In this document: piece by piece, positions 1 to 64,000 of the stretch
Layout: every line of letters begins with the position of its first letter
Position numbering within the stretch: position 1 is the first letter of the stretch
From: Trueperaceae bacterium
GTDB taxonomy: Bacteria; Deinococcota; Deinococci; Deinococcales; Trueperaceae
Assembly: GCA_023954415.1 (NCBI GenBank)
Contig: JAMLIB010000001.1
Coordinates: 328,001-392,000, forward strand
Length of the DNA: 64,000 nucleotides
Direction of reading: 5' to 3'
The notes under the pieces: generated by a model
The model's input: the letters and a program-made list of their open reading frames with translations, nothing else
What the model was told of the DNA's origin: nothing
Database searches by the model: none
Position numbers and translations under genes: made by a program

Positions 1-267
1 CATGCGGCATAGGGCGGAGGGCTCCAGCGTAGCCAGGCTCTCGAGGGCCACCGGCTCCCGCTGCAGCCACGCCTGCACGGCGGCGTCCGCCATGGCGGGC
101 ACAGGGTCGGGTGCGGTCGAAGCTCCGGCGGACTGGGAAGCCGACCGCTCGGTAGGTTGGGGCGGCTGGGCATCCTGCACGGCCTGCGCGAGCGCCGGAA
201 CGGCCAGCCAGAGCGTCAGGGCGATGGCGATGGCGACTCGAGCTGTCTGGTGTGGGCGAATGGGCAC
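1..267 (-). CDS. N-terminal part of an exported protein of unknown function (cut by window edge)
   Basis: Reading left from a GTG at 267 gives 89 open codons running off the window. The product starts MPIRPHQTAR and then has a hydrophobic stretch (about residues 10-25) ending in VPALAQA, a normal signal-peptidase-type signal. A Pro/Gln/Ser-rich linker follows, then an Ala/Leu-rich segment. The start is supported by AGGAG at 276-280, eight bases upstream. It is divergent from the HD-domain gene. Too little is visible to assign a family; export to the cell envelope is the only safe inference. Confidence 0.7.
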   Translation of the reverse strand, partial: MPIRPHQTARVAIAIALTLWLAVPALAQAVQDAQPPQPTERSASQSAGASTAPDPVPAMADAAVQAWLQREPVALESLATLEPSALCRM

Positions 268-339
268 TTGAGCGACTCCTGGGCCGCCACTGCGGGCGGG
301 AACCGCGCCAGCATACCGTCTCCGGCCGCGCGCCCGGAC

Positions 340-345
340 TAGACT
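340..345 (+). promoter_or_regulatory. -10 box TAGACT for the HD-domain gene
   Basis: TAGACT lies 10 nt before the ATG at 356, giving a very short or absent 5' leader. No Shine-Dalgarno is visible. Confidence 0.5.
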
Positions 346-355
346 TGCGAAGCGT

Positions 356-943
356 ATGGCTAGGAAGCCCGCCATCTGGTTCCTCAACGCCGCGCGGCGC
401 GCCCTGCTGGCCGCGGCGCCGTCGCTCGCCGACCCGGACGACGCCTGGGCGCGGCGGCGCCTGGCGCCGGCCGAGTACGCCCTCTTCGAGCGGTTGCCGC
501 CCGAGGAGCGGGCGCATGGGGTTGAGGTCGCGAAGTGCCTGGCCAAGGCGCGCCCGGACGACCACGAGCTGTTGGCCGCCGCGCTCCTCCACGACGTGGG
601 CAAGCTCGGCACGCCCCGAGGCGCCGTCGTGCGCGCCCTCACGCACGTGCTTCCGCCGAGCGACGCGGCGCCGGAGCCGCGCCTCGCCGGACTCGCGGGC
701 GCTCGGCAAGCGCGCGTCCACCATGCCGACTACGGCGCCGAGCTCTTGCGCCGCGCCGGCTCATCGGCGCGGGTGGTCGAGCTCGTGGCGCGCCACCACG
801 CCGCCGCCGGCCCGGGTCGTCATGCGGGGCGGGCGCCGGCTCGCGGCGTCGCGCCAGGCGCCGGTCGCGCTGCGGGACCGGACCCCGACGGCCGTCTCGC
901 GTCCGACCTGGCCGCTCTCGAGGAGTGCGATGCCAGGACCTGA
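356..943 (+). CDS. HD-domain phosphohydrolase
   Basis: A 195-residue protein with an HD-superfamily metal-binding pattern: a first His at HGVEVAK (about residue 54), the HD pair in HDVGK (about residue 79), then paired histidines in VHHADYG and RHH. HD proteins are metal-dependent phosphohydrolases, often acting on nucleotides; the substrate here cannot be told. The C-terminal 50 residues are Pro/Ala/Gly-rich, ending ALEECDART. The last 14 bases overlap the start of folC, suggesting translational coupling. Confidence 0.8.
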   Translation: MARKPAIWFLNAARRALLAAAPSLADPDDAWARRRLAPAEYALFERLPPEERAHGVEVAKCLAKARPDDHELLAAALLHDVGKLGTPRGAVVRALTHVLPPSDAAPEPRLAGLAGARQARVHHADYGAELLRRAGSSARVVELVARHHAAAGPGRHAGRAPARGVAPGAGRAAGPDPDGRLASDLAALEECDART

Positions 944-2243
944 GGCCTCGGTCGCCACGCCCAACCTGGACTGGCTCTTCGCCTTGCAACGCTTCGGCAT
1001 GCACCCCGGCCTAGGGCGGATGCGGCGTCTACTCGAGCTCGTCGGTTCGCCCGACGCCGCGCTGCGCTGTGTGCTCGTGGCCGGCACCAACGGCAAAGGG
1101 AGCGTGGCGCGCGCGTTGGCGGCCTGTCTCCGCGAGTCGGGGGAGCGCACGGCCCTGTACACGAGCCCCCACTTGCAGCACGTCGGCGAGCGCGTCCGGG
1201 TCGATGAGCTGCCGAGCACCGATGCGCAACTCGAGGCCGCCGTGGCGCGCGTGAGGGCCCCGGCGGAGGAGGTCGGGGCGACGTTCTTCGAGGTCCTGAC
1301 CGCCGCCGCGCTCGTCCGCTTCGCCGAGGCCGGCGTGCGCTGGGCCGTGCTCGAGGTCGGCCTGGGCGGGCGGCTCGACGCCACCAACGCGGTGGAGCCG
1401 GAGCTCGCGTGCGTGACGACCGTGGCGCTCGACCACACGGTCGTCCTGGGCGATACCGTCGAGGCGATCGCCGCCGAGAAGGCCGGGGTGCTGCGAGCGG
1501 GCGTACCGGCCGTCTCCGGCGTCCTCGGCGCCGCCGGCGACGTGATCGCGGAGCGGGCCGCCCTGCTCGGAGCGCCGCTGGCCGTCTACGGCAGGGATTT
1601 CTGGGGGGAGGCCGCCGCGCTCACCTGGGAAGGCACCGCGTTCACGTGGCGCCGCGCCGCCGGGGGCGACGGCGACGGCATGCGCGTCGTCTCGCCGCTC
1701 GTCGGCCGGCACCAGGTCGCCAACCTCGCCCTGGCCCTCGAGGCCGCGCGCGCCGTCGGCGTGGCGGCGGCAGCGGCGGTGCGGGCCGTGGCGGGCGCCG
1801 GCTGGCCCGGCCGGTTGGAGCCGCGCGAGCGCGAGGGTCGCCGGGTCGTGCTCGACGGGGCGCACAACCCAGCGGCCGCGGCGGCGCTCGCGGCGGCCGT
1901 CAGGGAGCTCGAGGGCGAGGTCGCGGTGCTGGTGTTCGGCGCGTCGGCGGACAAGGACGTGCGCGGCGTCCTCGCCGAACTCGCGCCCCTGGCCAGGACC
2001 GTCGTGCTGACGCACGCCGTGCGCAGCCCGCGGGCCATGGACCCGGCCGCCATCGCGGCCGAGCTGCCGCCCGGAGCGGGCGCCCCACTGCTGGCGGCGG
2101 ACCCGGAGCGCGCGCTCGCGCTGGCTCTCGCGTCGGCGGGGCCGGGTGAGACCGTGCTGGTGGCAGGCAGCCTGTTCCTCGTGGGAGAGGCGCGCGACAT
2201 CCTGATGGGCGGACCCGTGGAGGACCGCCTCCGTTTCCAGTGA
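930..2243 (+). CDS. folC: Bifunctional dihydrofolate/folylpolyglutamate synthase
   Basis: A 437-residue Mur-ligase-like enzyme that adds glutamate to dihydropteroate or reduced folates in the cytoplasm, using ATP. The P-loop GTNGKGSV (about residues 51-58) and the following TSPHL motif are characteristic. A central ATPase region (LEVGLGGRLDATN) and a C-terminal ligand domain with LDGAHNP follow. The ATG at 930 is chosen because AGGAG sits at 921-925 and the protein then begins just before the conserved LDWLF region; the frame is open much further upstream but overlaps the HD gene. Length is normal for the family. Confidence 0.95.
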   Translation: MPGPEASVATPNLDWLFALQRFGMHPGLGRMRRLLELVGSPDAALRCVLVAGTNGKGSVARALAACLRESGERTALYTSPHLQHVGERVRVDELPSTDAQLEAAVARVRAPAEEVGATFFEVLTAAALVRFAEAGVRWAVLEVGLGGRLDATNAVEPELACVTTVALDHTVVLGDTVEAIAAEKAGVLRAGVPAVSGVLGAAGDVIAERAALLGAPLAVYGRDFWGEAAALTWEGTAFTWRRAAGGDGDGMRVVSPLVGRHQVANLALALEAARAVGVAAAAAVRAVAGAGWPGRLEPREREGRRVVLDGAHNPAAAAALAAAVRELEGEVAVLVFGASADKDVRGVLAELAPLARTVVLTHAVRSPRAMDPAAIAAELPPGAGAPLLAADPERALALALASAGPGETVLVAGSLFLVGEARDILMGGPVEDRLRFQ

Positions 2244-2246
2244 TGT

Positions 2247-2283
2247 CGGTCGCGGCGTAGCGCTTGCCTCGCGACCGCGACCG
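2247..2283. terminator. Inverted repeat between folC and plsY
   Basis: Perfect 9-bp arms CGGTCGCGG (2247-2255) and CCGCGACCG (2275-2283) with a 19-nt loop lie between convergent genes. No T-run is present, so this is only a plausible bidirectional terminator. Confidence 0.4.
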
Positions 2284-2306
2284 GCGCGGCGGTCAGGGGA
2301 CGGCCG

Positions 2307-2978
2307 TCAGCCCGGCGGCGCGGCGCCACCCTTGCGCGGCGCCCGCAGCCAGGCGGTGAGATGTTTGATCAGTACGACCGCCGTGATGGGCAGCACCCAC
2401 GTGACGACCGCGAAAGCGTCCTCCCGCGCCCACCCCGCCTTGTCGAGGGCGAGGAGCGTGAGGACCGGATAGGCGAGCATGGTGATGACGGCCGCGATGC
2501 CGGAACGGCGCGTGACGAGGTATGCGGCGACGATCAACACGAGCGCGGCCAGACCGGCTTGCGGGTAGAGGGGTAGCGACACCCCGAGGGTCGTCGCCAA
2601 CGCCTTCCCACCCTTGAAGCCGACGAAAGCCGACCAGGCGTGGCCGAGGACCGCGCCGAACCCGGCCGCCAAGGGGGCGGCCAGCGTCAGGGGGATGGTC
2701 GAGGCCGGCGCCGTCGTCATGGCCGGATCGAGGGCCGGCATGGCGGTGAGGTTGGCGACGAGCATGCCGAAGCCCGTGGCCGTTGCCCCCTTCGCCACGT
2801 CCAGCACCAGAACGAGGACCCCGAGCCAGACGTTCAGGTTGCGCGCCGTGTTCATGGCGCCCATGTTGCCCGAGCCGAGCGCGAAGACGTCCTTCCCCCG
2901 CGCCTTCGCGACGAGGGCGGCCGTAGGGATGGCGCCGAGGAGGTAGCCGCCCGCCAGCGCGGCGAGCAGCGCGATCAC
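2307..2978 (-). CDS. plsY: Acyl-phosphate:glycerol-3-phosphate acyltransferase
   Basis: A 223-residue integral membrane protein that makes lysophosphatidate from acyl-phosphate and glycerol-3-phosphate, the first step of phospholipid synthesis. It shows the PlsY signatures GSGNMGAMNTARN, GHAWSAFVGFKGGKALATT and five or so hydrophobic segments. The GTG at 2978 overlaps the recO stop as GTGA, so I use it rather than the longer open frame that runs into recO. Last gene of the topA-cupin-recO-plsY group. Confidence 0.93.
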   Translation of the reverse strand: MIALLAALAGGYLLGAIPTAALVAKARGKDVFALGSGNMGAMNTARNLNVWLGVLVLVLDVAKGATATGFGMLVANLTAMPALDPAMTTAPASTIPLTLAAPLAAGFGAVLGHAWSAFVGFKGGKALATTLGVSLPLYPQAGLAALVLIVAAYLVTRRSGIAAVITMLAYPVLTLLALDKAGWAREDAFAVVTWVLPITAVVLIKHLTAWLRAPRKGGAAPPG

Positions 2979-3697
2979 GCGGCTCCCGCGTGCGCGGCGG
3001 CCGCGAAGCTGCGCAGCTCCCGCACGTGGTACGTCACGTAGGCCTCGAGGAGCCCCCAGTGCCGGTCTCGGCGCGGCATCTCGGATGCGAGCGCTTCCGC
3101 CATGCCGCCGCTCACCAGCAGTCGCAGCTCCCCGACCTCTGCCGCCGTGAGGGCAGGCCCGCTCCGGTCGCGGTCGCATGTCAGGCCGCCGGCGGCCACG
3201 TCGAGGGCGACGAGCGGCGCCGGCGTGCCGCAGGCCACGCACGCCGCCAAGCGCGGGGCAAGACCGGCCACGCCGAGGAGGCGCCAGGCGTAGAGCAGCG
3301 CGACGAGCTCCGGGTCGTGGTGGGAGGCGAGCCCCCGCAGTCCGGACGTGAGGTAGTCGTAGACGCGCGCTTCCAGGTGGACGTCGACCGTCAGGGCGTC
3401 GGCGAGCTCGCACAGCAGGTGGGCGTACGGGTAGGTGTTCGTGTCGCTCAGGCCCGGCAGGGCGCCGTTGAGCTGCACTTGCGTGAGGAGCGCCAGGTCC
3501 TCGTCCTTACGCCGGTAGAACTGCACCGTAACGTCGTGGAAGAGGGAGAGGCGGCCGACGTTGCCTCCGGGCAGCGTGCCCTTGCGCGCGACGGCCCGCC
3601 ATTTGCCCAGTCGGCCTAGGAGCGTGACCACGAGGTCGCCGGACGGGAGCGCGTGCCGCTTGATGACGACCCCGTCGGTGACGGTGTAGCGCCTCAT
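2975..3697 (-). CDS. recO: DNA repair protein RecO
   Basis: A 240-residue RecO: an N-terminal OB-fold domain (MRRYTVTDGVVIKRHALPSG onward), then a helical domain with the CVACG half of a zinc finger near residue 151. The second half reads GGLTCDRDRSG, so only three of the usual four cysteines are visible. RecO loads RecA on SSB-coated DNA together with RecR, which is also in this window. It lies 9 bp after the cupin stop and overlaps plsY by 4 bp. Confidence 0.92.
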   Translation of the reverse strand: MRRYTVTDGVVIKRHALPSGDLVVTLLGRLGKWRAVARKGTLPGGNVGRLSLFHDVTVQFYRRKDEDLALLTQVQLNGALPGLSDTNTYPYAHLLCELADALTVDVHLEARVYDYLTSGLRGLASHHDPELVALLYAWRLLGVAGLAPRLAACVACGTPAPLVALDVAAGGLTCDRDRSGPALTAAEVGELRLLVSGGMAEALASEMPRRDRHWGLLEAYVTYHVRELRSFAAAAHAGAA

Positions 3698-3706
3698 CCC
3701 GCCAGT

Positions 3707-4015
3707 CTAGCGCGCCGCATGCCACAGCAGGACCGCGGGGCGGGCCACGCTGCGCAAGGTAGCCCGCAGGCCGGCGGGGAAGGCGAGGCCGTCGCCGGCC
3801 TTCAGGACCCGGAAGTCGCCGGACGGCAGGTCGACGATCACCTCGCCGCTCAACACCACGAGCCATCTGGCGCGCTCCCCTGACACGGCGCACGGTGCGC
3901 TCAGGCTCTGCGCTTCCACCGGCCAGCCCGGCACCTCGATGGGCGCGCCGCCCGCCGAGCGTGCGAGCGCGGCCAGGTTGAGGCCGCGGCCGAGGGCCTC
4001 TCCCGCGGCGCCCAT
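3707..4015 (-). CDS. Small cupin-fold protein
   Basis: A 102-residue single-domain beta-barrel protein. The segment WLVVLSGEVIVDLPSGDFRVLKAGDGLAFPAGLRATLRS matches the second cupin motif pattern (G(D)...P.G...), but the histidine metal ligands typical of enzymatic cupins are largely missing, so it may be a binding protein. It starts 9 bp after the topA stop and is probably co-transcribed with topA and recO. Function unknown. Confidence 0.75.
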   Translation of the reverse strand: MGAAGEALGRGLNLAALARSAGGAPIEVPGWPVEAQSLSAPCAVSGERARWLVVLSGEVIVDLPSGDFRVLKAGDGLAFPAGLRATLRSVARPAVLLWHAAR

Positions 4016-4024
4016 GGTCAGCGC

Positions 4025-7006
4025 TCAGCCGCCGCTTTCGCGCTTCGCGCGGTCCCTGCCGAAGCTCATGCGCAGCTTGAACATGGCGCGCTTGTTCCGC
4101 GCCTCCGCGTCGTCGACGCCGATGCCGAGGCGGGCCGCTGCCGCCGGCACGTCGAGCGCCGCGCCGCCGGCTCCGAGCGTGAGTGCCGCCACGGCCGCGT
4201 CGGCCGGTTCGAGCTCGCCTAGGTAGGCCGTGAGCTGCTCCGGCGTCGCCTTCGTCTTGGCGGCAGCCTTGCTCGTCGCCTTGCCGCCGGCTTTGCCCTT
4301 CCTCGCTCCTGCCTTGCCCCCGCCGCTCGCCGCCTTCGTCTTGGTGCCCTTGGCGGCGGCCTTGCTCGTCGCCTTGACGGCGGTGGACTTGGTAGTGGGC
4401 TTGGCGGCCTTGGCCCTGCCCCGCCCCCTGCCCTTGGCGGGCCCGGCGGCTTCGCGCGCGTCGAGGAGCGCTACGGCCTCGTCGAGCTCGAGCGCCTCCG
4501 GCGCCACGTCGCGCGGCAGGGAGGCGTTGACGCTGCCACGCTTCACGTACGGGCCGAAGCGGCCCTCGTACAGCTCTACGGCTTCACCCGTGCGCGGGTC
4601 GGTCCCGACGACCCTGAGCGCCGCGCTGCCGCGGCGCGCCTTCTGGGCGAGGAGCTGCAGCGCCCGCTCGAGGTCAACGTCGAGCACGAACTCGGCCTTG
4701 GGGATGGAGGCGAAGGTGCTCCCGTGCTTCACGTACGGGCCGAAGCGGCCGATGCCGACATCGACGGCCTTGCCGTCGTCCGGGTGGTCGCCGAGGCGCG
4801 CCGGCAGGGCGATGAGCCGCAGCGCGAGGTCACTCGAGACCTCGTGGGGGTCCACGCCGGGGGGCAACGACACGCGCTTGGGCTTGCCGCCGTCCGAGCC
4901 GGCCTCGCCGAGCTGTAGGTACGGGCCGAACGGGCCGCGCTTCAGGAGGACGGGCGTGCCGGAGCCGGGCTCCGTGGCGATCGTCACGTCGCCCATGTTG
5001 CCCTCGGTCAGGTACCGGGTGAGGTCGGCCTTGGTCAGGTCGCCGGGCGCCGCGTCCGGCGGCAAGGAGGCCGTGCGCGTCTCGCCGTCCAGGGGGCCCT
5101 CGACGTACGGTCCGTAGCGTCCGACCCGCACGACGTACGGGTCCCAGGCGGCGTTCTCGACCGTCGAGATCTGGCGCGCGTCGATGGCCTCCAGCGCGTC
5201 GTCCACGAGCCGCACGATGCCCTCGCTGCCGAGGTAGAAGTCGCGCAGGTACGCGCCCGAGGCGCGCTCGCCCGCGGCGATGTCGTCAAGGACCTGCTCC
5301 ATCTGGGCCGTGAACTCGGTATCGACGAGCTGCCTGAACTGGCGCTCCAGGAGGTTGTTGGTGGCGAACGCCGTGAAGGTCGGCACGAGCTGCTGGCTCT
5401 GTTTGCGGGCGTAGCCGCGCGCCTGGATCGTGTCGATGATGCTCGCGTACGTGCTCGGCCTGCCGATGCCCTCGGCCTCGAGGAGCTTGACGAGGGACGC
5501 CTCGGTGAAGCGCGCGGGCGGTTTGGTCTCGTGCCCCTCGGCCGTCACCCCGGCGCAGTCGAGCCCGTCGCCCGTGGCGAGGAGCGGCAGCGGCTGGTCG
5601 CGGTCGTCGAGCGCTGCTTCCGGGTCGTCCGAGCCCTCGACGTACGCCCTGAAGAAGCCGGGGAAGAGGACGGTCCGGCCGGTGGCCCTGAACGTCAGCT
5701 CCTCCATGCCGGCCTTGCCGGCGTTGATGCGGGCCGTCACGAACTTGAGGCGCGCGTCGGCCATCTGGGAGGCGACGGTGCGCTTCCACACCAGGTCGTA
5801 GACGGCGGCCTCGACGCCCTTGAGGCCGTGCTCCTGCGCGGTCCTCATCTCGGTGCCCGCCGGCCTGATCGCCTCGTGGGCCTCCTGGGCGTTGCGCGCC
5901 CCGCCCTTGTGCTTGCGCTCACCGGCGCTGAGGTAGTCGGCGCCGTAGCGCCCCGTGATGGCCGCCCGGGCCGCGCTCAGGGCCTCCTGCGACAGGGAGG
6001 TTGAGTCGGTGCGCATGTACGTTATGTAGCCGTTCTCGTACAGGCTCTGCGCGACGCGCATGGTGTCCCTGGCCGAGAGGCCGAGCTTCCGGCCGGCTTC
6101 CTGCTGCAACGTCGAGGTCGTGAACGGCGCCGCGGGCGAGCGCGACTGCTCGCGCTCCTCGAGGCCGGCGACCTGCCAAGCGGCCGTCTCGGCGGCGGAC
6201 GCGAGCTCGCGGGCGCGCGCCTCCGTGAGGACGATCGTGTCCACGCCTGGCCGCAGCTCGGCCTTGAGGCGACCCGTGTCCGGGTCGTAGTCGCGCCCGC
6301 CCGCCACGCGCACGCCGGCGAGGTGGGTGAGCGTCGCGTCGAACGTCGTGCCCCCGTGCCCCAGCTTGGCGGCCATGTCCCAGTAGGCGGCGCTGACGAA
6401 GCTCATGCGCTCGCGCTCGCGCATGACGAGGAGCCTGACGGCGACGCTCTGCACACGCCCGGCGCTCAGCTTCGGCGCGATCTTGCGCCATAGCAGCGGG
6501 CTGATGGCGTAGCCGACGAGGCGGTCGAGCACGCGCCGCGTCTCCTGGGCGTCGACCAGGTTCGTGTCGATGTCGCGGGTCTTCCCGAGCGCCTCGAGGA
6601 TCGCGCGCTCGGTGATCTCGTGGAACACCATGCGCTTGACGGGCACGTCGGGCTGCAGGACCTCGACGAGGTGCCAGCCGATGGACTCGCCCTCCCGGTC
6701 CTCGTCCGTCGCGATGTAGACCTCGTCCGCCGCCTTGAGCGCGGCCTTGAGGTTGTTGACGACGGCGCGCTTCTTCGGCGAGATCACGTAGATCGGCTCG
6801 AAGCCGGCATCGACGTTCACACCGAGCCGGGCCCAGTCGGTCTTCTTGTAACGGTCCGGGATCTCCGCCGCGTTGCTCGGCAGGTCGCGGACGTGCCCCA
6901 TGCTGGCCTCTACCTGGTAGCCGGCCGGCAGGAACCGCTTGATGGTGCGTGCCTTGGTTGGCGACTCGACGATGACGAGTCGCGTCGTGGCGTGTTTGGA
7001 CGGCAA
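4025..7006 (-). CDS. topA: DNA topoisomerase I (type IA)
   Basis: A 993-residue enzyme that relaxes negative supercoils. The N-terminal Toprim domain begins LVIVESPTKARTIKRFL with the acidic DEDREGE motif near residue 100. The active-site tyrosine is Tyr330 in GYITYMRTDS. The C-terminal half has repeated KRGPFGPY/GRFGPYVK units (near residues 620-820) in place of classical four-Cys zinc fingers, then a roughly 60-residue Lys/Ala/Gly-rich tail and a last ordered segment ending in a basic stretch. The start codon is TTG (7004-7006), with AGGGGA about 7 nt upstream. Confidence 0.97.
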   Translation of the reverse strand: MPSKHATTRLVIVESPTKARTIKRFLPAGYQVEASMGHVRDLPSNAAEIPDRYKKTDWARLGVNVDAGFEPIYVISPKKRAVVNNLKAALKAADEVYIATDEDREGESIGWHLVEVLQPDVPVKRMVFHEITERAILEALGKTRDIDTNLVDAQETRRVLDRLVGYAISPLLWRKIAPKLSAGRVQSVAVRLLVMRERERMSFVSAAYWDMAAKLGHGGTTFDATLTHLAGVRVAGGRDYDPDTGRLKAELRPGVDTIVLTEARARELASAAETAAWQVAGLEEREQSRSPAAPFTTSTLQQEAGRKLGLSARDTMRVAQSLYENGYITYMRTDSTSLSQEALSAARAAITGRYGADYLSAGERKHKGGARNAQEAHEAIRPAGTEMRTAQEHGLKGVEAAVYDLVWKRTVASQMADARLKFVTARINAGKAGMEELTFRATGRTVLFPGFFRAYVEGSDDPEAALDDRDQPLPLLATGDGLDCAGVTAEGHETKPPARFTEASLVKLLEAEGIGRPSTYASIIDTIQARGYARKQSQQLVPTFTAFATNNLLERQFRQLVDTEFTAQMEQVLDDIAAGERASGAYLRDFYLGSEGIVRLVDDALEAIDARQISTVENAAWDPYVVRVGRYGPYVEGPLDGETRTASLPPDAAPGDLTKADLTRYLTEGNMGDVTIATEPGSGTPVLLKRGPFGPYLQLGEAGSDGGKPKRVSLPPGVDPHEVSSDLALRLIALPARLGDHPDDGKAVDVGIGRFGPYVKHGSTFASIPKAEFVLDVDLERALQLLAQKARRGSAALRVVGTDPRTGEAVELYEGRFGPYVKRGSVNASLPRDVAPEALELDEAVALLDAREAAGPAKGRGRGRAKAAKPTTKSTAVKATSKAAAKGTKTKAASGGGKAGARKGKAGGKATSKAAAKTKATPEQLTAYLGELEPADAAVAALTLGAGGAALDVPAAAARLGIGVDDAEARNKRAMFKLRMSFGRDRAKRESGG

Positions 7007-7039
7007 GATGTCTTCCCCTACCTCCCGCGAAGCGCCGAC

Positions 7040-7067
7040 ATTATACGTATGCCCTTCGTGAGGTCAA
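7040..7067 (-). promoter_or_regulatory. topA promoter
   Basis: On the minus strand TTGACC (7062-7067), a 16-nt spacer and a consensus TATAAT (7040-7045) precede topA. The predicted start near 7033 gives a leader of about 27 nt. This is one of the strongest sigma-70-type promoters in the window and probably drives topA-cupin-recO-plsY. Confidence 0.8.
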
Positions 7068-7074
7068 GGGCGCT

Positions 7075-7677
7075 TCAGACGGGCCGGCGGTTGCTGATCG
7101 CCCGTCCGAGGGTGACCTCGTCGGCGTACTCCAGGTCGCCGCCGACGGGCAGACCGTAGGCGATGCGGCTCACGCTCACGCCCTCCGGCGCGAGCAGGCG
7201 CGCGATGTAGTGCGCCGTGGCCTCGCCTTCGACGGTGGTGGAAGTGGCGAGCACGACCTCGCGTAGGCCCGCCATGCGGCGGCTCAGCGCGTCGATGGTC
7301 AACTGCTCCGGCCCCACCCCGTTCATCGGGCTCAAGGCGCCGTGGAGCACGTGGTAGAGGCCCGCGTACTCGCCCGAGCGCTCGATGGCGAGTAGGTCGG
7401 CCGGCTGCTCGACGACGCAGAGGAGGCCGCGGTCGCGCCGCGGGTCGGAGCAGACGGCGCAGCACTCCTGGCCGGCGCTCATGACGTTGAAGCACACCGG
7501 ACAGCGCGCCAGGCCGGTCTTGGCGCCGACCAGCGCCTCGGCGAGGTCGCGGACCTCCTCCTCGGGGCGGTTGAACAGGTAGAAAGCGAGCCGCTGCGCG
7601 CTCTTCGGTCCGATGCCCGGTAGTCGGCCCAGCTCCCGGATGAGGGTGAGGAGCGCCGACGGGAAGCGGACGCTCAC
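7075..7677 (-). CDS. recR: Recombination protein RecR
   Basis: A 200-residue RecR. An N-terminal helix-hairpin-helix (LGRLPGIGPKSAQRLAF) is followed by a four-Cys zinc finger (CPVCFNVMSAGQECCAVC), a Toprim domain (LCVVEQPADLLAIE) and the C-terminal Walker-B-like segment ending RAISNRRPV. It forms a DNA-clamping ring and works with RecO. I use the GTG at 7677 because AGGTGG lies 5 nt upstream; an in-frame GTG at 7686 is the alternative. It follows ybaB, the conserved dnaX-ybaB-recR order. Confidence 0.95.
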   Translation of the reverse strand: MSVRFPSALLTLIRELGRLPGIGPKSAQRLAFYLFNRPEEEVRDLAEALVGAKTGLARCPVCFNVMSAGQECCAVCSDPRRDRGLLCVVEQPADLLAIERSGEYAGLYHVLHGALSPMNGVGPEQLTIDALSRRMAGLREVVLATSTTVEGEATAHYIARLLAPEGVSVSRIAYGLPVGGDLEYADEVTLGRAISNRRPV

Positions 7678-7735
7678 GCCGCCCACCTGGCGCGACCGCG
7701 CCGCCGACCCGCCGCGCGCTCGGGCGACGGCTGGG

Positions 7736-8047
7736 TCAGAGCATGCCTCCCAGACCCTGCATGCCGCCCATGGCGGCCCCCATCTCGCGCTCCTGCAGCT
7801 CCTTGGCCCGGCGTTGCGCCTCGCCGACGGCCGCCGTGACGAGGTCCTCGAGCATCTCGACGTCCGCCGGGTCGACGATCTTCTGGTCGATGCGGACCTT
7901 CGTCACGGTCCCGTCGCCCGTGGCCTCGACGCGTACGAGGCCGGCGCCTGCCGAGCCCTCCACCGTCATGGACGCGAGACGCTCCTGCGCTTCCGCCACC
8001 TTCGCCTGAGCGCGCTGCGCTTCTTTCATGAGCTTCTGGATGTTCAC
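7736..8047 (-). CDS. ybaB: YbaB/EbfC-family nucleoid-associated protein
   Basis: A 103-residue DNA-binding protein of the YbaB/EbfC family: an N-terminal helix (NIQKLMKEAQRAQAKVAEAQERL), a central beta-sheet with VRVEATGDGTVTKVRID, a C-terminal helix and a Met/Gly-rich tail. Start is GTG at 8047 with GAGGAG five bases upstream; the frame is open further but without a ribosome site. It sits between dnaX and recR as in most bacteria. Confidence 0.93.
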   Translation of the reverse strand: MNIQKLMKEAQRAQAKVAEAQERLASMTVEGSAGAGLVRVEATGDGTVTKVRIDQKIVDPADVEMLEDLVTAAVGEAQRRAKELQEREMGAAMGGMQGLGGML

Positions 8048-8105
8048 TAGTTCTCCTCGATCGGCCCTGTCGGCGAACGGCGCCCGGGGCGCGTCGGCGT
8101 TGCCG

Positions 8106-8750
8106 TCACTCGTCGCTACCGGGAGGGTCCGGCTCTTCGGCGCCATCGTAACCGGCTCCGTACTCCTCGGTCGTTCCCGCCGCTTCCTCCGCCTGCTCGC
8201 CCGTCGCGGCGACCGGCCTGAGCGGGCTCACTTCGAGGACGCGCCCGGGGAAGAGCTCCTGCAGCCTGGCGAACGCCCTGCCCTCCACCGTGTCGCCGGC
8301 GACGTGGGTCGGGGACGTGGGGGCGCCGCGCGCGGCGCCCCCACGCTGCCTGCCGCCGCTCCGCTCGCGAGGGGCGTGGCGTTCGGGGCGCGCGCCCTGC
8401 CCTTCCTTGGCACCGGCTGCCTGCCCCTCGGTGTCCGGCCGGTCGTCCGCGGTGCTCGCCCGAGCGACCTCGTCCTGACCGAAGGCCGGCTCGGCGGAGT
8501 CCGACCATAGGTCGCCCGTGGCGCCGCCGAACGACGACTCGACGTCCTCGGGTATGAAGTCCTCGATCGCGCGCGGCGCGGCGGCCTGCGCGGGCGGCAC
8601 GGGCGTCGCCGGGGCCGTGGGCTGCGCCGCTTCTGGCGGCGCGGGTTCCGGGGTCGCTACCTCGTCGGCGCCTTGCGCGCGGGCGCGAGGGCGCGGCTCT
8701 TCATCGGTCGGTAGCTTCGGCGGAGCGGTCGGCGCGCGCTCCGTCAGACT
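8106..8750 (-). CDS. dnaX: -1 frame extension of dnaX (long form C-terminal tail)
   Basis: Immediately after the A7 tract of dnaX, the -1 frame stays open for 214 codons. It would extend DnaX from residue 543 to about 757 residues. The tail starts SLTERAP, is rich in Pro, Ala, Glu and Asp, and contains a more ordered segment with RLQELFPGRVLEVSP before ending PDPPGSDE. No ribosome site or good start exists inside: the nearest candidate is a GTG at 8600 with nothing upstream. This favours access by frameshifting or RNA-polymerase slippage. It takes up the space before ybaB. Confidence 0.75.
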   Translation of the reverse strand, partial: SLTERAPTAPPKLPTDEEPRPRARAQGADEVATPEPAPPEAAQPTAPATPVPPAQAAAPRAIEDFIPEDVESSFGGATGDLWSDSAEPAFGQDEVARASTADDRPDTEGQAAGAKEGQGARPERHAPRERSGGRQRGGAARGAPTSPTHVAGDTVEGRAFARLQELFPGRVLEVSPLRPVAATGEQAEEAAGTTEEYGAGYDGAEEPDPPGSDE

Positions 8751-8756
8751 TTTTTT
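8721..8756 (-). other. dnaX slippery heptamer and downstream hairpin (programmed frameshift signal)
   Basis: On the minus strand the zero-frame codons are CCA AAA AAA GTC TGA, i.e. the heptamer A AAA AAA (8750-8756). Six bases later comes a 7-bp stem, CGGAGCG (8737-8743) with CGCTCCG (8721-8727), and a 9-nt loop. This is the layout of the bacterial dnaX -1 frameshift cassette. A run of seven A can also cause transcriptional slippage, as reported for Thermus dnaX. Confidence 0.8.
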
Positions 8757-10378
8757 GGACCACCGCCCGGCCCGTCGACTTCGATCTCGAAGGCCGCGCC
8801 CGCGACGTCCGTCACCAACGCCCTCAGCTCTTCCAGGCGCATGAGGAGCTGCTTGTGGTGGAACTCGTTGGTGTCGGGGTAGGCGATGCGGATGGTCCTG
8901 CCGACGATCTCGACCCGCGCGGGCGCCAGGAACGCCTTCAGCCGCACGTCGGCCTTGCTGCGCACGGCGTGCCAGGAGAAGCTCGCTTCGCCCTGAGTGC
9001 GTTCGGGCTGCCTGGGCCTGGCGTCCGCGGCGGCGGTCGGTTCGGCGGTCCGCCTCGGCCCGGCCGGCGCCGCGGCTCGCGCGTCGTCGGTCGGCGCACG
9101 TTCGTCCGGTGCGCGTTCGTCCGGTGCGCGTTCGTCCGGCGTCCGGCCGTCCGGCGTCCGGCCGTCCGGCGTCCGGCCGTCCAACGTCTGGTCGCCCGGC
9201 GCCGGTTCCTCGGGCGCTCGCGCGGCCCGAGCCGCGACGCTTCGCGCCGCGGTGTCCTCCGGCGCGTGTGCCTGCGGGACGGCGCCCCTCCCGGAGAGGG
9301 TGGGTTGCTCGTCCGACGCCGTCCTGGCCGCGAAGGCCGCCGGCACGTTGCCGCGCAGCGCGTTACGCGCCTTGATGAGCGCCACCTCGAGCGAGTAGAG
9401 GTCGTCGTGGCGCACGAACCGCTCCTGCTCGTCGTCGAGCGCGTGCAGCAGGCGCAGGAGGTCGTCCTCGGCGAGCTCGAGCCACGGCGTTCCCGCTAGG
9501 CGGGCGTGCAGCGCGTCCCTGAGCGTGCGTGCGAGCTGCTCGGCCAGCGTCCGTGGCGCGAACCCGGCGCGGTAAAGGCCGGACGCCTGCTCGAGCAGCC
9601 CCTGCAGGTCGCCCTCGGCGAGCGCTTCCGCCATGGCTCTCAGACGCTCATGCGGAGGCAGACCGAGGGCGTCCTCCGCGCGTTGCAGCGTGATTGACTC
9701 GCCGCCTGCGAGGAGCCTGTCGAGGAGCGACTCGGCGTCGCGCATGCCGCCGTCGGCGCTCCGCGCCACCAGCTGGAGCGCCGCCGTCTCCGCCGCCACC
9801 CCGGCGGCGGCGCTGAGCCGCGCCAGCTTGCCGACGATCTCCCCGTCCGTCAGGCGCCTGAAGCGGAAGTGCTGGCACCGTGACAGCACGGTGGGCGGCA
9901 GGCGCTCCGGCTCGGTGGTGGCGAGCACGAACAGCAGGCTCGGCGGCGGCTCCTCGAGCGTCTTGAGCAGCGCGTTCGCCGCGGCCTTGCTCAGCATGTG
10001 GGCCTCGTCGAGGATCCACACGCGCGTGCCGCCCCTGATGCTGGAGAGCATGGTCCGCTCCCGCAGCTCGCGCACGTCGTCGACGGAGTTGTTCGAGGCG
10101 GCGTCCATCTCGATCACGTCCGGATGGCTGCCTGCTTGGACGAGGCGGCACGATTCGCATACGCCGCACGGACGCTCGCCTTCGCCGGCCTCGCAGTTGA
10201 CCGCCATCGCCAGCAGGCGCGCGCTCGTCGTCTTGCCGACGCCGCGCGGCCCGGAGAAGAGGTACGCGTGGCCGACACGCCGGCGCCTGATCGCGGCCGT
10301 GAGCACGTCCTTGACGTGGTCCTGGCCGACGACCTCGTCGAACGTTACGGGCCTTGCGCGCTGGTAGAGGGCGGACAT
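8744..10378 (-). CDS. dnaX: DNA polymerase III clamp-loader subunit DnaX (short form)
   Basis: The 544-residue zero-frame product of the clamp-loader ATPase. Walker A is GPRGVGKTT (residues 43-51), followed by a cysteine zinc module (CEAGEGERPCGVCESC), Walker B (VWILDEAHM), sensor 1 (LATTEPERL) and the lid/collar domains to about residue 360. A low-complexity linker with pentapeptide repeats follows, then a folded C-terminal domain (about 440-535). Translation stops two codons after an A7 slippery tract. A TAGATT -10 lies 11 nt before the ATG. Its neighbours are ybaB and recR. Confidence 0.96.
   Translation of the reverse strand: MSALYQRARPVTFDEVVGQDHVKDVLTAAIRRRRVGHAYLFSGPRGVGKTTSARLLAMAVNCEAGEGERPCGVCESCRLVQAGSHPDVIEMDAASNNSVDDVRELRERTMLSSIRGGTRVWILDEAHMLSKAAANALLKTLEEPPPSLLFVLATTEPERLPPTVLSRCQHFRFRRLTDGEIVGKLARLSAAAGVAAETAALQLVARSADGGMRDAESLLDRLLAGGESITLQRAEDALGLPPHERLRAMAEALAEGDLQGLLEQASGLYRAGFAPRTLAEQLARTLRDALHARLAGTPWLELAEDDLLRLLHALDDEQERFVRHDDLYSLEVALIKARNALRGNVPAAFAARTASDEQPTLSGRGAVPQAHAPEDTAARSVAARAARAPEEPAPGDQTLDGRTPDGRTPDGRTPDERAPDERAPDERAPTDDARAAAPAGPRRTAEPTAAADARPRQPERTQGEASFSWHAVRSKADVRLKAFLAPARVEIVGRTIRIAYPDTNEFHHKQLLMRLEELRALVTDVAGAAFEIEVDGPGGGPKKV
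9092..9196 (-). repeat. 15-bp tandem repeat inside dnaX
   Basis: About seven 15-bp units encode a DERAP/DGRTP-like pentapeptide array in the linker of DnaX between the AAA+/collar region and the C-terminal domain. Two sub-families are visible: three identical copies (9137-9181) and two identical copies (9107-9136) with diverged flanks. Identical neighbouring units suggest recent copy-number change. Confidence 0.9.
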
Positions 10379-10389
10379 CTCGCTTCAAG

Positions 10390-10395
10390 AATCTA
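10390..10395 (-). promoter_or_regulatory. -10 box TAGATT for dnaX
   Basis: TAGATT on the minus strand lies 11 nt before the dnaX ATG (10376-10378). There is no clear Shine-Dalgarno, so the leader is very short. Confidence 0.5.
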
Positions 10396-10453
10396 CCATC
10401 GCCCCACCCGCGAGCCCGTTGCCGGGTTCCGTGGTCGGCCGGGGCCGGGGTAG

Positions 10454-10459
10454 TAGCAT
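10454..10459 (+). promoter_or_regulatory. -10 box TAGCAT, leaderless start of the patatin gene
   Basis: TAGCAT ends 6 nt before the ATG at 10466, so transcription should start at or next to the start codon. Confidence 0.6.
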
Positions 10460-10465
10460 TCGCGC

Positions 10466-11377
10466 ATGCACGGACGATCGAGCGCGCCGGGGAGGTCGGA
10501 GGGGGTCGCCATCGCCCTCGGGGGCGGCACGGCGCGCGGGCTCGTGCACGTCGGGGTGCTCAAGGCCCTCGACGACTCCGGTACGCGCCCTACCATGCTC
10601 GGCGGCACGTCGTTCGGCGCCGTCATCGCCGCCCTCTACGCTTTGTGCGGCAACGCTTACGAGCTCGAGCGCGTCGTACGCACCCAGGACATCGGCGAGG
10701 TCTGGCGGCAGGGGATCGACTTCGGCCTGCATCGCGGCGCCGTCGTGCATGGCAGGCGCTTGCGGGATTGGCTCGACAGGAAGTTCTTCTTCGGGGCCAC
10801 GTTCGAGGACCTTCACGTCCCGTTGGCCGTGGCCACTACCGACCTCGCTACCGGCGAGCTCGTCATCGTGGACAGCGGCCCGCTGGCGGACGCGGTGCGG
10901 GCGAGCTGCGCCCTGCCCGGGCTCTTCGCCCCCGTGCCTTGGCGGGACCAGTGGCTCATCGACGGCGGTTTCGTCGAGCCCGTGCCGTTCTCGACCCTCG
11001 GGCGCGGGGACGGGGTGCGCAAGCTCGGGGTGCACGCGGGGGTCGACGTGCGCAGCTCCAAGGTGGTGAGGGCCATCCGCGCCTTCAACGTCACACCCTT
11101 CGGTCGCGCCTTCCTCGCGCACGGCGAGCGGGTGACGCCTCGCGGCCCGATCGGTCAGATTTACCGCGGGCTCACCATCTCCCTCGGCTCCTACAGCCGC
11201 GGTTTGCGCGTGCCGGCGGACGCCACGCTCCTACGGGTCGAGCCGCACATCTCATGGTGGGACTTCCATAAATCGCCTGACGCCGTCCTGGCGGGAGAGA
11301 GGGCCATGCGCGAGCTGCTCGGGAGCGGTCTCCTCGCGGAGCCCGTCCCAGAGCCCACCGCGGTAGCCTTGCCCTGA
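10466..11377 (+). CDS. Patatin-like phospholipase
   Basis: A 303-residue serine hydrolase of the patatin/RssA type. The oxyanion-hole motif GGGTARGLVHVG (about residues 19-30), the nucleophile elbow GGTSFGA (GxSxG) and the catalytic Asp in DGG (IDGGFVEPVP) are all present in the right order. No signal peptide is seen, so it probably acts on lipids from the cytoplasmic side. Its stop overlaps the start of the next gene by one base (TGATG). Confidence 0.9.
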   Translation: MHGRSSAPGRSEGVAIALGGGTARGLVHVGVLKALDDSGTRPTMLGGTSFGAVIAALYALCGNAYELERVVRTQDIGEVWRQGIDFGLHRGAVVHGRRLRDWLDRKFFFGATFEDLHVPLAVATTDLATGELVIVDSGPLADAVRASCALPGLFAPVPWRDQWLIDGGFVEPVPFSTLGRGDGVRKLGVHAGVDVRSSKVVRAIRAFNVTPFGRAFLAHGERVTPRGPIGQIYRGLTISLGSYSRGLRVPADATLLRVEPHISWWDFHKSPDAVLAGERAMRELLGSGLLAEPVPEPTAVALP

Positions 11378-12612
11378 TGCCGACAGACGTCCGTCCTCCA
11401 ACCGGCTCGCTGTTCCCGGACCTGACGAGCGCGCCGTGGTGGGCGCCCCTCGAGCTGCTGAGCCGCCAGGGCGCGGCCACGGGCGGCCACGCCGCCGAAC
11501 TCGCCCTCGACCTGGCCGTGGCGCTGGCGGTCTCCGGCCACGCCGACCCCGCCACCGCCGTAGCCACCGGCCTGCTCTCCGGGCGCTCCGTGCTGGCCGA
11601 GTACGCCGGGCGACCGCTTCCCGCCGGCCTGGCCGCCTTGGCGCGCCGTGAGCTAGAGCACGTGGCGAACGTGGTGCGGCGGGCCAACGCGGGCCACGGC
11701 GCCGAGCGGGCCTCCGCTCCGCACCTCGCCGAGCTCGCCCAGGCACGCCTCGAGCCGTGGGCCGCGGCCCACGTCGCCAGGCTGGCCGCGGCGTTGACAG
11801 GCGGCGCGTCGCCCGACCCGACCGTCACCTACCTCGACCTGCTCGGAACCGTCGGGAGCGGCCCGGCGGCGCTCCATCCCGTGACGCGGTGGCGCTCCGG
11901 TAGCCTCGAGCCGGTGCTTCACCCCGACCTCCCCGACTGGTCGGCGCTGGTGGGGCTGGAAGGTCCGCTCGGCTCCCTGGCCCGGAACACCGAGACGCTG
12001 CTTGCCGGCGGCCGGGCGAACGACTGCCTCCTCTACGGCGCGCGGGGGAGCGGCAAGTCTACGGCCGTTCGGGGCCTCGCTAGGCGTTACGTCGAGCGCG
12101 GCCTGCGCCTCGTGGAGCTGCAGCCCGAGCGGCTCGACTCCCTGCCGGAGCTCGTCGAGCTGTTGAGGCCCCAACCGCTCGCGTTCGTGCTCTTCGTCGA
12201 CGACCTCGCTTTCGAGGCGGACGACGGGCGGTACCGGCCGCTCAAGAGCCTGCTCGAGGGCGGCGTGACGCGGCGACCGGGGAACGTCGCCCTCTACGCC
12301 ACCTCGAACCGCCGGCACCTGGTGCGCGAGCGGTTGCGCGATCGGCCCGACCCGCTGGACGACGACGTGCACGCCTGGGACACCCACCACGAGCGCCTCG
12401 CGCTCGCCGACCGCTTCGGGCTCGTGATCACTTTCCCCACGGCCGATCAGCGCGCCTACCTCGAGGTCGTGCGCGCCCTGGCGGCACGGTCGGGCGCGGC
12501 GGCGCACGGCGCCGAGCTCGACGAGCTGGCCCTTCGCTTCGCCGAGTGGAACAACGGCTACTCGGGGAGGGCCGCGAGACAGTTCGTCGATACCCTGCCC
12601 AGCGGACGCTGA
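11377..12612 (+). CDS. DUF815-type AAA+ ATPase
   Basis: A 411-residue protein. The N-terminal 180 residues are Ala-rich and helical; the ATPase core begins near residue 190. Walker A is YGARGSGKST (about 219-228), Walker B FVLFVDDLAFE, and the segment YATSNRRHLVRER is typical of DUF815 proteins. The C-terminal region holds the helical lid. Members are uncharacterised P-loop ATPases. It is translationally coupled to the patatin gene (one-base overlap), which suggests a shared role, but none is known. Confidence 0.85.
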   Translation: MPTDVRPPTGSLFPDLTSAPWWAPLELLSRQGAATGGHAAELALDLAVALAVSGHADPATAVATGLLSGRSVLAEYAGRPLPAGLAALARRELEHVANVVRRANAGHGAERASAPHLAELAQARLEPWAAAHVARLAAALTGGASPDPTVTYLDLLGTVGSGPAALHPVTRWRSGSLEPVLHPDLPDWSALVGLEGPLGSLARNTETLLAGGRANDCLLYGARGSGKSTAVRGLARRYVERGLRLVELQPERLDSLPELVELLRPQPLAFVLFVDDLAFEADDGRYRPLKSLLEGGVTRRPGNVALYATSNRRHLVRERLRDRPDPLDDDVHAWDTHHERLALADRFGLVITFPTADQRAYLEVVRALAARSGAAAHGAELDELALRFAEWNNGYSGRAARQFVDTLPSGR

Positions 12613-12671
12613 GGACGTGCTCGACTAGCCGGCGGGTCTGTCGTCACTTCTGGAACGGGGCCGCTCGGCGG

Positions 12672-12677
12672 TAGCGT
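12672..12677 (+). promoter_or_regulatory. -10 box TAGCGT before the calcium ATPase gene
   Basis: TAGCGT ends 9 nt before the ATG at 12687; no Shine-Dalgarno is evident, consistent with a leaderless or near-leaderless mRNA. Confidence 0.5.
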
Positions 12678-12686
12678 CGTGATGGT

Positions 12687-15590
12687 ATGGGCGCGCCAGC
12701 GGAGAAGGCGACTGGTAGAGGCCGGCAGCGGGAGCGTCGGTCGGCCGCCGAGGGTGGGCACCCTCCCGAAGGGCGGACGGACGCCCCCTGGGCCGAGGCG
12801 CCGGAGAGGGCGTTGGCGCGGTTCGGCGTCGATCCGGCGCTCGGGCTCGGGCCGGACGCGGTCGAGGCGGCGAGGCGCCGCTTCGGCGGAAACGTCCTCG
12901 ACGTAGGGGGTCGGCGGTCCGCGGTCGCCGTGCTCGTCGAGCAGTTCAAGTCCGTTCTCGTCGCGTTGTTGGCCGTGGCCGCCGGTCTGTCCGCGTACTT
13001 CGGCCAGGTCGCGGAGGCGGTCGCGGTCCTCGTCGTGCTCGTCCTGAACGCCCTGATAGGTTTCGTGACGGAGCTGCGCGCGGTGCGCTCGGTCGAGGCC
13101 CTGAAGCGGTTGGGCACGGCGCACGCCCGGGTCAGGCGCGCCGGCAGGCTCCAGACCGTCCCCGCGGAGGACCTCGTCCCAGGCGACATCCTCCTCGTCG
13201 AAGGCGGCGACGTGGTGAGCGCGGACGCGCGCATCCTCAAATGCAGCAGGCTCGAGGCCGACGAGTCGAGCCTTACGGGCGAGTCGGTGCCCGTCGCCAA
13301 GGAGCCCGCGGCGGTGGCGGCCCTCGCGCCGCTGCCGGAGCGGTCGTCGATGCTGTACAAGGGCACGGCCGTGACCCGAGGCGGCGGCGAGGCGGTGGTC
13401 GTGGCGACGGGCATGGCGACGGAGCTCGGCCGGATCAGTCGGCTCGTCACGGCGGCCACCCGGGCTCCGGGGTCGGACGGCGGCACGCCCCTGGAACGGC
13501 GCCTCGACGGCCTCGCGCACCGCCTCGTCTGGCTGACCCTCGGCGTCGCCGTCCTCGTCACGCTGACCGGCCTTGGCAGCGGCAAGGAGTGGCTCGTGCT
13601 CCTCGAGACGGCCATCGCATTGGCGGTGGCCACGGTGCCGGAGGGGCTGCCCATCATCGCGACCTTGACGCTTGCCCAGGGCGTCAGGCGCATGGCGCGG
13701 CGCAACGCCCTCGTCAACCGGCTGGCCGCCGTGGAGACGCTCGGTGCCACGAGCGTGATCATCACGGACAAGACGGGGACGTTGACGGAGAACCGCATGG
13801 CGGTCGCGAGCGTCTGGCTGCCCGCGGGGGAGGTGGGGTTCGAGGCCGGCGGTCCGAACGGCGACGGCGTTGCCGCTGGCACCGGCGACCTCGGTGATCC
13901 GCACGTCGGCAAGGCGGGCGGGCGTGGCCTTGGCGAGCAGCTACGACACGCCCTCGCGGCCGCGGCGCTCTGCGTCACGGCCGAGCTGCCCTCCGCCCAG
14001 GGGGCGCCGGGGGAGCCGGGGGCGAACGACGGCGGGGTGGGCGACCCGCTGGAGCTGGCCCTGCTGCGCGCGGCGAGGGCGGCCGGTCTCGAGCGCAGCG
14101 AGCTCTTGGCGCGCCACCCCGAGCTGCGCCAGGAAGCGTTCGACCCCAACACGCGCGTCATGGCGACCACCCACCGGCTCGGTGACGACCCGGGCGCGGG
14201 AGGCGCGCCTGCAGAGGGCAGTGGCGACGAGCGCCCCGGCGCCACTCGCATGTGGCAGATCGTGAAGGGGGCGCCCGGCGCCGTCGTCGCAGCGTGCGCC
14301 ACGCTGGCCGACGGTCGGTCGACGCCGCTCGACCCCGCCGGGCGCGCGGCGTGGCTGGAGCGCAACCGCGCACTGGCCGCGCGCGGCCTGCGCGTGCTGG
14401 CGTTGGCGGAGCGCACGGGCGGCGTGGCGGAGGGCATCGGGACCGGGGCCGCGGGAGCGGAGGGTCACCACGACCTGGCGCTCATCGGCCTGGTCGGCTT
14501 GGCCGACCCGCCGCGCCCCGAGGTGCGGGGCGTCCTCGAACGTTGCAGGGCGGCGGGCATCCGCGTGGTCATGGCCACGGGCGACCAGGCGGCCACGGCG
14601 AGTGCCGTCGCGGCGGCCGTCGGCCTGGAGGCGCCGCAGAGCGTGGTGGACGGCAGGGTCATGGCGCAGCGCCTGGCCGACGGCGCGGCGGGGGAGGCAG
14701 AGCTCCTGACGGCCTCGGTCTTCGCCCGCATGGCGCCCGAGCAGAAGCTCGAGCTGATAGCCATGCACCAGCGGGCCGGGAACGTGGTGGCCATGACCGG
14801 CGACGGCGTCAACGACGCACCCGCTCTGCGGCAGGCCGACATCGGGGTGGCGATGGGGCGCGCGGGCACCGACGTCGCGCGCGAGGCCGCCGACATGGTC
14901 CTCCTGGACGACGCCTTCGGCACGATCGTCGCGGCCGTCAGGGAAGGGCGGATCGTGTTCGAGAACATCCGCGCCTTCGTCCTTTACCTGCTCTCCTGCA
15001 ACCTGAGCGAGGTCCTGGTGGTCGGGCTCGCGGCCGTTCTGGGCTACCCGCTCCCGCTCCTGCCGCTCCAGATCCTCTTCATCAACCTGGTGACCGACGT
15101 CTTCCCGGCCCTAGCCCTCGGCGCGGGGCGGGGCGACCAGGGCGGCTTGGCGCGCCCTCCGCGCCCGGCGACCGAGGCGCTCCTGGCCAGGCGGCATTGG
15201 CGTGCCGTCGTCGGCTACGGCGCCGTGCTGACCGCCGCGACCCTCGTCGCCTTCGGCGTGGCCCTCGAGCTACTCGGCGCCGCCGTGCCGGAAGCGGTGA
15301 CCGTGGCGTTCATCGCTCTGGCCCTCGGTCAGGTCTGGCACGTGTTCAACATGCGAGAGCCGGGCACACCGGCCCTGCGGAACCAACTCACGCGCAACCC
15401 CTGGGTGTGGGCGGCGACGGTCGGCTGCACCCTGCTCGTGCTGCTCGCCGTGGCGCTGCCGCCCTTACGCCTCGTCCTGCAGGTGGAGCCGCTACCGCCG
15501 GCGGGATGGCTCCTGGCCGTGGCGGCCGCCCTCGCGCCTCTGCTCGTCGGTCAGGTCGGCAAGGCTTTCGGGCTCGGGCGGGTCGTGTGA
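12687..15590 (+). CDS. P2-type calcium-transporting ATPase (SERCA-like)
   Basis: A 967-residue P-type ATPase. It shows the actuator motif LTGES, M4 motif VPEGLP, phosphorylation site DKTGTLT with Asp361, nucleotide-domain KGAPG, and hinge TGDGVNDAPAL. Calcium-site residues known from SERCA are conserved: Asn and Glu in M5 (YLLSCNLSEVL) and Asn, Thr and Asp in M6 (FINLVTDVFPALALG). About ten membrane segments are predicted. It probably exports or sequesters Ca2+; related cations cannot be excluded. Asp/Gly/Ala-rich insertions sit in the nucleotide domain. Confidence 0.9.
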   Translation: MGAPAEKATGRGRQRERRSAAEGGHPPEGRTDAPWAEAPERALARFGVDPALGLGPDAVEAARRRFGGNVLDVGGRRSAVAVLVEQFKSVLVALLAVAAGLSAYFGQVAEAVAVLVVLVLNALIGFVTELRAVRSVEALKRLGTAHARVRRAGRLQTVPAEDLVPGDILLVEGGDVVSADARILKCSRLEADESSLTGESVPVAKEPAAVAALAPLPERSSMLYKGTAVTRGGGEAVVVATGMATELGRISRLVTAATRAPGSDGGTPLERRLDGLAHRLVWLTLGVAVLVTLTGLGSGKEWLVLLETAIALAVATVPEGLPIIATLTLAQGVRRMARRNALVNRLAAVETLGATSVIITDKTGTLTENRMAVASVWLPAGEVGFEAGGPNGDGVAAGTGDLGDPHVGKAGGRGLGEQLRHALAAAALCVTAELPSAQGAPGEPGANDGGVGDPLELALLRAARAAGLERSELLARHPELRQEAFDPNTRVMATTHRLGDDPGAGGAPAEGSGDERPGATRMWQIVKGAPGAVVAACATLADGRSTPLDPAGRAAWLERNRALAARGLRVLALAERTGGVAEGIGTGAAGAEGHHDLALIGLVGLADPPRPEVRGVLERCRAAGIRVVMATGDQAATASAVAAAVGLEAPQSVVDGRVMAQRLADGAAGEAELLTASVFARMAPEQKLELIAMHQRAGNVVAMTGDGVNDAPALRQADIGVAMGRAGTDVAREAADMVLLDDAFGTIVAAVREGRIVFENIRAFVLYLLSCNLSEVLVVGLAAVLGYPLPLLPLQILFINLVTDVFPALALGAGRGDQGGLARPPRPATEALLARRHWRAVVGYGAVLTAATLVAFGVALELLGAAVPEAVTVAFIALALGQVWHVFNMREPGTPALRNQLTRNPWVWAATVGCTLLVLLAVALPPLRLVLQVEPLPPAGWLLAVAAALAPLLVGQVGKAFGLGRVV

Positions 15591-15634
15591 TGACCGGCTC
15601 GCCCGATCTCGTTACCGCAGTTCACGCAACCGGC

Positions 15635-17440
15635 CTAGGGCGCCTCCCCGGCCAGGGCGGCGGCGAGACGGTAGCTGTCGCCGCGGGTGAGCCCGGCCTG
15701 GGGCTCCGGGCCGGTCGCGAGCCCCGCGATCCGCAAGTCCTCCCACGCCGAACTCGGAGGGCAGGTCGTGAGCAGGCACGCGGCGCGGGCCAGGACCTCG
15801 CCCGCGATCTCGGACGTGAGCGGCGCGCCGGCGTCGTCGGCGACCAGCTCGAGCGTCAGCTCCACGAGCTCGCCGCCGACGTCGGTCCTGAAGTAGAACC
15901 GCGTGGAAACGTTGCTGAGGAGGTACGCGAACGACAGCGCCGAGACCTGCGCGTCGAGCTTCGGGTCGTTGTCGTAGCCGCCCACGGCCAGCCCGCGCGC
16001 GAGCAGCGTGCGGAACGCGCCGTACGCCTGATGGTCGACGGGGCCGACGGCCCGCCGCGCGCGGGCTTCGGGGAGGTAGGCGCCGCGTCCCGCCAGCGCT
16101 TGCCGCACGCCCATGACTAGGCCCTGGTCGTGGGCCACGGTGCTGGTCGGCACGGCGAGGCGCACCGCCGTCGCGGCGGCCACGCCCGCCGCCTCGCCCA
16201 TCGCCATGCCGAACGGCACGACGCGGGCGGAGGCGAACGCGACCGGGTCGTAGCCGGCGCTGCGCCCCACCACCCAGAGGTTGTCGACCGCTGCGGTGGT
16301 CAGCATGCAGAGCCGGCCGCCGTACATCTCGGGGGCGCCCCAGACGAAGCCGGCGTCGTGCGCCGTGAAGCTCTGCGCGTCGAGCGGGTAGCCGCCCGCC
16401 GCCACGGCGTCCGCCGTGACCAGGTTGTCGAGGACGGCGTCCGCGCTGAGGACGCAGTCGGCCAGGAGGTGCCGCGACTCGCGCACGTACAGCTCGGAGG
16501 CCGCGCCGGCCAAGCGCGCGGTCTCGAACCCCGGTAGGTGCTCGCGCAGGTAGGCGACGATGGCCTCGCCCTCTACGAGGCCGCGCGCGCGGCCTTCGGC
16601 GAGGCTCTCCGGATCGAGCGGGTCGAGCCCGTACAGGAGGAGCGCGTTGACGAGGACGCTGCCGTCGTTCTGCAGGCCGAGGTTCAGGCCCCTCAGGCGC
16701 GCGTCGGGTCGGGTCGGCACGTAGGCGGTCGGCACCCCGCCGAACGAACCCCAGGCCACCGTCTCACGCATGTTGGCGTAGCCCCGCCCGCGCGCGCTCA
16801 CCCCGCGCCTGAGCGCTTGCCAGTCCACGCCGGCAACGTTCAGGACGAGCGTGTCCGCCTGCCGTTGCGACACGCCGAAACGTTCCCAGCCGATGTCGAA
16901 GGGGGCGGCCGTCTGGGCGGCGAGATCGGCGTCCGCGCTCGCGTCGACGACCTGCAGCGCGTTCACCTCCACGCCCAGGTCGGTCAACTCGATCCCCCGC
17001 AGCACGCCGTCGACGTAGCGTGGCGCTACCCGCCCAGACTCGGTCCACACCTCGACGCCGGCGTCGGCGAGCATGCGCTGGAAGGCGCGTTCCGCGACCG
17101 GGACGTCGAAGGCGTCCATGGCGCCGACCATGCGCCACCAGCGCTGGAACAGGCCGCGCTGGTAGTTGAAGGGTTGCGTGCGCATGTCGAGCATGTTGAG
17201 CTCGCCCAGGACGAACAGGCCCCCGAGACGCGCGTCCGCCGTCACCATGAGGGTGCGCGCGCCCTCCTCCGCCGCCGCGACCGCCGCCGTGATGCCCTCC
17301 GGCTCGCTGCCGTAGACGACCACGTCGAAGTACGCGATGCCGCCGTCCGTCGGGAAGGAAGGTCCGAGGACGCGTTGGGCCGGCGCCGGGCCGCTCAGGA
17401 GCAGCGTCAGCATCGCCAGCGTTCGAAGGGCGGCCGTCAC
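15635..17440 (-). CDS. Exported FAD-dependent oxidoreductase (FAD_oxidored type)
   Basis: A 601-residue protein with an N-terminal hydrophobic segment (LRTLAMLTLLLSG, then PAPAQ) that looks like a signal peptide. The Rossmann-type nucleotide site is VVVYGSEPEGITAAVAAAEEG with an acidic-strand end TLMVTADARLGG, matching the FAD_oxidored family. A second FAD contact, VVGRSAGYDPVAFASARVVPFGMAMGEAAG, lies near residue 410. The substrate is unknown. The GTG at 17440 overlaps the upstream glycosyltransferase stop as GTGA; I prefer it to an earlier start inside that gene. Confidence 0.85.
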   Translation of the reverse strand: MTAALRTLAMLTLLLSGPAPAQRVLGPSFPTDGGIAYFDVVVYGSEPEGITAAVAAAEEGARTLMVTADARLGGLFVLGELNMLDMRTQPFNYQRGLFQRWWRMVGAMDAFDVPVAERAFQRMLADAGVEVWTESGRVAPRYVDGVLRGIELTDLGVEVNALQVVDASADADLAAQTAAPFDIGWERFGVSQRQADTLVLNVAGVDWQALRRGVSARGRGYANMRETVAWGSFGGVPTAYVPTRPDARLRGLNLGLQNDGSVLVNALLLYGLDPLDPESLAEGRARGLVEGEAIVAYLREHLPGFETARLAGAASELYVRESRHLLADCVLSADAVLDNLVTADAVAAGGYPLDAQSFTAHDAGFVWGAPEMYGGRLCMLTTAAVDNLWVVGRSAGYDPVAFASARVVPFGMAMGEAAGVAAATAVRLAVPTSTVAHDQGLVMGVRQALAGRGAYLPEARARRAVGPVDHQAYGAFRTLLARGLAVGGYDNDPKLDAQVSALSFAYLLSNVSTRFYFRTDVGGELVELTLELVADDAGAPLTSEIAGEVLARAACLLTTCPPSSAWEDLRIAGLATGPEPQAGLTRGDSYRLAAALAGEAP

Positions 17441-18603
17441 CGCTCGCGCCCCCTCACCACGAGCTCTTGCAGCACGCACTCCGCCACCGCCGCGGCCGAG
17501 GCCGGGCGCGCGAGCCCGGCGCAGTTCACGCGCATCTCTGCGATGCGGTCCGGAGCGGCCAGCAGGCGTTTCAGCTTGTGTCCGAGCGTCGTGATGGGGG
17601 CGACGCGCACGGCGGCGCCTTGTTCGAGAAGCACGTTGGCGTTCACCTCTTCCTGCAACGGGTAGGGGCTGGCGATGATCATGGGCAGGCCCGCCGCCAA
17701 GGCCTCGCTGCTCGTCATGCCGCCCGGTTTCGTGATCGTCACGTCGGCGGCGGCCATCAGGGTCGGCATGGCGTCCGTGAACCCCAGGACCCTGACGCTG
17801 ACCGGCGCCGACGCCCCGGCGGCGAGGTCCTTGGAGCGCTCGAGGAGCTCCTGGCTATGACCGCACACGATCACGACCTGGAGCGGCGAACGCAGCGCGA
17901 TGAGCTGCTCGACGACCCCGCGCAGCGTCTCCCCGCCGAGCCCGTTCGCCAGCAGGAGGAGCACGTCGCTGTCCTGAGCGAGTCCGAGGGCCGTGCGCGC
18001 GGTCGCCTTGTCCGGTAGGGCGGCGAACCTGGGGTCGATCGGGATGCCCGTCACGCGTATCCGGTGGTCGTCGACGCCGGCGGCCAGGAGCTGGGCGCGC
18101 ACGTCGTCGCTGGCGACGAAGTAGCGCGCTATCCCCGGCTGGAGCCAGAAGGCGTGGGCCGAGAAGTCCGTGATGACCTCGGCCTGGGGCAGCGGACGGC
18201 GCCTGCGTATGCGGCCGGAGACGATCTCCGCGCCGAGGAAGTGCGTATGCACGAGCGCGTCGGGCCGGTAACGGTCGATGAGGCCGGGGACCTCGTACGA
18301 GAGGAGGCGCGTGACGCGCGCGCGCAAACGCTCCTGCACGCCCTTGTACTCGCTCGGGTTGCGATCGAAGCGGCGCCCGAGCCACTCGACCAGGTCAGGC
18401 ATGGTGCGGATGAGGTCGAGGTAGGCCTGCCGGTATAGCCGCCTGAACGGCAGCGACGAGTACTCGAGCAGGTCGATGTGCTCCGCGTGCGCGCCCTGCG
18501 CGCAGAGGGCCGTGTGCAGCGCCTTGCCGGCGGCCACGTGGCCGCTGCCTACCGAAGCGGACAGGATCAGCACCCGTGGCGGATCGGTCACGGCCCGGAG
18601 CAT
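17437..18603 (-). CDS. MGDG-synthase/UgtP-like glycosyltransferase
   Basis: A 388-residue GT28-type enzyme. The N-terminal domain has VLILSASVGSGHVAAGKAL, the signature of monogalactosyl/diglucosyl-diacylglycerol synthases, followed by IDLLEYSS. The C-terminal domain has the donor-binding region ITKPGGMTSSEALAAGLPMII and PLQEEVNAN. It likely transfers a sugar to diacylglycerol for glycolipid synthesis at the inner membrane face. ATG at 18603 is chosen; a GTG 12 bp downstream is possible. It overlaps the exported flavoprotein gene by 4 bp. Confidence 0.85.
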   Translation of the reverse strand: MLRAVTDPPRVLILSASVGSGHVAAGKALHTALCAQGAHAEHIDLLEYSSLPFRRLYRQAYLDLIRTMPDLVEWLGRRFDRNPSEYKGVQERLRARVTRLLSYEVPGLIDRYRPDALVHTHFLGAEIVSGRIRRRRPLPQAEVITDFSAHAFWLQPGIARYFVASDDVRAQLLAAGVDDHRIRVTGIPIDPRFAALPDKATARTALGLAQDSDVLLLLANGLGGETLRGVVEQLIALRSPLQVVIVCGHSQELLERSKDLAAGASAPVSVRVLGFTDAMPTLMAAADVTITKPGGMTSSEALAAGLPMIIASPYPLQEEVNANVLLEQGAAVRVAPITTLGHKLKRLLAAPDRIAEMRVNCAGLARPASAAAVAECVLQELVVRGRER

Positions 18604-18713
18604 AGCAAGGGAACCCGCGGGCTTGGGAAGCGGGGCGTGAGCCGCGCCGGTCTCCGACGCACGCATGAACGCCCGCATAGGAGCCGCCTGCCAAGTTCTC
18701 AAGAAGCCGGTGA

Positions 18714-18719
18714 TAGCAT
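18714..18719 (+). promoter_or_regulatory. Extended -10 TGATAGCAT before the lipoprotein gene
   Basis: TGn plus TAGCAT (18714-18719) lies 18 nt before the ATG at 18738, and a GGAGGG ribosome site is in between. This gene therefore uses a normal leadered layout, unlike many neighbours. Confidence 0.55.
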
Positions 18720-18737
18720 GCGACGCGGAGGGTCCGA

Positions 18738-19814
18738 ATGCCACGAATCTGGCTGCTGCTCGCCGTCATCGGCGTTACTCTCGCGGGGTGCGTGCCTACC
18801 TCGGCGCTTAGGATGGACGACCTTTACGTGTACGGAGCCGAGAACGCTCGGCTGACCTACTTCTACGGCGAGGCCGGTCAGATCCTGTACGACGGAGGGA
18901 GCCTGACCCTCGCGGAGCCGTCCGACTCGACCACCCCGACGGGCGGGTACGCGGTCAAGGGCGCGCTCCTGGCCGATGGCAGGCCGTTCCTACGCGCCGC
19001 TGTCCAGCCGCTCGGCGTCGAGCCGATCGTCGTCAGCCGCATACCCTTCACCACCGACTTGCAGGTGGCCGTCCAGGCCGACGTCGAAGAGGTCGTCTAC
19101 TACGACGGGCAGTCGTTCCTCCGCCTGCTGCAGGCCGAGGAGGGCGGTACCGTCCGACCGGTCGTGCCTAGACCGCGGCTCAACGGGCTACGCGGGCTCG
19201 GTCAACTCACGAACGCGGAAGCCGACGCGCTGGCCGCCGCGCTCACGGCGAGCGGCCGACCGTTCGCGCTCGCGTCGCTGCCGCTCGCCGGTCTGCCCAA
19301 GCACGCCGTCGACGGCCTCTCCGAACACCGCCGCACCGGCGTCTACGTCCAGCGCGATATCGCCACCGACGCGGCCGCGTATAGACCCGCGCCGGAACGC
19401 CTGACGTGGGACGTGGTCGCGAGTGGCGACCAGGCCGTCGGCTTCACCGCCGCGAGCTACCAGCTCGTCACCAGCCAGACCGAGCTCGTCTCCCTCTGGC
19501 AGCGCGCCTACGGGAGCCGCCTGACCGTACCGCCGCTGCCGAACCTCGACTTCCGCCGCGAGACGGTCATCGCCGTCTTCATGGGCAGCCGCTCGACGGG
19601 TGGGTACGGGATGGACGTCAGGGACGTGAGCGAGGAGGACGGAGAGCTCTACGTCGACCTGGCCATCACCGAGCCGGCGCCCGGCGCCATCACCACCCAG
19701 GCGCTCACCAGCCCCTGGCTCCTCCTGCGCGTCCAGCGCAGCGGCTACGCCGCGGCCTGGCTACGCGATCCGTCCTCGGGCAACCTGATCGGGGTGGCGC
19801 GCGCGGACCGGTGA
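18738..19814 (+). CDS. Lipoprotein with C-terminal PrcB-like domain
   Basis: A 358-residue protein with a lipoprotein signal: hydrophobic residues 3-15 and lipobox LAGC (Cys18). The C-terminal domain (about 235-355) has the PrcB_C pattern: TELVSLWQRAYG, FRRETVIAVFMGSRSTGGYGMDVRDV, and a strand-rich end. PrcB was described as a partner of a spirochaete protease; elsewhere the domain is of unknown role. The central part is beta-rich with no recognised family. Start has GGAGGG five bases upstream. Confidence 0.85.
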   Translation: MPRIWLLLAVIGVTLAGCVPTSALRMDDLYVYGAENARLTYFYGEAGQILYDGGSLTLAEPSDSTTPTGGYAVKGALLADGRPFLRAAVQPLGVEPIVVSRIPFTTDLQVAVQADVEEVVYYDGQSFLRLLQAEEGGTVRPVVPRPRLNGLRGLGQLTNAEADALAAALTASGRPFALASLPLAGLPKHAVDGLSEHRRTGVYVQRDIATDAAAYRPAPERLTWDVVASGDQAVGFTAASYQLVTSQTELVSLWQRAYGSRLTVPPLPNLDFRRETVIAVFMGSRSTGGYGMDVRDVSEEDGELYVDLAITEPAPGAITTQALTSPWLLLRVQRSGYAAAWLRDPSSGNLIGVARADR

Positions 19815-19850
19815 GCGCCGGGCCGCGCCTACGGACCGACCCGCCTCATG

Positions 19851-19887
19851 GCGGCTGGGCCGGCGCGGAGGCGCCCGGCCCAGCCGC
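19851..19887. terminator. Long hairpin between convergent lipoprotein and dgt genes
   Basis: Arms GCGGCTGGGCCGG (19851-19863) and CCGGCCCAGCCGC (19875-19887) are perfect inverted repeats, with further pairing inside the loop. It lies in the 91-bp gap between convergent genes and could terminate both. No long T-run. Confidence 0.65.
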
Positions 19888-19905
19888 TTCACGCTCTGAA
19901 GGGCC

Positions 19906-21054
19906 TCAGGTTAGGACCGTCGGCTCGAAGAGGCGCCGGTACTCCTCGTTCGCGTAGCGGTCCGTCATGCCGGCGATGTAGTCCGTGACGGCCCGCTCAA
20001 GCCCCAGCGTCTGCGCCTGGCCGACCACGTCCGGTGGGAGCATGTCGGGTAGCTCGACGTAGGCGTGGTAGATGCGCTCAAGCACGAGGTGCGCTTTGTG
20101 GGTCATCCGGATGAGGCGATGGTGGAAGTAGAAGTTCTTGTAGAGGAACTCCTTGAGCTGGGCCAACTGCTCGCCCATGGCCTCCGACGGTCCGAGGAGC
20201 TTGCTCCCGGCGCGGCGCACGTCGTCCAACGTGCGCACGCCGTGCTCCGTCAGGCGCGCGTCCGTGGCGTGAACCACGTCCGTTATCACGTCGCCTAGGA
20301 GCTCGCGGATCAGCACGTAGCGTTGTGGCGAGTCGAAGCGCTCCGGGTTCAAGCCCAGGCGCGTCATCAGCTCGCCCACCACGGGAACCGTCGCGACGTC
20401 CGTCGGCTTCAGGTGGCCGGAGCGCAGCCCGTCGTCGAGGTCGTGGGCGTTGTACGCGACCTCGTCGGCGACGTTGACGACCTGGGCCTCGAGCGTGGGC
20501 TGCACGTCGGGCTCCCAGCTCGGGTCGGGCACGTCGTACTTCGTTTCGTGCTTCATGATCCCCTCGAGCGTCTCCCACGTGAGGTTGAGGCCCGGGAACC
20601 CCGGGTAGCGCCGCTCGAGCTTCGTCACGATGCGTAGGCTCTGCCGGTTGTGGTCGAAGCCCCCGACGCCGGCAGCCAGCTCGTTGAGGGCCTTCTCGCC
20701 CGCGTGCCCGAACGGTGGGTGCCCCAGGTCGTGCGCCAGCGCGATGGTCTCGGCGAGGTCCTCGTTGAGGCCGAGCGCGCGCGCGATGCTGGTGGCCACC
20801 TGCGCCACCTCGAGGGTATGGGTGAGGCGGGTGCGGTAGTAGTCGCCCTCGTAGTTGACGAACACCTGCGTCTTGTACTCCAGGCGCCTGAACGCGCTCG
20901 TATGGACGACGCGGTCGCGGTCCTTCTGGAAGGCCGTGCGGTAGGCGCTCTCGCTCTCGGGGTGGAGGCGCCCGCGCGACTCGGCCGCCAGCGCAGCGTA
21001 AGGGGCGAGGGTCTGACGTTCGCCCCGCTCGAGCTGTTCACGCGTCATGAGCAT
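19906..21054 (-). CDS. dgt: Deoxyguanosinetriphosphate triphosphohydrolase-like protein
   Basis: A 382-residue HD-domain dNTP triphosphohydrolase. Motifs in order: HTSAFRRLEYKTQVFVNYEGDYYRTRLTHTLEVAQ (first His), ALAHDLGHPPFGHAGE (HD pair, about residue 107), FDHNRQSLRIVTKLE, and a later aspartate in NVADEVAYNAHDLDD. It hydrolyses dGTP or other dNTPs to nucleoside and triphosphate, helping set dNTP pools. Start is placed at the ATG 21054 because a TACGAT -10 box lies 9 nt upstream; ATG 21048 is also possible. Confidence 0.93.
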   Translation of the reverse strand: MLMTREQLERGERQTLAPYAALAAESRGRLHPESESAYRTAFQKDRDRVVHTSAFRRLEYKTQVFVNYEGDYYRTRLTHTLEVAQVATSIARALGLNEDLAETIALAHDLGHPPFGHAGEKALNELAAGVGGFDHNRQSLRIVTKLERRYPGFPGLNLTWETLEGIMKHETKYDVPDPSWEPDVQPTLEAQVVNVADEVAYNAHDLDDGLRSGHLKPTDVATVPVVGELMTRLGLNPERFDSPQRYVLIRELLGDVITDVVHATDARLTEHGVRTLDDVRRAGSKLLGPSEAMGEQLAQLKEFLYKNFYFHHRLIRMTHKAHLVLERIYHAYVELPDMLPPDVVGQAQTLGLERAVTDYIAGMTDRYANEEYRRLFEPTVLT

Positions 21055-21062
21055 GGTGGCGT

Positions 21063-21069
21063 TATCGTA
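21063..21069. promoter_or_regulatory. Two overlapping divergent -10 boxes (dgt and HisN-like gene)
   Basis: On the plus strand TATCGT (21063-21068) lies 8 nt before the ATG at 21077; on the minus strand TACGAT (21064-21069) lies 9 nt before the dgt ATG at 21054. The whole gap is 22 bp, so each promoter's -35 region is inside the other gene. Confidence 0.6.
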
Positions 21070-21076
21070 CCAAGCC

Positions 21077-21856
21077 ATGCCAGGCACTCAGCTCGACGCT
21101 TACCTCGCCACGTGCGTCTCCACGGCTTACGACGCCGGGCGCCTGACCCTCGGCTACTACTCCGCCAACGTCGCGGCCGAGTACAAGCCGGACGACTCGC
21201 CCGTGACGCGCGCGGACCGCGCGGCGGAGGAGCTCATCCGCTCCCGCCTCGAGGCCGCCTACCCGGACCACGGCATCGTCGGCGAGGAGACGGGCAGCAC
21301 CAGGGAAGGCGCCCCCTTGCGGTGGTTCATCGACCCGATCGACGGCACCAAGAGCTTCATGCGCGGCGTGCCCCTCTACGCCGTGCTCCTCGGGCTCGAG
21401 GCGGAAGGCGAGATCGTGGCGGGCGCGGCGTACTTCCCGGCCCTCGACGAGCTCGTCTACGCGGCAAGGGGCAGGGGCGCCTTCCTCAACGGTCGGCCGG
21501 TGCGCGTGCGCGACACCGAGACGCTCTCGCGCTCGTTCGTCGCGTTCACGGATGCCGGGTCGTTCGAGCGGCATGGCCGCAAGGCTGCTTGGGAGCGCGT
21601 CCAGGCCGCCACGTACCACCGGGTGGGGTGGTCGGACGCCTACGGCCACGCCCTCGTGGCCACCGGACGCCTCGAACTCATGCTCGACCCCATCCTGAAC
21701 GCGTACGACGCCGGCCCGTTCGGGGTCATCCTGCCCGAGGCCGGCGGCTACTTCGGCGACTGGCGCGGCAACCCGGGCATCCACGCCGGCGAGGGCCTCA
21801 GCACGACGGCGCGGCTGCTGCCGGAGGTGCTCGAGCTCATCGCGCGCGGGGAGTGA
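21077..21856 (+). CDS. Inositol-monophosphatase-family phosphatase, HisN-like
   Basis: A 259-residue Mg2+-dependent phosphatase. Metal ligands appear in GEETG (about residue 73), WFIDPIDGTKSFMRGVPLY (about 89-107) and a final WSDAYGHALVATGRLELMLDP. The wording DPIDGTKSFMRGVPLYAVLLGL resembles bacterial HisN-type histidinol-phosphate phosphatases, and hisD is elsewhere in this window, so a histidine-pathway role is plausible; inositol-phosphate or PAP phosphatase activity is the alternative. Leaderless-type start. Confidence 0.85.
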   Translation: MPGTQLDAYLATCVSTAYDAGRLTLGYYSANVAAEYKPDDSPVTRADRAAEELIRSRLEAAYPDHGIVGEETGSTREGAPLRWFIDPIDGTKSFMRGVPLYAVLLGLEAEGEIVAGAAYFPALDELVYAARGRGAFLNGRPVRVRDTETLSRSFVAFTDAGSFERHGRKAAWERVQAATYHRVGWSDAYGHALVATGRLELMLDPILNAYDAGPFGVILPEAGGYFGDWRGNPGIHAGEGLSTTARLLPEVLELIARGE

Positions 21857-21920
21857 GGGCCCCGCGCAGCGGCTCCCGCGGTCCGCTCTTCCGTTACGCG
21901 GGCGGCGGTCGGTCGGATAG

Positions 21921-21926
21921 TAGACT
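21921..21926 (+). promoter_or_regulatory. -10 box TAGACT before ispG
   Basis: TAGACT ends 9 nt before the ATG at 21936; no Shine-Dalgarno is visible. Confidence 0.5.
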
Positions 21927-21935
21927 CGCGGCTGG

Positions 21936-23177
21936 ATGACGAGCAGCGCAGGCAGACACCCGCGACGTGAGACCCCGACGACGTGGGTCGGGTCCGTGCC
22001 CATGGGCAGCGGGCACCCCGTCGTCGTGCAGTCCATGACGAACACGGCCACCTCCGACGTGGCCGCCACGGTCGCGCAGGTCGAGGACCTGTGGCGCGCC
22101 GGCAGTGAGATCGTGCGCATCACCGTCAACGACGCCGCCGCGGCCGAGGCCGTGCCGGAGATACGGGCGCGCCTGGACTTCCTCGGCATCGGCGCGCCGC
22201 TCGTCGGCGACTTCCACTACAACGGCCACCAGCTCCTCACGGCCTACCCGGCCATGGCAGCCGCGCTCGCGAAGTACCGCATCAACCCAGGGAACGTCGG
22301 CCCTGGTAAGCGCCACGACGCCAACTTCCTGACGATCATCGACGTGGCCAAGGACAACGGTAAGCCCGTGCGGATCGGGGTCAACTGGGGCTCTCTCGAC
22401 CAGACGCTCCTCGCGCGCATGATGGACGAGAACGGCCGTAGCGGGGCGCCCGCGCCCGCGCAGGAAGTCCTCATCGAGGCGCTTGTCGCCTCCGCCCTGC
22501 TCTCCGCCGAGGTCGCCGAGGAGCACGGCCTGCCGCACGACCGCATCGTCATCAGCGCCAAGGTGAGCAGCGTCCCAGACCTGTGGGACGTGTACAGGCG
22601 CCTCGCCGCCAGATGCGACTACCCCCTGCACCTTGGGCTCACCGAGGCCGGCATGGGCTTGAAGGGCGCCGTCGCCAGCACGGCCGCCCTCGCCCCGTTG
22701 CTCGCCGAGGGTATCGGCGACACCATCCGCGTCTCGCTCACCCCAGACCCCGGCGCACCGCGCGAGCGGGAGGTCGAGATCGCCCGCGAGGTGCTGCAGG
22801 CGCTCGACCTGCGCCGCTTCGCTCCGAGCGTGACTGCCTGCCCGGGCTGCGGGCGTACGACGAGCACCCTCTTCCAGGAGCTGGCCCGCGACATCCAGGC
22901 GCACCTCAAGGCGTCCATGCCCGTGTGGAAGCTACGTTACCCGGGCGTGGAGAGCCTGCGCGTCGCCGTGATGGGCTGCGTCGTGAACGGGCCCGGCGAG
23001 TCGAAGCACGCCGACATCGGCATCAGCCTGCCGGGCACGGGCGAGGCGCCGCGCGCGCCCGTCTACCAGGACGGCAAGCTCCTCACCACCCTCCAGGGGC
23101 CGACGCTGGTCGAGGACTTCAACCGGCTGCTGGACGAGTACGTGGCGCGGCGGTACGGGGTCGCGGCCTCGGACTGA
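21936..23177 (+). CDS. ispG: 4-hydroxy-3-methylbut-2-en-1-yl diphosphate synthase
   Basis: A 413-residue [4Fe-4S] enzyme converting methylerythritol cyclodiphosphate to HMBPP in the MEP isoprenoid pathway. The N-terminal barrel starts [28 protein letters not shown] is conserved. Cluster ligands are the Cys pair in TACPGCGRT and the Cys in [11 protein letters not shown]. dxr of the same pathway is in this window, so isoprenoids, including the menaquinone side chain, come from MEP. Confidence 0.96.
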
Positions 23178-23266
23178 TCCGGCGGGCTCCGCCGTCAAGC
23201 GATGTTCGCGGTGCGCGCGCTTGACCGCCCGTCGGTGGTCGGAGCCCTCATCAGGGACCGGAGGCA

Positions 23267-23272
23267 TATCCT
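23267..23272 (+). promoter_or_regulatory. -10 box TATCCT before the adenosyltransferase gene
   Basis: TATCCT ends 7 nt before the ATG at 23280, a leaderless-type arrangement identical in sequence to the one before hisD. Confidence 0.6.
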
Positions 23273-23279
23273 GAGCCGC

Positions 23280-23921
23280 ATGAAGATCTACACGCGCACG
23301 GGCGACGACGGCAGCACGGCCCTCTTCGGAGGCTCGAGGGTCGGCAAGGACGACGTTCGCGTCGAGGCCTACGGTACCGTCGACGAGGCGAACTCCGCGC
23401 TCGGGTTGGCGCGGGCAGAGCTGGCGGCGGAGGCGGCCGGTCGTCGCGCGGCCGGCGGCGGCGCCGTCACCGACGCCACTATCGCCGCTGCCGCCGGCTT
23501 CGCGACCCTCGACGCCGACCTTGCCGCCCTCCAGAGCCTCCTCTTCGACCTGGGGGCGGACCTCGCCACGCCGCTCGGCACGAAGACGCGCGAGTTCGTG
23601 CGCGCTGTCGACGCCGAGGACGTGGCCAGGGTGGAGGAGATGATCGACCACTACACGGCGGAGCTGCCCGCGCTGACGCACTTCATCCTGCCGGGGGGCA
23701 CGGCGGCGGCCGCGGCACTGCAGCTGGCCAGGTCGATCATCCGCCGCGCCGAACGCGGCGCCGTGACGCTCGCGCGGAGCGAGGACGTGGGCGAGCAGGT
23801 GCTGCCCCTACTCAACCGACTCTCGGACCTGTTCTTCACCCTGGCGCGCGTGGCGTGCCTGCGGGCGGGCGTGAGGGAGGTCGTCTGGGAGGCCAGGAGG
23901 CCCGAGCGGCCGCGGCGTTGA
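23280..23921 (+). CDS. PduO-type cob(I)alamin adenosyltransferase
   Basis: A 213-residue five-helix-bundle enzyme that makes adenosylcobalamin from cob(I)alamin and ATP. The N-terminus MKIYTRTGDDGSTALFGGSRV is the ATP-binding signature; YGTVDEANSALGLAR and the C-terminal PLLNRLSDLFFTLAR with RRAER are also family marks. An Ala/Gly-rich insertion sits near residues 45-65. The natural client in this window is the B12-dependent acyl-CoA mutase at 55-57 kb. The ATG at 23280 is chosen over a longer open frame because TATCCT precedes it by 7 nt. Confidence 0.94.
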   Translation: MKIYTRTGDDGSTALFGGSRVGKDDVRVEAYGTVDEANSALGLARAELAAEAAGRRAAGGGAVTDATIAAAAGFATLDADLAALQSLLFDLGADLATPLGTKTREFVRAVDAEDVARVEEMIDHYTAELPALTHFILPGGTAAAAALQLARSIIRRAERGAVTLARSEDVGEQVLPLLNRLSDLFFTLARVACLRAGVREVVWEARRPERPRR

Positions 23922-23941
23922 CGTGAGCCTGTCGGTACGAG

Positions 23942-24631
23942 TCAGGGCCGGAACGTGATCCCGAAGTCGACGTGGACGGAGTTGAAGGTGGTCGTCGCGT
24001 CCCCGCCGTTGATGGGCACTCGCACCCACGCGAAGACGTAGCGCGTCTCGAGCGACAGTGCCAGCCAGTCGGTCAGGAAGTACCTTCCCTGCACGCCCAG
24101 CTGGGCGCCGACGCCCGTCAGGTAGTACCTGCTGCCCGGGTCGACCTCGCTGCGCGTGCCGAGCTCCTCGCCCCTGATGACGCTGGCGGGGTTGGTGATG
24201 GCCGGGCCCGCGCCGGCGCGCAGGACGAGCTCGGAGCTCGCGTCGACAGCGAACGTGTAGGTCACGTTGCCGAAGAACACGTTGTGGCCGTCGGAGAGCT
24301 CGAAGTGCTGCACCACCCCATCGGGGTCGACGCCGCTAACGTAGTAGGCCTTGTCGTGGAGGAACTCGAGCTCGTAGCCGAGTAGGCTGGCCGGCGGCCG
24401 GTAGGAGACGCGGAAGGCGTAGTAGCTCTCCGCCAGGTCGACGAGGCCGTGGATGGGCAGCCAGGGGCGCGTCTCCCATACCACGTGCTCGATGACGGCC
24501 GTCGCGAAGCCGTCCTGCGCCACCGTCAACGTGTTGGGCACCTTGGCGCTCGTGCCGGTGGAGACCTCGAAGCTCCAGCTGCCCGCATGCGCGGTCGCGC
24601 ATGCCAGCAGGACGCATAGCCATCTCAACAT
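23942..24631 (-). CDS. Predicted outer-membrane beta-barrel protein
   Basis: A 229-residue protein with a clear signal peptide (MLRWLCVLLACATAHAGS). The rest alternates hydrophobic and polar residues in many short strands, e.g. YYAFRVSYRPPASLLGYELEFLHD, FFGNVTYTFAVDASSELVLRAGAG, and ends with FNSVHVDFGITFRP, whose terminal aromatic/Pro pattern fits a beta-signal. This implies a cell with an outer membrane. No named family recognised. It lies 65 bp after pyrD on the same strand. Confidence 0.7.
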   Translation of the reverse strand: MLRWLCVLLACATAHAGSWSFEVSTGTSAKVPNTLTVAQDGFATAVIEHVVWETRPWLPIHGLVDLAESYYAFRVSYRPPASLLGYELEFLHDKAYYVSGVDPDGVVQHFELSDGHNVFFGNVTYTFAVDASSELVLRAGAGPAITNPASVIRGEELGTRSEVDPGSRYYLTGVGAQLGVQGRYFLTDWLALSLETRYVFAWVRVPINGGDATTTFNSVHVDFGITFRP

Positions 24632-24696
24632 CGCAAGCCCCCTCTGATCCCGCGTCCCGGTGGACGGCGCGGGGCGGTCTCCTCGTCGTCCTTCGC

Positions 24697-25782
24697 TTAC
24701 TTCCGCCCGCTCAGCTCCGTTACCTTGCCGGCCCCGCGCCGGTCGAGCTCACGCGCGATGCCCGTGAGGACCTCGCCGACGAGCGCCGGCCCGTGGTAGA
24801 TGAACCCAGTGTAGACCTGCAGGAGGTCGGCGCCGGCCGCGAGGCGGTCCAGGGCGTCGCGCGCGCCGAAGATGCCGCCGACGGCGACGATGGGTAGGGA
24901 GGTTCGGCCACGCAAGAGCTCCAGCACGGCGAGCGCGCGCGCGGTGAGCGGCCTGCCCGACAGGCCGCCGGTCTCGTCGCGATGCGGCGAGCGCAAGCCT
25001 TCGCGCGCCAGGGTCGTGTTGGCAGCCACCAGCCCGTCCACGCCGACCTCTTCCGCCGTGGCCACGAGGTCGACCAGCTCGGCGTCGCCCAGGTCCGGCG
25101 CCAGCTTGAGGAGCACGGGCTTGTGGCCGAGGGCGGCGCGCAGCTCGGCTACGACGCCGAAGAGCTCGGCGAGCGGTTCGCTCCGTTGCAGGGTGCGCAG
25201 GCCGGGCGTGTTCGGCGAGGACACGTTGACGACGAGGTAGTCGGCGTGCGGCCAGACCAACGTCAGCGACGCCCGGTAGTCGGCGGCGGCCGCGGCGACG
25301 TCGGCGGCGCGCGACTTGCCGACGTTGACGCCCAGGATCGCGCTCCCCGCCCGCCTGCGCAGCTCGCGGCGCTCGAGCCGCCCCAGCCGCTCCGCCATGG
25401 CGGCGGCTCCCAGGTTGTTGAAGCCCATGCGGTTGATGAGCGCCTCGTCCTCGAGGAGGCGGAAGAGCCGCGGTCGCGGGTTGCCCGGTTGGGCTAGCGC
25501 AGTGACGCTGCCTACCTCGACGGCCCCGAAGCCGAGCGCGGCCAGGGCGGGGAAGGCCACGCCGTTCTTGTCGAGGCCGGCGGCCAGGCCCAGCGGGTTC
25601 GGGAACCGGAGCCCGAAGAGCTCGACCTCGAGCCGGGGGTCGGGGGCGGGGGCGATGAGCTCGAGGACGCGCGGCGCCAAGACGCTGCGGCTGGCGAGCG
25701 CGAGGGCGCGGATGACGAGGTCGTGCGCCTTCTCGGGATCGAGGCGGAAGAGGTACGGCTTCGCGAGGTCGTATGCGTTCAC
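24697..25782 (-). CDS. pyrD: Dihydroorotate dehydrogenase (quinone), class 2
   Basis: A 361-residue FMN enzyme of pyrimidine synthesis. It shows NPLGLAAGLDKNG, VGSVTALAQPGNPRPRLFRL, NRMGFNN, LGVNVGKS, the catalytic Ser loop VNVSSPNTPGLR, and GGLSGRPL with VGGIFGARDA. The N-terminal helix (YLFRLDPEKAHDL) is the membrane-associated part of class 2 enzymes, which pass electrons to quinone, here probably menaquinone. GTG at 25782 (GGAGGG just upstream, short spacing) is the likely start; a GTG at 25800 is possible. Confidence 0.95.
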   Translation of the reverse strand: MNAYDLAKPYLFRLDPEKAHDLVIRALALASRSVLAPRVLELIAPAPDPRLEVELFGLRFPNPLGLAAGLDKNGVAFPALAALGFGAVEVGSVTALAQPGNPRPRLFRLLEDEALINRMGFNNLGAAAMAERLGRLERRELRRRAGSAILGVNVGKSRAADVAAAAADYRASLTLVWPHADYLVVNVSSPNTPGLRTLQRSEPLAELFGVVAELRAALGHKPVLLKLAPDLGDAELVDLVATAEEVGVDGLVAANTTLAREGLRSPHRDETGGLSGRPLTARALAVLELLRGRTSLPIVAVGGIFGARDALDRLAAGADLLQVYTGFIYHGPALVGEVLTGIARELDRRGAGKVTELSGRK

Positions 25783-25821
25783 GTCCCTCCAGTGTCGCAC
25801 GGGACGCGCGGGGCACCGTGG

Positions 25822-25827
25822 TAACGT
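25822..25827 (+). promoter_or_regulatory. -10 box TAACGT before scpA
   Basis: TAACGT ends 6 nt before the GTG at 25834, a leaderless-type start. Confidence 0.5.
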
Positions 25828-25833
25828 CTGCCA

Positions 25834-26661
25834 GTGGTGGAGTTCCCGTCGGCCGAGGACAGGGCCACCGAGGAGCAGTTCCTCGTCGCCCAGGAGCACT
25901 TCTCCGGCTCCCTCGGCGAGCTCGCCCACGCCCTGCGGACCGGCTCGCTCGAGCCGCGCCGGATAGACCTCTACCGACTCGTTCGCGACTACCTGAGCTA
26001 CTTCGAGCGCCACGCCGAGGCCGACCTCGAGCTGGCCACGGAGGCGCTGCCGCGCCTGGCGCAGGTCATCGAGCTCAAGACGCGCCTCTTGCTCCCCAAG
26101 CCTCCGAAGGCTCAAGAAGACGAAGAGGAGGACGCCGTGGCCGTCGCGCTCGAGGCCGTGGCGCTACTCGAGGAGCTGGAGGAGGCGATCCTCTTCCTGA
26201 GGCGCCGCCGCGAGGAGCGACGGCTCGTGGTGCCCGCGCGCGCGCCGGCCCCCGACTACCCCCGCAAGGAGCGACCGCTGCGCGTCACGCCGCGCGACCT
26301 CGCCCGGATGGCCGGGCGGTACCGCGTGGGCGGCTACTTCGAGCTGGCGCTCGAGCGCCTCACCCTCGCCAGCATGGGTCGCTTCATCCTCAAGACCCTC
26401 CGGGGCCTGGGGAGCGGGCGCCTATGGGACATCCTTGGCGCGCGCGACTGGCCCACGCGCGCGGTCGGCCTGGCCGCAGTGCTCGAGCTCGTGCGCGAGG
26501 GCAGGGTGAGCGCCTCGCAGGACGAGCCGTTCGGTCCGATCGTGGTGGCGGTGGCCCAGGCCGGCTCGGAGGGCAGGTCGGCCCGGGCGGACGACGACTG
26601 GACGGAGCACGAGGCGGAGGACGCGCAGCTGGGCGAACCGTTCGAGGCGCCGGCGGCCTAG
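25834..26661 (+). CDS. scpA: Segregation and condensation protein A
   Basis: A 275-residue ScpA/kleisin. The N-terminal part has FSGSLGELAHALRTGSLEPRRIDLYRLVRDYLSYF and LAQVIELKTRLLLPKP, the SMC-neck-binding region; the middle is acidic; the C-terminal winged-helix part reads TLASMGRFILKTLRGL and ends near DEPFGPIVV. ScpA bridges SMC heads with ScpB, whose gene is not next to it here. Start is the first of two adjacent GTG codons. It converges on typA with only 5 bp between. Confidence 0.88.
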   Translation: MVEFPSAEDRATEEQFLVAQEHFSGSLGELAHALRTGSLEPRRIDLYRLVRDYLSYFERHAEADLELATEALPRLAQVIELKTRLLLPKPPKAQEDEEEDAVAVALEAVALLEELEEAILFLRRRREERRLVVPARAPAPDYPRKERPLRVTPRDLARMAGRYRVGGYFELALERLTLASMGRFILKTLRGLGSGRLWDILGARDWPTRAVGLAAVLELVREGRVSASQDEPFGPIVVAVAQAGSEGRSARADDDWTEHEAEDAQLGEPFEAPAA

Positions 26662-26666
26662 AGGAC

Positions 26667-28472
<1,806 letters not shown>

Positions 28473-28777
28473 TGGCTCTCCGTGTCCGACTAAGCCCGAC
28501 GGTTGACGTGGGCGGAACGGGAGAGTATAGCGGACGAAGGGCTAGCCCGAGGGTTGCTGAGAGGAACCAGGCCGCCTAGACATACGCGACTCAGGGCATG
28601 ATGCCGTTGGCGACTCCTGGCGCTCGGATCGAGGCGACATCACGTCGTCGCTAGGTACCGCCCGGTCCAGCGCGTCCGTATCTCACGCCTAGCCTCGAGA
28701 CCTGGCCGTGGCTCGCACGGCAGTCACCGAAGATGGGCGAGAGGACCCCATCGAGGGCCTACGGGTAAGCTGTGCGG
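28473..28777. promoter_or_regulatory. 305-bp divergent region with overlapping promoters (typA / gnd)
   Basis: No convincing gene is seen. On the plus strand TTGACG (28503-28508), a 17-nt spacer and TATAGC (28526-28531) form a good promoter whose transcript would run about 240 nt before gnd. On the minus strand TATACT (28524-28529) overlaps it and faces typA. A 6-bp hairpin GATGGG/CCCATC is at 28732-28752. The region could hold a long gnd leader or a small RNA. Confidence 0.5.
28766..28771 (+). promoter_or_regulatory. -10 box TAAGCT, leaderless start of gnd
   Basis: TAAGCT ends 6 nt before the ATG at 28778. This would be a second gnd promoter besides the one near 28503. Confidence 0.55.
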
Positions 28778-30235
28778 ATGACCGACCGCCAAGCCGACAT
28801 CGGGCTCGTAGGCCTCGCCGTCATGGGCCAGAACCTCGTGCTGAACATGAACGACCACGGCTACACCGTGGCCGTGTACAACCGCACCGCCTCCGTCACC
28901 CAGGAGTTCATGACCGGTCCAGCCGCCGGCACGCGCATCTCGGGTCACACCGACCTCGCCTCGTTCGTGGCGGCCCTGAAGCGCCCGCGCAAGGTGATGC
29001 TCATGGTCAAGGCCGGCGCGGCGGTGGACGCCGTCATCGCCGAGCTGCTGCCACTGCTCGAGCCGGGCGACGTCATCATCGACGGCGGCAACTCGAACCA
29101 CACGGACTCCACGAGGCGCGCGCGCGCGTTGCGCGAGGCCGGCTTCCTGTACGTCGGCACTGGCGTGTCGGGCGGCGAGGAGGGCGCGCGTTTCGGGCCG
29201 TCCATCATGCCGGGCGGTCACGCGGAAGCCTGGCCGCTCGTGAAAGGCATCCTGCAGGCGATCTCGGCCAAGGTCGACGGCGCGCCCTGCTGCGAGTGGA
29301 TGGGCGAGGACGGCGCCGGGCACTTCGTCAAGATGGTGCATAACGGCATCGAGTACGGCGACATGCAGCTGATCGCGGAGGCGTACCACCTCCTGTCCGA
29401 CGTCGGCGGCCTGGAAGCGCGCGCCATCGGCGACCTGTTCGGCCGCTGGAACGAGGGCGTGCTCGACAGCTACCTGATAGACATCACCGCCCAGATCTTC
29501 AAGCACGTCGACGACGACGGGCGGCCGCTGGTCGAGAAGATCCTCGACTCCGCCGGCCAGAAGGGCACGGGCAAGTGGACGGCGACGGACGCCCTGAGCC
29601 TTGGCGTGCCGCTCACGCTCATCAGCGAGGCGGTGTTCGCCCGCTACCTCTCGGCGCTCAAGGACGAGCGGGTGGCCGCCGCCGCGGTGCTCGCGGGGCC
29701 GTCGGGCCGGCCGCCGGCCGCCGACCTTGGTGGGCTCGAGGCCGACCTGGAGCAGGCCCTGTACGCCGCGAAGATCGCGTCGTACGCGCAAGGCTTCATG
29801 CTCCTGCGCTCGGCGGCCGCGGAGTTCGGTTGGCACCTCGACTACCGCGCCGTCGCGCGCATCTGGCGCGGCGGCTGCATCATCCGCTCACGCTTCCTGA
29901 ACGACATCGCGGCCGCCTACGAGACCGCGCCGGACCTGAGCAACCTGCTCGTCGCGCCGTTCTTCGTGCGGGCGCTGGAAGGGGCGCAGGGCGGTTGGCG
30001 CCGCAGCGTCGCGCGCGCCGTGGCGGCGGGCGTGCCCATGCCGGCCATGGGGGCGGCGCTGGCGTTCTTCGACGGCTACCGGCAGGCCCGGCTGCCCGCC
30101 AACCTCATCCAGGCGCAGCGCGACTTCTTCGGCGCGCACACCTACGAGCGCTTGGACCGGCCGCGCGGCGAGCACTTCCATACGGACTGGACGGGGCACG
30201 GTGGGAAGACCACGTCGGGGACTTACGACGCTTGA
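28778..30235 (+). CDS. gnd: 6-phosphogluconate dehydrogenase (decarboxylating)
   Basis: A 485-residue oxidative pentose-phosphate enzyme making ribulose-5-phosphate, CO2 and NADPH. N-terminal GLAVMGQNLVLNM with NRT (NADP-type) near residue 33; IIDGGNSNHTDSTRR; GVSGGEEGARFGPSIMPGG; catalytic Lys/Asn in HFVKMVHNGIEYGDMQLIAE; C-terminal GGCIIRS and QRDFFGAHTYER. The ATG at 28778 follows a TAAGCT -10 box; the GTG six bases earlier is less likely. Full length. Confidence 0.97.
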   Translation: MTDRQADIGLVGLAVMGQNLVLNMNDHGYTVAVYNRTASVTQEFMTGPAAGTRISGHTDLASFVAALKRPRKVMLMVKAGAAVDAVIAELLPLLEPGDVIIDGGNSNHTDSTRRARALREAGFLYVGTGVSGGEEGARFGPSIMPGGHAEAWPLVKGILQAISAKVDGAPCCEWMGEDGAGHFVKMVHNGIEYGDMQLIAEAYHLLSDVGGLEARAIGDLFGRWNEGVLDSYLIDITAQIFKHVDDDGRPLVEKILDSAGQKGTGKWTATDALSLGVPLTLISEAVFARYLSALKDERVAAAAVLAGPSGRPPAADLGGLEADLEQALYAAKIASYAQGFMLLRSAAAEFGWHLDYRAVARIWRGGCIIRSRFLNDIAAAYETAPDLSNLLVAPFFVRALEGAQGGWRRSVARAVAAGVPMPAMGAALAFFDGYRQARLPANLIQAQRDFFGAHTYERLDRPRGEHFHTDWTGHGGKTTSGTYDA

Positions 30236-30410
30236 GAGGGTCGGTCGAACCGGATGAACAGGCGCTTGAGTCCGACTCGGCATAGGTAGTCACCGTCGAT
30301 GCTCCATATGCAACGCGACTACCGCCTTGACGCGGACGAGACGGTAGTCTAGCCGGATGGTGCGGCTCGGGATGCTTGCCCGAACCCATTACGCATCGCG
30401 AGGAGCCTAG

Positions 30411-30731
30411 GTGTCCGGACCGACTCAACCAGAACCGACTCCGTCGGAAGCGACGCTATCCGACTCCACCCCACCCCAAGTTACGGTCTACACGACCTCC
30501 TGGTGCCCCGACTGCCAAGCTCTCAAGGTGTTTCTGAGCGCCAAGGGCATCCCGTTCACGGAAGTGAACATCGAGGAGGACCCGGAGGCCGTCGAGTTCG
30601 TCATGCGGGTCAACGCTGGCAAGCGCAGCGTGCCCACCGTGGTGGCCGGGGGCGTGGCCGCGAGCCTCTCGGGCTTCTCGCCCATCAAGGCGCACGAGTT
30701 CCTCGCTTGCGCGGGCCTGGCCACGCTCTGA
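30411..30731 (+). CDS. Glutaredoxin-like protein with CPDC active site
   Basis: A 106-residue thioredoxin-fold protein. After a 20-residue Pro/Ser/Thr-rich leader comes VTVYTTSWCPDCQALKVFL with the CPDC redox pair, the cis-Pro segment SVPTVV and FSPIKAHEFL. The layout resembles NrdH/mycoredoxin-type glutaredoxins that reduce disulfides using mycothiol, bacillithiol or thioredoxin reductase. GTG start at 30411 with AGGAG five bases upstream. The 175-bp gap before it shows no gene. Confidence 0.88.
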   Translation: MSGPTQPEPTPSEATLSDSTPPQVTVYTTSWCPDCQALKVFLSAKGIPFTEVNIEEDPEAVEFVMRVNAGKRSVPTVVAGGVAASLSGFSPIKAHEFLACAGLATL

Positions 30732-30822
30732 AGGGGCGCGCTCCGAAGCGGCGCTCGGAAGCCGCGCTTCGGACCAGTACCGGGAGCCGGGAAGGGCTCC
30801 GCTTGCGCTTCGGCGCACATGG

Positions 30823-30828
30823 TAGCCT
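30823..30828 (+). promoter_or_regulatory. -10 box TAGCCT before menG
   Basis: TAGCCT ends 7 nt before the first ATG (30836), a leaderless-type start. Confidence 0.55.
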
Positions 30829-30835
30829 CCCGGCC

Positions 30836-31609
30836 ATGATGGTCACCGCTGCCGGCCCGGATCCGCACGACGGCTCGCAGAGCGACGCGCGGAAGGCCGA
30901 GCGCGTCCGGGACATGTTCTCCGACATCGCCCCGACCTACGACCTCCTCAACGGCGTCCTTTCTCTCGGTACCGATAGGCGCTGGCGCGCTCAGGCAGCA
31001 CGCGCTGCCCTCGCCGGGGTGCCGGTCGGCGGTGCCGTGCTGGACGTAGCCACGGGCACGGGCGATCTCGCCCTGGCCCTGAAGCGCGCGCGGCCGGACG
31101 CGCGGGTCGTCGGGGCGGACTTCGCCGCCCCCATGCTCGAGCTGGCGGGCCGTAAGGCCGCCGCGCGCGGGGTGGAACTGGAGCTCGTCCAAGCCGACGG
31201 CACGGCCCTGCCTTTCGAGGCCGGCTCCTTCGACGCCGTGACCATCGCCTACGGGCTGCGCAACTTCGCGGACCCGGACGCCGGCCTCCGCGAGTTCCGC
31301 CGCGTCCTCAAACCCGCCGGTCGCCTGGTCGTCCTCGAGTTCCCGCCCCCGCCCAGGGGAGCGTTCGGGACGCTCTTCAGGTGGTACTTCACGCAGGTAC
31401 TGCCGCGCCTCGGGGCGCTCGTCTCCGGCGAGTCCGCCGCCTACTCCTACCTGCCCGAGTCCGTGCTCGCGTTCTTCACGCCGGATACGCTCGCGGCCCA
31501 CATGCGTGCCGCGGGCTTCGGGGCGGTAGAGTACCGACTGCAGACGCTCGGCGTCTCCGCCCTGCACGTCGCGCACGTTCAGGGCGCCGCACCGGAGAGG
31601 CCGGCATGA
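30836..31609 (+). CDS. menG: Demethylmenaquinone methyltransferase (UbiE/MenG)
   Basis: A 257-residue SAM-dependent methyltransferase. It shows FSDIAPTYDLLNGVLSLGTDRRWR, motif I VLDVATGTGDLALAL, VGADFAAPML, DAVTIAYGLRNFADPDAGLREFRRVLKPAGRLVVLEF and FRWYFTQVLPRLG. It catalyses the last step of menaquinone synthesis. mqnD lies 2 kb downstream and a UbiA/MqnP-like gene at 61 kb. Starts with two ATG codons; its stop overlaps the next gene by 4 bp. Confidence 0.95.
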   Translation: MMVTAAGPDPHDGSQSDARKAERVRDMFSDIAPTYDLLNGVLSLGTDRRWRAQAARAALAGVPVGGAVLDVATGTGDLALALKRARPDARVVGADFAAPMLELAGRKAAARGVELELVQADGTALPFEAGSFDAVTIAYGLRNFADPDAGLREFRRVLKPAGRLVVLEFPPPPRGAFGTLFRWYFTQVLPRLGALVSGESAAYSYLPESVLAFFTPDTLAAHMRAAGFGAVEYRLQTLGVSALHVAHVQGAAPERPA

Positions 31610-32283
31610 CGGACGATCTCGAACTGGGTCACGACTCGGACCTGAGGACGCCCCCGCCGGCCGGGGCCCTTGTCGTTCCGACTCGCGGCATGGAACCGCT
31701 GGGCACGGACGCCGGCTTCGAGGTCAACACGGACGCGGCGCTCTTCGATTCGAGCTTTCACGACGGCGAGGACGCGCACGCCAGGCGCTTCGGTCTCGCC
31801 ATCGAGCACGTGAAGGGGAGCGTCAGGGGCCGGACGTTCGACAACGACGTCATGCGCCTGCGCGTCGGTCCGGGCGGCTTCTACGCCCAGTCGCGGCGCT
31901 TCGAGGCGGCCTTCTACGGCGACACCGGCAAGGCGACGGTGTCGTTCGTGAGCGAGGCCGAGGCCGCTGCCATCGTCTGGGAGGCGGTCGCGCACTACCG
32001 CTCCGAGGAGGCGCGCTCGCTCCTATGCGTGTACTCGAGCGACGAGGCGCCCGACTTCTTCCTCGGCTACCGGGTCAGCGACGACCAGCGCTACGAGATC
32101 GGACGCCTCGCCCGGGTCGTGCCGCTCCACATGCGGGTGCTGTTCTCGGCGGCCGAGACGGTCCCCCTCGTCGGCGCGACGAGCGGCGCGGTCGTCTACC
32201 AGCGCACCAGCACCGGCAAGCACGTGGTCGTCAAGGCGCCGGGGCGCCGCAGGCCCCTGATGGTCGGCGCCGGCCACCACTGA
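31606..32283 (+). CDS. Conserved-looking protein of unknown function, coupled to menG
   Basis: A 225-residue soluble protein starting ATGA across the menG stop. No signal peptide or membrane segment. The middle is beta-rich with RGRTFDNDVMRLRVGPGGFYAQ, followed by a helix EAEAAAIVWEAVAHYRSEEARSLL and a strand region ending HVVVKAPGRRRPLMVGAGHH. I do not recognise a family. Position between menG and a flavoprotein hints at a redox or quinone-linked role, but this is only context. Confidence 0.75.
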   Translation: MTDDLELGHDSDLRTPPPAGALVVPTRGMEPLGTDAGFEVNTDAALFDSSFHDGEDAHARRFGLAIEHVKGSVRGRTFDNDVMRLRVGPGGFYAQSRRFEAAFYGDTGKATVSFVSEAEAAAIVWEAVAHYRSEEARSLLCVYSSDEAPDFFLGYRVSDDQRYEIGRLARVVPLHMRVLFSAAETVPLVGATSGAVVYQRTSTGKHVVVKAPGRRRPLMVGAGHH

Positions 32284-32297
32284 GGGCGGGTAGCTAC

Positions 32298-33035
32298 GTG
32301 CGGCACGACCTCGTGATCGTCGGGGGCGGCATCACGGGCTGTGAGGCGGCGTACGCCACGGCGCGCGCCGGCCTGAGCACGCTCCTGGTGACGACCAGCC
32401 TCGACACGCTCTACGCGCTTGCCCACGACGTTTACGAGCTCGAGGTGCCAGGCGGCAGCCTGCTGGCGGCCTGCGTGGGGCGGAGCGGCGCGGTCCGGGT
32501 TCGCGCCCCCGAGGTGCGTCGGGCGGCCAAGCGCCTGCTCGAGGCCGAGCCCCGCGTTCACCTCCTGCAGTCGACGGCCTCCCGGCTGATGGTCGAGAAC
32601 GGGGTCGTGGCGGGCGTAGACACCTGGGAGGGGATCGCCAGGCACGGCGCGCTCGTGGCTTTGTGCGTGGGGAGCTTCCTCGGCGCGCGCCTCACCGTCG
32701 GCGCCAGCGAGGAGCATGCCGGGCGCCTGAGCGAGATGGCCTACGACGACCTGCTCCACGACCTCGTGGGGCGCGGGTTCGAGTTCCAAGACGAGGAGCT
32801 GGCGCTCGATGGGCTCGCCGGGGCGCTGCCGTACGTCGTGCGCTTCCGGGTCCTGGCAAGACGCGAGTGGGCCGAGGCGACCTACCGCCTGGGGCGGTCG
32901 GAGGGCCTGTACGCGGCCGGCGCCTGCGTCGGGCGCTTCGGCTACGCGACGGCCGTCACGGACGGCATGGCGCTCGGTTCCGTGTTGGTCGGGGCCTTCA
33001 GCGCCTCCGCGGGGCGCCAGCCGCGCTGCTCTTGA
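32298..33035 (+). CDS. Short GidA/MnmG-related FAD-binding protein
   Basis: A 245-residue flavoprotein. The N-terminus HDLVIVGGGITGCEAAYATARAGLSTLLVT is a GxGxxG dinucleotide site of the GidA type, with ACVGRSGAVRVRAPEVRRAAKRLLE, and the C-terminus AAGACVGRFGYATAVTDGMALGSVL is the second FAD contact. True MnmG has about 620 residues with insertion and tRNA-binding domains; these are absent, so this is a stand-alone GidA-related protein, not a tRNA modifier. GTG start 14 nt after the preceding stop. Its 3' end overlaps the opposite-strand gene by 38 bp. Confidence 0.82.
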   Translation: MRHDLVIVGGGITGCEAAYATARAGLSTLLVTTSLDTLYALAHDVYELEVPGGSLLAACVGRSGAVRVRAPEVRRAAKRLLEAEPRVHLLQSTASRLMVENGVVAGVDTWEGIARHGALVALCVGSFLGARLTVGASEEHAGRLSEMAYDDLLHDLVGRGFEFQDEELALDGLAGALPYVVRFRVLARREWAEATYRLGRSEGLYAAGACVGRFGYATAVTDGMALGSVLVGAFSASAGRQPRCS

Positions 33036-33231
33036 TGGAGCGGGTATCGTCGAGCGCCCTCGTGTAGCGCTCCATCTTCGTAAGGTCCGCCGCGAGCGCC
33101 CACCGGACCTTGGCGCCTTCCGGGGTGGTCGCCAGCAGGCGGTACTGATACGGGGGCCGGGGCGAAGCCGTGCTGATGACGTAACGTTCGCCCTTGTACA
33201 GGACTTCCTCGCCGACAGAGAAGCTGACCAT
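32998..33231 (-). CDS. Small beta-rich hypothetical protein
   Basis: A 77-residue protein: MVSFSVGEEVLYKGERYVI, then alternating strands (YQYRLLATTPEGAKVRWALAADLTKME), ending in a basic tail KSSAAGAPRRR. The start resembles small KOW/SH3-like barrels but the family is not recognised. A TAGGCT -10 box lies 6 nt before the ATG, which supports it as a real gene. The tail overlaps the GidA-related gene. Confidence 0.65.
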   Translation of the reverse strand: MVSFSVGEEVLYKGERYVISTASPRPPYQYRLLATTPEGAKVRWALAADLTKMERYTRALDDTRSIKSSAAGAPRRR

Positions 33232-33237
33232 GCGCCA

Positions 33238-33243
33238 AGCCTA
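33238..33243 (-). promoter_or_regulatory. -10 box TAGGCT for the 77-residue protein
   Basis: Minus-strand TAGGCT ends 6 nt before the ATG at 33231. Confidence 0.5.
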
Positions 33244-33298
33244 ACCCTGGGATGGCCGCGCAGGCAGGGGCTTTGGACCCTGCGACCGTCCGCTCCAC

Positions 33299-34135
33299 CT
33301 ACCCCGCCGCGAACAGCGGCTCGGGCGGGGCGGGGAAGAGCCCATTGGCGTGTGCGAGCCCCAGCAGCCTACGCACGGCGCGCTCGCCCTCCTCGCCGAC
33401 GTCGCGCGAGTACTCGTTGACGTACAGCCCGATGTGCTTGGCGCGCACGTCGGGCGCCATCTCCTGGGCGTTGGCGGCGACGTAGTCGGCCGACGCACCC
33501 GGCTCGCGCCAAGCGCGTTCCAGGCTCGCCCGGATGAGCCTGGTGAGGTGCGCGTGGGCGTCGGCCCCGAGCGAGCGCCGCGCCACGATGGCCCCGAGGG
33601 GCACGAGGCCGCCCACCTCCGACTCCCACCAAGCGCCGAGGTCGACCAGCGCGTGCAGCCCGTGCGACGCGTACGTGAAGCGGCTCTCGTGGATGATCAG
33701 CCCGGCGTCGACCTCGCCGCGCGCCACGGCCGGCATGATGGCGTCGTAGCGCAGCTCGGTTAGCTCGAGACCCGCGGGGCGCCAGAGCTCGAGCAGCAGC
33801 TTGGCGGTGGTGCTACCGCCTGGGACGGCCACGCGTCTCCCCGCCAGGTCGAGGCCGGGAACAGCGGCGACCACCAGCGGCCCCACGCCGCGCCCGAGCG
33901 CGCCGCCGCTCCTCAGCAGCACGTAGTCGTTCGCGACGTAGCCGTACGCGTGGTAGCTGATCTTCGCGACGTCGAGCATGCCGGCCGCGACCGCGCGGTT
34001 CATGGCCTCCACGTCGTCGAGCACCACGTCGAACTCGAAGGTCCCCGCCTCGGGCAGCAGGCCGTGGGTGAGCGCGTGGAAGATGAACGTGTCGTTCGGG
34101 CACGGGGAGTAACCGAGGCTGAGGCGGGTGCTCAA
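33299..34135 (-). CDS. mqnD: 1,4-dihydroxy-6-naphthoate synthase
   Basis: A 278-residue enzyme of the futalosine menaquinone pathway, converting cyclic dehypoxanthinylfutalosine to 1,4-dihydroxy-6-naphthoate. It has a periplasmic-binding-protein-like fold; the start SLGYSPCPNDTFIFHAL and the segments DVEAMNRAV, KISYHAYGY, VAVPGGSTTAKLLLEL and DAGLIIHESRFTY are typical of MqnD. The TTG start overlaps the preceding stop as TTGA. Distinguishes this organism from those using classical MenFDHC. Confidence 0.94.
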   Translation of the reverse strand: MSTRLSLGYSPCPNDTFIFHALTHGLLPEAGTFEFDVVLDDVEAMNRAVAAGMLDVAKISYHAYGYVANDYVLLRSGGALGRGVGPLVVAAVPGLDLAGRRVAVPGGSTTAKLLLELWRPAGLELTELRYDAIMPAVARGEVDAGLIIHESRFTYASHGLHALVDLGAWWESEVGGLVPLGAIVARRSLGADAHAHLTRLIRASLERAWREPGASADYVAANAQEMAPDVRAKHIGLYVNEYSRDVGEEGERAVRRLLGLAHANGLFPAPPEPLFAAG

Positions 34136-34566
34136 CGGTGGCCGCCCCCGCCGACGAGCCGTTCGTGCTCCTCCATGAGGCACTTGTCCTGCACAACGGT
34201 GATGCCGGCCGCCTCGAGCTCCGCGGCGGCCTCGTCGTTGCGGATGCCGAGCTGGAACCAGACGACCCTCGGCAGCGGGCGCATGGCCAGGATGTCGGGC
34301 AGGTGAGGCGGGATGTCCGTGGCGCGCCTGAACACGTCCACCATGTCTACCTGCCGGCCGAGCTCGACGAGGGTGGCGCTCACCGTCTCGCCGAAGAGCT
34401 CCGCGCCCGCCGCCACGGGGTTGACCGGCAGGACGGCGTAGCCGTGCTCGGCCAAGTAACGCGGCACGAAGTGGGCCGGCTTGTCGGGGCTCGTGCTCGC
34501 CCCGATCACGGCGACGGTGTGGGTGGCGTAGAGGATCTCGCGCAAGCGCTCGTCTGTCGTGTCCAT
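34132..34566 (-). CDS. CoA-binding domain protein (YccU-like)
   Basis: A 144-residue Rossmann-fold protein of the CoA_binding family. TVAVIGASTSPDKPAHFVPRYLAEHGYAVLPVNP is the nucleotide site; VDMVDVFRRATDIP and VWFQLGIRNDEAAAELEAAGITVVQDKCLMEEH complete the fold. Its biochemical role is unknown. It precedes mqnD with a 4-bp overlap and a leaderless-type promoter, so it is probably co-expressed with it. Confidence 0.9.
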   Translation of the reverse strand: MDTTDERLREILYATHTVAVIGASTSPDKPAHFVPRYLAEHGYAVLPVNPVAAGAELFGETVSATLVELGRQVDMVDVFRRATDIPPHLPDILAMRPLPRVVWFQLGIRNDEAAAELEAAGITVVQDKCLMEEHERLVGGGGHR

Positions 34567-34572
34567 GCGCCC

Positions 34573-34578
34573 AATCTA
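34573..34578 (-). promoter_or_regulatory. -10 box TAGATT for the CoA-binding protein/mqnD pair
   Basis: Minus-strand TAGATT ends 6 nt before the ATG at 34566, a leaderless-type start. Confidence 0.55.
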
Positions 34579-34672
34579 TCCCCCGTTCGGTGGCGCACGA
34601 GGTAGCGAGGGGAGGGGTCCGGAGTCGGGTGCGCCGCGTCAGGCCGCCGCCTCGCCGTGCCATGCTTGAACG

Positions 34673-35731
34673 GTGGGCGAGGAGCGCAAGGCCGCGCCAG
34701 GACCGGGCTCGCCGGCGCCGAAGCGGGCGCGGAGGCCCGTGCACCCTCGCAGGCCGGTTCCGCCCCCTTCCGTGCGCACTCGCGTCGCGCGCGCCGTGGC
34801 CCTCGGAACCCTGGCCGCGATCCTGGTCGGGGCGTTCCTCTACGTCAACGCCCCCGTGCTCGCCGCATGGTGGTACGCCCGGCAGTACGGCCTGAGCGCC
34901 GCGAGCCTGCCGGAGGCCGAGCCGCTCGGCGGCTCCGCGCGCGTCCTCGTCTTCTCCCCCCACCCGGACGACGAGGTCCTCTGTTGCGCCGGCATGCTCC
35001 TGCAGGCCATCGAGGCCGGCGCGGAGGTCTGGATCGTCCACGTCACGGTCGGCGACGCGTTCGAGCTAGCGGCCATCGTGCAGGAGCGGCGCCTTCGGGC
35101 CGTCGGCGACCCGATGGTGAAGCTCGGCGAGCGGCGCATGGCGGAGGCCCATGCCGCCGCCGCGGTGCTCGGCGTGCCGGAGGACCACCTCATCTTCCTC
35201 GGCTTCCCCGACCGCGGCCTCAGGACGCTCGTGCTCGGTGACCAGCACGCGCTCTACCGCTCGCGCTTCACGTTGCGCACGAGCGTGCCGTACGCGGAGG
35301 CGCGCTCGCCCGGCCTCGCCTACACGGGCTCGAACCTGATGGCCGAGTTGCGCGCCGTCCTCGACGAGGTGGAGCCGACGGTCGTCCTGGCGCCCACGCC
35401 GCGCGACGCGCACTCCGACCACCGCGCCGTCGGCCAGCTCGTCATGGAGCTCCTGGAGGAACGCGGGCAGCCGGAGATCGGCAGGTGGTGGATCGTGCAC
35501 GGCGACTCCGAGTGGCCGCTGCCCAAGGGCGTGCACCCGAGCCAACCCCTCTTCCCGCCGCTGCGAGCGAGGACGCTGCCGTGGGAGCGTTTCGACCTCG
35601 AGCCGCGCTGGGTGGCCACGAAGCTCCTCGCCATCGACACCTACCGCAGCCAGGTCGAGATGATGCGGCGGTTCCTCGTATCGTTCGCGCGGCGCAACGA
35701 GCTCGTCAGCAACGCTCCGCTAGCTCCTTGA
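34673..35731 (+). CDS. Membrane-anchored PIG-L family deacetylase
   Basis: A 352-residue protein. A basic Pro-rich N-terminus and one membrane helix (about 43-62, VALGTLAAILVGAFLYV) precede a zinc-dependent LmbE/PIG-L domain: VLVFSPHPDDEVLCCAGML (zinc ligands His, Asp, Asp) and the third ligand region PRDAHSDHRAVG. Relatives deacetylate N-acetylglucosaminyl conjugates, including mycothiol and bacillithiol precursors; the membrane anchor suggests an envelope glycan or lipid instead. GTG start, 6 nt after a CATGCT box. Confidence 0.87.
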   Translation: MGEERKAAPGPGSPAPKRARRPVHPRRPVPPPSVRTRVARAVALGTLAAILVGAFLYVNAPVLAAWWYARQYGLSAASLPEAEPLGGSARVLVFSPHPDDEVLCCAGMLLQAIEAGAEVWIVHVTVGDAFELAAIVQERRLRAVGDPMVKLGERRMAEAHAAAAVLGVPEDHLIFLGFPDRGLRTLVLGDQHALYRSRFTLRTSVPYAEARSPGLAYTGSNLMAELRAVLDEVEPTVVLAPTPRDAHSDHRAVGQLVMELLEERGQPEIGRWWIVHGDSEWPLPKGVHPSQPLFPPLRARTLPWERFDLEPRWVATKLLAIDTYRSQVEMMRRFLVSFARRNELVSNAPLAP

Positions 35732-35813
35732 AGGCGCTCGCCGCTCCCCGTCGCTCGGCCTTCGGGGCCCAAGCTCGCCTGGAGCCGCCCGCCAGGAGCC
35801 GTTGCCCGTTCGC

Positions 35814-36494
35814 TCAGCCCTTGGCGCCGGTCAGGCGCTTGACGAGCACGAGGTGCGTCTCGTCGCGGCCAGTCCACGGACGCCAGAGCGGGCTGACACG
35901 GGTCGTCCACACCTCGAAGCCGAGCGACGAGTAGAGGCTCACGGCCTGCGCGTTGCGCTCGGTCGTCGAGAGTTGCAGGCCGCTCACGCCGCGCTCCGCC
36001 GCGGCTGCCAGGTAGGCGGTGAGGAGCGCGCGCCCCGAGCCCCGCCCGCGCGCCGCGCTGGTGAGCGCGACGTGCAGGTGCGCCGGGTAGGCGTTCGCGG
36101 GCGCCCCGCGCGTCGGGTAGCGCAGCGCCCGGAGTCCGTAGCGGAGCGCCCCGCGCCAACCGCGGCAGCGCCCCGTCAGCAACTCGCCGAGGAGCCCGGG
36201 AAGGAGGGGCAGGAGCCCCCGAACGTAGTCCGCGCCCCGGTCGACGCCGACGCAGTAGCCGACCACCCCGTCGTCGGTCTCGACCACCATGGCGTGCCCG
36301 GCCCGGAGGTAGGGGAGGACCCAGAACACGGCGAACGCGTCGCGACAGGGGAAGAATGCGGCAGCGGGACCGCCGAAGTAGGCGGTCCGGTACGCCACGT
36401 CGGCCACCGCCGCCTCGTCCGCCCGCGTCGCGACGCGCACGGTCGCCCCCTGGTGTTCGCGAGTCGGCACGGTTACGTTGTACCGCGCCGTCAT
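35814..36494 (-). CDS. GNAT-family N-acetyltransferase
   Basis: A 226-residue acetyltransferase. The acetyl-CoA site is VALTSAARGRGSGRALLTAYLAAAAERGV (about 143-171), followed by LQLSTTERNAQAVSLYSSLGFEVW, the usual last beta-strand/helix. The N-terminal half carries an unusual Tyr/Leu-rich segment (RGLLPLLPGLLGELLTG). The acceptor substrate cannot be predicted. It faces infC divergently, with both starts in a 110-bp gap. Confidence 0.85.
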   Translation of the reverse strand: MTARYNVTVPTREHQGATVRVATRADEAAVADVAYRTAYFGGPAAAFFPCRDAFAVFWVLPYLRAGHAMVVETDDGVVGYCVGVDRGADYVRGLLPLLPGLLGELLTGRCRGWRGALRYGLRALRYPTRGAPANAYPAHLHVALTSAARGRGSGRALLTAYLAAAAERGVSGLQLSTTERNAQAVSLYSSLGFEVWTTRVSPLWRPWTGRDETHLVLVKRLTGAKG

Positions 36495-36507
36495 GCTCTG
36501 CTAGACT
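36478..36507 (+). promoter_or_regulatory. Likely infC operon promoter
   Basis: TAGACT (36502-36507) preceded by a weak TTGTAC (36478-36483) with an 18-nt spacer. Predicted transcription start near 36513 gives a leader of about 90 nt before the ATT start of infC. Confidence 0.45.
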
Positions 36508-36604
36508 CGAGCGCTGTGTGTGACGCTGGCGAGTGGTCTCACGGAAGTGGGCGCCATGCGTCTGGGCCACGTCACCGGCACAACTCACCCAGGAGGTGGA
36601 GTCC

Positions 36605-37129
36605 ATTTCGAAAGAGTTGAAAGTGAACGAGCAGATCCGCGTGCGCCAGGTGCGCCTCATCGGTTCGGACGGCCAGCAGGTCGGCATCGTCGAGACCCGT
36701 GACGCGCTCCGGATGGCCCGCGAGGAAGACCTTGACCTCGTCATGGTGGGCGAGGCCGCGCAGCCACCCGTCGCCAAGCTGATGGACTACGGCAAGTACC
36801 GTTTCGAGCTCCAGCAGCAGACGAAGGAAGCGCGCCGCCGCTCCCGTCAGCAGGAGATGAAGTCGATCAAGTTCCGCGTCAAGATCGACGATCACGACTA
36901 CGAGACCAAGGTCAACCACATCCGCCGTTTCCTCAAGGGCGGTCACAAGGTGAAGGTGACCATCATGTTCCGCGGCCGCGAGCGGACCCACCCGGAGTTG
37001 GGCCAGGGCATCCTCAACCGCGTCGCCGCAGACGTCACGGAGCTCGCCGTGGTGGACGCCGCCCCGGTGATCGCCGGGATGGACATGAACATGATCCTGC
37101 GCCCGGCAGGAGTCGCGGTGGAGAGCTGA
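36605..37129 (+). CDS. infC: Translation initiation factor IF-3, ATT start codon
   Basis: A 174-residue IF-3: N-domain KELKVNEQIRVRQVRLIGSDGQQVGIV, linker rich in Lys/Arg, C-domain RVKIDDHDYETKVNHIRRFL through FRGRERTHPELG. The reading frame is open upstream, but the homologous part begins at ISKELKVNEQ. An ATT at 36605 lies 7 nt after a strong AGGAGGT (36591-36597), giving exactly family length. An AUU start is the known self-regulation device of infC. First gene of infC-rpmI-rplT. Confidence 0.95.
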   Translation: MSKELKVNEQIRVRQVRLIGSDGQQVGIVETRDALRMAREEDLDLVMVGEAAQPPVAKLMDYGKYRFELQQQTKEARRRSRQQEMKSIKFRVKIDDHDYETKVNHIRRFLKGGHKVKVTIMFRGRERTHPELGQGILNRVAADVTELAVVDAAPVIAGMDMNMILRPAGVAVES

Positions 37130-37408
37130 CGCTGACGTGCGAAGGCCGCGTCGACGCTCCACGCGCGAACGCACGCCGACACGCACTGTGCTGAGGCTCT
37201 TGCACGCTCACTAGTAGGCTCGAACGGGATGGCCCGGCCGGTGAGCCGCCCGTGAACCTGGCCAGTGACCGCCATGCCGACGACGGTCGCCGACATGGTG
37301 GTGAGAACCGTGGTGAATGGTGTACCCTCTATGGGCTCTCGCCCAAGGGGCGAAGGTCGCTTCCGAAGCGTCAAGCGCTTCGAAGCGTAAGTACAGGAGA
37401 GAGATAGC
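37130..37408 (+). promoter_or_regulatory. 279-bp infC-rpmI spacer: candidate r-protein leader RNA
   Basis: No gene is visible in this spacer. A possible promoter is CTGAGG (37191-37196) with TAGGCT (37215-37220). Near the end GGGC/GCCC and TCGCCC/GGGCGA pairings (37333-37353) exclude each other. They are followed by a long hairpin at 37358-37387: CGCTTC-C-GAAGCG, loop TCAAG, CGCTTC-GAAGCG, i.e. 12 bp with one bulged C. The rpmI ribosome site AGGAG follows at 37395. It resembles a leader for L20-type autoregulation. Confidence 0.55.
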
Positions 37409-37606
37409 ATGCCGAAACTCAAGACCCATAAGGGCACCAAAGCCCGTGTCAAGATCACAGGGCGAGGTAAGGTCAAGGCGATGCGCTCCGGCAAGCGGCA
37501 CCTGAACTACAAGAAGTCGGGCCGCAAGATCCGCCAGGGACGCAACGACCTCGTCGTAGCCAAGCCAGAGGCAGAGCGCATCAAGGCGCTGCTGCCCTAC
37601 GATTGA
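37409..37606 (+). CDS. rpmI: 50S ribosomal protein L35
   Basis: A 65-residue basic protein starting MPKLKTHKGTKARVKITGRG and containing RHLNYKKSGRKIRQ, the L35 signature. AGGAG lies 9 nt before the ATG. It sits between infC and rplT in the universal order, 11 bp before rplT. Confidence 0.97.
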   Translation: MPKLKTHKGTKARVKITGRGKVKAMRSGKRHLNYKKSGRKIRQGRNDLVVAKPEAERIKALLPYD

Positions 37607-37617
37607 GGGGTTGAGGA

Positions 37618-37968
37618 ATGCCACGCGCCAAGACCGGCATCGTTCGCCGCCGCCGCCACCAGAAGGTGCTCAAGCGCGCCAAGGGCTACTGGGGCCTGCG
37701 CTCCAAGAGCTTCCGTGTCGCGCAGCAGACGCTCCTCAACGCGGCCGACTACTCGTACCGCGACCGCCGCGACAAGAAGCCCCAGTTCCGCCGTCTCTGG
37801 ATCGCGCGCATCAACGCCGCCGCGCGTCAGGAAGGCATGAGCTACTCGCGCTTCGTCGCCGGCCTGCGCAAGGCGGGCGTCCAGCTCGACCGCAAGGTCA
37901 TGGCCGACCTCGCCGTGCGCGAGCCGGCTGCCTTCAAGGCGCTCGTCGAGGTGGCCGCCAAGGCTTGA
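37618..37968 (+). CDS. rplT: 50S ribosomal protein L20
   Basis: A 116-residue protein: [37 protein letters not shown] and the conserved [23 protein letters not shown]. It is an early assembly protein for the 50S subunit and in many bacteria binds the leader of this operon to repress it. ATG after TTGAGGA. Normal length. Confidence 0.98.
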
Positions 37969-38000
37969 GGGCCCAAGCGCCGATCAGCTAGCGGACCCCT

Positions 38001-38043
38001 GGGCGCCGCCGAGACCTCGGTCTCCGCGGCGCCCGGTTCTTTC
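38001..38043 (+). terminator. Intrinsic terminator after rplT
   Basis: Arms GGGCGCCGC (38001-38009) and GCGGCGCCC (38026-38034) enclose a further GAGA/TCTC pairing, with a single C-C mismatch, followed by TTCTTTC. It ends the infC-rpmI-rplT operon. Confidence 0.8.
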
Positions 38044-38061
38044 GCGCGGCGTTCCCGACGG

Positions 38062-38067
38062 TATGAT
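38062..38067 (+). promoter_or_regulatory. -10 box TATGAT before the TetR gene
   Basis: TATGAT ends 6 nt before the GTG at 38074, a leaderless-type start with a near-consensus hexamer. Confidence 0.6.
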
Positions 38068-38073
38068 GCCGCG

Positions 38074-38748
38074 GTGACCCCTACCGATGCCGTCTGGGAC
38101 GCCAAGATGGCCGAACCGAGCGCCCGTGAGCGCAAGAAGGCGGACCGTCGCCGGGCCATCCTCGAGGCCGCCCTGGCGCTGATAGAGGAGCGCGGGCTCA
38201 AGGGCGCAACGTTCGAGCTCATCGCGCAGCGCGCCGGGGTGGCGCGCGGGACCGTCTTCAACTACTTCCCGAACAAGGAGGCGATCCTGGTCGCCTACTT
38301 CGCCACGCAGCTCGGCGAGCTGGCCAGGCGGGTGGCCGAGCGGCGTGAGCGGCACGCGCTACCCGGGGAGCCCCCGTTCGACGGTCTGGCGGAGATCCGC
38401 TACCTCTTCTCGGAGCTGGCCGGCTTCGTCGAAGGGCACAGAGAACTGATCCTGCCCATCTCCTTCGAGCTCCTCGACCCCAACGCGGAGCGCTCGCGCG
38501 CCGCCTACCTCGCCATCCCGCTCGTCGAGCTGCTGCGCTCCGCGCTGAAGCGCGCCCAGGCCGCGGGCAGCGTCCGCGCCGACTACTCGGCCGAGCGCCT
38601 CGCCCGCACCCTCGCCAACGTCTACTTCATCACGGCGTTGCAGTGGGCGGCCTACCGGTATGGTCGCGACGCCCGCGAGGAGTTCGCAGTGGCCCTGCGG
38701 CTCGCGTTGGAGGGGCTGGTCGGCGGCTCGGCCGCGGCCGGCGCCTGA
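38074..38748 (+). CDS. TetR-family transcriptional regulator
   Basis: A 224-residue regulator. The N-terminal helix-turn-helix is RRRAILEAALALIEERGLKGATFELIAQRAGVARGTVFNYFPNKEAIL (about 26-73), typical TetR. The C-terminal ligand domain is helical. The ligand and targets are unknown; neighbours are rplT (after a terminator) and, convergently, a 2-hydroxyacid dehydrogenase. GTG start. Confidence 0.92.
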   Translation: MTPTDAVWDAKMAEPSARERKKADRRRAILEAALALIEERGLKGATFELIAQRAGVARGTVFNYFPNKEAILVAYFATQLGELARRVAERRERHALPGEPPFDGLAEIRYLFSELAGFVEGHRELILPISFELLDPNAERSRAAYLAIPLVELLRSALKRAQAAGSVRADYSAERLARTLANVYFITALQWAAYRYGRDAREEFAVALRLALEGLVGGSAAAGA

Positions 38749-38820
38749 GCTGCTCAGGGCGTCACCGGCACCGACGGGATCTACGAGGAGGCCGCGACCC
38801 AAGCGACCGCCGGACCCTTG

Positions 38821-39798
38821 TCAGTAGCCGTTGCCGAGGTCCACGCGGTTCCGATCTTCCCCGCGCGCGAGGGCCGCGAGCGTGATCAACGCGTCGCGTG
38901 CGGAGACCTCGCGCCACTCGTCGACGTCGTTGCCCCGGTGGGGGCTCAGCACCACGTTGTCCAACTCCTGGAACGGGAAGCGGCTGGGGAACACGCGCAC
39001 GAGCTCGTCGCGGCGCTCGGGGTAGTGGTACCAGACGTCCAGGCCGGCGGCGCGGATCCTGCGCTCCGCCAAAGTGCGGTATAGCCCTTCCTCGTCGATG
39101 ACGCTGCCGCGCCCGACGTTGACGAGGACGGCGCCGCCCTTCATGCAGGCGAGCTCGTCGGCCCCGATGAGCCCGTCGGTCTCGGCGGTGCCCGGCAGGC
39201 TGACGATCACCACGTCGGCCTCCGCGAGGGCCTCGCGCAGCCGCTCGGGCCCGTAGGTCGGCACGCCGCCTTCCACCGGCCGCCGCCGCCACGCCCGCAC
39301 GTCCATCCCCAAGGCGGTGAGCGGCGCCACGAGCGCCTTGCCTATGTGCCCGAAGCCGAGGAGCAGGGCGACCTTGCCGGGCAGGAACATGCTGGAGTGC
39401 GTGCTCGCCGTGTCGTCGCCCCAGTCGCCGCGGCGCATGGCGCGGTCCGAGGCCACGATGCGGCCGGCGCACGCCATGGTGAGCGCCAGTGCGTGCTGGG
39501 CCACCATCTCGGCGTTGTAGTGGGAGTTGTGGACGCTCAGGTGCGGTCGTTCCAGCGTGCGGGCCCGCAACTCCGCGGCCACCCCCGCGAACGGCACCAC
39601 CACGTGGCGGAGCCGGGCGCCGTCGAGCAGCCGGGCGGGCGGCGAGCCGGCGACGAGCGCCTCGGCCCAGTCGCGGTCCTCCTCGCTCGCGTCGGCGGTG
39701 GCGAAGCGCAGCTCGATGGTTTCCGGCAGCGGTAGCTCGCGGACGGTGCCGGCCGTCTTGGGGCTGCACCACAGGACCTGGAGTCTCTTGCCTGTCAT
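38821..39798 (-). CDS. D-2-hydroxyacid dehydrogenase family protein with atypical catalytic Glu position
   Basis: A 325-residue NAD(P)-binding protein. The nucleotide site VALLLGFGHIGKALVAPLTALGMDV is clear, as are the catalytic Arg in VNVGRGS and His in LSPHRGN. The usual catalytic Glu of the DVFxxEP motif is not at its place: the sequence reads DVWYHYPE, with Tyr where Glu is expected. It may belong to a subfamily with altered chemistry. Leaderless-type start, divergent from hisD. Confidence 0.88.
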   Translation of the reverse strand: MTGKRLQVLWCSPKTAGTVRELPLPETIELRFATADASEEDRDWAEALVAGSPPARLLDGARLRHVVVPFAGVAAELRARTLERPHLSVHNSHYNAEMVAQHALALTMACAGRIVASDRAMRRGDWGDDTASTHSSMFLPGKVALLLGFGHIGKALVAPLTALGMDVRAWRRRPVEGGVPTYGPERLREALAEADVVIVSLPGTAETDGLIGADELACMKGGAVLVNVGRGSVIDEEGLYRTLAERRIRAAGLDVWYHYPERRDELVRVFPSRFPFQELDNVVLSPHRGNDVDEWREVSARDALITLAALARGEDRNRVDLGNGY

Positions 39799-39804
39799 GA
39801 CCGG

Positions 39805-39810
39805 ATGCTA
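39805..39810 (-). promoter_or_regulatory. -10 box TAGCAT for the 2-hydroxyacid dehydrogenase
   Basis: Minus-strand TAGCAT ends 6 nt before the ATG at 39798. The divergent hisD box is only 15 bp away. Confidence 0.55.
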
Positions 39811-39825
39811 CCGTGCCTGCGCTTA

Positions 39826-39831
39826 TATCCT
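39826..39831 (+). promoter_or_regulatory. -10 box TATCCT before hisD
   Basis: TATCCT ends 7 nt before the ATG at 39839, a leaderless-type start. Confidence 0.55.
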
Positions 39832-39838
39832 TGAACCC

Positions 39839-41125
39839 ATGCGTGTCATCGACTCGAAAGCCGCCGCCCTGGCCTGGTGCGAGGCGCGGTTCGCCAGGGA
39901 GACGGCCGACGAAGCGCTCGCCGCGGCCGTCAGCGACATAGTGACCGAGGTGAGGCGGCGCGGCGACGCCGCTCTCAAGGAGCTCACCGCCCGCTTCGAC
40001 GGCGTGGAGCTCGGCAGCGTGCTCGTGGCGCCGGAGGAGCTGGCGGCGGCCGAGGGGGAGCTGGCGCCCGACCTGGCCGACGCCATCCGACTGGCCGCGG
40101 CTCGCGTGGCGGCCTACTACCGCCTCCAGACGGAGGGCGGCTTCGTGCACGCCGACGCGGGCGCCGTCCTCGGGCAGCTGATCGTGCCGCTCGACAGCGT
40201 CGGCTGTTACGTGCCTGGCGGCACGGCGCCCCTGTTCTCGACGGTCCTCATGACGGCCGTCCCGGCCCGCGTGGCCGGCGTCAGGCGGATCGTCGTGGCG
40301 ACCCCACCGGGAAGGGACGGCCGCGTGCCGGCCGAGGTCAGGTACGCCGCGACGCTCGCCGGCGTGCAGGAACTGCTGTGCGTCGGCGGCCCCCACGCCG
40401 TCGCCGCCCTCGCCTACGGCACACAGAGCCTGGCGCGGGTCGACAAGGTCGTCGGCCCCGGGAACCGCTACGTCGTCGAGGCGAAGCGCCAGCTCTACGG
40501 CACCGTCGGCATCGAGGCGCTACCCGGCCCGACGGAGACCCTCGTGGTGGCCGACGCCGAGGCGGACGTCGGTCACGTCGTCGCCGACCTGCTCGCGCAG
40601 GCCGAGCACGCCGCTGCCCAGCCCGTCCTCGTCACGCCGAGCCTCCCCCTCCTCGAGAGCGTGGTGGCGGCGCTCCCGGGTGCCCTGGCGGCCCTGAGCG
40701 ATCCGCGCTCCGCGGAGGAGTCGTTGCGCGAGCGGGGCGCGGCGGTGCTCGTCGAGGACTTGGGTGAGGCCATCGAGGTCGCCAACGCCTTCGCCCCCGA
40801 GCATCTCTGCCTCCTCGTGAGCGACCCGTGGGCGCTCGTCGGCTCGGTACGTAGCGCCGGCGGGCTGTTCCTCGGCGGGAGCAGCCCGGAGGCGCTCGGC
40901 GACTACGTGGTCGGCCCGAGCCACGTCATGCCAACCGGCGCGACGGCGCGCTTCAGCTCCTTCGTCAACCTGCGCGACTTCCAGAAGGTCATCCCGTTCA
41001 CGCAGTTGAGCCCTGCCGTCGTCGCGGCGCTCGGCCCGGCGGCGGCGCGTATGGCGAGGGCCGAGGGCCTGGAGGCGCACGCGTTGGCCGTCGAAGCCCG
41101 CTTCGGCGGCCGCGACGGGGGGTAG
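39839..41125 (+). CDS. hisD: Histidinol dehydrogenase
   Basis: A 428-residue zinc enzyme oxidising histidinol to histidine with two NAD+. Signatures: GCYVPGGTAPLFSTVLMTAVPA, VDKVVGPGNRYVVEAKRQLYG, GPTETLVVAD, DLLAQAEHAAAQPVLVT (zinc ligands), AFAPEHLCLL and LGDYVVGPSHVMPTGATARF. It is isolated from other his genes apart from a possible HisN at 21 kb. The frame is open far upstream, but ATG 39839 follows a TATCCT -10 box. Confidence 0.97.
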   Translation: MRVIDSKAAALAWCEARFARETADEALAAAVSDIVTEVRRRGDAALKELTARFDGVELGSVLVAPEELAAAEGELAPDLADAIRLAAARVAAYYRLQTEGGFVHADAGAVLGQLIVPLDSVGCYVPGGTAPLFSTVLMTAVPARVAGVRRIVVATPPGRDGRVPAEVRYAATLAGVQELLCVGGPHAVAALAYGTQSLARVDKVVGPGNRYVVEAKRQLYGTVGIEALPGPTETLVVADAEADVGHVVADLLAQAEHAAAQPVLVTPSLPLLESVVAALPGALAALSDPRSAEESLRERGAAVLVEDLGEAIEVANAFAPEHLCLLVSDPWALVGSVRSAGGLFLGGSSPEALGDYVVGPSHVMPTGATARFSSFVNLRDFQKVIPFTQLSPAVVAALGPAAARMARAEGLEAHALAVEARFGGRDGG

Positions 41126-41144
41126 CTCTCGCGGCCGCCGAAGC
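41100..41144. terminator. 16-bp inverted repeat spanning the hisD stop codon
   Basis: Perfect arms GCTTCGGCGGCCGCGA (41100-41115) and TCGCGGCCGCCGAAGC (41129-41144) with a 13-nt loop that contains the hisD stop. It lies between convergent genes and probably terminates in both directions, though no T-run follows. Confidence 0.65.
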
Positions 41145-41201
41145 GGCAGGCGTGACGCGTGTCGAGGGCCGCCGCAGCGCGTTCCGGCGCGGCCCGTCGC
41201 C

Positions 41202-41822
41202 TCAGAGGAACGGGTTGCCGGCCGCCTCGGCGCCGATCGTCGTCGGACCGCCGTGGCCCGGGTACACGAGTGTGGCCGGCGGCAGGCCGAGCAGCTCCCT
41301 GCGGATGCTGGCGATGAGCTCGTCGTGATCGCCGAGCGGGAGGTCGGTGCGGCCGATCGAGCCGTTGAACAGGGCGTCCCCGGAGAGTACGGCCCCGGCA
41401 TCCGCGAAGTGGAAGGCGAGGTGCCCGGGCGCGTGGCCGGGCGTGTGCAGGGCGACGGCTCGGATGGCGCCCGCCGTCAACGTCTCGCCGTGGGCGACCG
41501 CCACGTAGTCGATCGGCGGCTGCTCGATCCGGACGCCCCAGCGGGCGGCCGCGGCGGCGGCGGCTCTCAGCACCGGCTCGTCCGCGTGGTGCATGTACAC
41601 GGGTATGCCGGGCGCGCTCCGCCTCAACGCGGCCAGGCCCCCGACGTGGTCGAAGTGGGCGTGGGTGAGCCATATCGCCTTGAGCTCCAGTCCGCGCTCG
41701 CTCAGCGCCGCGGCCAGAGCCTCGCCCTCGCCGCCCGGGTCGACGACCACGACGTCCGCGCCTGCGATGGCGAGGTAGGCGTTGGCCTGCAGCTCGCCGA
41801 GCGGGACTGCGATCAGCTCCAC
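41202..41822 (-). CDS. Metallo-beta-lactamase-fold hydrolase (glyoxalase II-like)
   Basis: A 206-residue enzyme with the zinc motif THAHFDHVGG, the later ligands HTPGHAPGHLAF, Asp in LSGDALFNGSIGR and His in PGHGGPTT. The pattern fits the hydroxyacylglutathione-hydrolase-like group that cleaves thioesters; the thiol partner is unknown. GTG at 41822 is preferred because it follows the glycosyltransferase stop with GAGG upstream; an ATG at 41867 inside that gene is the alternative. Confidence 0.9.
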   Translation of the reverse strand: MELIAVPLGELQANAYLAIAGADVVVVDPGGEGEALAAALSERGLELKAIWLTHAHFDHVGGLAALRRSAPGIPVYMHHADEPVLRAAAAAAARWGVRIEQPPIDYVAVAHGETLTAGAIRAVALHTPGHAPGHLAFHFADAGAVLSGDALFNGSIGRTDLPLGDHDELIASIRRELLGLPPATLVYPGHGGPTTIGAEAAGNPFL

Positions 41823-41829
41823 GCCCGCC

Positions 41830-42585
41830 TCACTTCCGCTCGACCTCTTCGCCCCTGGCCCGGTCATGGGCGGCCGTCCGGGTCCCGGGCTTGGCGGAGC
41901 GCCTGGCGCGCAGGAGCGTGGCGACGATGTCGCCGTACATGGCGAGCCGTACCCTGAAGCCGCGCCAGAAGCCCAGTTTCTCCTCCTTCATCACTTGCGA
42001 CACACCCTCGAGCGGCACGCTGACACAGCGCCAGCCTTCGGCGGCGGCGTACAAGGTGATGGCCACCTCTACGCCGTAACGGCTCCCTTCCAGGTCGGGC
42101 ACCGCGAGGAGCAGCTCGCGGCGCACGGCCCGTTGCCCGTTCAACTGCGGCGCGACGTGCTGGGCGGCGGTGGTCCGCCAGCGGCCCCCCTCGAACGTGC
42201 CGCGCGCCATGTCCGCCCACCCGCCACATACCGGCTCGGCCAGCGCCACGACGTGCTCGGGCCGCAGCCCGACCAGGTCGGCGTCGAGCATCACGACGAC
42301 CTCGCGCGTGCAGGCGTTCGCGCCGGCCACGAGGGCGCCGCCCTTGCCCCGGTTGCTCGGCAGGCTGAGGACCTCGGCGCCGGCGGCTCGAGCTGCCGCG
42401 GTGGTCCCGTCCGTCGAGCCGTCGTCGATGACGAGCACACGGCCGAGGCCGGCGGCCAGCGCGACCTGGACGACCCTCCCGACGTTAGGGGCTTCCTGGT
42501 AGGCGGGGATGATGACGTCCGCCGCAACGGGTCCGGGCGCGTGCGGGCGGTCGCGGCTTCCGGCCCGGGGGTCGGAGGAAGGCAT
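41830..42585 (-). CDS. GT2-family glycosyltransferase
   Basis: A 251-residue inverting glycosyltransferase of the dolichol-phosphate-sugar-synthase type. VIIPAYQEAPNVGRVVQVAL, LVIDDGSTDGT, SNRGKGGALVAG, the DxD site VVMLDADLVG, then a C-terminal basic region RGFRVRLAMYGDIVATLLRAR. No membrane helices, so likely cytoplasmic. ATG two bases after the rseP stop; part of the dxr operon. Confidence 0.9.
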   Translation of the reverse strand: MPSSDPRAGSRDRPHAPGPVAADVIIPAYQEAPNVGRVVQVALAAGLGRVLVIDDGSTDGTTAAARAAGAEVLSLPSNRGKGGALVAGANACTREVVVMLDADLVGLRPEHVVALAEPVCGGWADMARGTFEGGRWRTTAAQHVAPQLNGQRAVRRELLLAVPDLEGSRYGVEVAITLYAAAEGWRCVSVPLEGVSQVMKEEKLGFWRGFRVRLAMYGDIVATLLRARRSAKPGTRTAAHDRARGEEVERK

Positions 42586-42587
42586 GC

Positions 42588-43661
42588 TCAACCCGTGAAG
42601 AGGGCGCTCAGCTCGCGGAACGTCACGAGCACTATGAGGGCCATGACGAGGACTATCCCGGCGAAGTGGAACTGCTCCTCCTGCCCGGGGCGGAACGGCC
42701 GGCCGCGGATGGCGACGACCGTGGCGAGGAGCATGCGGCCGCCGTCCAGGCCGGGTATGGGCAGGAGGTTGAAGACCCCGAGCGAGAAGTTGATGACGGC
42801 CGCGAGCAGGAGCACGCTCGCGAGCCCGACGCGCGTGGCCTGCGAGACCATCGTGACCATGCCGACCGGTCCGGCCACCTCGGCGTTCTCGGCGCCCGTG
42901 ATGGCGGCCCCGAAGCCCGAGACGAAGCCGCGCACCATCTCCGGCACCACGCGAAGCCCGAAGGCGGCGGACTCCGAGAGGGCCGTCCAGAAGCCCACGG
43001 GCGGGATGATCGCGGCGATCTCGACGCCGAGCTGGGCGGGTCGGGTGGCGCCGGCAGGCGGCCACGGCGTGCCCAACTCGACGCGCTCGCCGTCGCGGAG
43101 GAACACGAAGTCGAGGCGATCGGCGCCGCGCACCTGGTCGACGACCGCGTCCGGGCCGGGATCGGCCAGGCCGTTGACAGAGAGGATGCGGTCGCCGCCG
43201 CGTATGCCTAGCGCCTCGGCAGTGGAGCCGGGCACCACGCGGGCGATCTCCGAGCCCTCGACGACCACCTGGGCGCCCGTGATCTCGCGGAAGCCCGGCT
43301 GCATGGTCATGGCGGAGGCGAGCAGGACGCTGCCGAGGACGTAGTTGGCTATCACGCCCGCCACGAGCACCCAGAGCTTCGGGAGGAGGCGCAGCTTGGC
43401 CATGCCCTCGTCGGGGTGGTGCAGCGTGCCGTCCTCGTCCACCCGCGCGCCCATGCCGGGCAGATCGACGTAACCGCCGAGGGGCAGCAGGCTCAGCCGC
43501 CACTCGGTGCCGCGCCACTTGACGCGCGCCAGGATAGGGCCGATGCCGACGCTGAACGCCCGGACGGCCACCCCGACGCTGCGGGCGGCGAGGAAGTGCG
43601 CCAGCTCGTGTACGACGACGGCGCTCGTGAGGATGAGTGCGAAGGTCAGGGCAGTCAGCAT
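42588..43661 (-). CDS. rseP: RseP-like site-2 metalloprotease with PDZ domain
   Basis: A 357-residue intramembrane zinc protease. First helix with HELAH (about residue 18), a soluble insertion, an internal PDZ domain (IARVVPGSTAEALGIRGGDRILSVNG, about 138-165) and the third helix motif LGVFNLLPIPGLDGGRM holding the Asp ligand. It cleaves membrane-bound anti-sigma factors or signal-peptide remnants. It lies downstream of dxr as in many bacteria, but another S2P gene is inserted between them. Confidence 0.94.
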   Translation of the reverse strand: MLTALTFALILTSAVVVHELAHFLAARSVGVAVRAFSVGIGPILARVKWRGTEWRLSLLPLGGYVDLPGMGARVDEDGTLHHPDEGMAKLRLLPKLWVLVAGVIANYVLGSVLLASAMTMQPGFREITGAQVVVEGSEIARVVPGSTAEALGIRGGDRILSVNGLADPGPDAVVDQVRGADRLDFVFLRDGERVELGTPWPPAGATRPAQLGVEIAAIIPPVGFWTALSESAAFGLRVVPEMVRGFVSGFGAAITGAENAEVAGPVGMVTMVSQATRVGLASVLLLAAVINFSLGVFNLLPIPGLDGGRMLLATVVAIRGRPFRPGQEEQFHFAGIVLVMALIVLVTFRELSALFTG

Positions 43662-43694
43662 CTCGCCTTGCTCCCAAGGCTGACCAGCAGTATG

Positions 43695-44879
43695 TCAGAC
43701 GGAGCGGCCATCGCGAGTCGCTTCCTTACGCGAGAGCGTCCTGACCAGGTCCGTCTTGCTGAGCAGGCCGACGACCCGGCCGGCGGTGTCGACCACGACG
43801 AGGCGGCCTAGCCGCCCTTCCGCCACTTGCCGCAGAGCGTCGTAGGCGCTGGCGGTGGGGGAGATGGTCTCCGCCGGTTCGGTTATGTCCGCGACGCTCG
43901 CCTCCGGGTCCACCTCGACGGGGCCGGTCTCCACGGCCGGATCGGTCGTCGCCGGACCGGCCGCCGACCGGCCCGCCGCCGCCAGGCGGGCGAAGCCGAG
44001 CAGCGTGCCGCCCGAGTCGACGACGGGGTAGCCGGTGTGGGGGCGGAAGTGGATGAGCTGCGCGAACTGCGTCAGGCGCATGTCTGGCGCCACCGTGACG
44101 GGGTCGCGGGTCATGAGGTCGGCGACGGTGCGCCCGTCGAGCGCGCTCGCCACGATGGACGCCTGCGCCTCGAGGCGTCCGGCGTTGTAGATGAAGAAGG
44201 CCAGGATCACGAGCCAGAGCTGCATGGTGAAGAAGCCGTACAGGCCGAGCAGGACGGCCATGACCGCGCTGACGGACGTGGCGACGATGGTGGCGCGCTC
44301 CCTCGGCAGCGCCAGGGCCAGGAGGCTCCTGAGCACCCGGCCGCCGTCGAGGGGGATGGCGGGGAGCAGGTTGAAGAGCGCCAGCGCGACGTTGGTGACC
44401 CCCAGGTAGGCGACGACCATGAAGACGGCGCCGGAGCCGACCAGGGCCGGAGCCAGGCGCAGCAGTACGAAGCCGATGGCGAAGCTCACGACGGGCCCGA
44501 CGATGGCCACGACGGCCTCGGCGCCGCGCTGCCTGGGCATGTCGTCGAACTGGGCCACGCCGCCCAGGAACCAGAGGCGGATCTCCTTGACCTCGACCCC
44601 GTAGCGGCGCGCCACGAGCGCGTGGCCCGCCTCGTGCAGCAGGACGCTGGCGAACAGCCCGACGGCGCCGGCGAGCCCGATGAGCCAGCGCGTCGCGCCG
44701 ACGGTGAGCGCGCTCACGTCGACCTCGATCCCCATGGAGGCCTCGAACAGCTCGGCGTAGGCGGGGAGCTGGCCGCCGATGAGGTAGGCGAAGAGCGGCA
44801 GCACGAGCAAGAAGCTGTAGTCGAGACGCACCGCGACCCCGAAGAGCTTGAACGGCAGCAGCACGCCGGCCCTGTCCAC
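43695..44879 (-). CDS. Site-2 protease with C-terminal CBS pair (SpoIVFB-like)
   Basis: A 394-residue protein. An N-terminal six-helix membrane region holds the zinc motif HEAGH (about residue 83) and NLLPAIPLDGGRV (about 171). Two CBS modules follow (about 250-295 and 335-390: VADLMTRDPVTVAPDMRL; EGRLGRLVVVDTAGRVVGLLSKTDLV), separated by a Pro/Thr/Glu-rich linker. Such proteases respond to adenylate ligands through CBS. It starts 3 nt after the dxr stop. Confidence 0.93.
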   Translation of the reverse strand: MDRAGVLLPFKLFGVAVRLDYSFLLVLPLFAYLIGGQLPAYAELFEASMGIEVDVSALTVGATRWLIGLAGAVGLFASVLLHEAGHALVARRYGVEVKEIRLWFLGGVAQFDDMPRQRGAEAVVAIVGPVVSFAIGFVLLRLAPALVGSGAVFMVVAYLGVTNVALALFNLLPAIPLDGGRVLRSLLALALPRERATIVATSVSAVMAVLLGLYGFFTMQLWLVILAFFIYNAGRLEAQASIVASALDGRTVADLMTRDPVTVAPDMRLTQFAQLIHFRPHTGYPVVDSGGTLLGFARLAAAGRSAAGPATTDPAVETGPVEVDPEASVADITEPAETISPTASAYDALRQVAEGRLGRLVVVDTAGRVVGLLSKTDLVRTLSRKEATRDGRSV

Positions 44880-44882
44880 GGC

Positions 44883-46016
44883 TCAGCCCCCTTCCAGACC
44901 GGCGACGCTCCTGGCCAGCGCGCGCGCGTCGGCGTCGGCGCCTGCGATCGCGTCCCAACTCAGCTCGCCCGTCGGCGCGGCGGCGAGCACGGCTTCGAGC
45001 ACCCGCGGGATGGCGTCGAAGCCGATGCGCCCCGCCAGGAAGGCGGGGACGGCGACCTCGTCGGCGGCGTTCAGGTAGGTCGGCGCCAGCCCACCTAGCT
45101 CCCCGGCCCGGTAGGCGAGGCGCAGGCTCGGGAAGCGCGCGTGGTCCGGCTCCTCGAACGTCCAGGCGCCCGCGAGCGGCAGGGGGGCGAGGGGGGTAGG
45201 GAGCCGGTCGGGGGCGCAGAGCGCGTACTGGATGGGGAGGCGCATGTCGTGCGGGCCGACTTGCGCCTTGATGCTCCCGTCCACGTAGCGCACGAGGCCA
45301 TGCACCAACGACTGCGGATGCACGACGACCTCGACGGCCGCGAGCGGCACCTCGAAGAGGAAGTGCGCTTCGAGAACCTCGAGGCCCTTGTTGAAGAGCG
45401 TGGCCGAGTCGATCGTCACCTTCTTGCCCATCGTCCAGTTCGGATGGGCGAGCGCCTGGGCTGGGGTGACGGTGGCGAGGTCGGCCGGTCCGGCGCGGAA
45501 CGGGCCGCCAGAGGCGGTGAGCACCAGCGCGGCGACCCGGTTCATGTCCTCCCCGGCGAGCGCCTGGAAGAGCGCGGAGTGCTCGGAGTCGACCGGCGTG
45601 ATGCGCGCGCCGGCGGAGCGGGCCAGCGCCCACATGAGCGGGCCGGCCACCACCATGGCCTCCTTGTTCGCGAGGGCGACATGGCGCCCCGCGCGCAAGG
45701 CCGCCGCCGTCGGCGCCAGGCCCGCCAGGCCGGGCACGGCCGCCACGGTCACGTCGGCATCCCACGCGGCCGCCTCCTCGAGCCCGGCTTGGCCGGTGAC
45801 CAGGCGCGTGCCGGCGGGCAGCGCCTCGCGGACCTCGTCGGCCGCCTCCGACGCGCACGCCACGAGCCGCGGCTTGAACTCCCGGGCCTGGGCGGCCAGG
45901 AGCCGCCCGTTGCGGCCGGCGCCGAGCGCCACCACCTCGAAGCCGTGCCAGCGCGCCACCTCGAGGCACTGGGTGCCGATGGAGCCGGTGGAACCGAGGA
46001 CGCTCAAGCGTTTCAC
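44883..46016 (-). CDS. dxr: 1-deoxy-D-xylulose 5-phosphate reductoisomerase
   Basis: A 377-residue NADPH enzyme, second step of the MEP pathway. [95 protein letters not shown] and [14 protein letters not shown] are all conserved. GTG start at 46016, chosen as the homologous N-terminus. First gene of an operon with two S2Ps, a glycosyltransferase and a hydrolase. Confidence 0.96.
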
Positions 46017-46083
46017 CCGAACATCATCGCATGCGTCGGTGAGTAGTCCCGAGTCGGGCAACGCGGACGCCCGGGCCGCACGG

Positions 46084-46101
46084 TGGTACCATCTGGTACC
46101 A
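46084..46101 (+). promoter_or_regulatory. Tandem palindrome TGGTACCA-TC-TGGTACCA, candidate operator
   Basis: Two perfect 8-bp palindromes 2 bp apart lie just upstream of the CBS-ACT gene. Their TACCA parts double as the likely -10 (TACCAT 46087-46092). A dimeric regulator bound here would block the promoter. The regulator is unknown. Confidence 0.5.
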
Positions 46102-46119
46102 GACATAAGGAGGACGAGG

Positions 46120-46749
46120 ATGCTAGTTCGCGAGTGGATGACGCCTGACCCGCAGACGGTGAGCCCGGACACGCCGGTCATGGAAGCCATGCAGCGGTTG
46201 CGCGAGGGCGGCTACCGCAGGTTGCCGGTCAGCAGGGACGGGCGGCTCATCGGCATCGTCACCGACCGCGACCTCAAGGAGGCCACGCCCTCCAAGGCCA
46301 CGACGCTGTCCATCTACGAGCTCAACTACCTGCTCAGCAAGCTGCGGGTTAAGGACGTCATGCGCTCGCCGGTCGTCACGGTGCGGGCCGACGACCCCAT
46401 CGAGCAGGCCGCGCTCCTGATGGAGGAACACCGCGTCTCCGGCCTTCCCGTGCTGGACGGCGTCAACCTCGTCGGCATCCTGACGATCACCGACCTCATG
46501 CGCGCCCTCGTCTCCTTCCTGGCCTTGCGCGAGGGCGGCACGCGCGTGACGGTCGACCTGCCCGACGAACCGGGCGTGCTCGCGCGCGTGGCGCAACAGG
46601 GAGCGCCGTCCAACATCGTCGCCGCCGTCACGACCGGCATCCAGCCCGGGCATAAGCGGCGCCTCGTGCTCCGCGTGGCCGGCGAGGACGCCAAGGGCTT
46701 CCCGGAGCGCCTCAAGGCGGCCGGCCTGGACGTGGTGGACGTCCGCTGA
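46120..46749 (+). CDS. CBS-pair/ACT-domain regulatory protein
   Basis: A 209-residue protein. CBS1 (about 1-55) [34 protein letters not shown]2 (about 75-130) [37 protein letters not shown], then an ACT-like domain ([17 protein letters not shown]). It resembles AcuB-type proteins. CBS pairs bind adenylates and ACT domains amino acids, so it is likely a metabolite sensor; its partner is unknown. AAGGAGG six bases before the ATG. Confidence 0.9.
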
Positions 46750-46757
46750 CGAAACGC

Positions 46758-47483
46758 ATGGGTAAAGAGGTGAAGAGCGCGCCGGAGGTCGACCGGCAGG
46801 CGGCAGAGATGGCCGCCCAGGTCGGCGGAGGGCGGGTCGCCTTCAGCGGCTTCCTCGAACCGGACGCTGCGGACGCGCTCCTGGCCGCCCTCCGCCGCCG
46901 CGGCGTTCATGCCGGTGCTTCGGGCGGCTACGCGGGGGCGGTCAGGCGCGTCGTGTACGCGGCGCCCGACGGGGTGCCGGAGGCGACCCCGCGCCTCTCC
47001 GCCCTCTACGCCGAGGGTTGCGCCGATCCGCAAGCGCTGCAGGTGGCTGCGCGCGCGGTCGCCGGCGAGGGGGCGGTCGGCGACGCGACCACGCACGCTG
47101 ACGGCGCCACCGTCGTCCTCCTCGCCCCCGTGCCGCAAGCGCTGCTCGGGACCGTGCGCGTCGGCGGGGCGCAGTCGCGCCTCACGGAGGTGCCGCCGGG
47201 GCTCGCGTTCGGCGGCAGCGAGAAGCTGCAGCCGGCCGTCGTGCCGTCGCTGCGCGTCGACGTGCTCGGTGCACGCGCCTTCAAGGTGTCGCGCGCCTAC
47301 TTCGCCAAAGGGGTCGAGGCGGGGCGCGTGAGCGTTAACGGCAAGCCGGCGGGCAAGTCGGCGAGCGCCGCCGAGGGCGACGAGGTCTTCGCCGCCGGAC
47401 TGGGACGCTTCAAGGTGGTGAAGGTGGAAGGGGAGACGCGCCGCGGCAACCTCCGCGTCACGTTGCAGGTGGAGCGGTCCTGA
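46758..47483 (+). CDS. S4-domain RNA-binding protein (YlmH-like)
   Basis: A 241-residue protein. The central part has RVAFSGFLEPDAADALLAALRRRGVHAGASGGYAGAVRRVVYA, resembling YlmH; the C-terminal S4 domain (about 180-235) reads FKVSRAYFAKGVEAGRVSVNGKPAGKSASAAEGDEVFAAGLGRFKV. YlmH-type proteins act on stalled ribosomal subunits or cell division. It starts 8 nt after the CBS-ACT stop and is likely co-transcribed. Confidence 0.85.
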   Translation: MGKEVKSAPEVDRQAAEMAAQVGGGRVAFSGFLEPDAADALLAALRRRGVHAGASGGYAGAVRRVVYAAPDGVPEATPRLSALYAEGCADPQALQVAARAVAGEGAVGDATTHADGATVVLLAPVPQALLGTVRVGGAQSRLTEVPPGLAFGGSEKLQPAVVPSLRVDVLGARAFKVSRAYFAKGVEAGRVSVNGKPAGKSASAAEGDEVFAAGLGRFKVVKVEGETRRGNLRVTLQVERS

Positions 47484-47528
47484 GCGAAACGCGCCTAGCG
47501 CACTCGAGTCGCCCGGGCACTCGCCGGT

Positions 47529-47554
47529 GTTCGGGACTCGCTAGCGTCCCGAAC
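47529..47554. terminator. Hairpin between YlmH-like gene and der
   Basis: Arms GTTCGGGAC (47529-47537) and GTCCCGAAC (47546-47554) with an 8-nt loop, in the 99-bp gap of convergent genes. An outer CTAGCGC/GCGCTAG pairing could extend it. Confidence 0.6.
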
Positions 47555-47582
47555 CCGAACGTGTGCGGGCCAAGGCGCTAGC

Positions 47583-48911
47583 CTAGACCCGCACACGCTT
47601 CTTACCGCCGCTGCGCTCCTTGAACACCATGCGGATCGGCACCTCCGAGAACCCGACGTCCTCGCGGATCCGGTTGCGCAAGTAGTGCTCGTACGGCCGC
47701 GTGAGCAGGGTCTCGCTGTTGATCGAGAACACGAACGTGGGTGGCGCGACGTCCACCTGGCTCACGTAGAGGAGCTTGAGCGGCCGGCCGGAGAAGTTGG
47801 GCGGCGGCTGGCGCTGCGTCCATACCTCCAGCCAACCGTTGAGCTCCGACGTCCCGACGCGCCTATGCGCCGTGTCGTACAGCCGCACGGCCGTCGCGAG
47901 CAGCTCGTGCAGGCCGAAGTCCGTCAGCGCGCTCGTGTAGACGCGCGGGGCGAAGCTGAGGTGCTCCAGCTGCTCGTCGAGGCGCTGCCTGAACGGCTCC
48001 AGCTGGTCGTCGGCGACGAGGTCCCACTTGTTGACGGCCATGACGATGGGCTTGCCCCACTCCAGCGCGAGGTTGGCGAGGCGGAGCTCGTGGTCGCCGA
48101 TCTCGAACGGGTCGATGACGAGGATGGCGACGTCGGCGCGCCGCAGGGCCATCTCGGAGCGCATGCGCGCGTAGTACTCCAGGTCGCCGACGTCCTTGCG
48201 GGCCATGCCGGCCGTGTCGATCAGCGTGAACGGGCGACCGCCGAACTCGAAGTGCACGTCTACCGAGTCGCGGGTCGTGCCGGGCACGTCGGCGACGATC
48301 ACGCGCTCGTCGCCCACGAGGGCGTTCACGAGGCTGGACTTGCCTACGTTCGGGCGCCCGATGATGGCGACCTTGACAGCCTCCTCCTCGACCTCGCCCT
48401 CCGCATCGCCCATCAGCTCACCCATCAACTCACCGATGTGGTGGACGAGCTCCGTCGTGCCGATGGCGTGCTCGGCCGCCGTCACGAACGGCTCGCCGAA
48501 GCCGAGGGAGTACAGCTCGTAGAACTCGCCCGTCTCGGCGTGGCGCGGGTCGTCGAGCTTGGTCGCGACGAGCAGGACTCTCTTGTTCATGGTGCGCAGC
48601 CACTCGGCGACCTGGTGATCGGCCGTAACGGGGCCTTCCCGCCCGTCGACGCAGAGGAGCACGAGGTCGACGCCGACGAGCGCGGCGGCTACGCTCTGCC
48701 TGATGGGCGTTTCCCAGCGGTCGCCGGACCAGAGCCCCCCCGTGTCGAGGAGCCGGAAGGTCAGGCCGTCGTCCGTCGTGACGAAGCCCTCCTTGACGTC
48801 GCGGGTCACGCCGGGCATGTCGGCGACGATGGCCTCGCGTTTGCCGACGAGGCGGTTGAAGAGGCTCGACTTGCCCACGTTGGGGCGGCCGACTATGGCT
48901 ACGTTAAACAA
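47583..48911 (-). CDS. der: Ribosome biogenesis GTPase Der (EngA)
   Basis: A 442-residue double-GTPase. GTPase 1: VAIVGRPNVGKSSLFNRL, DTGGL, TKLD; GTPase 2: VAIIGRPNVGKSSLVNAL, DTAGMARK, NKWD; C-terminal KH-like domain with LKLLYVSQVDVAPPTFVFSIN. It is needed for 50S maturation. The start codon is TTG (48909-48911) with AGGAG 6 nt upstream, lying inside the 3' end of fmt: an 8-bp overlap. Confidence 0.97.
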   Translation of the reverse strand: MFNVAIVGRPNVGKSSLFNRLVGKREAIVADMPGVTRDVKEGFVTTDDGLTFRLLDTGGLWSGDRWETPIRQSVAAALVGVDLVLLCVDGREGPVTADHQVAEWLRTMNKRVLLVATKLDDPRHAETGEFYELYSLGFGEPFVTAAEHAIGTTELVHHIGELMGELMGDAEGEVEEEAVKVAIIGRPNVGKSSLVNALVGDERVIVADVPGTTRDSVDVHFEFGGRPFTLIDTAGMARKDVGDLEYYARMRSEMALRRADVAILVIDPFEIGDHELRLANLALEWGKPIVMAVNKWDLVADDQLEPFRQRLDEQLEHLSFAPRVYTSALTDFGLHELLATAVRLYDTAHRRVGTSELNGWLEVWTQRQPPPNFSGRPLKLLYVSQVDVAPPTFVFSINSETLLTRPYEHYLRNRIREDVGFSEVPIRMVFKERSGGKKRVRV

Positions 48912-49845
48912 GCTGTGCTCCTGCCTTGACCGACCGGCCGTTGGCCCACGCCCGCGCGCTCATCATGCCCTTGCTCTCCGGCTTCAGGTCGCCGATCTCG
49001 ACGAGGCCCGCGCCGCACGCCACCAGCAAGTTCTCGCCCGCGAACCCCAGCACCGTGCCGGGCGCGCCGCCGCCACGCTCGTCGGACGCGAGCAGGAGGG
49101 TGCCGACCTTGACGCGCTGACCGGCGTGAACGAAGCTCGTGCCCGGCCAGCCGGCGACGCCGCGGTGCCGGTCGTGCACCTGCCCGGCAGTGTCCGCCCA
49201 CCGCACCTCGCCGTCTCGCGGCGTGAGGGGCGGGGCGAGCGTGGCGGCGTCAGGGTCCTGAGCCACCAGGGGGAGGCTCCCGGCCGAGAGGAGCGTGAGG
49301 GCTTCCGCCAGGACCTCGGCGCCGAGCGCGGCCAGGCGGGCGGAGAGGGCGGGGGCGTCCTCGTCTGTTTCTACAGGGGTGCGGCGCTGCAGCCTGATAG
49401 CGCCCGTGTCGAGCCCCGCGTCCGTCTGCATGACCGTTATGCCCGTCACGCGGTCGCCTGCGATGAGCGCCCACTGGATGGGCGCCGCGCCGCGCCAGCG
49501 CGGTAGCAGGCTCGCGTGGACGTTGAGCACGCCGAAGCGCGGTAGCGCCAGCAGCTCCGGGGGGAGGATGCGCCCGTAGGCCGCCGTCACGCCCACGTCG
49601 AGGTCGAGTGCGGCGAGGTGGGCGAGGAGCTCCTCGTTGCGCTTCACCTTGCGCGGTTGCAGGAGCGGTAGCCCGGCCGCTACCGCGGCGGCGGCGACGG
49701 CGGGTCGCCTCAGCCCGAGGCCGCGGCCGGCCGGCCGGTCCGGCTGCGACACGACGACGACCACGTCGTGCTGGCGCGAGAGGGCCTCGAACGTCGGCAG
49801 CGCGAACTCGGGGCTGCCGAAGAAGGCGACGCGCAGGGGCTTCAC
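48904..49845 (-). CDS. fmt: Methionyl-tRNA formyltransferase
   Basis: A 313-residue enzyme formylating initiator Met-tRNA with 10-formyl-THF. LRVAFFGSPEFALPTFEAL, the catalytic VLNVHASLLPRWRGAAPIQWALIAGD, TGITVMQTDAGLDTGAI and a C-terminal OB-like domain. GTG at 49845 overlaps the def stop as GTGA. The def-fmt pair makes and removes the N-formyl group. Confidence 0.96.
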   Translation of the reverse strand: MKPLRVAFFGSPEFALPTFEALSRQHDVVVVVSQPDRPAGRGLGLRRPAVAAAAVAAGLPLLQPRKVKRNEELLAHLAALDLDVGVTAAYGRILPPELLALPRFGVLNVHASLLPRWRGAAPIQWALIAGDRVTGITVMQTDAGLDTGAIRLQRRTPVETDEDAPALSARLAALGAEVLAEALTLLSAGSLPLVAQDPDAATLAPPLTPRDGEVRWADTAGQVHDRHRGVAGWPGTSFVHAGQRVKVGTLLLASDERGGGAPGTVLGFAGENLLVACGAGLVEIGDLKPESKGMMSARAWANGRSVKAGAQLV

Positions 49846-50495
49846 CGCCGTGTGCGCGTGCCGTTCGGCCGCGTGCCCGGCGGTTTGCCCGCCCGCTCGC
49901 CGCCGGCTCGGGCGTCGGCCGGCGCCCGGGTGCGCAGATCGCGCAGGAACGCCTTGGCCTGCCGCTGCATGTCCGCGAGCTCCCCGCGGTTCTCCTCGAG
50001 GAACGCGCCGCGCCTCGCGGCCGTCAGGTGGTCGAAGAACAGGACGCCGTCCAGGTGGTCCGCCTCGTGCTGCAGCACGTGCGCGAAGTAGCCTTCCGCG
50101 ACCAGCGTCTTGTGTGCGCCGGTGAGGTCTTGGTAGTCGACGTGCACGACGAGGTCCCTCGGCACGTCCTCGACGGCGAGCCCGGGGATGCTCAGGCACC
50201 CGTCGCGCCCCAGCTGCCGGCCGGCGCGCCGCGTGATGACGGGGTTGACCATGACGTGCTCGCGCCGACCGTCCCCGTCCGCCTCCGCCCCGTCCTCGGT
50301 GTCAGGCACCTCGAGCGCGACGAAGACGCGTTTGAGCACGCCTATCTGGGGCGCGGCCAGGCCGACGCCTTCGGCGGCGTACATGGTCTCGAGCATGTCG
50401 GCGGCCAGCCGCGCGAGCTCCGGGTCGAACACAGTGACGGGATCGGCGCGGCGCCGCAGCACCGGGTCGCCGAACAGCCGGATGGGGTGAATCAC
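49842..50495 (-). CDS. def: Peptide deformylase
   Basis: A 217-residue metalloenzyme removing N-formyl groups from nascent proteins. Motif 1 GVGLAAPQIG, motif 2 DGCLSIPG (Asp instead of the more usual Glu before GCLS), motif 3 VLQHEADHLDGVLF with the HExxH zinc site. A basic C-terminal tail of about 30 residues is unusual. GTG at 50495 with AGGAGGAG immediately upstream. Confidence 0.96.
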   Translation of the reverse strand: MIHPIRLFGDPVLRRRADPVTVFDPELARLAADMLETMYAAEGVGLAAPQIGVLKRVFVALEVPDTEDGAEADGDGRREHVMVNPVITRRAGRQLGRDGCLSIPGLAVEDVPRDLVVHVDYQDLTGAHKTLVAEGYFAHVLQHEADHLDGVLFFDHLTAARRGAFLEENRGELADMQRQAKAFLRDLRTRAPADARAGGERAGKPPGTRPNGTRTRR

Positions 50496-50524
50496 CGCTC
50501 CTCCTGCATGACCAAGCCCCAACC

Positions 50525-51451
50525 TCACTGCGGTACGGGACTGTCTCCGTACTGCAGGGTGGCGGTCGGCACGGTCAACGCCACCACGCCGCTCGGAAGC
50601 GTCAGGTGGACGCTCAGAGTATACCGGCCGGCGGCGCGTTCCCCTGTAGGCGGGTCGACCGTGCCGGCGACGCTCTCGATGGCGGCGAGCGCTTCCGGCG
50701 TGCCGGCCAGGGTCACCGTCTCGGCGCTGAGCGTGACGCTCTGCGGCGTCAGCGCCGGTGGCGGTGTGAAGGTGAGGGGAACGACCTTCGTGCGCAGCAG
50801 GTCCGTGCGGGTGAACGTCACGGTCACGCTCGCCGGATCGAACGTGACCTCGGAGACGGGGTGACCACGCGCGTCCAAAGCGAGGAGCTCGACGTCGCCG
50901 CCGCGCGCCGGGGCCAGGGCGACGACCCTGGCGACCTCGTCGAGCACCTGGCTGCGGCCCTGCATGCTCACCGTGGCGGGTTCGGCGCTGGAGTCGAGCT
51001 CCGCGGCCGGCGGCGGGTCGCCGAGGAGGGCGACCTCTACGGGCATGGCGCGCCGCACGACCTGCTCGAGGAAGCCGATGACGTCGGAGGGGGTCACCTG
51101 CAGGAGCCGGATGTCCGGCGGCGTCTGGACCTGGATGCGGCGCTCGAAATCGGTGGCCGCGTCGCTCAGGTCCAGCGTGGCCCGCAACTGGTCGGCGCGC
51201 AGGCGGTCGACGCGCGAGCTGAGGCCCGAGACGCTCACCTCGACGGTCGCCGGCACGCCGACGGCCACCGTGCTCGCCTCGACGCCGTCCACCTCGAGGT
51301 CGACGAGGAACGACCGCTGGGTAGTGTTCGTGCTGGACGAGGTGATGATCGTCCAGAAGAAGAGGGCGACGAGGAGCGCGGCCAGCTTGCTCGGCCAGTT
51401 GCGCAGGAGGCGGTGGCCGAGGGCTACCAGGACGGCGAGCATGCCGCTCAT
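50525..51451 (-). CDS. cdaR: YbbR-domain protein, CdaR-like regulator of CdaA
   Basis: A 308-residue membrane-anchored protein. One N-terminal helix (about 20-37, WPSKLAALLVALFFWTIIT) is followed by repeated YbbR-type beta domains (e.g. PATVEVSVSGLSSRVDRL; TVTLAGTPEALAAIESV). In Firmicutes YbbR/CdaR lies beside and controls diadenylate cyclase CdaA; the same adjacency holds here. The extracellular domains probably sense the wall or periplasm. glmM is not next to it. Confidence 0.88.
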   Translation of the reverse strand: MSGMLAVLVALGHRLLRNWPSKLAALLVALFFWTIITSSSTNTTQRSFLVDLEVDGVEASTVAVGVPATVEVSVSGLSSRVDRLRADQLRATLDLSDAATDFERRIQVQTPPDIRLLQVTPSDVIGFLEQVVRRAMPVEVALLGDPPPAAELDSSAEPATVSMQGRSQVLDEVARVVALAPARGGDVELLALDARGHPVSEVTFDPASVTVTFTRTDLLRTKVVPLTFTPPPALTPQSVTLSAETVTLAGTPEALAAIESVAGTVDPPTGERAAGRYTLSVHLTLPSGVVALTVPTATLQYGDSPVPQ

Positions 51452-51512
51452 GGCCTCACGTCCCCGAGCGCAGGCGGTAGCAGGGCGTGCGTGTGGGCGG
51501 CCTCGTGTGGCC

Positions 51513-52253
51513 TCATGGGGCGTACGCCTCCCTGAGCGCCTTCAGGACGTCGGCCGGGGCGATGTCGCTATGCAAGACGCCCTCCTGGGCGATGCTCACC
51601 GTGCCGCGCTCCTCGCTGACCACGACCACGAGGGCGTCGGAGACCTCGGAGAGCCCGAGCGCCGCGCGGTGGCGCGTGCCGTGCTTGACTGACCAACCCT
51701 CCCGCTTGTCCGACAGGGGCAGCACGACGCCGGCGTTGGTGACGAGGTCCTCCCTGATGACGACGGCCCCGTCGTGGAGCGGTCCGGACGAGGCGAAGAT
51801 CGTCTGCAGCAGCGCGGCCGTCACCGGTGCTCCGATGGCGGTGCCCCGCTCCGCGTACTCCTTGAGCGGCGTGCGCCGCTCGACGGCGATCAGCGCGCCC
51901 TTGCGCTGGCTGGCGAGCTCCCTCACGGCGGTCATGATCTCGCTGACCGGGTCGGCGCTGACGGCGCGCTGCATCCGCCCGCGCCCGACGCGCTCCAGCA
52001 CGGCGCGGAGCTCCGGTTGGAACACGACGACGACGGCCACGAAGCCGGCGGGCGCGATGGCGTCGAAGAGCCACTTGGTGGCCTCGAGGCCGAACTGGCC
52101 GGCGAGGAACCACAGGGCCGCCACCGCGAGGAGCCCGCGCAGCACGTTCCAGGCGCGAGACCCGCGGAGCAGCGCGTACGCTTGGTAGAGAAGCACGGTG
52201 ATTATCAGGATGTCGATGACGTCCTGGATCCCGAACCCTTCGAACACTGCCAA
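51513..52253 (-). CDS. cdaA: Diadenylate cyclase CdaA (c-di-AMP synthase)
   Basis: A 246-residue enzyme making c-di-AMP from two ATP. N-terminal membrane segments (ILIITVLLYQAYALL; LRGLLAVAALWFLAGQF; FVAVVVVFQPELRAVLERVGR) precede the DAC domain with its two motifs: GPLHDGAVVI (DGA) and TRHRAALGLSEVSDALVVVVSEE (RHR). TTG start at 52253, GGAGG 7 nt upstream; a GTG six bases downstream is the alternative. Its leader holds three tandem 65-66 bp repeats. Confidence 0.95.
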   Translation of the reverse strand: MAVFEGFGIQDVIDILIITVLLYQAYALLRGSRAWNVLRGLLAVAALWFLAGQFGLEATKWLFDAIAPAGFVAVVVVFQPELRAVLERVGRGRMQRAVSADPVSEIMTAVRELASQRKGALIAVERRTPLKEYAERGTAIGAPVTAALLQTIFASSGPLHDGAVVIREDLVTNAGVVLPLSDKREGWSVKHGTRHRAALGLSEVSDALVVVVSEERGTVSIAQEGVLHSDIAPADVLKALREAYAP

Positions 52254-52255
52254 GC

Positions 52256-52480
52256 GCGTCCCTCCGAGACGAGGTTAGGCGAACGTTGACACTTGCGTCG
52301 TTCGCCTCCGGGACGAGCCCGCGTCCCTCCGAGACGAGGTAGAGCAAGCGACGACTCTTGCGTTGCGCGTCTCTCGGGACGAACGCGCGTCCTTTCGAGA
52401 CCAGGTGCAGCAAACGATAACACTTGTTTTCATCGGCCTCGGGGACGGGGCGCGTATGCCTGGGGCGAGCCGAGACGAGG
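52256..52480 (-). repeat. Tandem 65-66 bp repeats forming the cdaA leader
   Basis: Three successive units begin at 52256, 52321 and 52387 (each starting GCGTCC on the plus strand), and a diverged fragment begins at 52452. Units 1 and 2 share their first 20 bases; all share GAGAC-AGG and end near GGGACG. On the minus strand unit junctions fold as GGGACG/CGTCCC hairpins, and the last copy supplies the cdaA ribosome site. A TGTTATCGT extended -10 (52414-52422) sits in unit 3. Confidence 0.8.
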
Positions 52481-52519
52481 CGCGCTCGGCAAGCGGTGGG
52501 ACGCCCCCTGGGAGCGCGC

Positions 52520-52528
52520 CCTGATAGA
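52520..52528 (+). promoter_or_regulatory. Extended -10 TGATAGAGT before prfB
   Basis: TGATAGAGT on the plus strand lies about 18 nt before the prfB ATG at 52547, with GGAGGG as ribosome site between. Confidence 0.5.
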
Positions 52529-52546
52529 GTGGCCGCGGAGGGCACC

Positions 52547-53651
52547 ATGCCTGATGTGAGCGTGAGAGAGCTGCAGGAAAGAGTCCAGGACCTCAGGGGG
52601 TACCTTTGACTTGGCTGGCAAGCAGGCCAAGCTGGAGCTGCTCGAACCCAAGCTGAACGACCCGGAGCTCTGGAACGACCCGGACACCGCGAGGCGCGTG
52701 ACCCAGGAGGCCACGCAGCTCAGGCGCGTCGTGGAGGAGTTCCGCGCCATCGCCGGCGACGTGCAGGGGCTCGCCGAGCTCCTCGAGCTGGCCACCGCGG
52801 AGGAGGAGGACGAGCTGGCGGGCGAGGTGGCGAGCGTGACGACGCGCTTGGACACCCTCTACCGGGAGACGCTCTTCAGCGGCGACCACGACGAGCGGCC
52901 GGCCATCGTGACGATCAAGCCGGGCGCCGGCGGCACCGAGTCGTCGGACTGGGCCGGCATGCTGCTGCGCATGTACCGGCGCTTCGCCGAGCGGCACGGC
53001 ATGCAGGTCGAGCTGCTCGACCTCGTGCAGAACCACGACGCCCCGAACGGCATCGACTACGCCCAGCTCATCGTGCGCGGCGAACGTGCGTTCGGCATGC
53101 TGCGCATGGAGGGCGGCGTCCACCGGCTCGTGCGCGTCAGCCCGTTCGACTCGCAGAACCGGCGGCACACTTCGTTCGCCTCGGTCGAGATCATGCCGGA
53201 GATCGACGACACCTTCGAGCTGGAGATCGACCAGAAGGACCTGCGCGTCGACGTCTATCGCTCGAGCGGCCCCGGCGGTCAGTCGGTGAACACCACGGAC
53301 TCCGCGGTACGCGTCGTCTACAAGGGTGGTACGCCGGAAGAGATCGTCGTCACCATCCAGGACGGCAAGTCGCAGATCAAGAACCGCGAGAAGGCCATGA
53401 CGGTGCTCCGTTCGCGCCTGTTCGAGCGTGAGGAGCAGCGTCGCCTCGACGAGCAGCTCAAGGCGCGCGGCGAGCAGAAGGCCATCGAGTGGGGCTCGCA
53501 GATACGCTCGTACGTCCTCGACAAGCAGTACGTGAAGGACCATCGCACGGGCGAGATGCGGCACGACCCCGACAACGTCTTGGACGGCGATATCGAGGAC
53601 CTCATCTGGGCCGGCCTCGAGTGGGCGGCCAAGAGCGAGCTCGTGGCCTAG
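52547..53651 (+). CDS. prfB: Peptide chain release factor 2, with programmed +1 frameshift
   Basis: RF2 recognises UGA and UAA. Translation from ATG 52547 reads 20 codons (MPDVSVRELQERVQDLRGYL) to a TGA at 52607-52609. A +1 slip at CTT-TGA-C continues at GAC 52608 for 347 codons, giving about 367 residues. The internal Shine-Dalgarno AGGGGG (52595-52600) lies 3 nt before CTT, as in the classic site. The main part has the GGQ motif SSGPGGQSVNTTDSAVR. Low RF2 allows the shift, so the gene regulates itself. Confidence 0.97.
52595..52610 (+). other. prfB +1 frameshift site
   Basis: AGGGGG, then TAC, then CTT TGA C. The P-site tRNA-Leu slips from CTT to TTT while UGA waits for RF2. Confidence 0.95.
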
Positions 53652-53656
53652 CGCCC

Positions 53657-54295
53657 GTGGCGCGCGTGCTGGCCATCGCCGACGCCGTCTCGCCGGTCGT
53701 GTACTCGACCAACTTCCCGGCCAACCTGGCGCCCTTCGACCTCGTGCTGAGCGCCGGCGACATGCCCGGGGCGGTGCTCGAGTTCGTAGCCACCAAGACG
53801 AGCGCCGCGCCCCTCTACGTCTTCGGCAACCATGCCGCCGGTTACGTCAGGGACCCCGTGACGGACGAGCCGCGCCCGCCGGGCGGTTGTACCAACGTGC
53901 ACATGCGGCTCGTGAAGACGGCAGGGCTCCTCGTGGTGGGTTTCGAGGGGAGCCTGCGCTACCGGCCCGGCCCGCACCAGTACACGCAGCTCGCCTACTA
54001 CGCGATGGTGTGGCGGATGCTGCCTCGTCTGCTCTGGAGCGCTTGGCGCAACGGACGCGCCGTCGACGTGCTCCTCACGCACGCCGCGCCCGTTGGGCCC
54101 AACGCGGGCGAGGACCACGTGCACGCCGGCGTGGCGGCGTTCAACCTCTTCCACCGCCTGTTCAAGCCGAAGGTTCACGTTCACGGCCACGTGCACCTCT
54201 CCGGCGCCAACGCCCCGCGCAGCTACGTCGACGCGGCGGGCGTGCGGGTCGTCAACGCGTACGAGTTCACGCTCTTCGACGTGGAGAAGGGGTGA
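53657..54295 (+). CDS. Calcineurin-like metallophosphoesterase
   Basis: A 212-residue protein with the phosphoesterase metal ligands: VLAIADAV near the start, LVLSAGDMPGAVLEF, VFGNHAAGYV, LLTHAAPVG and VHGHVHLSG. The order matches calcineurin-like enzymes. Substrate unknown. GTG start at 53657, 5 nt after the prfB stop; it and ygfZ probably belong to the prfB transcript. Confidence 0.88.
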   Translation: MARVLAIADAVSPVVYSTNFPANLAPFDLVLSAGDMPGAVLEFVATKTSAAPLYVFGNHAAGYVRDPVTDEPRPPGGCTNVHMRLVKTAGLLVVGFEGSLRYRPGPHQYTQLAYYAMVWRMLPRLLWSAWRNGRAVDVLLTHAAPVGPNAGEDHVHAGVAAFNLFHRLFKPKVHVHGHVHLSGANAPRSYVDAAGVRVVNAYEFTLFDVEKG

Positions 54296-54302
54296 TGTCG
54301 GC

Positions 54303-55304
54303 ATGAGCACTACTTCGCGCCCGGCCGCCGAGGCCGGCAGCGCCGCCGCTAGGACGGTCGCAGGACCGGTCGCGGGAGCGACCACGTTGACGGTGAGCGG
54401 TCCCGATGCCACGGGTTTCCTGCAAGGGCAGCTCGCCAACGATGTCGCGGGCCTGCCCGTCGGCGGGGCAAGGCGCTCGCTCTACCTGAACCACAAGGGC
54501 CACGCGCTGGCAGAGGCGATGGTCGTGCGCTTGGCGCGCGACGAGTACGTGCTGGTGGAGGAGGGCGGGGCCGCCGCGTGGATGAAGGCCGAGTTCGAGC
54601 GTCACGTGATCTTCGACGACGTGCGCGTCGTCGGACCCACGCCGGTCCGACTGGTTACCCTCCTGGCTGCTCCGGTGGAGGTGGGTGGGGTGGGCGCCGC
54701 GCTCGGCGATGGCGTCGACGTCGTCTTCTCCCGGGCCTTCGGCGTCGACGCGCCGGCGGCCGAACGCGTCGTCACGCTCGCCGGCGGGTTCGCGTACCCC
54801 AGCGGGCGCTCGGCGCTCGGCGGCTATGACGTCGTGTCGCGCATGGACCAGGACGACCTCCCGGTCCTCTCGGAGGCGGGCGCGGCGCTGGCGACGCCGT
54901 CGGAGTTGACGCGCATACGCGTCAGGGCCTGCGCCGCCCTTGCCCCTCAGGACGCCGGCGAAGGCGTCCTGCCTCAAGAGGCCGGCTTGGAGGGTGCGCT
55001 CTCCTACCGTAAGGGCTGCTATCTCGGTCAGGAGATCATGGCGCGCATCGAGGCGCGCGGGAACGTCAGGCGCGCCCTCGCGCACGTGCGGCTGGCCGGC
55101 GACCCCCGACCGCGCGGTGAGCCGCCCGGCCCGGACGGCGAGGCCTGGCGCGAGCTGCGTGCGGGCGGCCGCACCGTCGGGCGCCTCGGCACCGTCGTAG
55201 AGGCCGAGGACGGCGGCTTCGAGGCCCTCGCCGTCATGCGTTCCGACGTTGCGGAGGCCACCCCCGTCACGACGGCGAGCGGCATCGCCGTCAGGCGCCT
55301 ATAA
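54303..55304 (+). CDS. ygfZ: YgfZ/GcvT-like folate-binding protein
   Basis: A 333-residue protein of the COG0354 family that helps Fe-S cluster enzymes using tetrahydrofolate. The diagnostic [17 protein letters not shown] motif (about residues 237-253) contains the conserved Cys; [20 protein letters not shown] near the start is also typical. IspG and radical-SAM-like proteins elsewhere in the window are possible clients. Its stop codon is part of the TATAAT box of the next gene. Confidence 0.9.
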
Positions 55305-55305
55305 T
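55300..55305 (+). promoter_or_regulatory. Consensus TATAAT, leaderless start of the acyl-CoA mutase gene
   Basis: A perfect TATAAT overlaps the ygfZ stop codon and ends 6 nt before the ATG at 55312. Confidence 0.7.
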
Positions 55306-55311
55306 GCGGGC

Positions 55312-56958
55312 ATGAAGCCCAAAGAGGCGTGGCTGCGGGAAGAGTACGCGGCCGCCGTCAAGCGCATGCCTGAACGCGACGCGGTGTTCGAGACGCTGTC
55401 GGACATCCCCGTCGCACCCCTCTACACGGAGGAGGACCTCCGCGGGTTCGACGCCGCCACCGAGCTCGGCTACCCCGGCGAGTTCCCGTACACCCGTGGC
55501 GTGCAAGCGAGCATGTACCGCAGCAAGCTCTGGACCATGCGCATGTTCGCCGGGTTCGGCACGGCCGAGCAGACGAACGAGCGGTTCCACAAGCTGCTGG
55601 CAGCCGGCCAGACCGGTCTGTCCACCGCCTTCGACCTGCCGACGTTGATGGGGTACGACTCGGATCACCCCATGGCGCAGGGTGAGGTGGGCAAGTGCGG
55701 CGTCGCGGTGGCCAGCCTCGCGGACATGGAGGTCCTGTTCGAGGGGATCGACCCCGAGGCGATAACGACCTCCATGACCATCAACAGCCCCGCCAACGCC
55801 GTCTGGGCCATGTACCTCGCCATGGCCGAGCGCAAGGGTGCCGACCTCGCGAAGGTCGGTGGCACCATCCAGAACGACATCCTGAAGGAGTTCATCGCCC
55901 AGAAGGAGTACATCTTCCCGCCGGCCCCTTCCGTCAAGCTCGTCATCGATACGTTCGAATGGGGCCCACAGGTCGCGCCGCGCTTCAACTTCGTCTCCGT
56001 CTCCGGCTACCACATCAGGGAGGCCGGCTCCACGAGCGTGCAGGAGCTCGCCTTCACGCTCGCGGACGGCATCCACTATGTCCGCAAGGCCCTCGAGCGC
56101 GGCCTCGACATAGACGAGTTCGCCCCGCGCATCTCCTTCTTCTTCAACGTGCACAACGACTTCTTCGAGGAGATCGCGAAGTTCCGCGCCGCGCGCCGGA
56201 TCTGGGCGCGCCAGATGCGCGACGTCTTCGGCGCGAAGGACCCCCGCTCCTGGATGCTGCGCACCCACGCCCAGACGGCGGGGGTGTCGCTCACCGCCAG
56301 GCAGCCCCTCGTCAACGTCGCGCGCGTGGCCATCCAGGCCCTCGCGGGGGTCCTGGGCGGCACCAACTCGCTGCACACCGACGCCTTCGACGAGGCGCTC
56401 TCCCTCCCGACGGAGGAGGCCGCCACCCTCGCCTTGCGGACGCAACAGGTCGTGGCCTTCGAGAGCGGCGTGACGAACACGGTCGACCCGCTCGCCGGCT
56501 CCTACTACCTGGAGAGCCTGACGAACGACATGGAGCGCATGACCCTCGACTACTTCGCCCAGATCGACGCCATCGGCGGGGTCGAGCGCGCCATCGAGGC
56601 GGGCTACTTCGCCAAGGAGATCGGCGACGCGAGCTGGAAGCAGCAGCGCGACATCGACGAGCGAAGGCGGCTCGTCGTCGGCGTCAACGCCTTCGAGCAG
56701 GACGTGCAGGAAGTGCCCATCCAGCTGGTCGACGCCGCCGTGGCGCGCGTGCAGCGCGAACGCCTCGAGCGCGTGCGGCGCGAGCGCGACCCGCGGGCCG
56801 CCGAGGAGGCCCTCGCCGAGCTGCGCGACAGGGCGAGGGACGGCGGCAACACGATGCCCGCCTTCATGCGCGCGGCCCACGCGTTCTGCACGCTCGGCGA
56901 GCAGATGGACGTGCTGCGCGAGGTGTACGGCGTTTATGAGGAGCCGGTGCTCGTCTGA
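55312..56958 (+). CDS. icmA: B12-dependent acyl-CoA mutase large subunit, isobutyryl-CoA-mutase type
   Basis: A 548-residue substrate-binding subunit of the methylmalonyl-CoA mutase family, e.g. [40 protein letters not shown] with catalytic-site His234. The two residues that set specificity in methylmalonyl-CoA mutase, Tyr89 and Arg207, align with Phe79 (RMFAGF) and Gln197 (FIAQKEY). Phe/Gln is the isobutyryl-CoA mutase pair. The B12 domain is a separate downstream gene, also as in IcmAB. Automatic annotation would probably say methylmalonyl-CoA mutase. Confidence 0.85.
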
Positions 56959-56984
56959 TCGAGCATGCGGAGAGGAGCATGGCG

Positions 56985-57401
56985 ATGGACAGACCCATTC
57001 GGGTCCTCATAGCGAAGCCCGGCCTCGACGGCCACGACCGGGGCGCCAAGGTGATCGCTCGGGCGCTGCGCGACGCCGGCATGGAGGTCATATACACGGG
57101 GCTGCGCCAGACGGCCGAGATGATCGTCAACGCGGCCGTCCAGGAGGACGTCGACGCGGTCGGCCTCTCGGTCCTCTCCGGGGCCCACATGCACTACTTC
57201 AGGGAGGTGGCCGCCGCCCTGGCGGCGCGCGACGCCACCGACATGCTGCTGTTCGGCGGCGGCATCGTGCCGGACATGGACTTGCCGACGCTGGCCGAGC
57301 TCGGCGTCGGTCGGATCTTCACGCCGGGCGCGAACACGGACGACGTCGTCGCCTACGTTAGGTCGGAGATCGCGAGGAGGCGCGGCCAGGCCGCCTACTG
57401 A
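56985..57401 (+). CDS. icmB: Cobalamin-binding small subunit of the acyl-CoA mutase
   Basis: A 138-residue B12-binding domain: [39 protein letters not shown] has the DxHxxG motif that supplies the lower-axial His, followed by GLSVLSGAH and [10 protein letters not shown]. It pairs with the large subunit 26 bp upstream. Of two in-frame ATGs (56979 and 56985) the second has AGGAG at the right distance (7 nt). Confidence 0.92.
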
Positions 57402-57480
57402 GCCCCACAATCCTCATGACTTTCTCAACATCTGGTTGGTACGGTAACCACGATGATCTGACCTCGAGGGGGCTCTAGCC

Positions 57481-58479
57481 TTGCTAAAAAAGTCGATTGC
57501 TGCCTGCTTGGTGTTGGTGGCTGCCCTGCCAAGCATCGCCAGCGCTGAGGCTTATGCCCTGAGGACCGTGGTTCCCGGCGATTCGATCGGGCTGATCGCG
57601 GAGCGGTACCACATCACCGTTGACTCCTTGCTCGGCGCGAACCAGCTCGAATCCAGCCTTATCAGACCAGGCGACGTCTTACGGGTCCCTTACGTGGCGG
57701 CCGTCGGTGGTCCGCTGGGCGAGAGCGTCGCCACGCCGCCCGGCTTCCGCTGGTACAGCCTGGGCAAGGGCGAGACGCTGAGCTCCGTCGCCAGCCGCTT
57801 CGGCCTGGGCCTCAACGCCCTCGTCGGAGCCAACCCCGACATCTCCTCGCTCGACCGCCTCCCGGCCGGCTACGAGCTCCTGGTGCCGCCGAGCGCGGGC
57901 CTCGTCATCCGCCTCGGCGAGGGCGAGAGCGTGCTGGACCTCTTGGCGAGCTACGACCTCGACCCGGCCACGTTCGCCCGGGCCAACGGGCTGCGCTCGC
58001 CCTTCGACGTCGTTCCCGGCATGCTCCTGTTCCTCCCCAAGGTGGTGCCGACCGACGCGCTCGCCCGCCTGCAGAAGGTGCGGGAGGCGGAGAACCGCTA
58101 CGTCTGGCCCATCCACGGCCGCCTCACCTCTTACTTCGGCCCCCGCAACCTCGGCATGGGCACGTCGAGCTTCCACCGCGGCATAGACATCGCTGCCCCG
58201 AGCGGCACGCCCGTCGGCGCGTCACGCGGCGGCACGGTGACGTTCGCCGGCTGGTCCACCCAGGGCTACGGCAACCTGGTCCGCGTCCGGCACGCAGACG
58301 GCTCCGAGGCGTGGTACGGCCACTTCAGCTCCATCTCGGTCAGCGTCGGCCAGTACGTCAACCAGGGCGACCGCGTCGGCCGTGTCGGCTCGACCGGCCT
58401 CTCGACCGGCCCCCACCTGCACTTCGAGGTCCACGAGTCGAACGGCAACGCCCGCGACCCGCTCGCCGTGCTCCCCTGA
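57481..58479 (+). CDS. LysM-domain M23 metallopeptidase
   Basis: A 332-residue exported protein. Signal peptide MLKKSIAACLVLVAALPSIASA, then three LysM-like repeats (about 26-72, 91-138 and 140-190; the third is degenerate) that bind peptidoglycan, then an M23/LytM domain with SSFHRGIDIAAPSG (HxxxD) and GPHLHFEVHESNG (HxH) zinc ligands. A cell-wall hydrolase or hydrolase activator. TTG start with GAGGGGG about 8 nt upstream. Confidence 0.93.
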   Translation: MLKKSIAACLVLVAALPSIASAEAYALRTVVPGDSIGLIAERYHITVDSLLGANQLESSLIRPGDVLRVPYVAAVGGPLGESVATPPGFRWYSLGKGETLSSVASRFGLGLNALVGANPDISSLDRLPAGYELLVPPSAGLVIRLGEGESVLDLLASYDLDPATFARANGLRSPFDVVPGMLLFLPKVVPTDALARLQKVREAENRYVWPIHGRLTSYFGPRNLGMGTSSFHRGIDIAAPSGTPVGASRGGTVTFAGWSTQGYGNLVRVRHADGSEAWYGHFSSISVSVGQYVNQGDRVGRVGSTGLSTGPHLHFEVHESNGNARDPLAVLP

Positions 58480-58552
58480 GGCCGGCGGGCGGGTCGGTGG
58501 CCCGAGGCTGAGCGAGCACCCGGCGCGCCGGGGTTACGGCGCGCTGTAACGG

Positions 58553-58603
58553 CAAGCGTTCGGGGCCCGCTGCGGCAAGGCTGGAGCGGGCCCCGAACGC
58601 TTG
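58553..58603. terminator. 19-bp hairpin between convergent genes
   Basis: Arms from 58553-58571 and 58585-58603 are perfect inverted repeats (core AAGCGTTCGGGGCCCGCT) with a 13-nt loop. Very stable; likely a bidirectional terminator for the M23 gene and the zinc-ribbon gene. No T-run. Confidence 0.75.
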
Positions 58604-58628
58604 GTTACCCCGCCATGGCGGGGCTACC

Positions 58629-59327
58629 TCAGGACTTGTAGTAGAGGATCCGGCCGCAACTCGGGCAGCGCGTCACGTTGTCGGCGCGCTTGACCTTCTG
58701 CACGACGTGGATCGGCAGGCGGACGTTGCAGCCGCCGCACGTGCCGTTGCCGACGACCTCGGCGAGCCCTAGCCCGCGCTTGGCCTTGCGCACCTGCTCG
58801 TACTGTTGGAGCAAGGCGGGGGTGATGCCGTGCGCCAGGGCCGTACGCTCCTGCGCGAGGCTGACGCTGCGCGCGTCGACCTCCGCCACCCGGTCCGCCT
58901 CGGCTTGCACCAATGCCTCGAGCTCCGGCACGAGCGCCGCCAGCTCGGCGTGCAGCCCAGCGACCTCGGCATCCAGGGCCGTTTGGCTCTCGAGCAGCGG
59001 GAGCGTGTCCTCCTCGAGCTCGGTCAGGCGGGTCGCGAACTGCAGCTCCTGGTTCTGGTACTGCGACGCTTCCTTGGTCGTCGAGGCCCGCACCGCGGAG
59101 TCCGCGGCGGAGCGCCGCCGCTCCTGCAGCGCCTTCAGTTCGAGCTCGTTGGCGTTCACACGCTTTCGCAGCTCGTCCTGCGCCTGCTCCTTGAGCGCTA
59201 TGCGCGCCTCGAGGTCGCGCTTCTTCGCTTCGGTGGCCGTAAGCTCCGGGGGCACCTGACCGCGCTCTTCGCGCAAGCTGTCCAGCTTGAGGTCGAACGC
59301 TTGTACTTCGGCCAGTTGGGTGAGCAT
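58629..59327 (-). CDS. Coiled-coil protein with C-terminal four-Cys zinc ribbon
   Basis: A 232-residue protein. Residues 10-165 form long helices with heptad-like Leu/Glu/Ala patterns. The C-terminus has CGGC and CPSC pairs (about 198-225) and ends GRILYYKS, the zf-RING_7/DUF164 pattern. Relatives are thought to bind nucleic acid or act near the flagellar/transport machinery; the role is unknown. ATG 59327 is preferred (GGAGG 4 nt away) over ATG 59330. Confidence 0.85.
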   Translation of the reverse strand: MLTQLAEVQAFDLKLDSLREERGQVPPELTATEAKKRDLEARIALKEQAQDELRKRVNANELELKALQERRRSAADSAVRASTTKEASQYQNQELQFATRLTELEEDTLPLLESQTALDAEVAGLHAELAALVPELEALVQAEADRVAEVDARSVSLAQERTALAHGITPALLQQYEQVRKAKRGLGLAEVVGNGTCGGCNVRLPIHVVQKVKRADNVTRCPSCGRILYYKS

Positions 59328-59343
59328 CATGCCTCCGGTAACG

Positions 59344-59376
59344 AAAAACCCCCGCCCGGATGCTTATGGGCGAGGG
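59344..59376 (-). terminator. Intrinsic terminator in the leader of the zinc-ribbon gene (attenuator)
   Basis: On the minus strand CCCTCGCCC (59368-59376), a 10-nt loop, GGGCGGGGG (59349-59357) and TTTTT (59344-59348) form a 9-bp hairpin (one U-G) with a U-run. It lies between an extended -10 TGCTACACT (59418-59426) and the gene's own ribosome site. Confidence 0.7.
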
Positions 59377-59441
59377 TGCGGTCTACGCCTAGGTAGTTCG
59401 GTCGAGTCACGCCCCGGAGTGTAGCACGCACCCTAGCGGGT

Positions 59442-59447
59442 TAGACT
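59442..59447 (+). promoter_or_regulatory. -10 box TAGACT before the 158-residue protein
   Basis: TAGACT ends 8 nt before the ATG at 59456; leaderless-type start. Confidence 0.5.
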
Positions 59448-59455
59448 TCGACTAC

Positions 59456-59932
59456 ATGCTGGAGGACTCGCCAGAAGGCTTCGCTTCGCGTTGGGCACGG
59501 TACGCGGCCGAGGTCGAGCTGTTCCCGCGCACCGAGGGCAGCCCGCTCCTCGAATGCAAGGCAGGAAGCGCCATGCTGCAGCTCTTCGAGCGCACCGGGC
59601 CGTACCTCTCGCGCCCGGGCGTCAAGCGGGTCATCATCCATCCGCTCGCCGACGCCGTCGAGCGCCTGGCTGCCGGTGCCGAACCCGCGCTCGTCGCCGA
59701 CGGCATCAGCAGCCTGCAAGCGCAAGGCACGGTCCTGGCCGTCGAGGGGGAGTTCGTGGTCCTCGACGCCGGCGTGCCGCTCGTCGTCGGCTTGCGCGGC
59801 GAGCTTCCCGACGGCCTCGCCGTGGGGGAGTCGGTGCGCTGCGACTGCCCGGCGCCCGTTCACGGCTTCGTGGTCTCGGCCGCCGCCCCCCGCAGCGCGG
59901 CGAAACGAGAGCGCCACGAGGACCAGATCTGA
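59456..59932 (+). CDS. Protein of unknown function
   Basis: A 158-residue soluble protein beginning MLEDSPEGFASRWARYAAEVELF. The middle has VKRVIIHPLADAVERL; the C-terminal half is beta-rich (GTVLAVEGEFVVLDAGVPLVVGL, ESVRCDCPAPVHGFVVS), reminiscent of a small barrel, and it ends in a charged tail. No family is recognised and no signal peptide seen. A -10 box 8 nt upstream supports the start. Confidence 0.65.
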   Translation: MLEDSPEGFASRWARYAAEVELFPRTEGSPLLECKAGSAMLQLFERTGPYLSRPGVKRVIIHPLADAVERLAAGAEPALVADGISSLQAQGTVLAVEGEFVVLDAGVPLVVGLRGELPDGLAVGESVRCDCPAPVHGFVVSAAAPRSAAKRERHEDQI

Positions 59933-60001
59933 GCCGGCGCCCGCCTGCCGGCCCCGAGCGCGCCCGTCACCGGGCCGCCGCCAAGCCCCACTCGCGCCTG
60001 C

Positions 60002-60007
60002 TACACT
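60002..60007 (+). promoter_or_regulatory. -10 box TACACT before the DUF512 gene
   Basis: TACACT ends 8 nt before the ATG at 60016; leaderless-type start. Confidence 0.5.
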
Positions 60008-60015
60008 GACCCGTT

Positions 60016-61428
60016 ATGCCGCGCGTCGTCTTGAGCCGCAAGGACCCTCAACCGGTCAAGATCACCCCCGCCCGCATCCGCGAGGTGGCGCCGGGCTCGG
60101 CGGCGGCGAAGGCCGGCGTGGAGGCGGGTTGGGAGCTCCTCACGGTCAACGACCAGCCCATCCCGGACGTGCTCGCGTACCGCCGCGAGCTCCAGGCCGG
60201 CACGGCGGAGCTGCGCGTGCGGGCGCCGACCGGCGACGACACGACGTTCGCCGTCGCCTGGGAGGAGCCGGGCCTCGAGTTCGACGACGTCATCTTCGAC
60301 GGCATCCGGCTCTGCGCCAACCACTGCGACTTCTGCTACATCCACCAGATGCCCAAGGGCATGCGCAAGAGCCTCTACATCATGGACGACGACTTTCGCA
60401 CGTCGTTCCTCTACGGCTCGTTCGTGACCCTCACGAACCTCCGGGAGGGCGACGTGCAGCGCATCCTCGACGAGCACCTTAGCCCCCTCTACGTGAGCGT
60501 TCACACGGCCAACGAGGCCAAGCGCGCCGAGCTCATGAAGTGGTGGCCCAACAAGGTCGCCACGGAGGAGGCGCTCAGCGTCCGCAACATGATCGAGCGC
60601 CTGGAGAGCATCGAGCTGTACACGCAGATGGTCCTCGTCCCCGGTCGCAACGACGGCGACGACCTGGACGAGACGCTCGACTACCTCGCCTCCCGCCCGA
60701 ACGTCCTCGCGGCCGCCGCCGTTCCCGTCGGGCTGACGGGGCACCGCTCCCACCTGGTCGCCCTCGAGCCGTACACGCAGGAGCAGGCCGCCGACGTGAT
60801 CGCGCGCGTGCACGCTTTCCAGCGGCGCATGCTGGCCGAGCGCGGCACGCGCTTCGTGTTCGCCTCCGACGAGTTCTACATCCGGGCCGGCCTCCCGCTG
60901 CCGGCCGACGAGGCCTACGAGGGCTACACCATGCTCGAGAACGGCGTCGGCATGGTCCGCGACTTCCTCTCGACCGGTGTCCCGGTCCTCCCTGAGCGCC
61001 TCGAGCGCCCCAGGCACGTGCTCATCGCGACCGGCAGGCTCTTCGCCCCCGTGCTGCGGGAGGCCCTGCGGTCGCTCGAGGGGGTGGAGGGCCTTCACCT
61101 GGAAGTGCGCGCCATCACGAACCGCACGTTCGGCGAGGTCACCACGGTCGCCGGCCTGCTCGCCGGCCGCGACATCCTCGGCGGCGTGCGGCCCGGCGAG
61201 GCCGACCTGCTGCTCCTGTCGCCCAACATGTTCAAGTACGGCACCGAGACGATGCTCGACGACCTGACCCGCAGCGACCTCCAGGCCGAGCTCGGCATGC
61301 GGATCGCCGTTGGCGGCACGAACCTGGCCGAGCTCGTCGACACGGTCCTCACCGGCGAGGTGCACGACCACCTGCCGAGCTTTGGCTTCTCGACCCATGC
61401 CATCAAGGAAGCTGCCAAACAGCACTGA
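60016..61428 (+). CDS. DUF512 PDZ/radical-SAM-like protein
   Basis: A 470-residue protein. An N-terminal PDZ domain (IREVAPGSAAAKAGVEAGWELLTVN) precedes a radical-SAM-like core with CANHCDFCYIHQMPKGMRKSLY (CxxxCxxC-type cluster ligands near residues 100-107) and DDDFRTSFLYGSFVTLTNL, followed by the DUF512 domain (VRAITNRTFGEVTTVAGLL, LSPNMFKYG). The family is widespread and uncharacterised; a redox or Fe-S role is inferred. Confidence 0.9.
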   Translation: MPRVVLSRKDPQPVKITPARIREVAPGSAAAKAGVEAGWELLTVNDQPIPDVLAYRRELQAGTAELRVRAPTGDDTTFAVAWEEPGLEFDDVIFDGIRLCANHCDFCYIHQMPKGMRKSLYIMDDDFRTSFLYGSFVTLTNLREGDVQRILDEHLSPLYVSVHTANEAKRAELMKWWPNKVATEEALSVRNMIERLESIELYTQMVLVPGRNDGDDLDETLDYLASRPNVLAAAAVPVGLTGHRSHLVALEPYTQEQAADVIARVHAFQRRMLAERGTRFVFASDEFYIRAGLPLPADEAYEGYTMLENGVGMVRDFLSTGVPVLPERLERPRHVLIATGRLFAPVLREALRSLEGVEGLHLEVRAITNRTFGEVTTVAGLLAGRDILGGVRPGEADLLLLSPNMFKYGTETMLDDLTRSDLQAELGMRIAVGGTNLAELVDTVLTGEVHDHLPSFGFSTHAIKEAAKQH

Positions 61429-61429
61429 C

Positions 61430-62314
61430 GTGACGGGCGGCGTGCGGACGGGAGGCGGGGGGAGGTTGACGTTCGCGACGCTCGCGTCGTTCGTCAAGCT
61501 CGAGCACACCCTGTTCGCCCTGCCGTTCGCCTACGGCGGCATGCTGCTCGCGGCCGGCGGCTGGCCGGGCTGGCGCGTGTTCCTGCTCGTGACGTTGGCG
61601 ATGGTGGGGGCCAGGACGGCCGCGATGGCCGCCAACCGCGTCATCGACGCCGAGCTGGACGCCCTCAACCCGCGCACGGCCGGGCGCGAGATCCCAGTAG
61701 GCAAGCTGACGGCGCGCGACGGTCGGCTCGTGGCGCTCGTTAGCCTGCTCGTGCTCGCCGTGACGGCCGCGCTCCTCAACCCCCTGACGCTCGTCCTGCT
61801 GCCGGTCGCCGTGGCGTTCCTCGTCGCCTACCCCTACACCAAGCGCTTCACGTGGGCATGCCACCTGTGGCTCGGCTTGACGATCGGCGCCGCGGCCGCC
61901 GGCGGCTACATCGCCGTGAGCGGCGCGTTCGCGCCGGCCGCCTGGCTGCTGTGGCTGGGCGTGGGCGCCTGGGTGGCCGGGTTCGACGTCGTCTACGCGC
62001 TCCTCGACCGCGAGTTCGACCTGAACCACGGCGTCCGCTCCATCCCGGCGCGCTTCGGCGTGGCCGGCGCGCGCGCGTGGGCGGCCGCCCTGCACGGCCT
62101 CGCGCTCGCCGCCCTTGCGGCGGTGCCGTTCGTCAGCGACCTCGGCTGGCCCTACTGGCTCGCTCTTACGGTCACCGCGCTCGTGCTCGCCTGGCAGCAC
62201 CTCGCGCTGCGCAGCCGCACCGCGGGTGAGGTCCTGGCGGCCTTCAACGCCAACCTCGTCGTCGGTCTGCTCATGCTCGGCGGCATCGTCCTCGGGCTGG
62301 TGGTGCCCGGCTGA
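61430..62314 (+). CDS. UbiA-family prenyltransferase, probable MqnP
   Basis: A protein of up to 294 residues with eight or so membrane helices and the two Asp-rich motifs of UbiA enzymes: NRVIDAELDALNPRTAGRE (about 64-82) and DVVYALLDREFDLNHGVRSIP. Start region FVKLEHTLFALPFAYGGML is typical. Since mqnD and menG are present, it most likely prenylates the 1,4-dihydroxy-6-naphthoate intermediate (MqnP); heme O synthase or 4-hydroxybenzoate prenylation is less likely. Start is uncertain: GTG 61430 (1 nt after the previous stop), GTG 61442 or TTG 61466. Confidence 0.85.
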   Translation: MTGGVRTGGGGRLTFATLASFVKLEHTLFALPFAYGGMLLAAGGWPGWRVFLLVTLAMVGARTAAMAANRVIDAELDALNPRTAGREIPVGKLTARDGRLVALVSLLVLAVTAALLNPLTLVLLPVAVAFLVAYPYTKRFTWACHLWLGLTIGAAAAGGYIAVSGAFAPAAWLLWLGVGAWVAGFDVVYALLDREFDLNHGVRSIPARFGVAGARAWAAALHGLALAALAAVPFVSDLGWPYWLALTVTALVLAWQHLALRSRTAGEVLAAFNANLVVGLLMLGGIVLGLVVPG

Positions 62315-62334
62315 ACCGGTGGCGGCGGGCGGCC

Positions 62335-62363
62335 TTGACCGCGCCCCGACCCTCACGTACACT
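62335..62363 (+). promoter_or_regulatory. tRNA-Asp promoter
   Basis: TTGACC (62335-62340), 17-nt spacer, TACACT (62358-62363). Predicted start near 62370, five bases before the mature tRNA. Confidence 0.75.
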
Positions 62364-62374
62364 CGCCTTCGCGT

Positions 62375-62450
62375 GGAGCCGTAGTGTAGCGGTTAGCATA
62401 TCTGCCTGTCACGCAGAAGGTCGCGGGTTCAAATCCCGTCGGCTCCGCCA
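62375..62450 (+). tRNA. tRNA-Asp (anticodon GTC), CCA encoded
   Basis: Acceptor arms GGAGCCG (62375-62381) and CGGCTCC (62440-62446) pair fully, followed by discriminator G and an encoded CCA. The anticodon stem TCTGC/GCAGA encloses CTGTCAC with GTC at 62408-62410, and the T arm carries GGGTTCAAATCCC. Cloverleaf complete. Confidence 0.98.
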
Positions 62451-62458
62451 AGCGAGCA

Positions 62459-62490
62459 GCGCCCCGGCACTCGAGGGAGTGCCGGGGCGC
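62459..62490 (+). terminator. Terminator after tRNA-Asp
   Basis: Perfect 14-bp arms GCGCCCCGGCACTC (62459-62472) and GAGTGCCGGGGCGC (62477-62490) with a GAGG loop, followed by CCTTCATT. Confidence 0.8.
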
Positions 62491-62554
62491 CCTTCATTGC
62501 CGCACGGTGAAGGGGCAAGCACCTCACGAATCACGTGTCGCCGCCGGCACCTGG

Positions 62555-62560
62555 TACCGT
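62555..62560 (+). promoter_or_regulatory. -10 box TACCGT before the Lon-domain gene
   Basis: TACCGT ends 6 nt before the ATG at 62567; leaderless-type start. Confidence 0.55.
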
Positions 62561-62566
62561 CTAGGC

Positions 62567-63226
62567 ATGAGCAAGCTGCCCGTCTTCCCCTTGGACGTCG
62601 TCGTCTTCCCAGGCATGACCGTCCCGCTGCACGCCCACGAGGAGCGCTACAAGCGCCTGGTCCGTGAGGTGCTCGCGCAGGAGGAGGAGCCCAAGCGCTT
62701 CATCATCGTCTACTCGGACGCCGCCCCGGCCATCACGGATGTCGCGCCCCGCATGGCGCGTTACGGCACCGTGGTGCACGTACTCTCGGCCGAGGAGAAC
62801 GTCGACGGCACCTTCGACCTGCTCGTGCACGGTCAAGAGCGCACGCGCGTCGAGGTCGACACCGTCGTCGAGGTCACGGAGCGCGGCGGCTCGAGCAGAC
62901 CCCTCGGTTACGCCGAGGAGCGCCCCGCGCCCCTCTACCGGGGCGACCCGAACGAGGAGGCCATCGCGGCCTGGGACGCCCTCGACACCTTCCGGACCTA
63001 CGCCGGCACGCGTTTCGACGGCGACGCCGGCGAGGAGATAGACAAGCACGTTCCCGAAGACCCCTTCTACCAGGCGTCGTTCGTGTGTGCGAACATCCTC
63101 GTTCCCACGGCCGCCAAGCAGACGTTGCTCGAGGCCGAGTCCTTGCGCGAGCGCTTCGACCTGGCTCGCGGCATGATGCTCGAGCGTATGCAGCGTAGGG
63201 GGCGCGCCAAGCGGGGAAGGGCGTGA
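62567..63226 (+). CDS. Lon substrate-binding-domain protein
   Basis: A 219-residue stand-alone LON N-terminal domain: LPVFPLDVVVFPGMTVPLHAHEERYKRLVREVLAQ, RYGTVVHVLSAEENVDGTFDLLVHGQERTRV, and a C-terminal helical part (AKQTLLEAESLRERFDLARGMMLERM). It lacks the AAA+ and protease domains. Such proteins occur in many bacteria with unknown role. Its stop overlaps the truD start (GTGA). Confidence 0.9.
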   Translation: MSKLPVFPLDVVVFPGMTVPLHAHEERYKRLVREVLAQEEEPKRFIIVYSDAAPAITDVAPRMARYGTVVHVLSAEENVDGTFDLLVHGQERTRVEVDTVVEVTERGGSSRPLGYAEERPAPLYRGDPNEEAIAAWDALDTFRTYAGTRFDGDAGEEIDKHVPEDPFYQASFVCANILVPTAAKQTLLEAESLRERFDLARGMMLERMQRRGRAKRGRA

Positions 63227-64000
63227 CGGCCGCGGGCGAGCCGGTGGACAATGCGCGCGAGCCGCTCTCGGGGGCCGCCGTCGCGGCCGACGAGTCGGAG
63301 CGGGAGAGGTTCGCGTTCGACTGGGGCGACCTGCCCCTCGTCACCCCCGAGGTGCCGGGTAGCGGCGGCGTCATCCGCACGGCGCCCGAGGACTTCCGGG
63401 TGACCGAGCTGCCCGCCTACCTGCCGGAAGGGTCGGGGTCACACCGGTACCTGCTCATCGAGAAGCGGGACCTCACCACGCGCGACCTCGTGCAGGCGCT
63501 GCGGCGCGCCGGCGTCGAGCAGAGCTCCATCGGCGTCGCCGGCCTGAAGGACAAGGCCGCCGTCACCGTGCAGTGGCTGTCGCTGCCCAAGCGCTACGGC
63601 GAAGCGGTGAACGAGCTGCTCGCCCTGCCCGGCGTGCGTCTCCTCGAGGAGAGCTACCACCGCAACAAGCTCGGGATCGGGCATCTTCGCGGCAACCGGT
63701 TCGAGGTGACCGTCCAAGGGGTCGACGACGGCGCCGCCCTGCGCGCCGGCGCGGTCCTCGACCGGCTCGCAGCCAGCGGTTCCCCCAACTGGTTCGGGCC
63801 GCAGCGGTTCGGGCGGTTCGGTGGCAACGCCTACGACGGCCTGAGGGTAGTGCGGGGCGAGCGCGTGCCGGGCGGGCACTACCTTCAGCGCTTCTTCGTG
63901 GCGGCCCTGCAGTCGCTCCTGTTCAACGCCATGCTGGCCGAACGCGTGGAGCGCGGCTGGTACACGACCGTCGTGAACGGCGATTGGGCGCGCAAGCACG
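63223..64000 (+). CDS. truD: tRNA pseudouridine(13) synthase TruD (3' end beyond window)
   Basis: 259 codons are visible. The catalytic motif GVAGLKDKAAVTVQW (about residues 105-119) holds the active-site Asp; EDFRVTELPAYLPEGSGSHRYLLIEKR and YHRNKLGIGHLRGNRFEVTVQG are other TruD signatures, and SPNWFGPQRFGRFGGN begins the TRUD insertion. It modifies U13 of tRNA-Glu in the cytoplasm; the tRNA-Asp gene 770 bp upstream may be coincidence. GTG start overlapping the preceding stop by 4 bp. Confidence 0.93.
   Translation, partial: MTAAGEPVDNAREPLSGAAVAADESERERFAFDWGDLPLVTPEVPGSGGVIRTAPEDFRVTELPAYLPEGSGSHRYLLIEKRDLTTRDLVQALRRAGVEQSSIGVAGLKDKAAVTVQWLSLPKRYGEAVNELLALPGVRLLEESYHRNKLGIGHLRGNRFEVTVQGVDDGAALRAGAVLDRLAASGSPNWFGPQRFGRFGGNAYDGLRVVRGERVPGGHYLQRFFVAALQSLLFNAMLAERVERGWYTTVVNGDWARKH

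Follow-up and report, generated by a model that had tools for sequence, protein, structure and literature searches.

As shown in Table 1, the 64,000-nucleotide stretch of DNA analyzed here (the window), part of a 3.2-Mb draft genome of a Trueperaceae bacterium, carries a dnaX gene on its minus strand whose reading frame is broken near its end. The zero-frame codons at the break are GGT GGT CCA AAA AAA GTC TGA, and the run of seven A that they contain is the sole A7 on both strands of the 64 kb (0.07 expected by chance). Without a shift the product has 544 residues, and after a -1 shift it has 543 + 214 = 757. An earlier note on this DNA had described these codons, the A7, a 6-nt spacer, a 7-bp stem, a -1 frame open to position 8106 and products of about 757 and 544 residues; all of this is confirmed in the window sequence. 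The gene order dnaX-ybaB-recR-topA, with neighbors named from their translations, is the usual one. Since ybaB/ebfC starts so soon after the tail stop, the -1 tail accounts for the interval between the two genes.

Table 1. Features at the dnaX break, in window coordinates
Feature	Position	Strand	Remarks
dnaX zero frame	8744..10378	-	544-residue short (gamma-like) product; NF011524 DnaX, 675 bits
Shine-Dalgarno-like stretch GGGCGGTG	8761..8768	-	4 nt before the heptamer; weak to moderate in the window species
Slippery heptamer A_AAA_AAA	8750..8756	-	window sequence, family comparison
6-nt spacer GTCTGA with zero-frame stop (8744-8746)	8744..8749	-	one sense codon plus stop in 28/28 family genes
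Hairpin	8721..8743	-	5' arm 8737-8743 CGGAGCG, loop 8728-8736, 3' arm 8721-8727 CGCTCCG
-1 frame tail, 214 residues after the shared Lys-Lys, then TGA (8106-8108)	8106..8756	-	completes the 757-residue tau-like product
Tail motif 1, IPEDVESSFGGATGDLW in the window	8505..8555	-	[LI]PxDFW in most relatives
Tail motif 2, LQELFPGRVLEV	8229..8264	-	likely counterpart, judged by eye, of the sister-family tau C-terminus and of E. coli TLRRFFDAELD
ybaB/ebfC, next gene	7736..8047	-	GTG start after GAGGAGAA; 58 nt past the tail stop

In GC-rich DNA, long open frames such as this -1 frame arise easily. No Rfam model matched at the shift site. The site gains its significance from the comparison of relatives, through the layout of 28 genes, the register of the stem and the motifs of the tail. 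A dnaX match was present in 36 genomes of the family; 28 of the genes are readable and show the break, including that of the closed Truepera radiovictrix genome, 4 are continuous, and the rest are cut by contig ends. The heptamer is A_AAA_AAA in 15 of the 28 genes, A_AAA_AAG in 11, G_GGA_AAA in one (L023) and A_AAA_ATA in one (L008), and the pattern X_XXY_YYZ in zero-frame register is found in all except L008. Runs of A6-A7 are present in nearly all family genes other than L020, whose A_AAA_AAA sits within A9. The codon register before the spacer is identical in all 28, the shift is always -1, and the zero-frame stop lies exactly one codon past the heptamer in every gene, with TGA, TAG and TAA all in use. 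As the identity of the stop varies while its position is fixed one codon later, termination itself is under selection. The -1 frame is open for 78-290 codons. The +1 frame was also considered as the extension and was rejected, being open for 2-290 codons and lacking the tail motif at the expected place. In L008 (2851-3180 and following) the shift site reads AAA AAA ATA, an unusual and poorer heptamer with a rare Ile codon at the A site.

Downstream of the heptamer, the window stem comprises 7 bp closing a 9-nt loop and begins after 6 nt, inside the 5-9 nt range expected of an E. coli dnaX-type site. Alone, this hairpin is not significant against shuffles (z -1.0). Across the family, a perfect 6-bp stem at the fixed register is found in 24 of 28 genes, whereas 160 control positions gave 3.4 on average (sd 1.6) and 9 at most; a perfect 7-bp stem at the same register is found in 19 genes, compared to a control mean of 1.4. 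When the offset was scanned, perfect 6-bp stems started 6 nt after the heptamer in 21 of 28 genes and 7 nt after it in 20 of 28, with only 2-4 at offsets 0-5. The 32-nt segment at the hairpin has a median rank of 0.9% by folding energy among all such segments of its own gene (28 genes). Within the genus of the window, the fourth stem pair is A-U in L001, L003 and L005 and G-C in L004 and L006, a paired change, and elsewhere in the family C-G or G-U occurs as well; since the 3' arms in this pair comparison were taken as the best complement within 30 nt, it is biased to pairing, and the position control is the real test. The stem of L036, GCCCGG/CCGGGC, is wholly different, and weak or rearranged stems are seen in L020, L021 and L031.

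Upstream of the heptamer, the 8-mers that end about 6 nt before it pair most strongly with the 16S anti-Shine-Dalgarno sequence, with a family mean of -5.9 kcal/mol compared to -0.7 kcal/mol for background, and this position matches that of the E. coli dnaX element. The stretch in the window is equaled in strength by 8% of background sites. Strong stretches are present in many relatives, for example GGGAGGTA and AAGGGGGA, and pairing is weak in L013, L019, L033 and L036. The conserved GPGG peptide could be a partial source of this signal; in genes with a different linker peptide the element is still above background (median fraction 0.064, KS p 6e-6).

The two predicted products differ in their C-terminal ends. 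The zero-frame DnaX of the window exceeds the NF011524 cut-off of 601 bits and thereby matches the DnaX N-terminal equivalog. The short product contains the ATPase and clamp-loader domains, followed by a domain like tau domain V (PF20964, residues 469-533), which scores 21.4 bits in the window, below the cut-off of 26.2, and above the cut-off in 5 of 6 relatives. By sequence profile this region matches the Taq tau C-domain 4iqj_M (E 3e-8). Its predicted fold matches domain V of E. coli tau (5fku_E, 5fkv, 2aya) with probability 0.97-1.00, TM about 0.5 and E 0.04-0.15; the model used for this search has a pLDDT of 73.6, and the structural matches are individually weak and together consistent. 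The linker before the domain V-like part holds 15- and 30-nt tandem repeats at 9092-9205 (peptide DGRTPDGRTPDERAPDERAP), whose length varies among relatives.

The -1 tail of the long product is low-complexity. A motif of FPG or FAG type, typically LQxLFPGRV, is found in the tail of 27 of 28 family genes, and the LQELFPGRV segment, which the earlier note had taken to be patterned and under selection, is indeed its most conserved part. Substitutions in the tail favor the third position of the -1 frame, and together with the retained motifs this pattern indicates that the tail evolves as coding sequence. The exception, L035, has motif 1 (ELPAGFW), but its -1 frame lacks the FPG-type motif; the LQ-like LLQAVFPGRV lies downstream in another frame, which is likely due to a further indel (from 1545), probably of assembly, in a proline-rich repeat of this draft genome. 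The tail profile had no match in Pfam, NCBIfam or PDB. In E. coli, tau lacking its last 25 residues keeps the domain core and loses alpha binding, and residues 626-636 are required (PMC11470591). These residues, TLRRFFDAELD, resemble RLQELFPGRVL in hydrophobic spacing, a likeness seen by eye in a short motif. The short form keeps the domain V core; by this analogy it would lack the C-terminal polymerase-binding motif, and the tail may have a role in binding polymerase alpha.

Sister families show what occupies the same codon elsewhere. At the homologous position in 42 of their genes there is A9 in 32, A8 in 7 and A10 in 3, and the long product is mostly in frame. No hairpin was found at the matching place in these A8-A10 genes, where the median rank of the segment is 0.76 and none is below 0.05; the Trueperaceae median is 0.009. 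The zero-frame C-termini of sister-family genes carry a like motif, as in QLFGGRLRKFY and SLFKARLRQVW. Five genes of another, Thermus-type family (L047, L051, L063, L064, L072) have A9 or A10 with the short product in the zero frame, and the reversed arrangement therefore also occurs with slippage-type runs.

Within Trueperaceae, the genes L014, L025, L027 and L034 have no shift site, and their zero frame is continuous through the site. The tail motif lies in the continuous frame in L014 and L034, and motif 1 does so in L027 (G079). In L025 and L027 the contig ends short of the last motif, so that the continuous frame can be followed only through the site and, in L027, motif 1. L027, which is a close sister of L030 in the N-terminal DnaX tree, keeps the downstream repeat and hairpin sequence (near 3162), with its A-run replaced by CCTAAGAAAAGC. 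Genes with the frameshift are found on all deep branches of the family in this tree, and the four continuous genes stand at separate tips. The simplest reading would be that the frameshift is ancestral to Trueperaceae and was lost four times. Relatives with a single continuous frame, which the earlier note had named, where they also lack the A-run, as grounds for giving up its proposal, do exist; they are read as losses beside 28 genes that keep the break. The comparison of dnaX 3' ends that it had suggested shows the heptamer of A-run type, the hairpin and the -1 tail to be conserved (28 genes; 6-bp stem in 24/28, motif in 27/28).

These findings suggest, with a probability of roughly 85%, that a programmed -1 ribosomal frameshift makes the tau-like DnaX of Trueperaceae. 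The layout and its conservation, the frame, the hairpin, the Shine-Dalgarno-like element and the homology of the tail can be seen in the genomes; the shift in the cell and its efficiency are what we infer from them. Ribosomes would reach A_AAA_AAA (A_AAA_AAG in relatives), where the hairpin 6 nt downstream and the upstream Shine-Dalgarno-like pairing would hold them, and some would slip by -1. Those that do not slip would add one residue and stop, giving a 544-residue gamma-like DnaX with ATPase, oligomerization and domain V-like core. Those that slip would read 214 residues more, giving a tau-like DnaX of about 757 residues with a disordered tail and two conserved motifs. The last motif may be the counterpart of the C-terminal segment through which tau binds polymerase subunit alpha in E. 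coli, and the shift ratio would set the number of clamp-loader arms able to bind polymerase.

The tRNA complement complicates a simple E. coli picture. tRNA-Lys(CUU) has been argued to make A_AAA_AAG a poor shift site (PMC5009743). Most family genomes have tRNA-Lys(CUU) beside tRNA-Lys(UUU), and a single tRNA-Lys reading both AAA and AAG, which is a proposed aid to slipping at A_AAA_AAG and not a defining rule, is therefore absent from most of them. In G096, G097, G100 and G102, no match to tRNA-Lys CTT was found at up to 1 mismatch. The idea that A_AAA_AAG is confined to genomes without tRNA-Lys(CUU) was not upheld, as G083, G084, G095 and G099 use this heptamer and carry the CUU tRNA. In the window's own genome (L108, L132), both tRNA-Lys anticodons, CTT and TTT, are present.

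The main competitor of the ribosomal reading is transcriptional slippage, in which RNA polymerase would add one A (or lose two) and standard translation would then yield the long product. This would be the Thermus mechanism with the two frames in exchanged roles. The earlier note had held both mechanisms possible, and an A7 could indeed host either. In its favor, 42 sister-family genes have A8-A10 at the corresponding codon, slippage at that place is proven for Thermus dnaX according to PMC1088944 (citing Larsen 2000), Antonov et al. 2013 (PMC3711429) favored it for reversed genes, and L020 has A9. However, a run of eight to nine or more A is confined to L020 within the family; the window has A7, A6-A7 is nearly family-wide, and the six-A runs and the G_GGA_AAA of L023 are below the usual slippage length. 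Moreover, under slippage there is no reason to expect a strict reading-frame register, or a hairpin whose spacing is constant, and the A8-A10 genes lack the hairpin. What favors the ribosome is the combination of a strict register, heptamers that are short or mixed, the fixed-spacing hairpin and the Shine-Dalgarno-like element, so that slippage appears improbable and the two mechanisms do not stand on an equal footing. The claim of a programmed -1 shift giving the longer product is supported by all comparative tests.

The remaining explanations have still less in their favor. A real shift might serve to regulate the amount of DnaX or the translation of downstream ybaB-recR instead of a fixed ratio of two subunits; the tail ends tens of bases from ybaB, which would bring shifted ribosomes up to that gene, but the conserved tail motifs indicate that the long product itself matters, and the site coincides with the tau/gamma boundary known in Thermus, which makes this quite unlikely. 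It is more doubtful again that the tail is a separate protein, made by reinitiation or from an internal start past the stop of the short product. GTG or TTG stands at the third or fourth -1 codon in six genes, whereas the first start in the remaining genes is at codons 22-135 with no conserved start, and the tail motifs form the C-terminus of DnaX itself in sister families and fused relatives. That the true gene is one continuous frame, broken by decay or by an error of sequencing or assembly, can practically be dismissed. The break does lie at a homopolymer run, and a few relatives (L014, L025, L027, L034) are continuous; yet the same break recurs across 28 genomes, which come from many assemblies, some of them closed, run length differs, the break also occurs where the heptamer is not a homopolymer, the stop varies in identity at a constant position, and the tail evolves as coding sequence. 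The homopolymer error that the earlier note had envisaged as a refutation is excluded by these 28 genomes, three of which are single-contig (G108, G084, G092), and by the heptamers A6G and GGGAAAA.

The closest known systems are E. coli dnaX, Thermus dnaX and published two-ORF dnaX genes. E. coli dnaX likewise has an upstream Shine-Dalgarno-like element, a heptamer of A_AAA_AAG type, a stem-loop, a -1 shift and two products (PMC3711429, Fig. 1), and its A_AAA_AAG AGTGAA followed by a CCGGC-type stem has the identical 6-nt spacing. Unlike in Trueperaceae, where the shift would yield the long product and the short form has the domain V core, the E. coli shift yields the short product, cut before domains IV-V. 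The Thermus thermophilus site, where the A-run slips during transcription according to PMC1088944 and PMC5009743, is at the homologous position just past the tau C-domain, belongs to the same class and also gives two DnaX products. There the run is A9 and the long product is in the template frame, whereas Trueperaceae have A6, A7 or GGGA4, a hairpin and the long product in the -1 frame.

The reverse logic relative to E. coli that the earlier note had remarked on therefore holds for the layout and not as a new category, since the reversed layout is already published (PMC3711429, PMC5009743). Antonov et al. 2013, as far as their account in PMC3711429 goes, described 17 dnaX genes in which tau needs recoding, mainly with A10 (9 of 12 poly-A cases) and explained by slippage. 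In their two-ORF genes, as here, the zero frame stops right past the site, and the frame that encodes tau is reached by a shift of -1 in terms of the DNA. A 2016 review listed ribosomal candidates for tau by frameshift, naming Chlorobium phaeobacteroides (PMC5009743), and in these two sources only one ribosomal candidate among the reversed two-ORF genes is mentioned, as unpublished. The main text of PMC3711429 does not mention Truepera, and a search for Truepera and dnaX in open-licence papers found none on a frameshift in Truepera dnaX. New would be a ribosomal cassette shared by a whole family and a change of mechanism at one site. We lean slightly toward the reading that a single dnaX recoding site has switched mechanism within one bacterial class, with sister families carrying at the same codon either a run at which RNA polymerase slips (A8-A10, tau in frame) or a ribosomal cassette (A6/A7 or GGGA4, hairpin and Shine-Dalgarno-like element, tau in the -1 frame). 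The Trueperaceae cassette would be of separate origin from that of E. coli, placed elsewhere in the gene, opposite in output, and able to work with A_AAA_AAG despite tRNA-Lys(CUU).

Trueperaceae would thus supply, replicated by nature across a whole family, an essential long clamp-loader subunit whose synthesis hinges on frameshifting. Since some relatives lack the site and sister families use another mechanism, it becomes testable why bacteria keep two forms of DnaX, and the contrast at the same codon allows a test of what makes RNA polymerase slip in one case and the ribosome in the other. The short form keeps the domain V core and lacks the tail alone, and the difference between tau and gamma would thereby narrow to a polymerase-binding peptide. 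Additionally, automatic annotation truncates DnaX in Trueperaceae.
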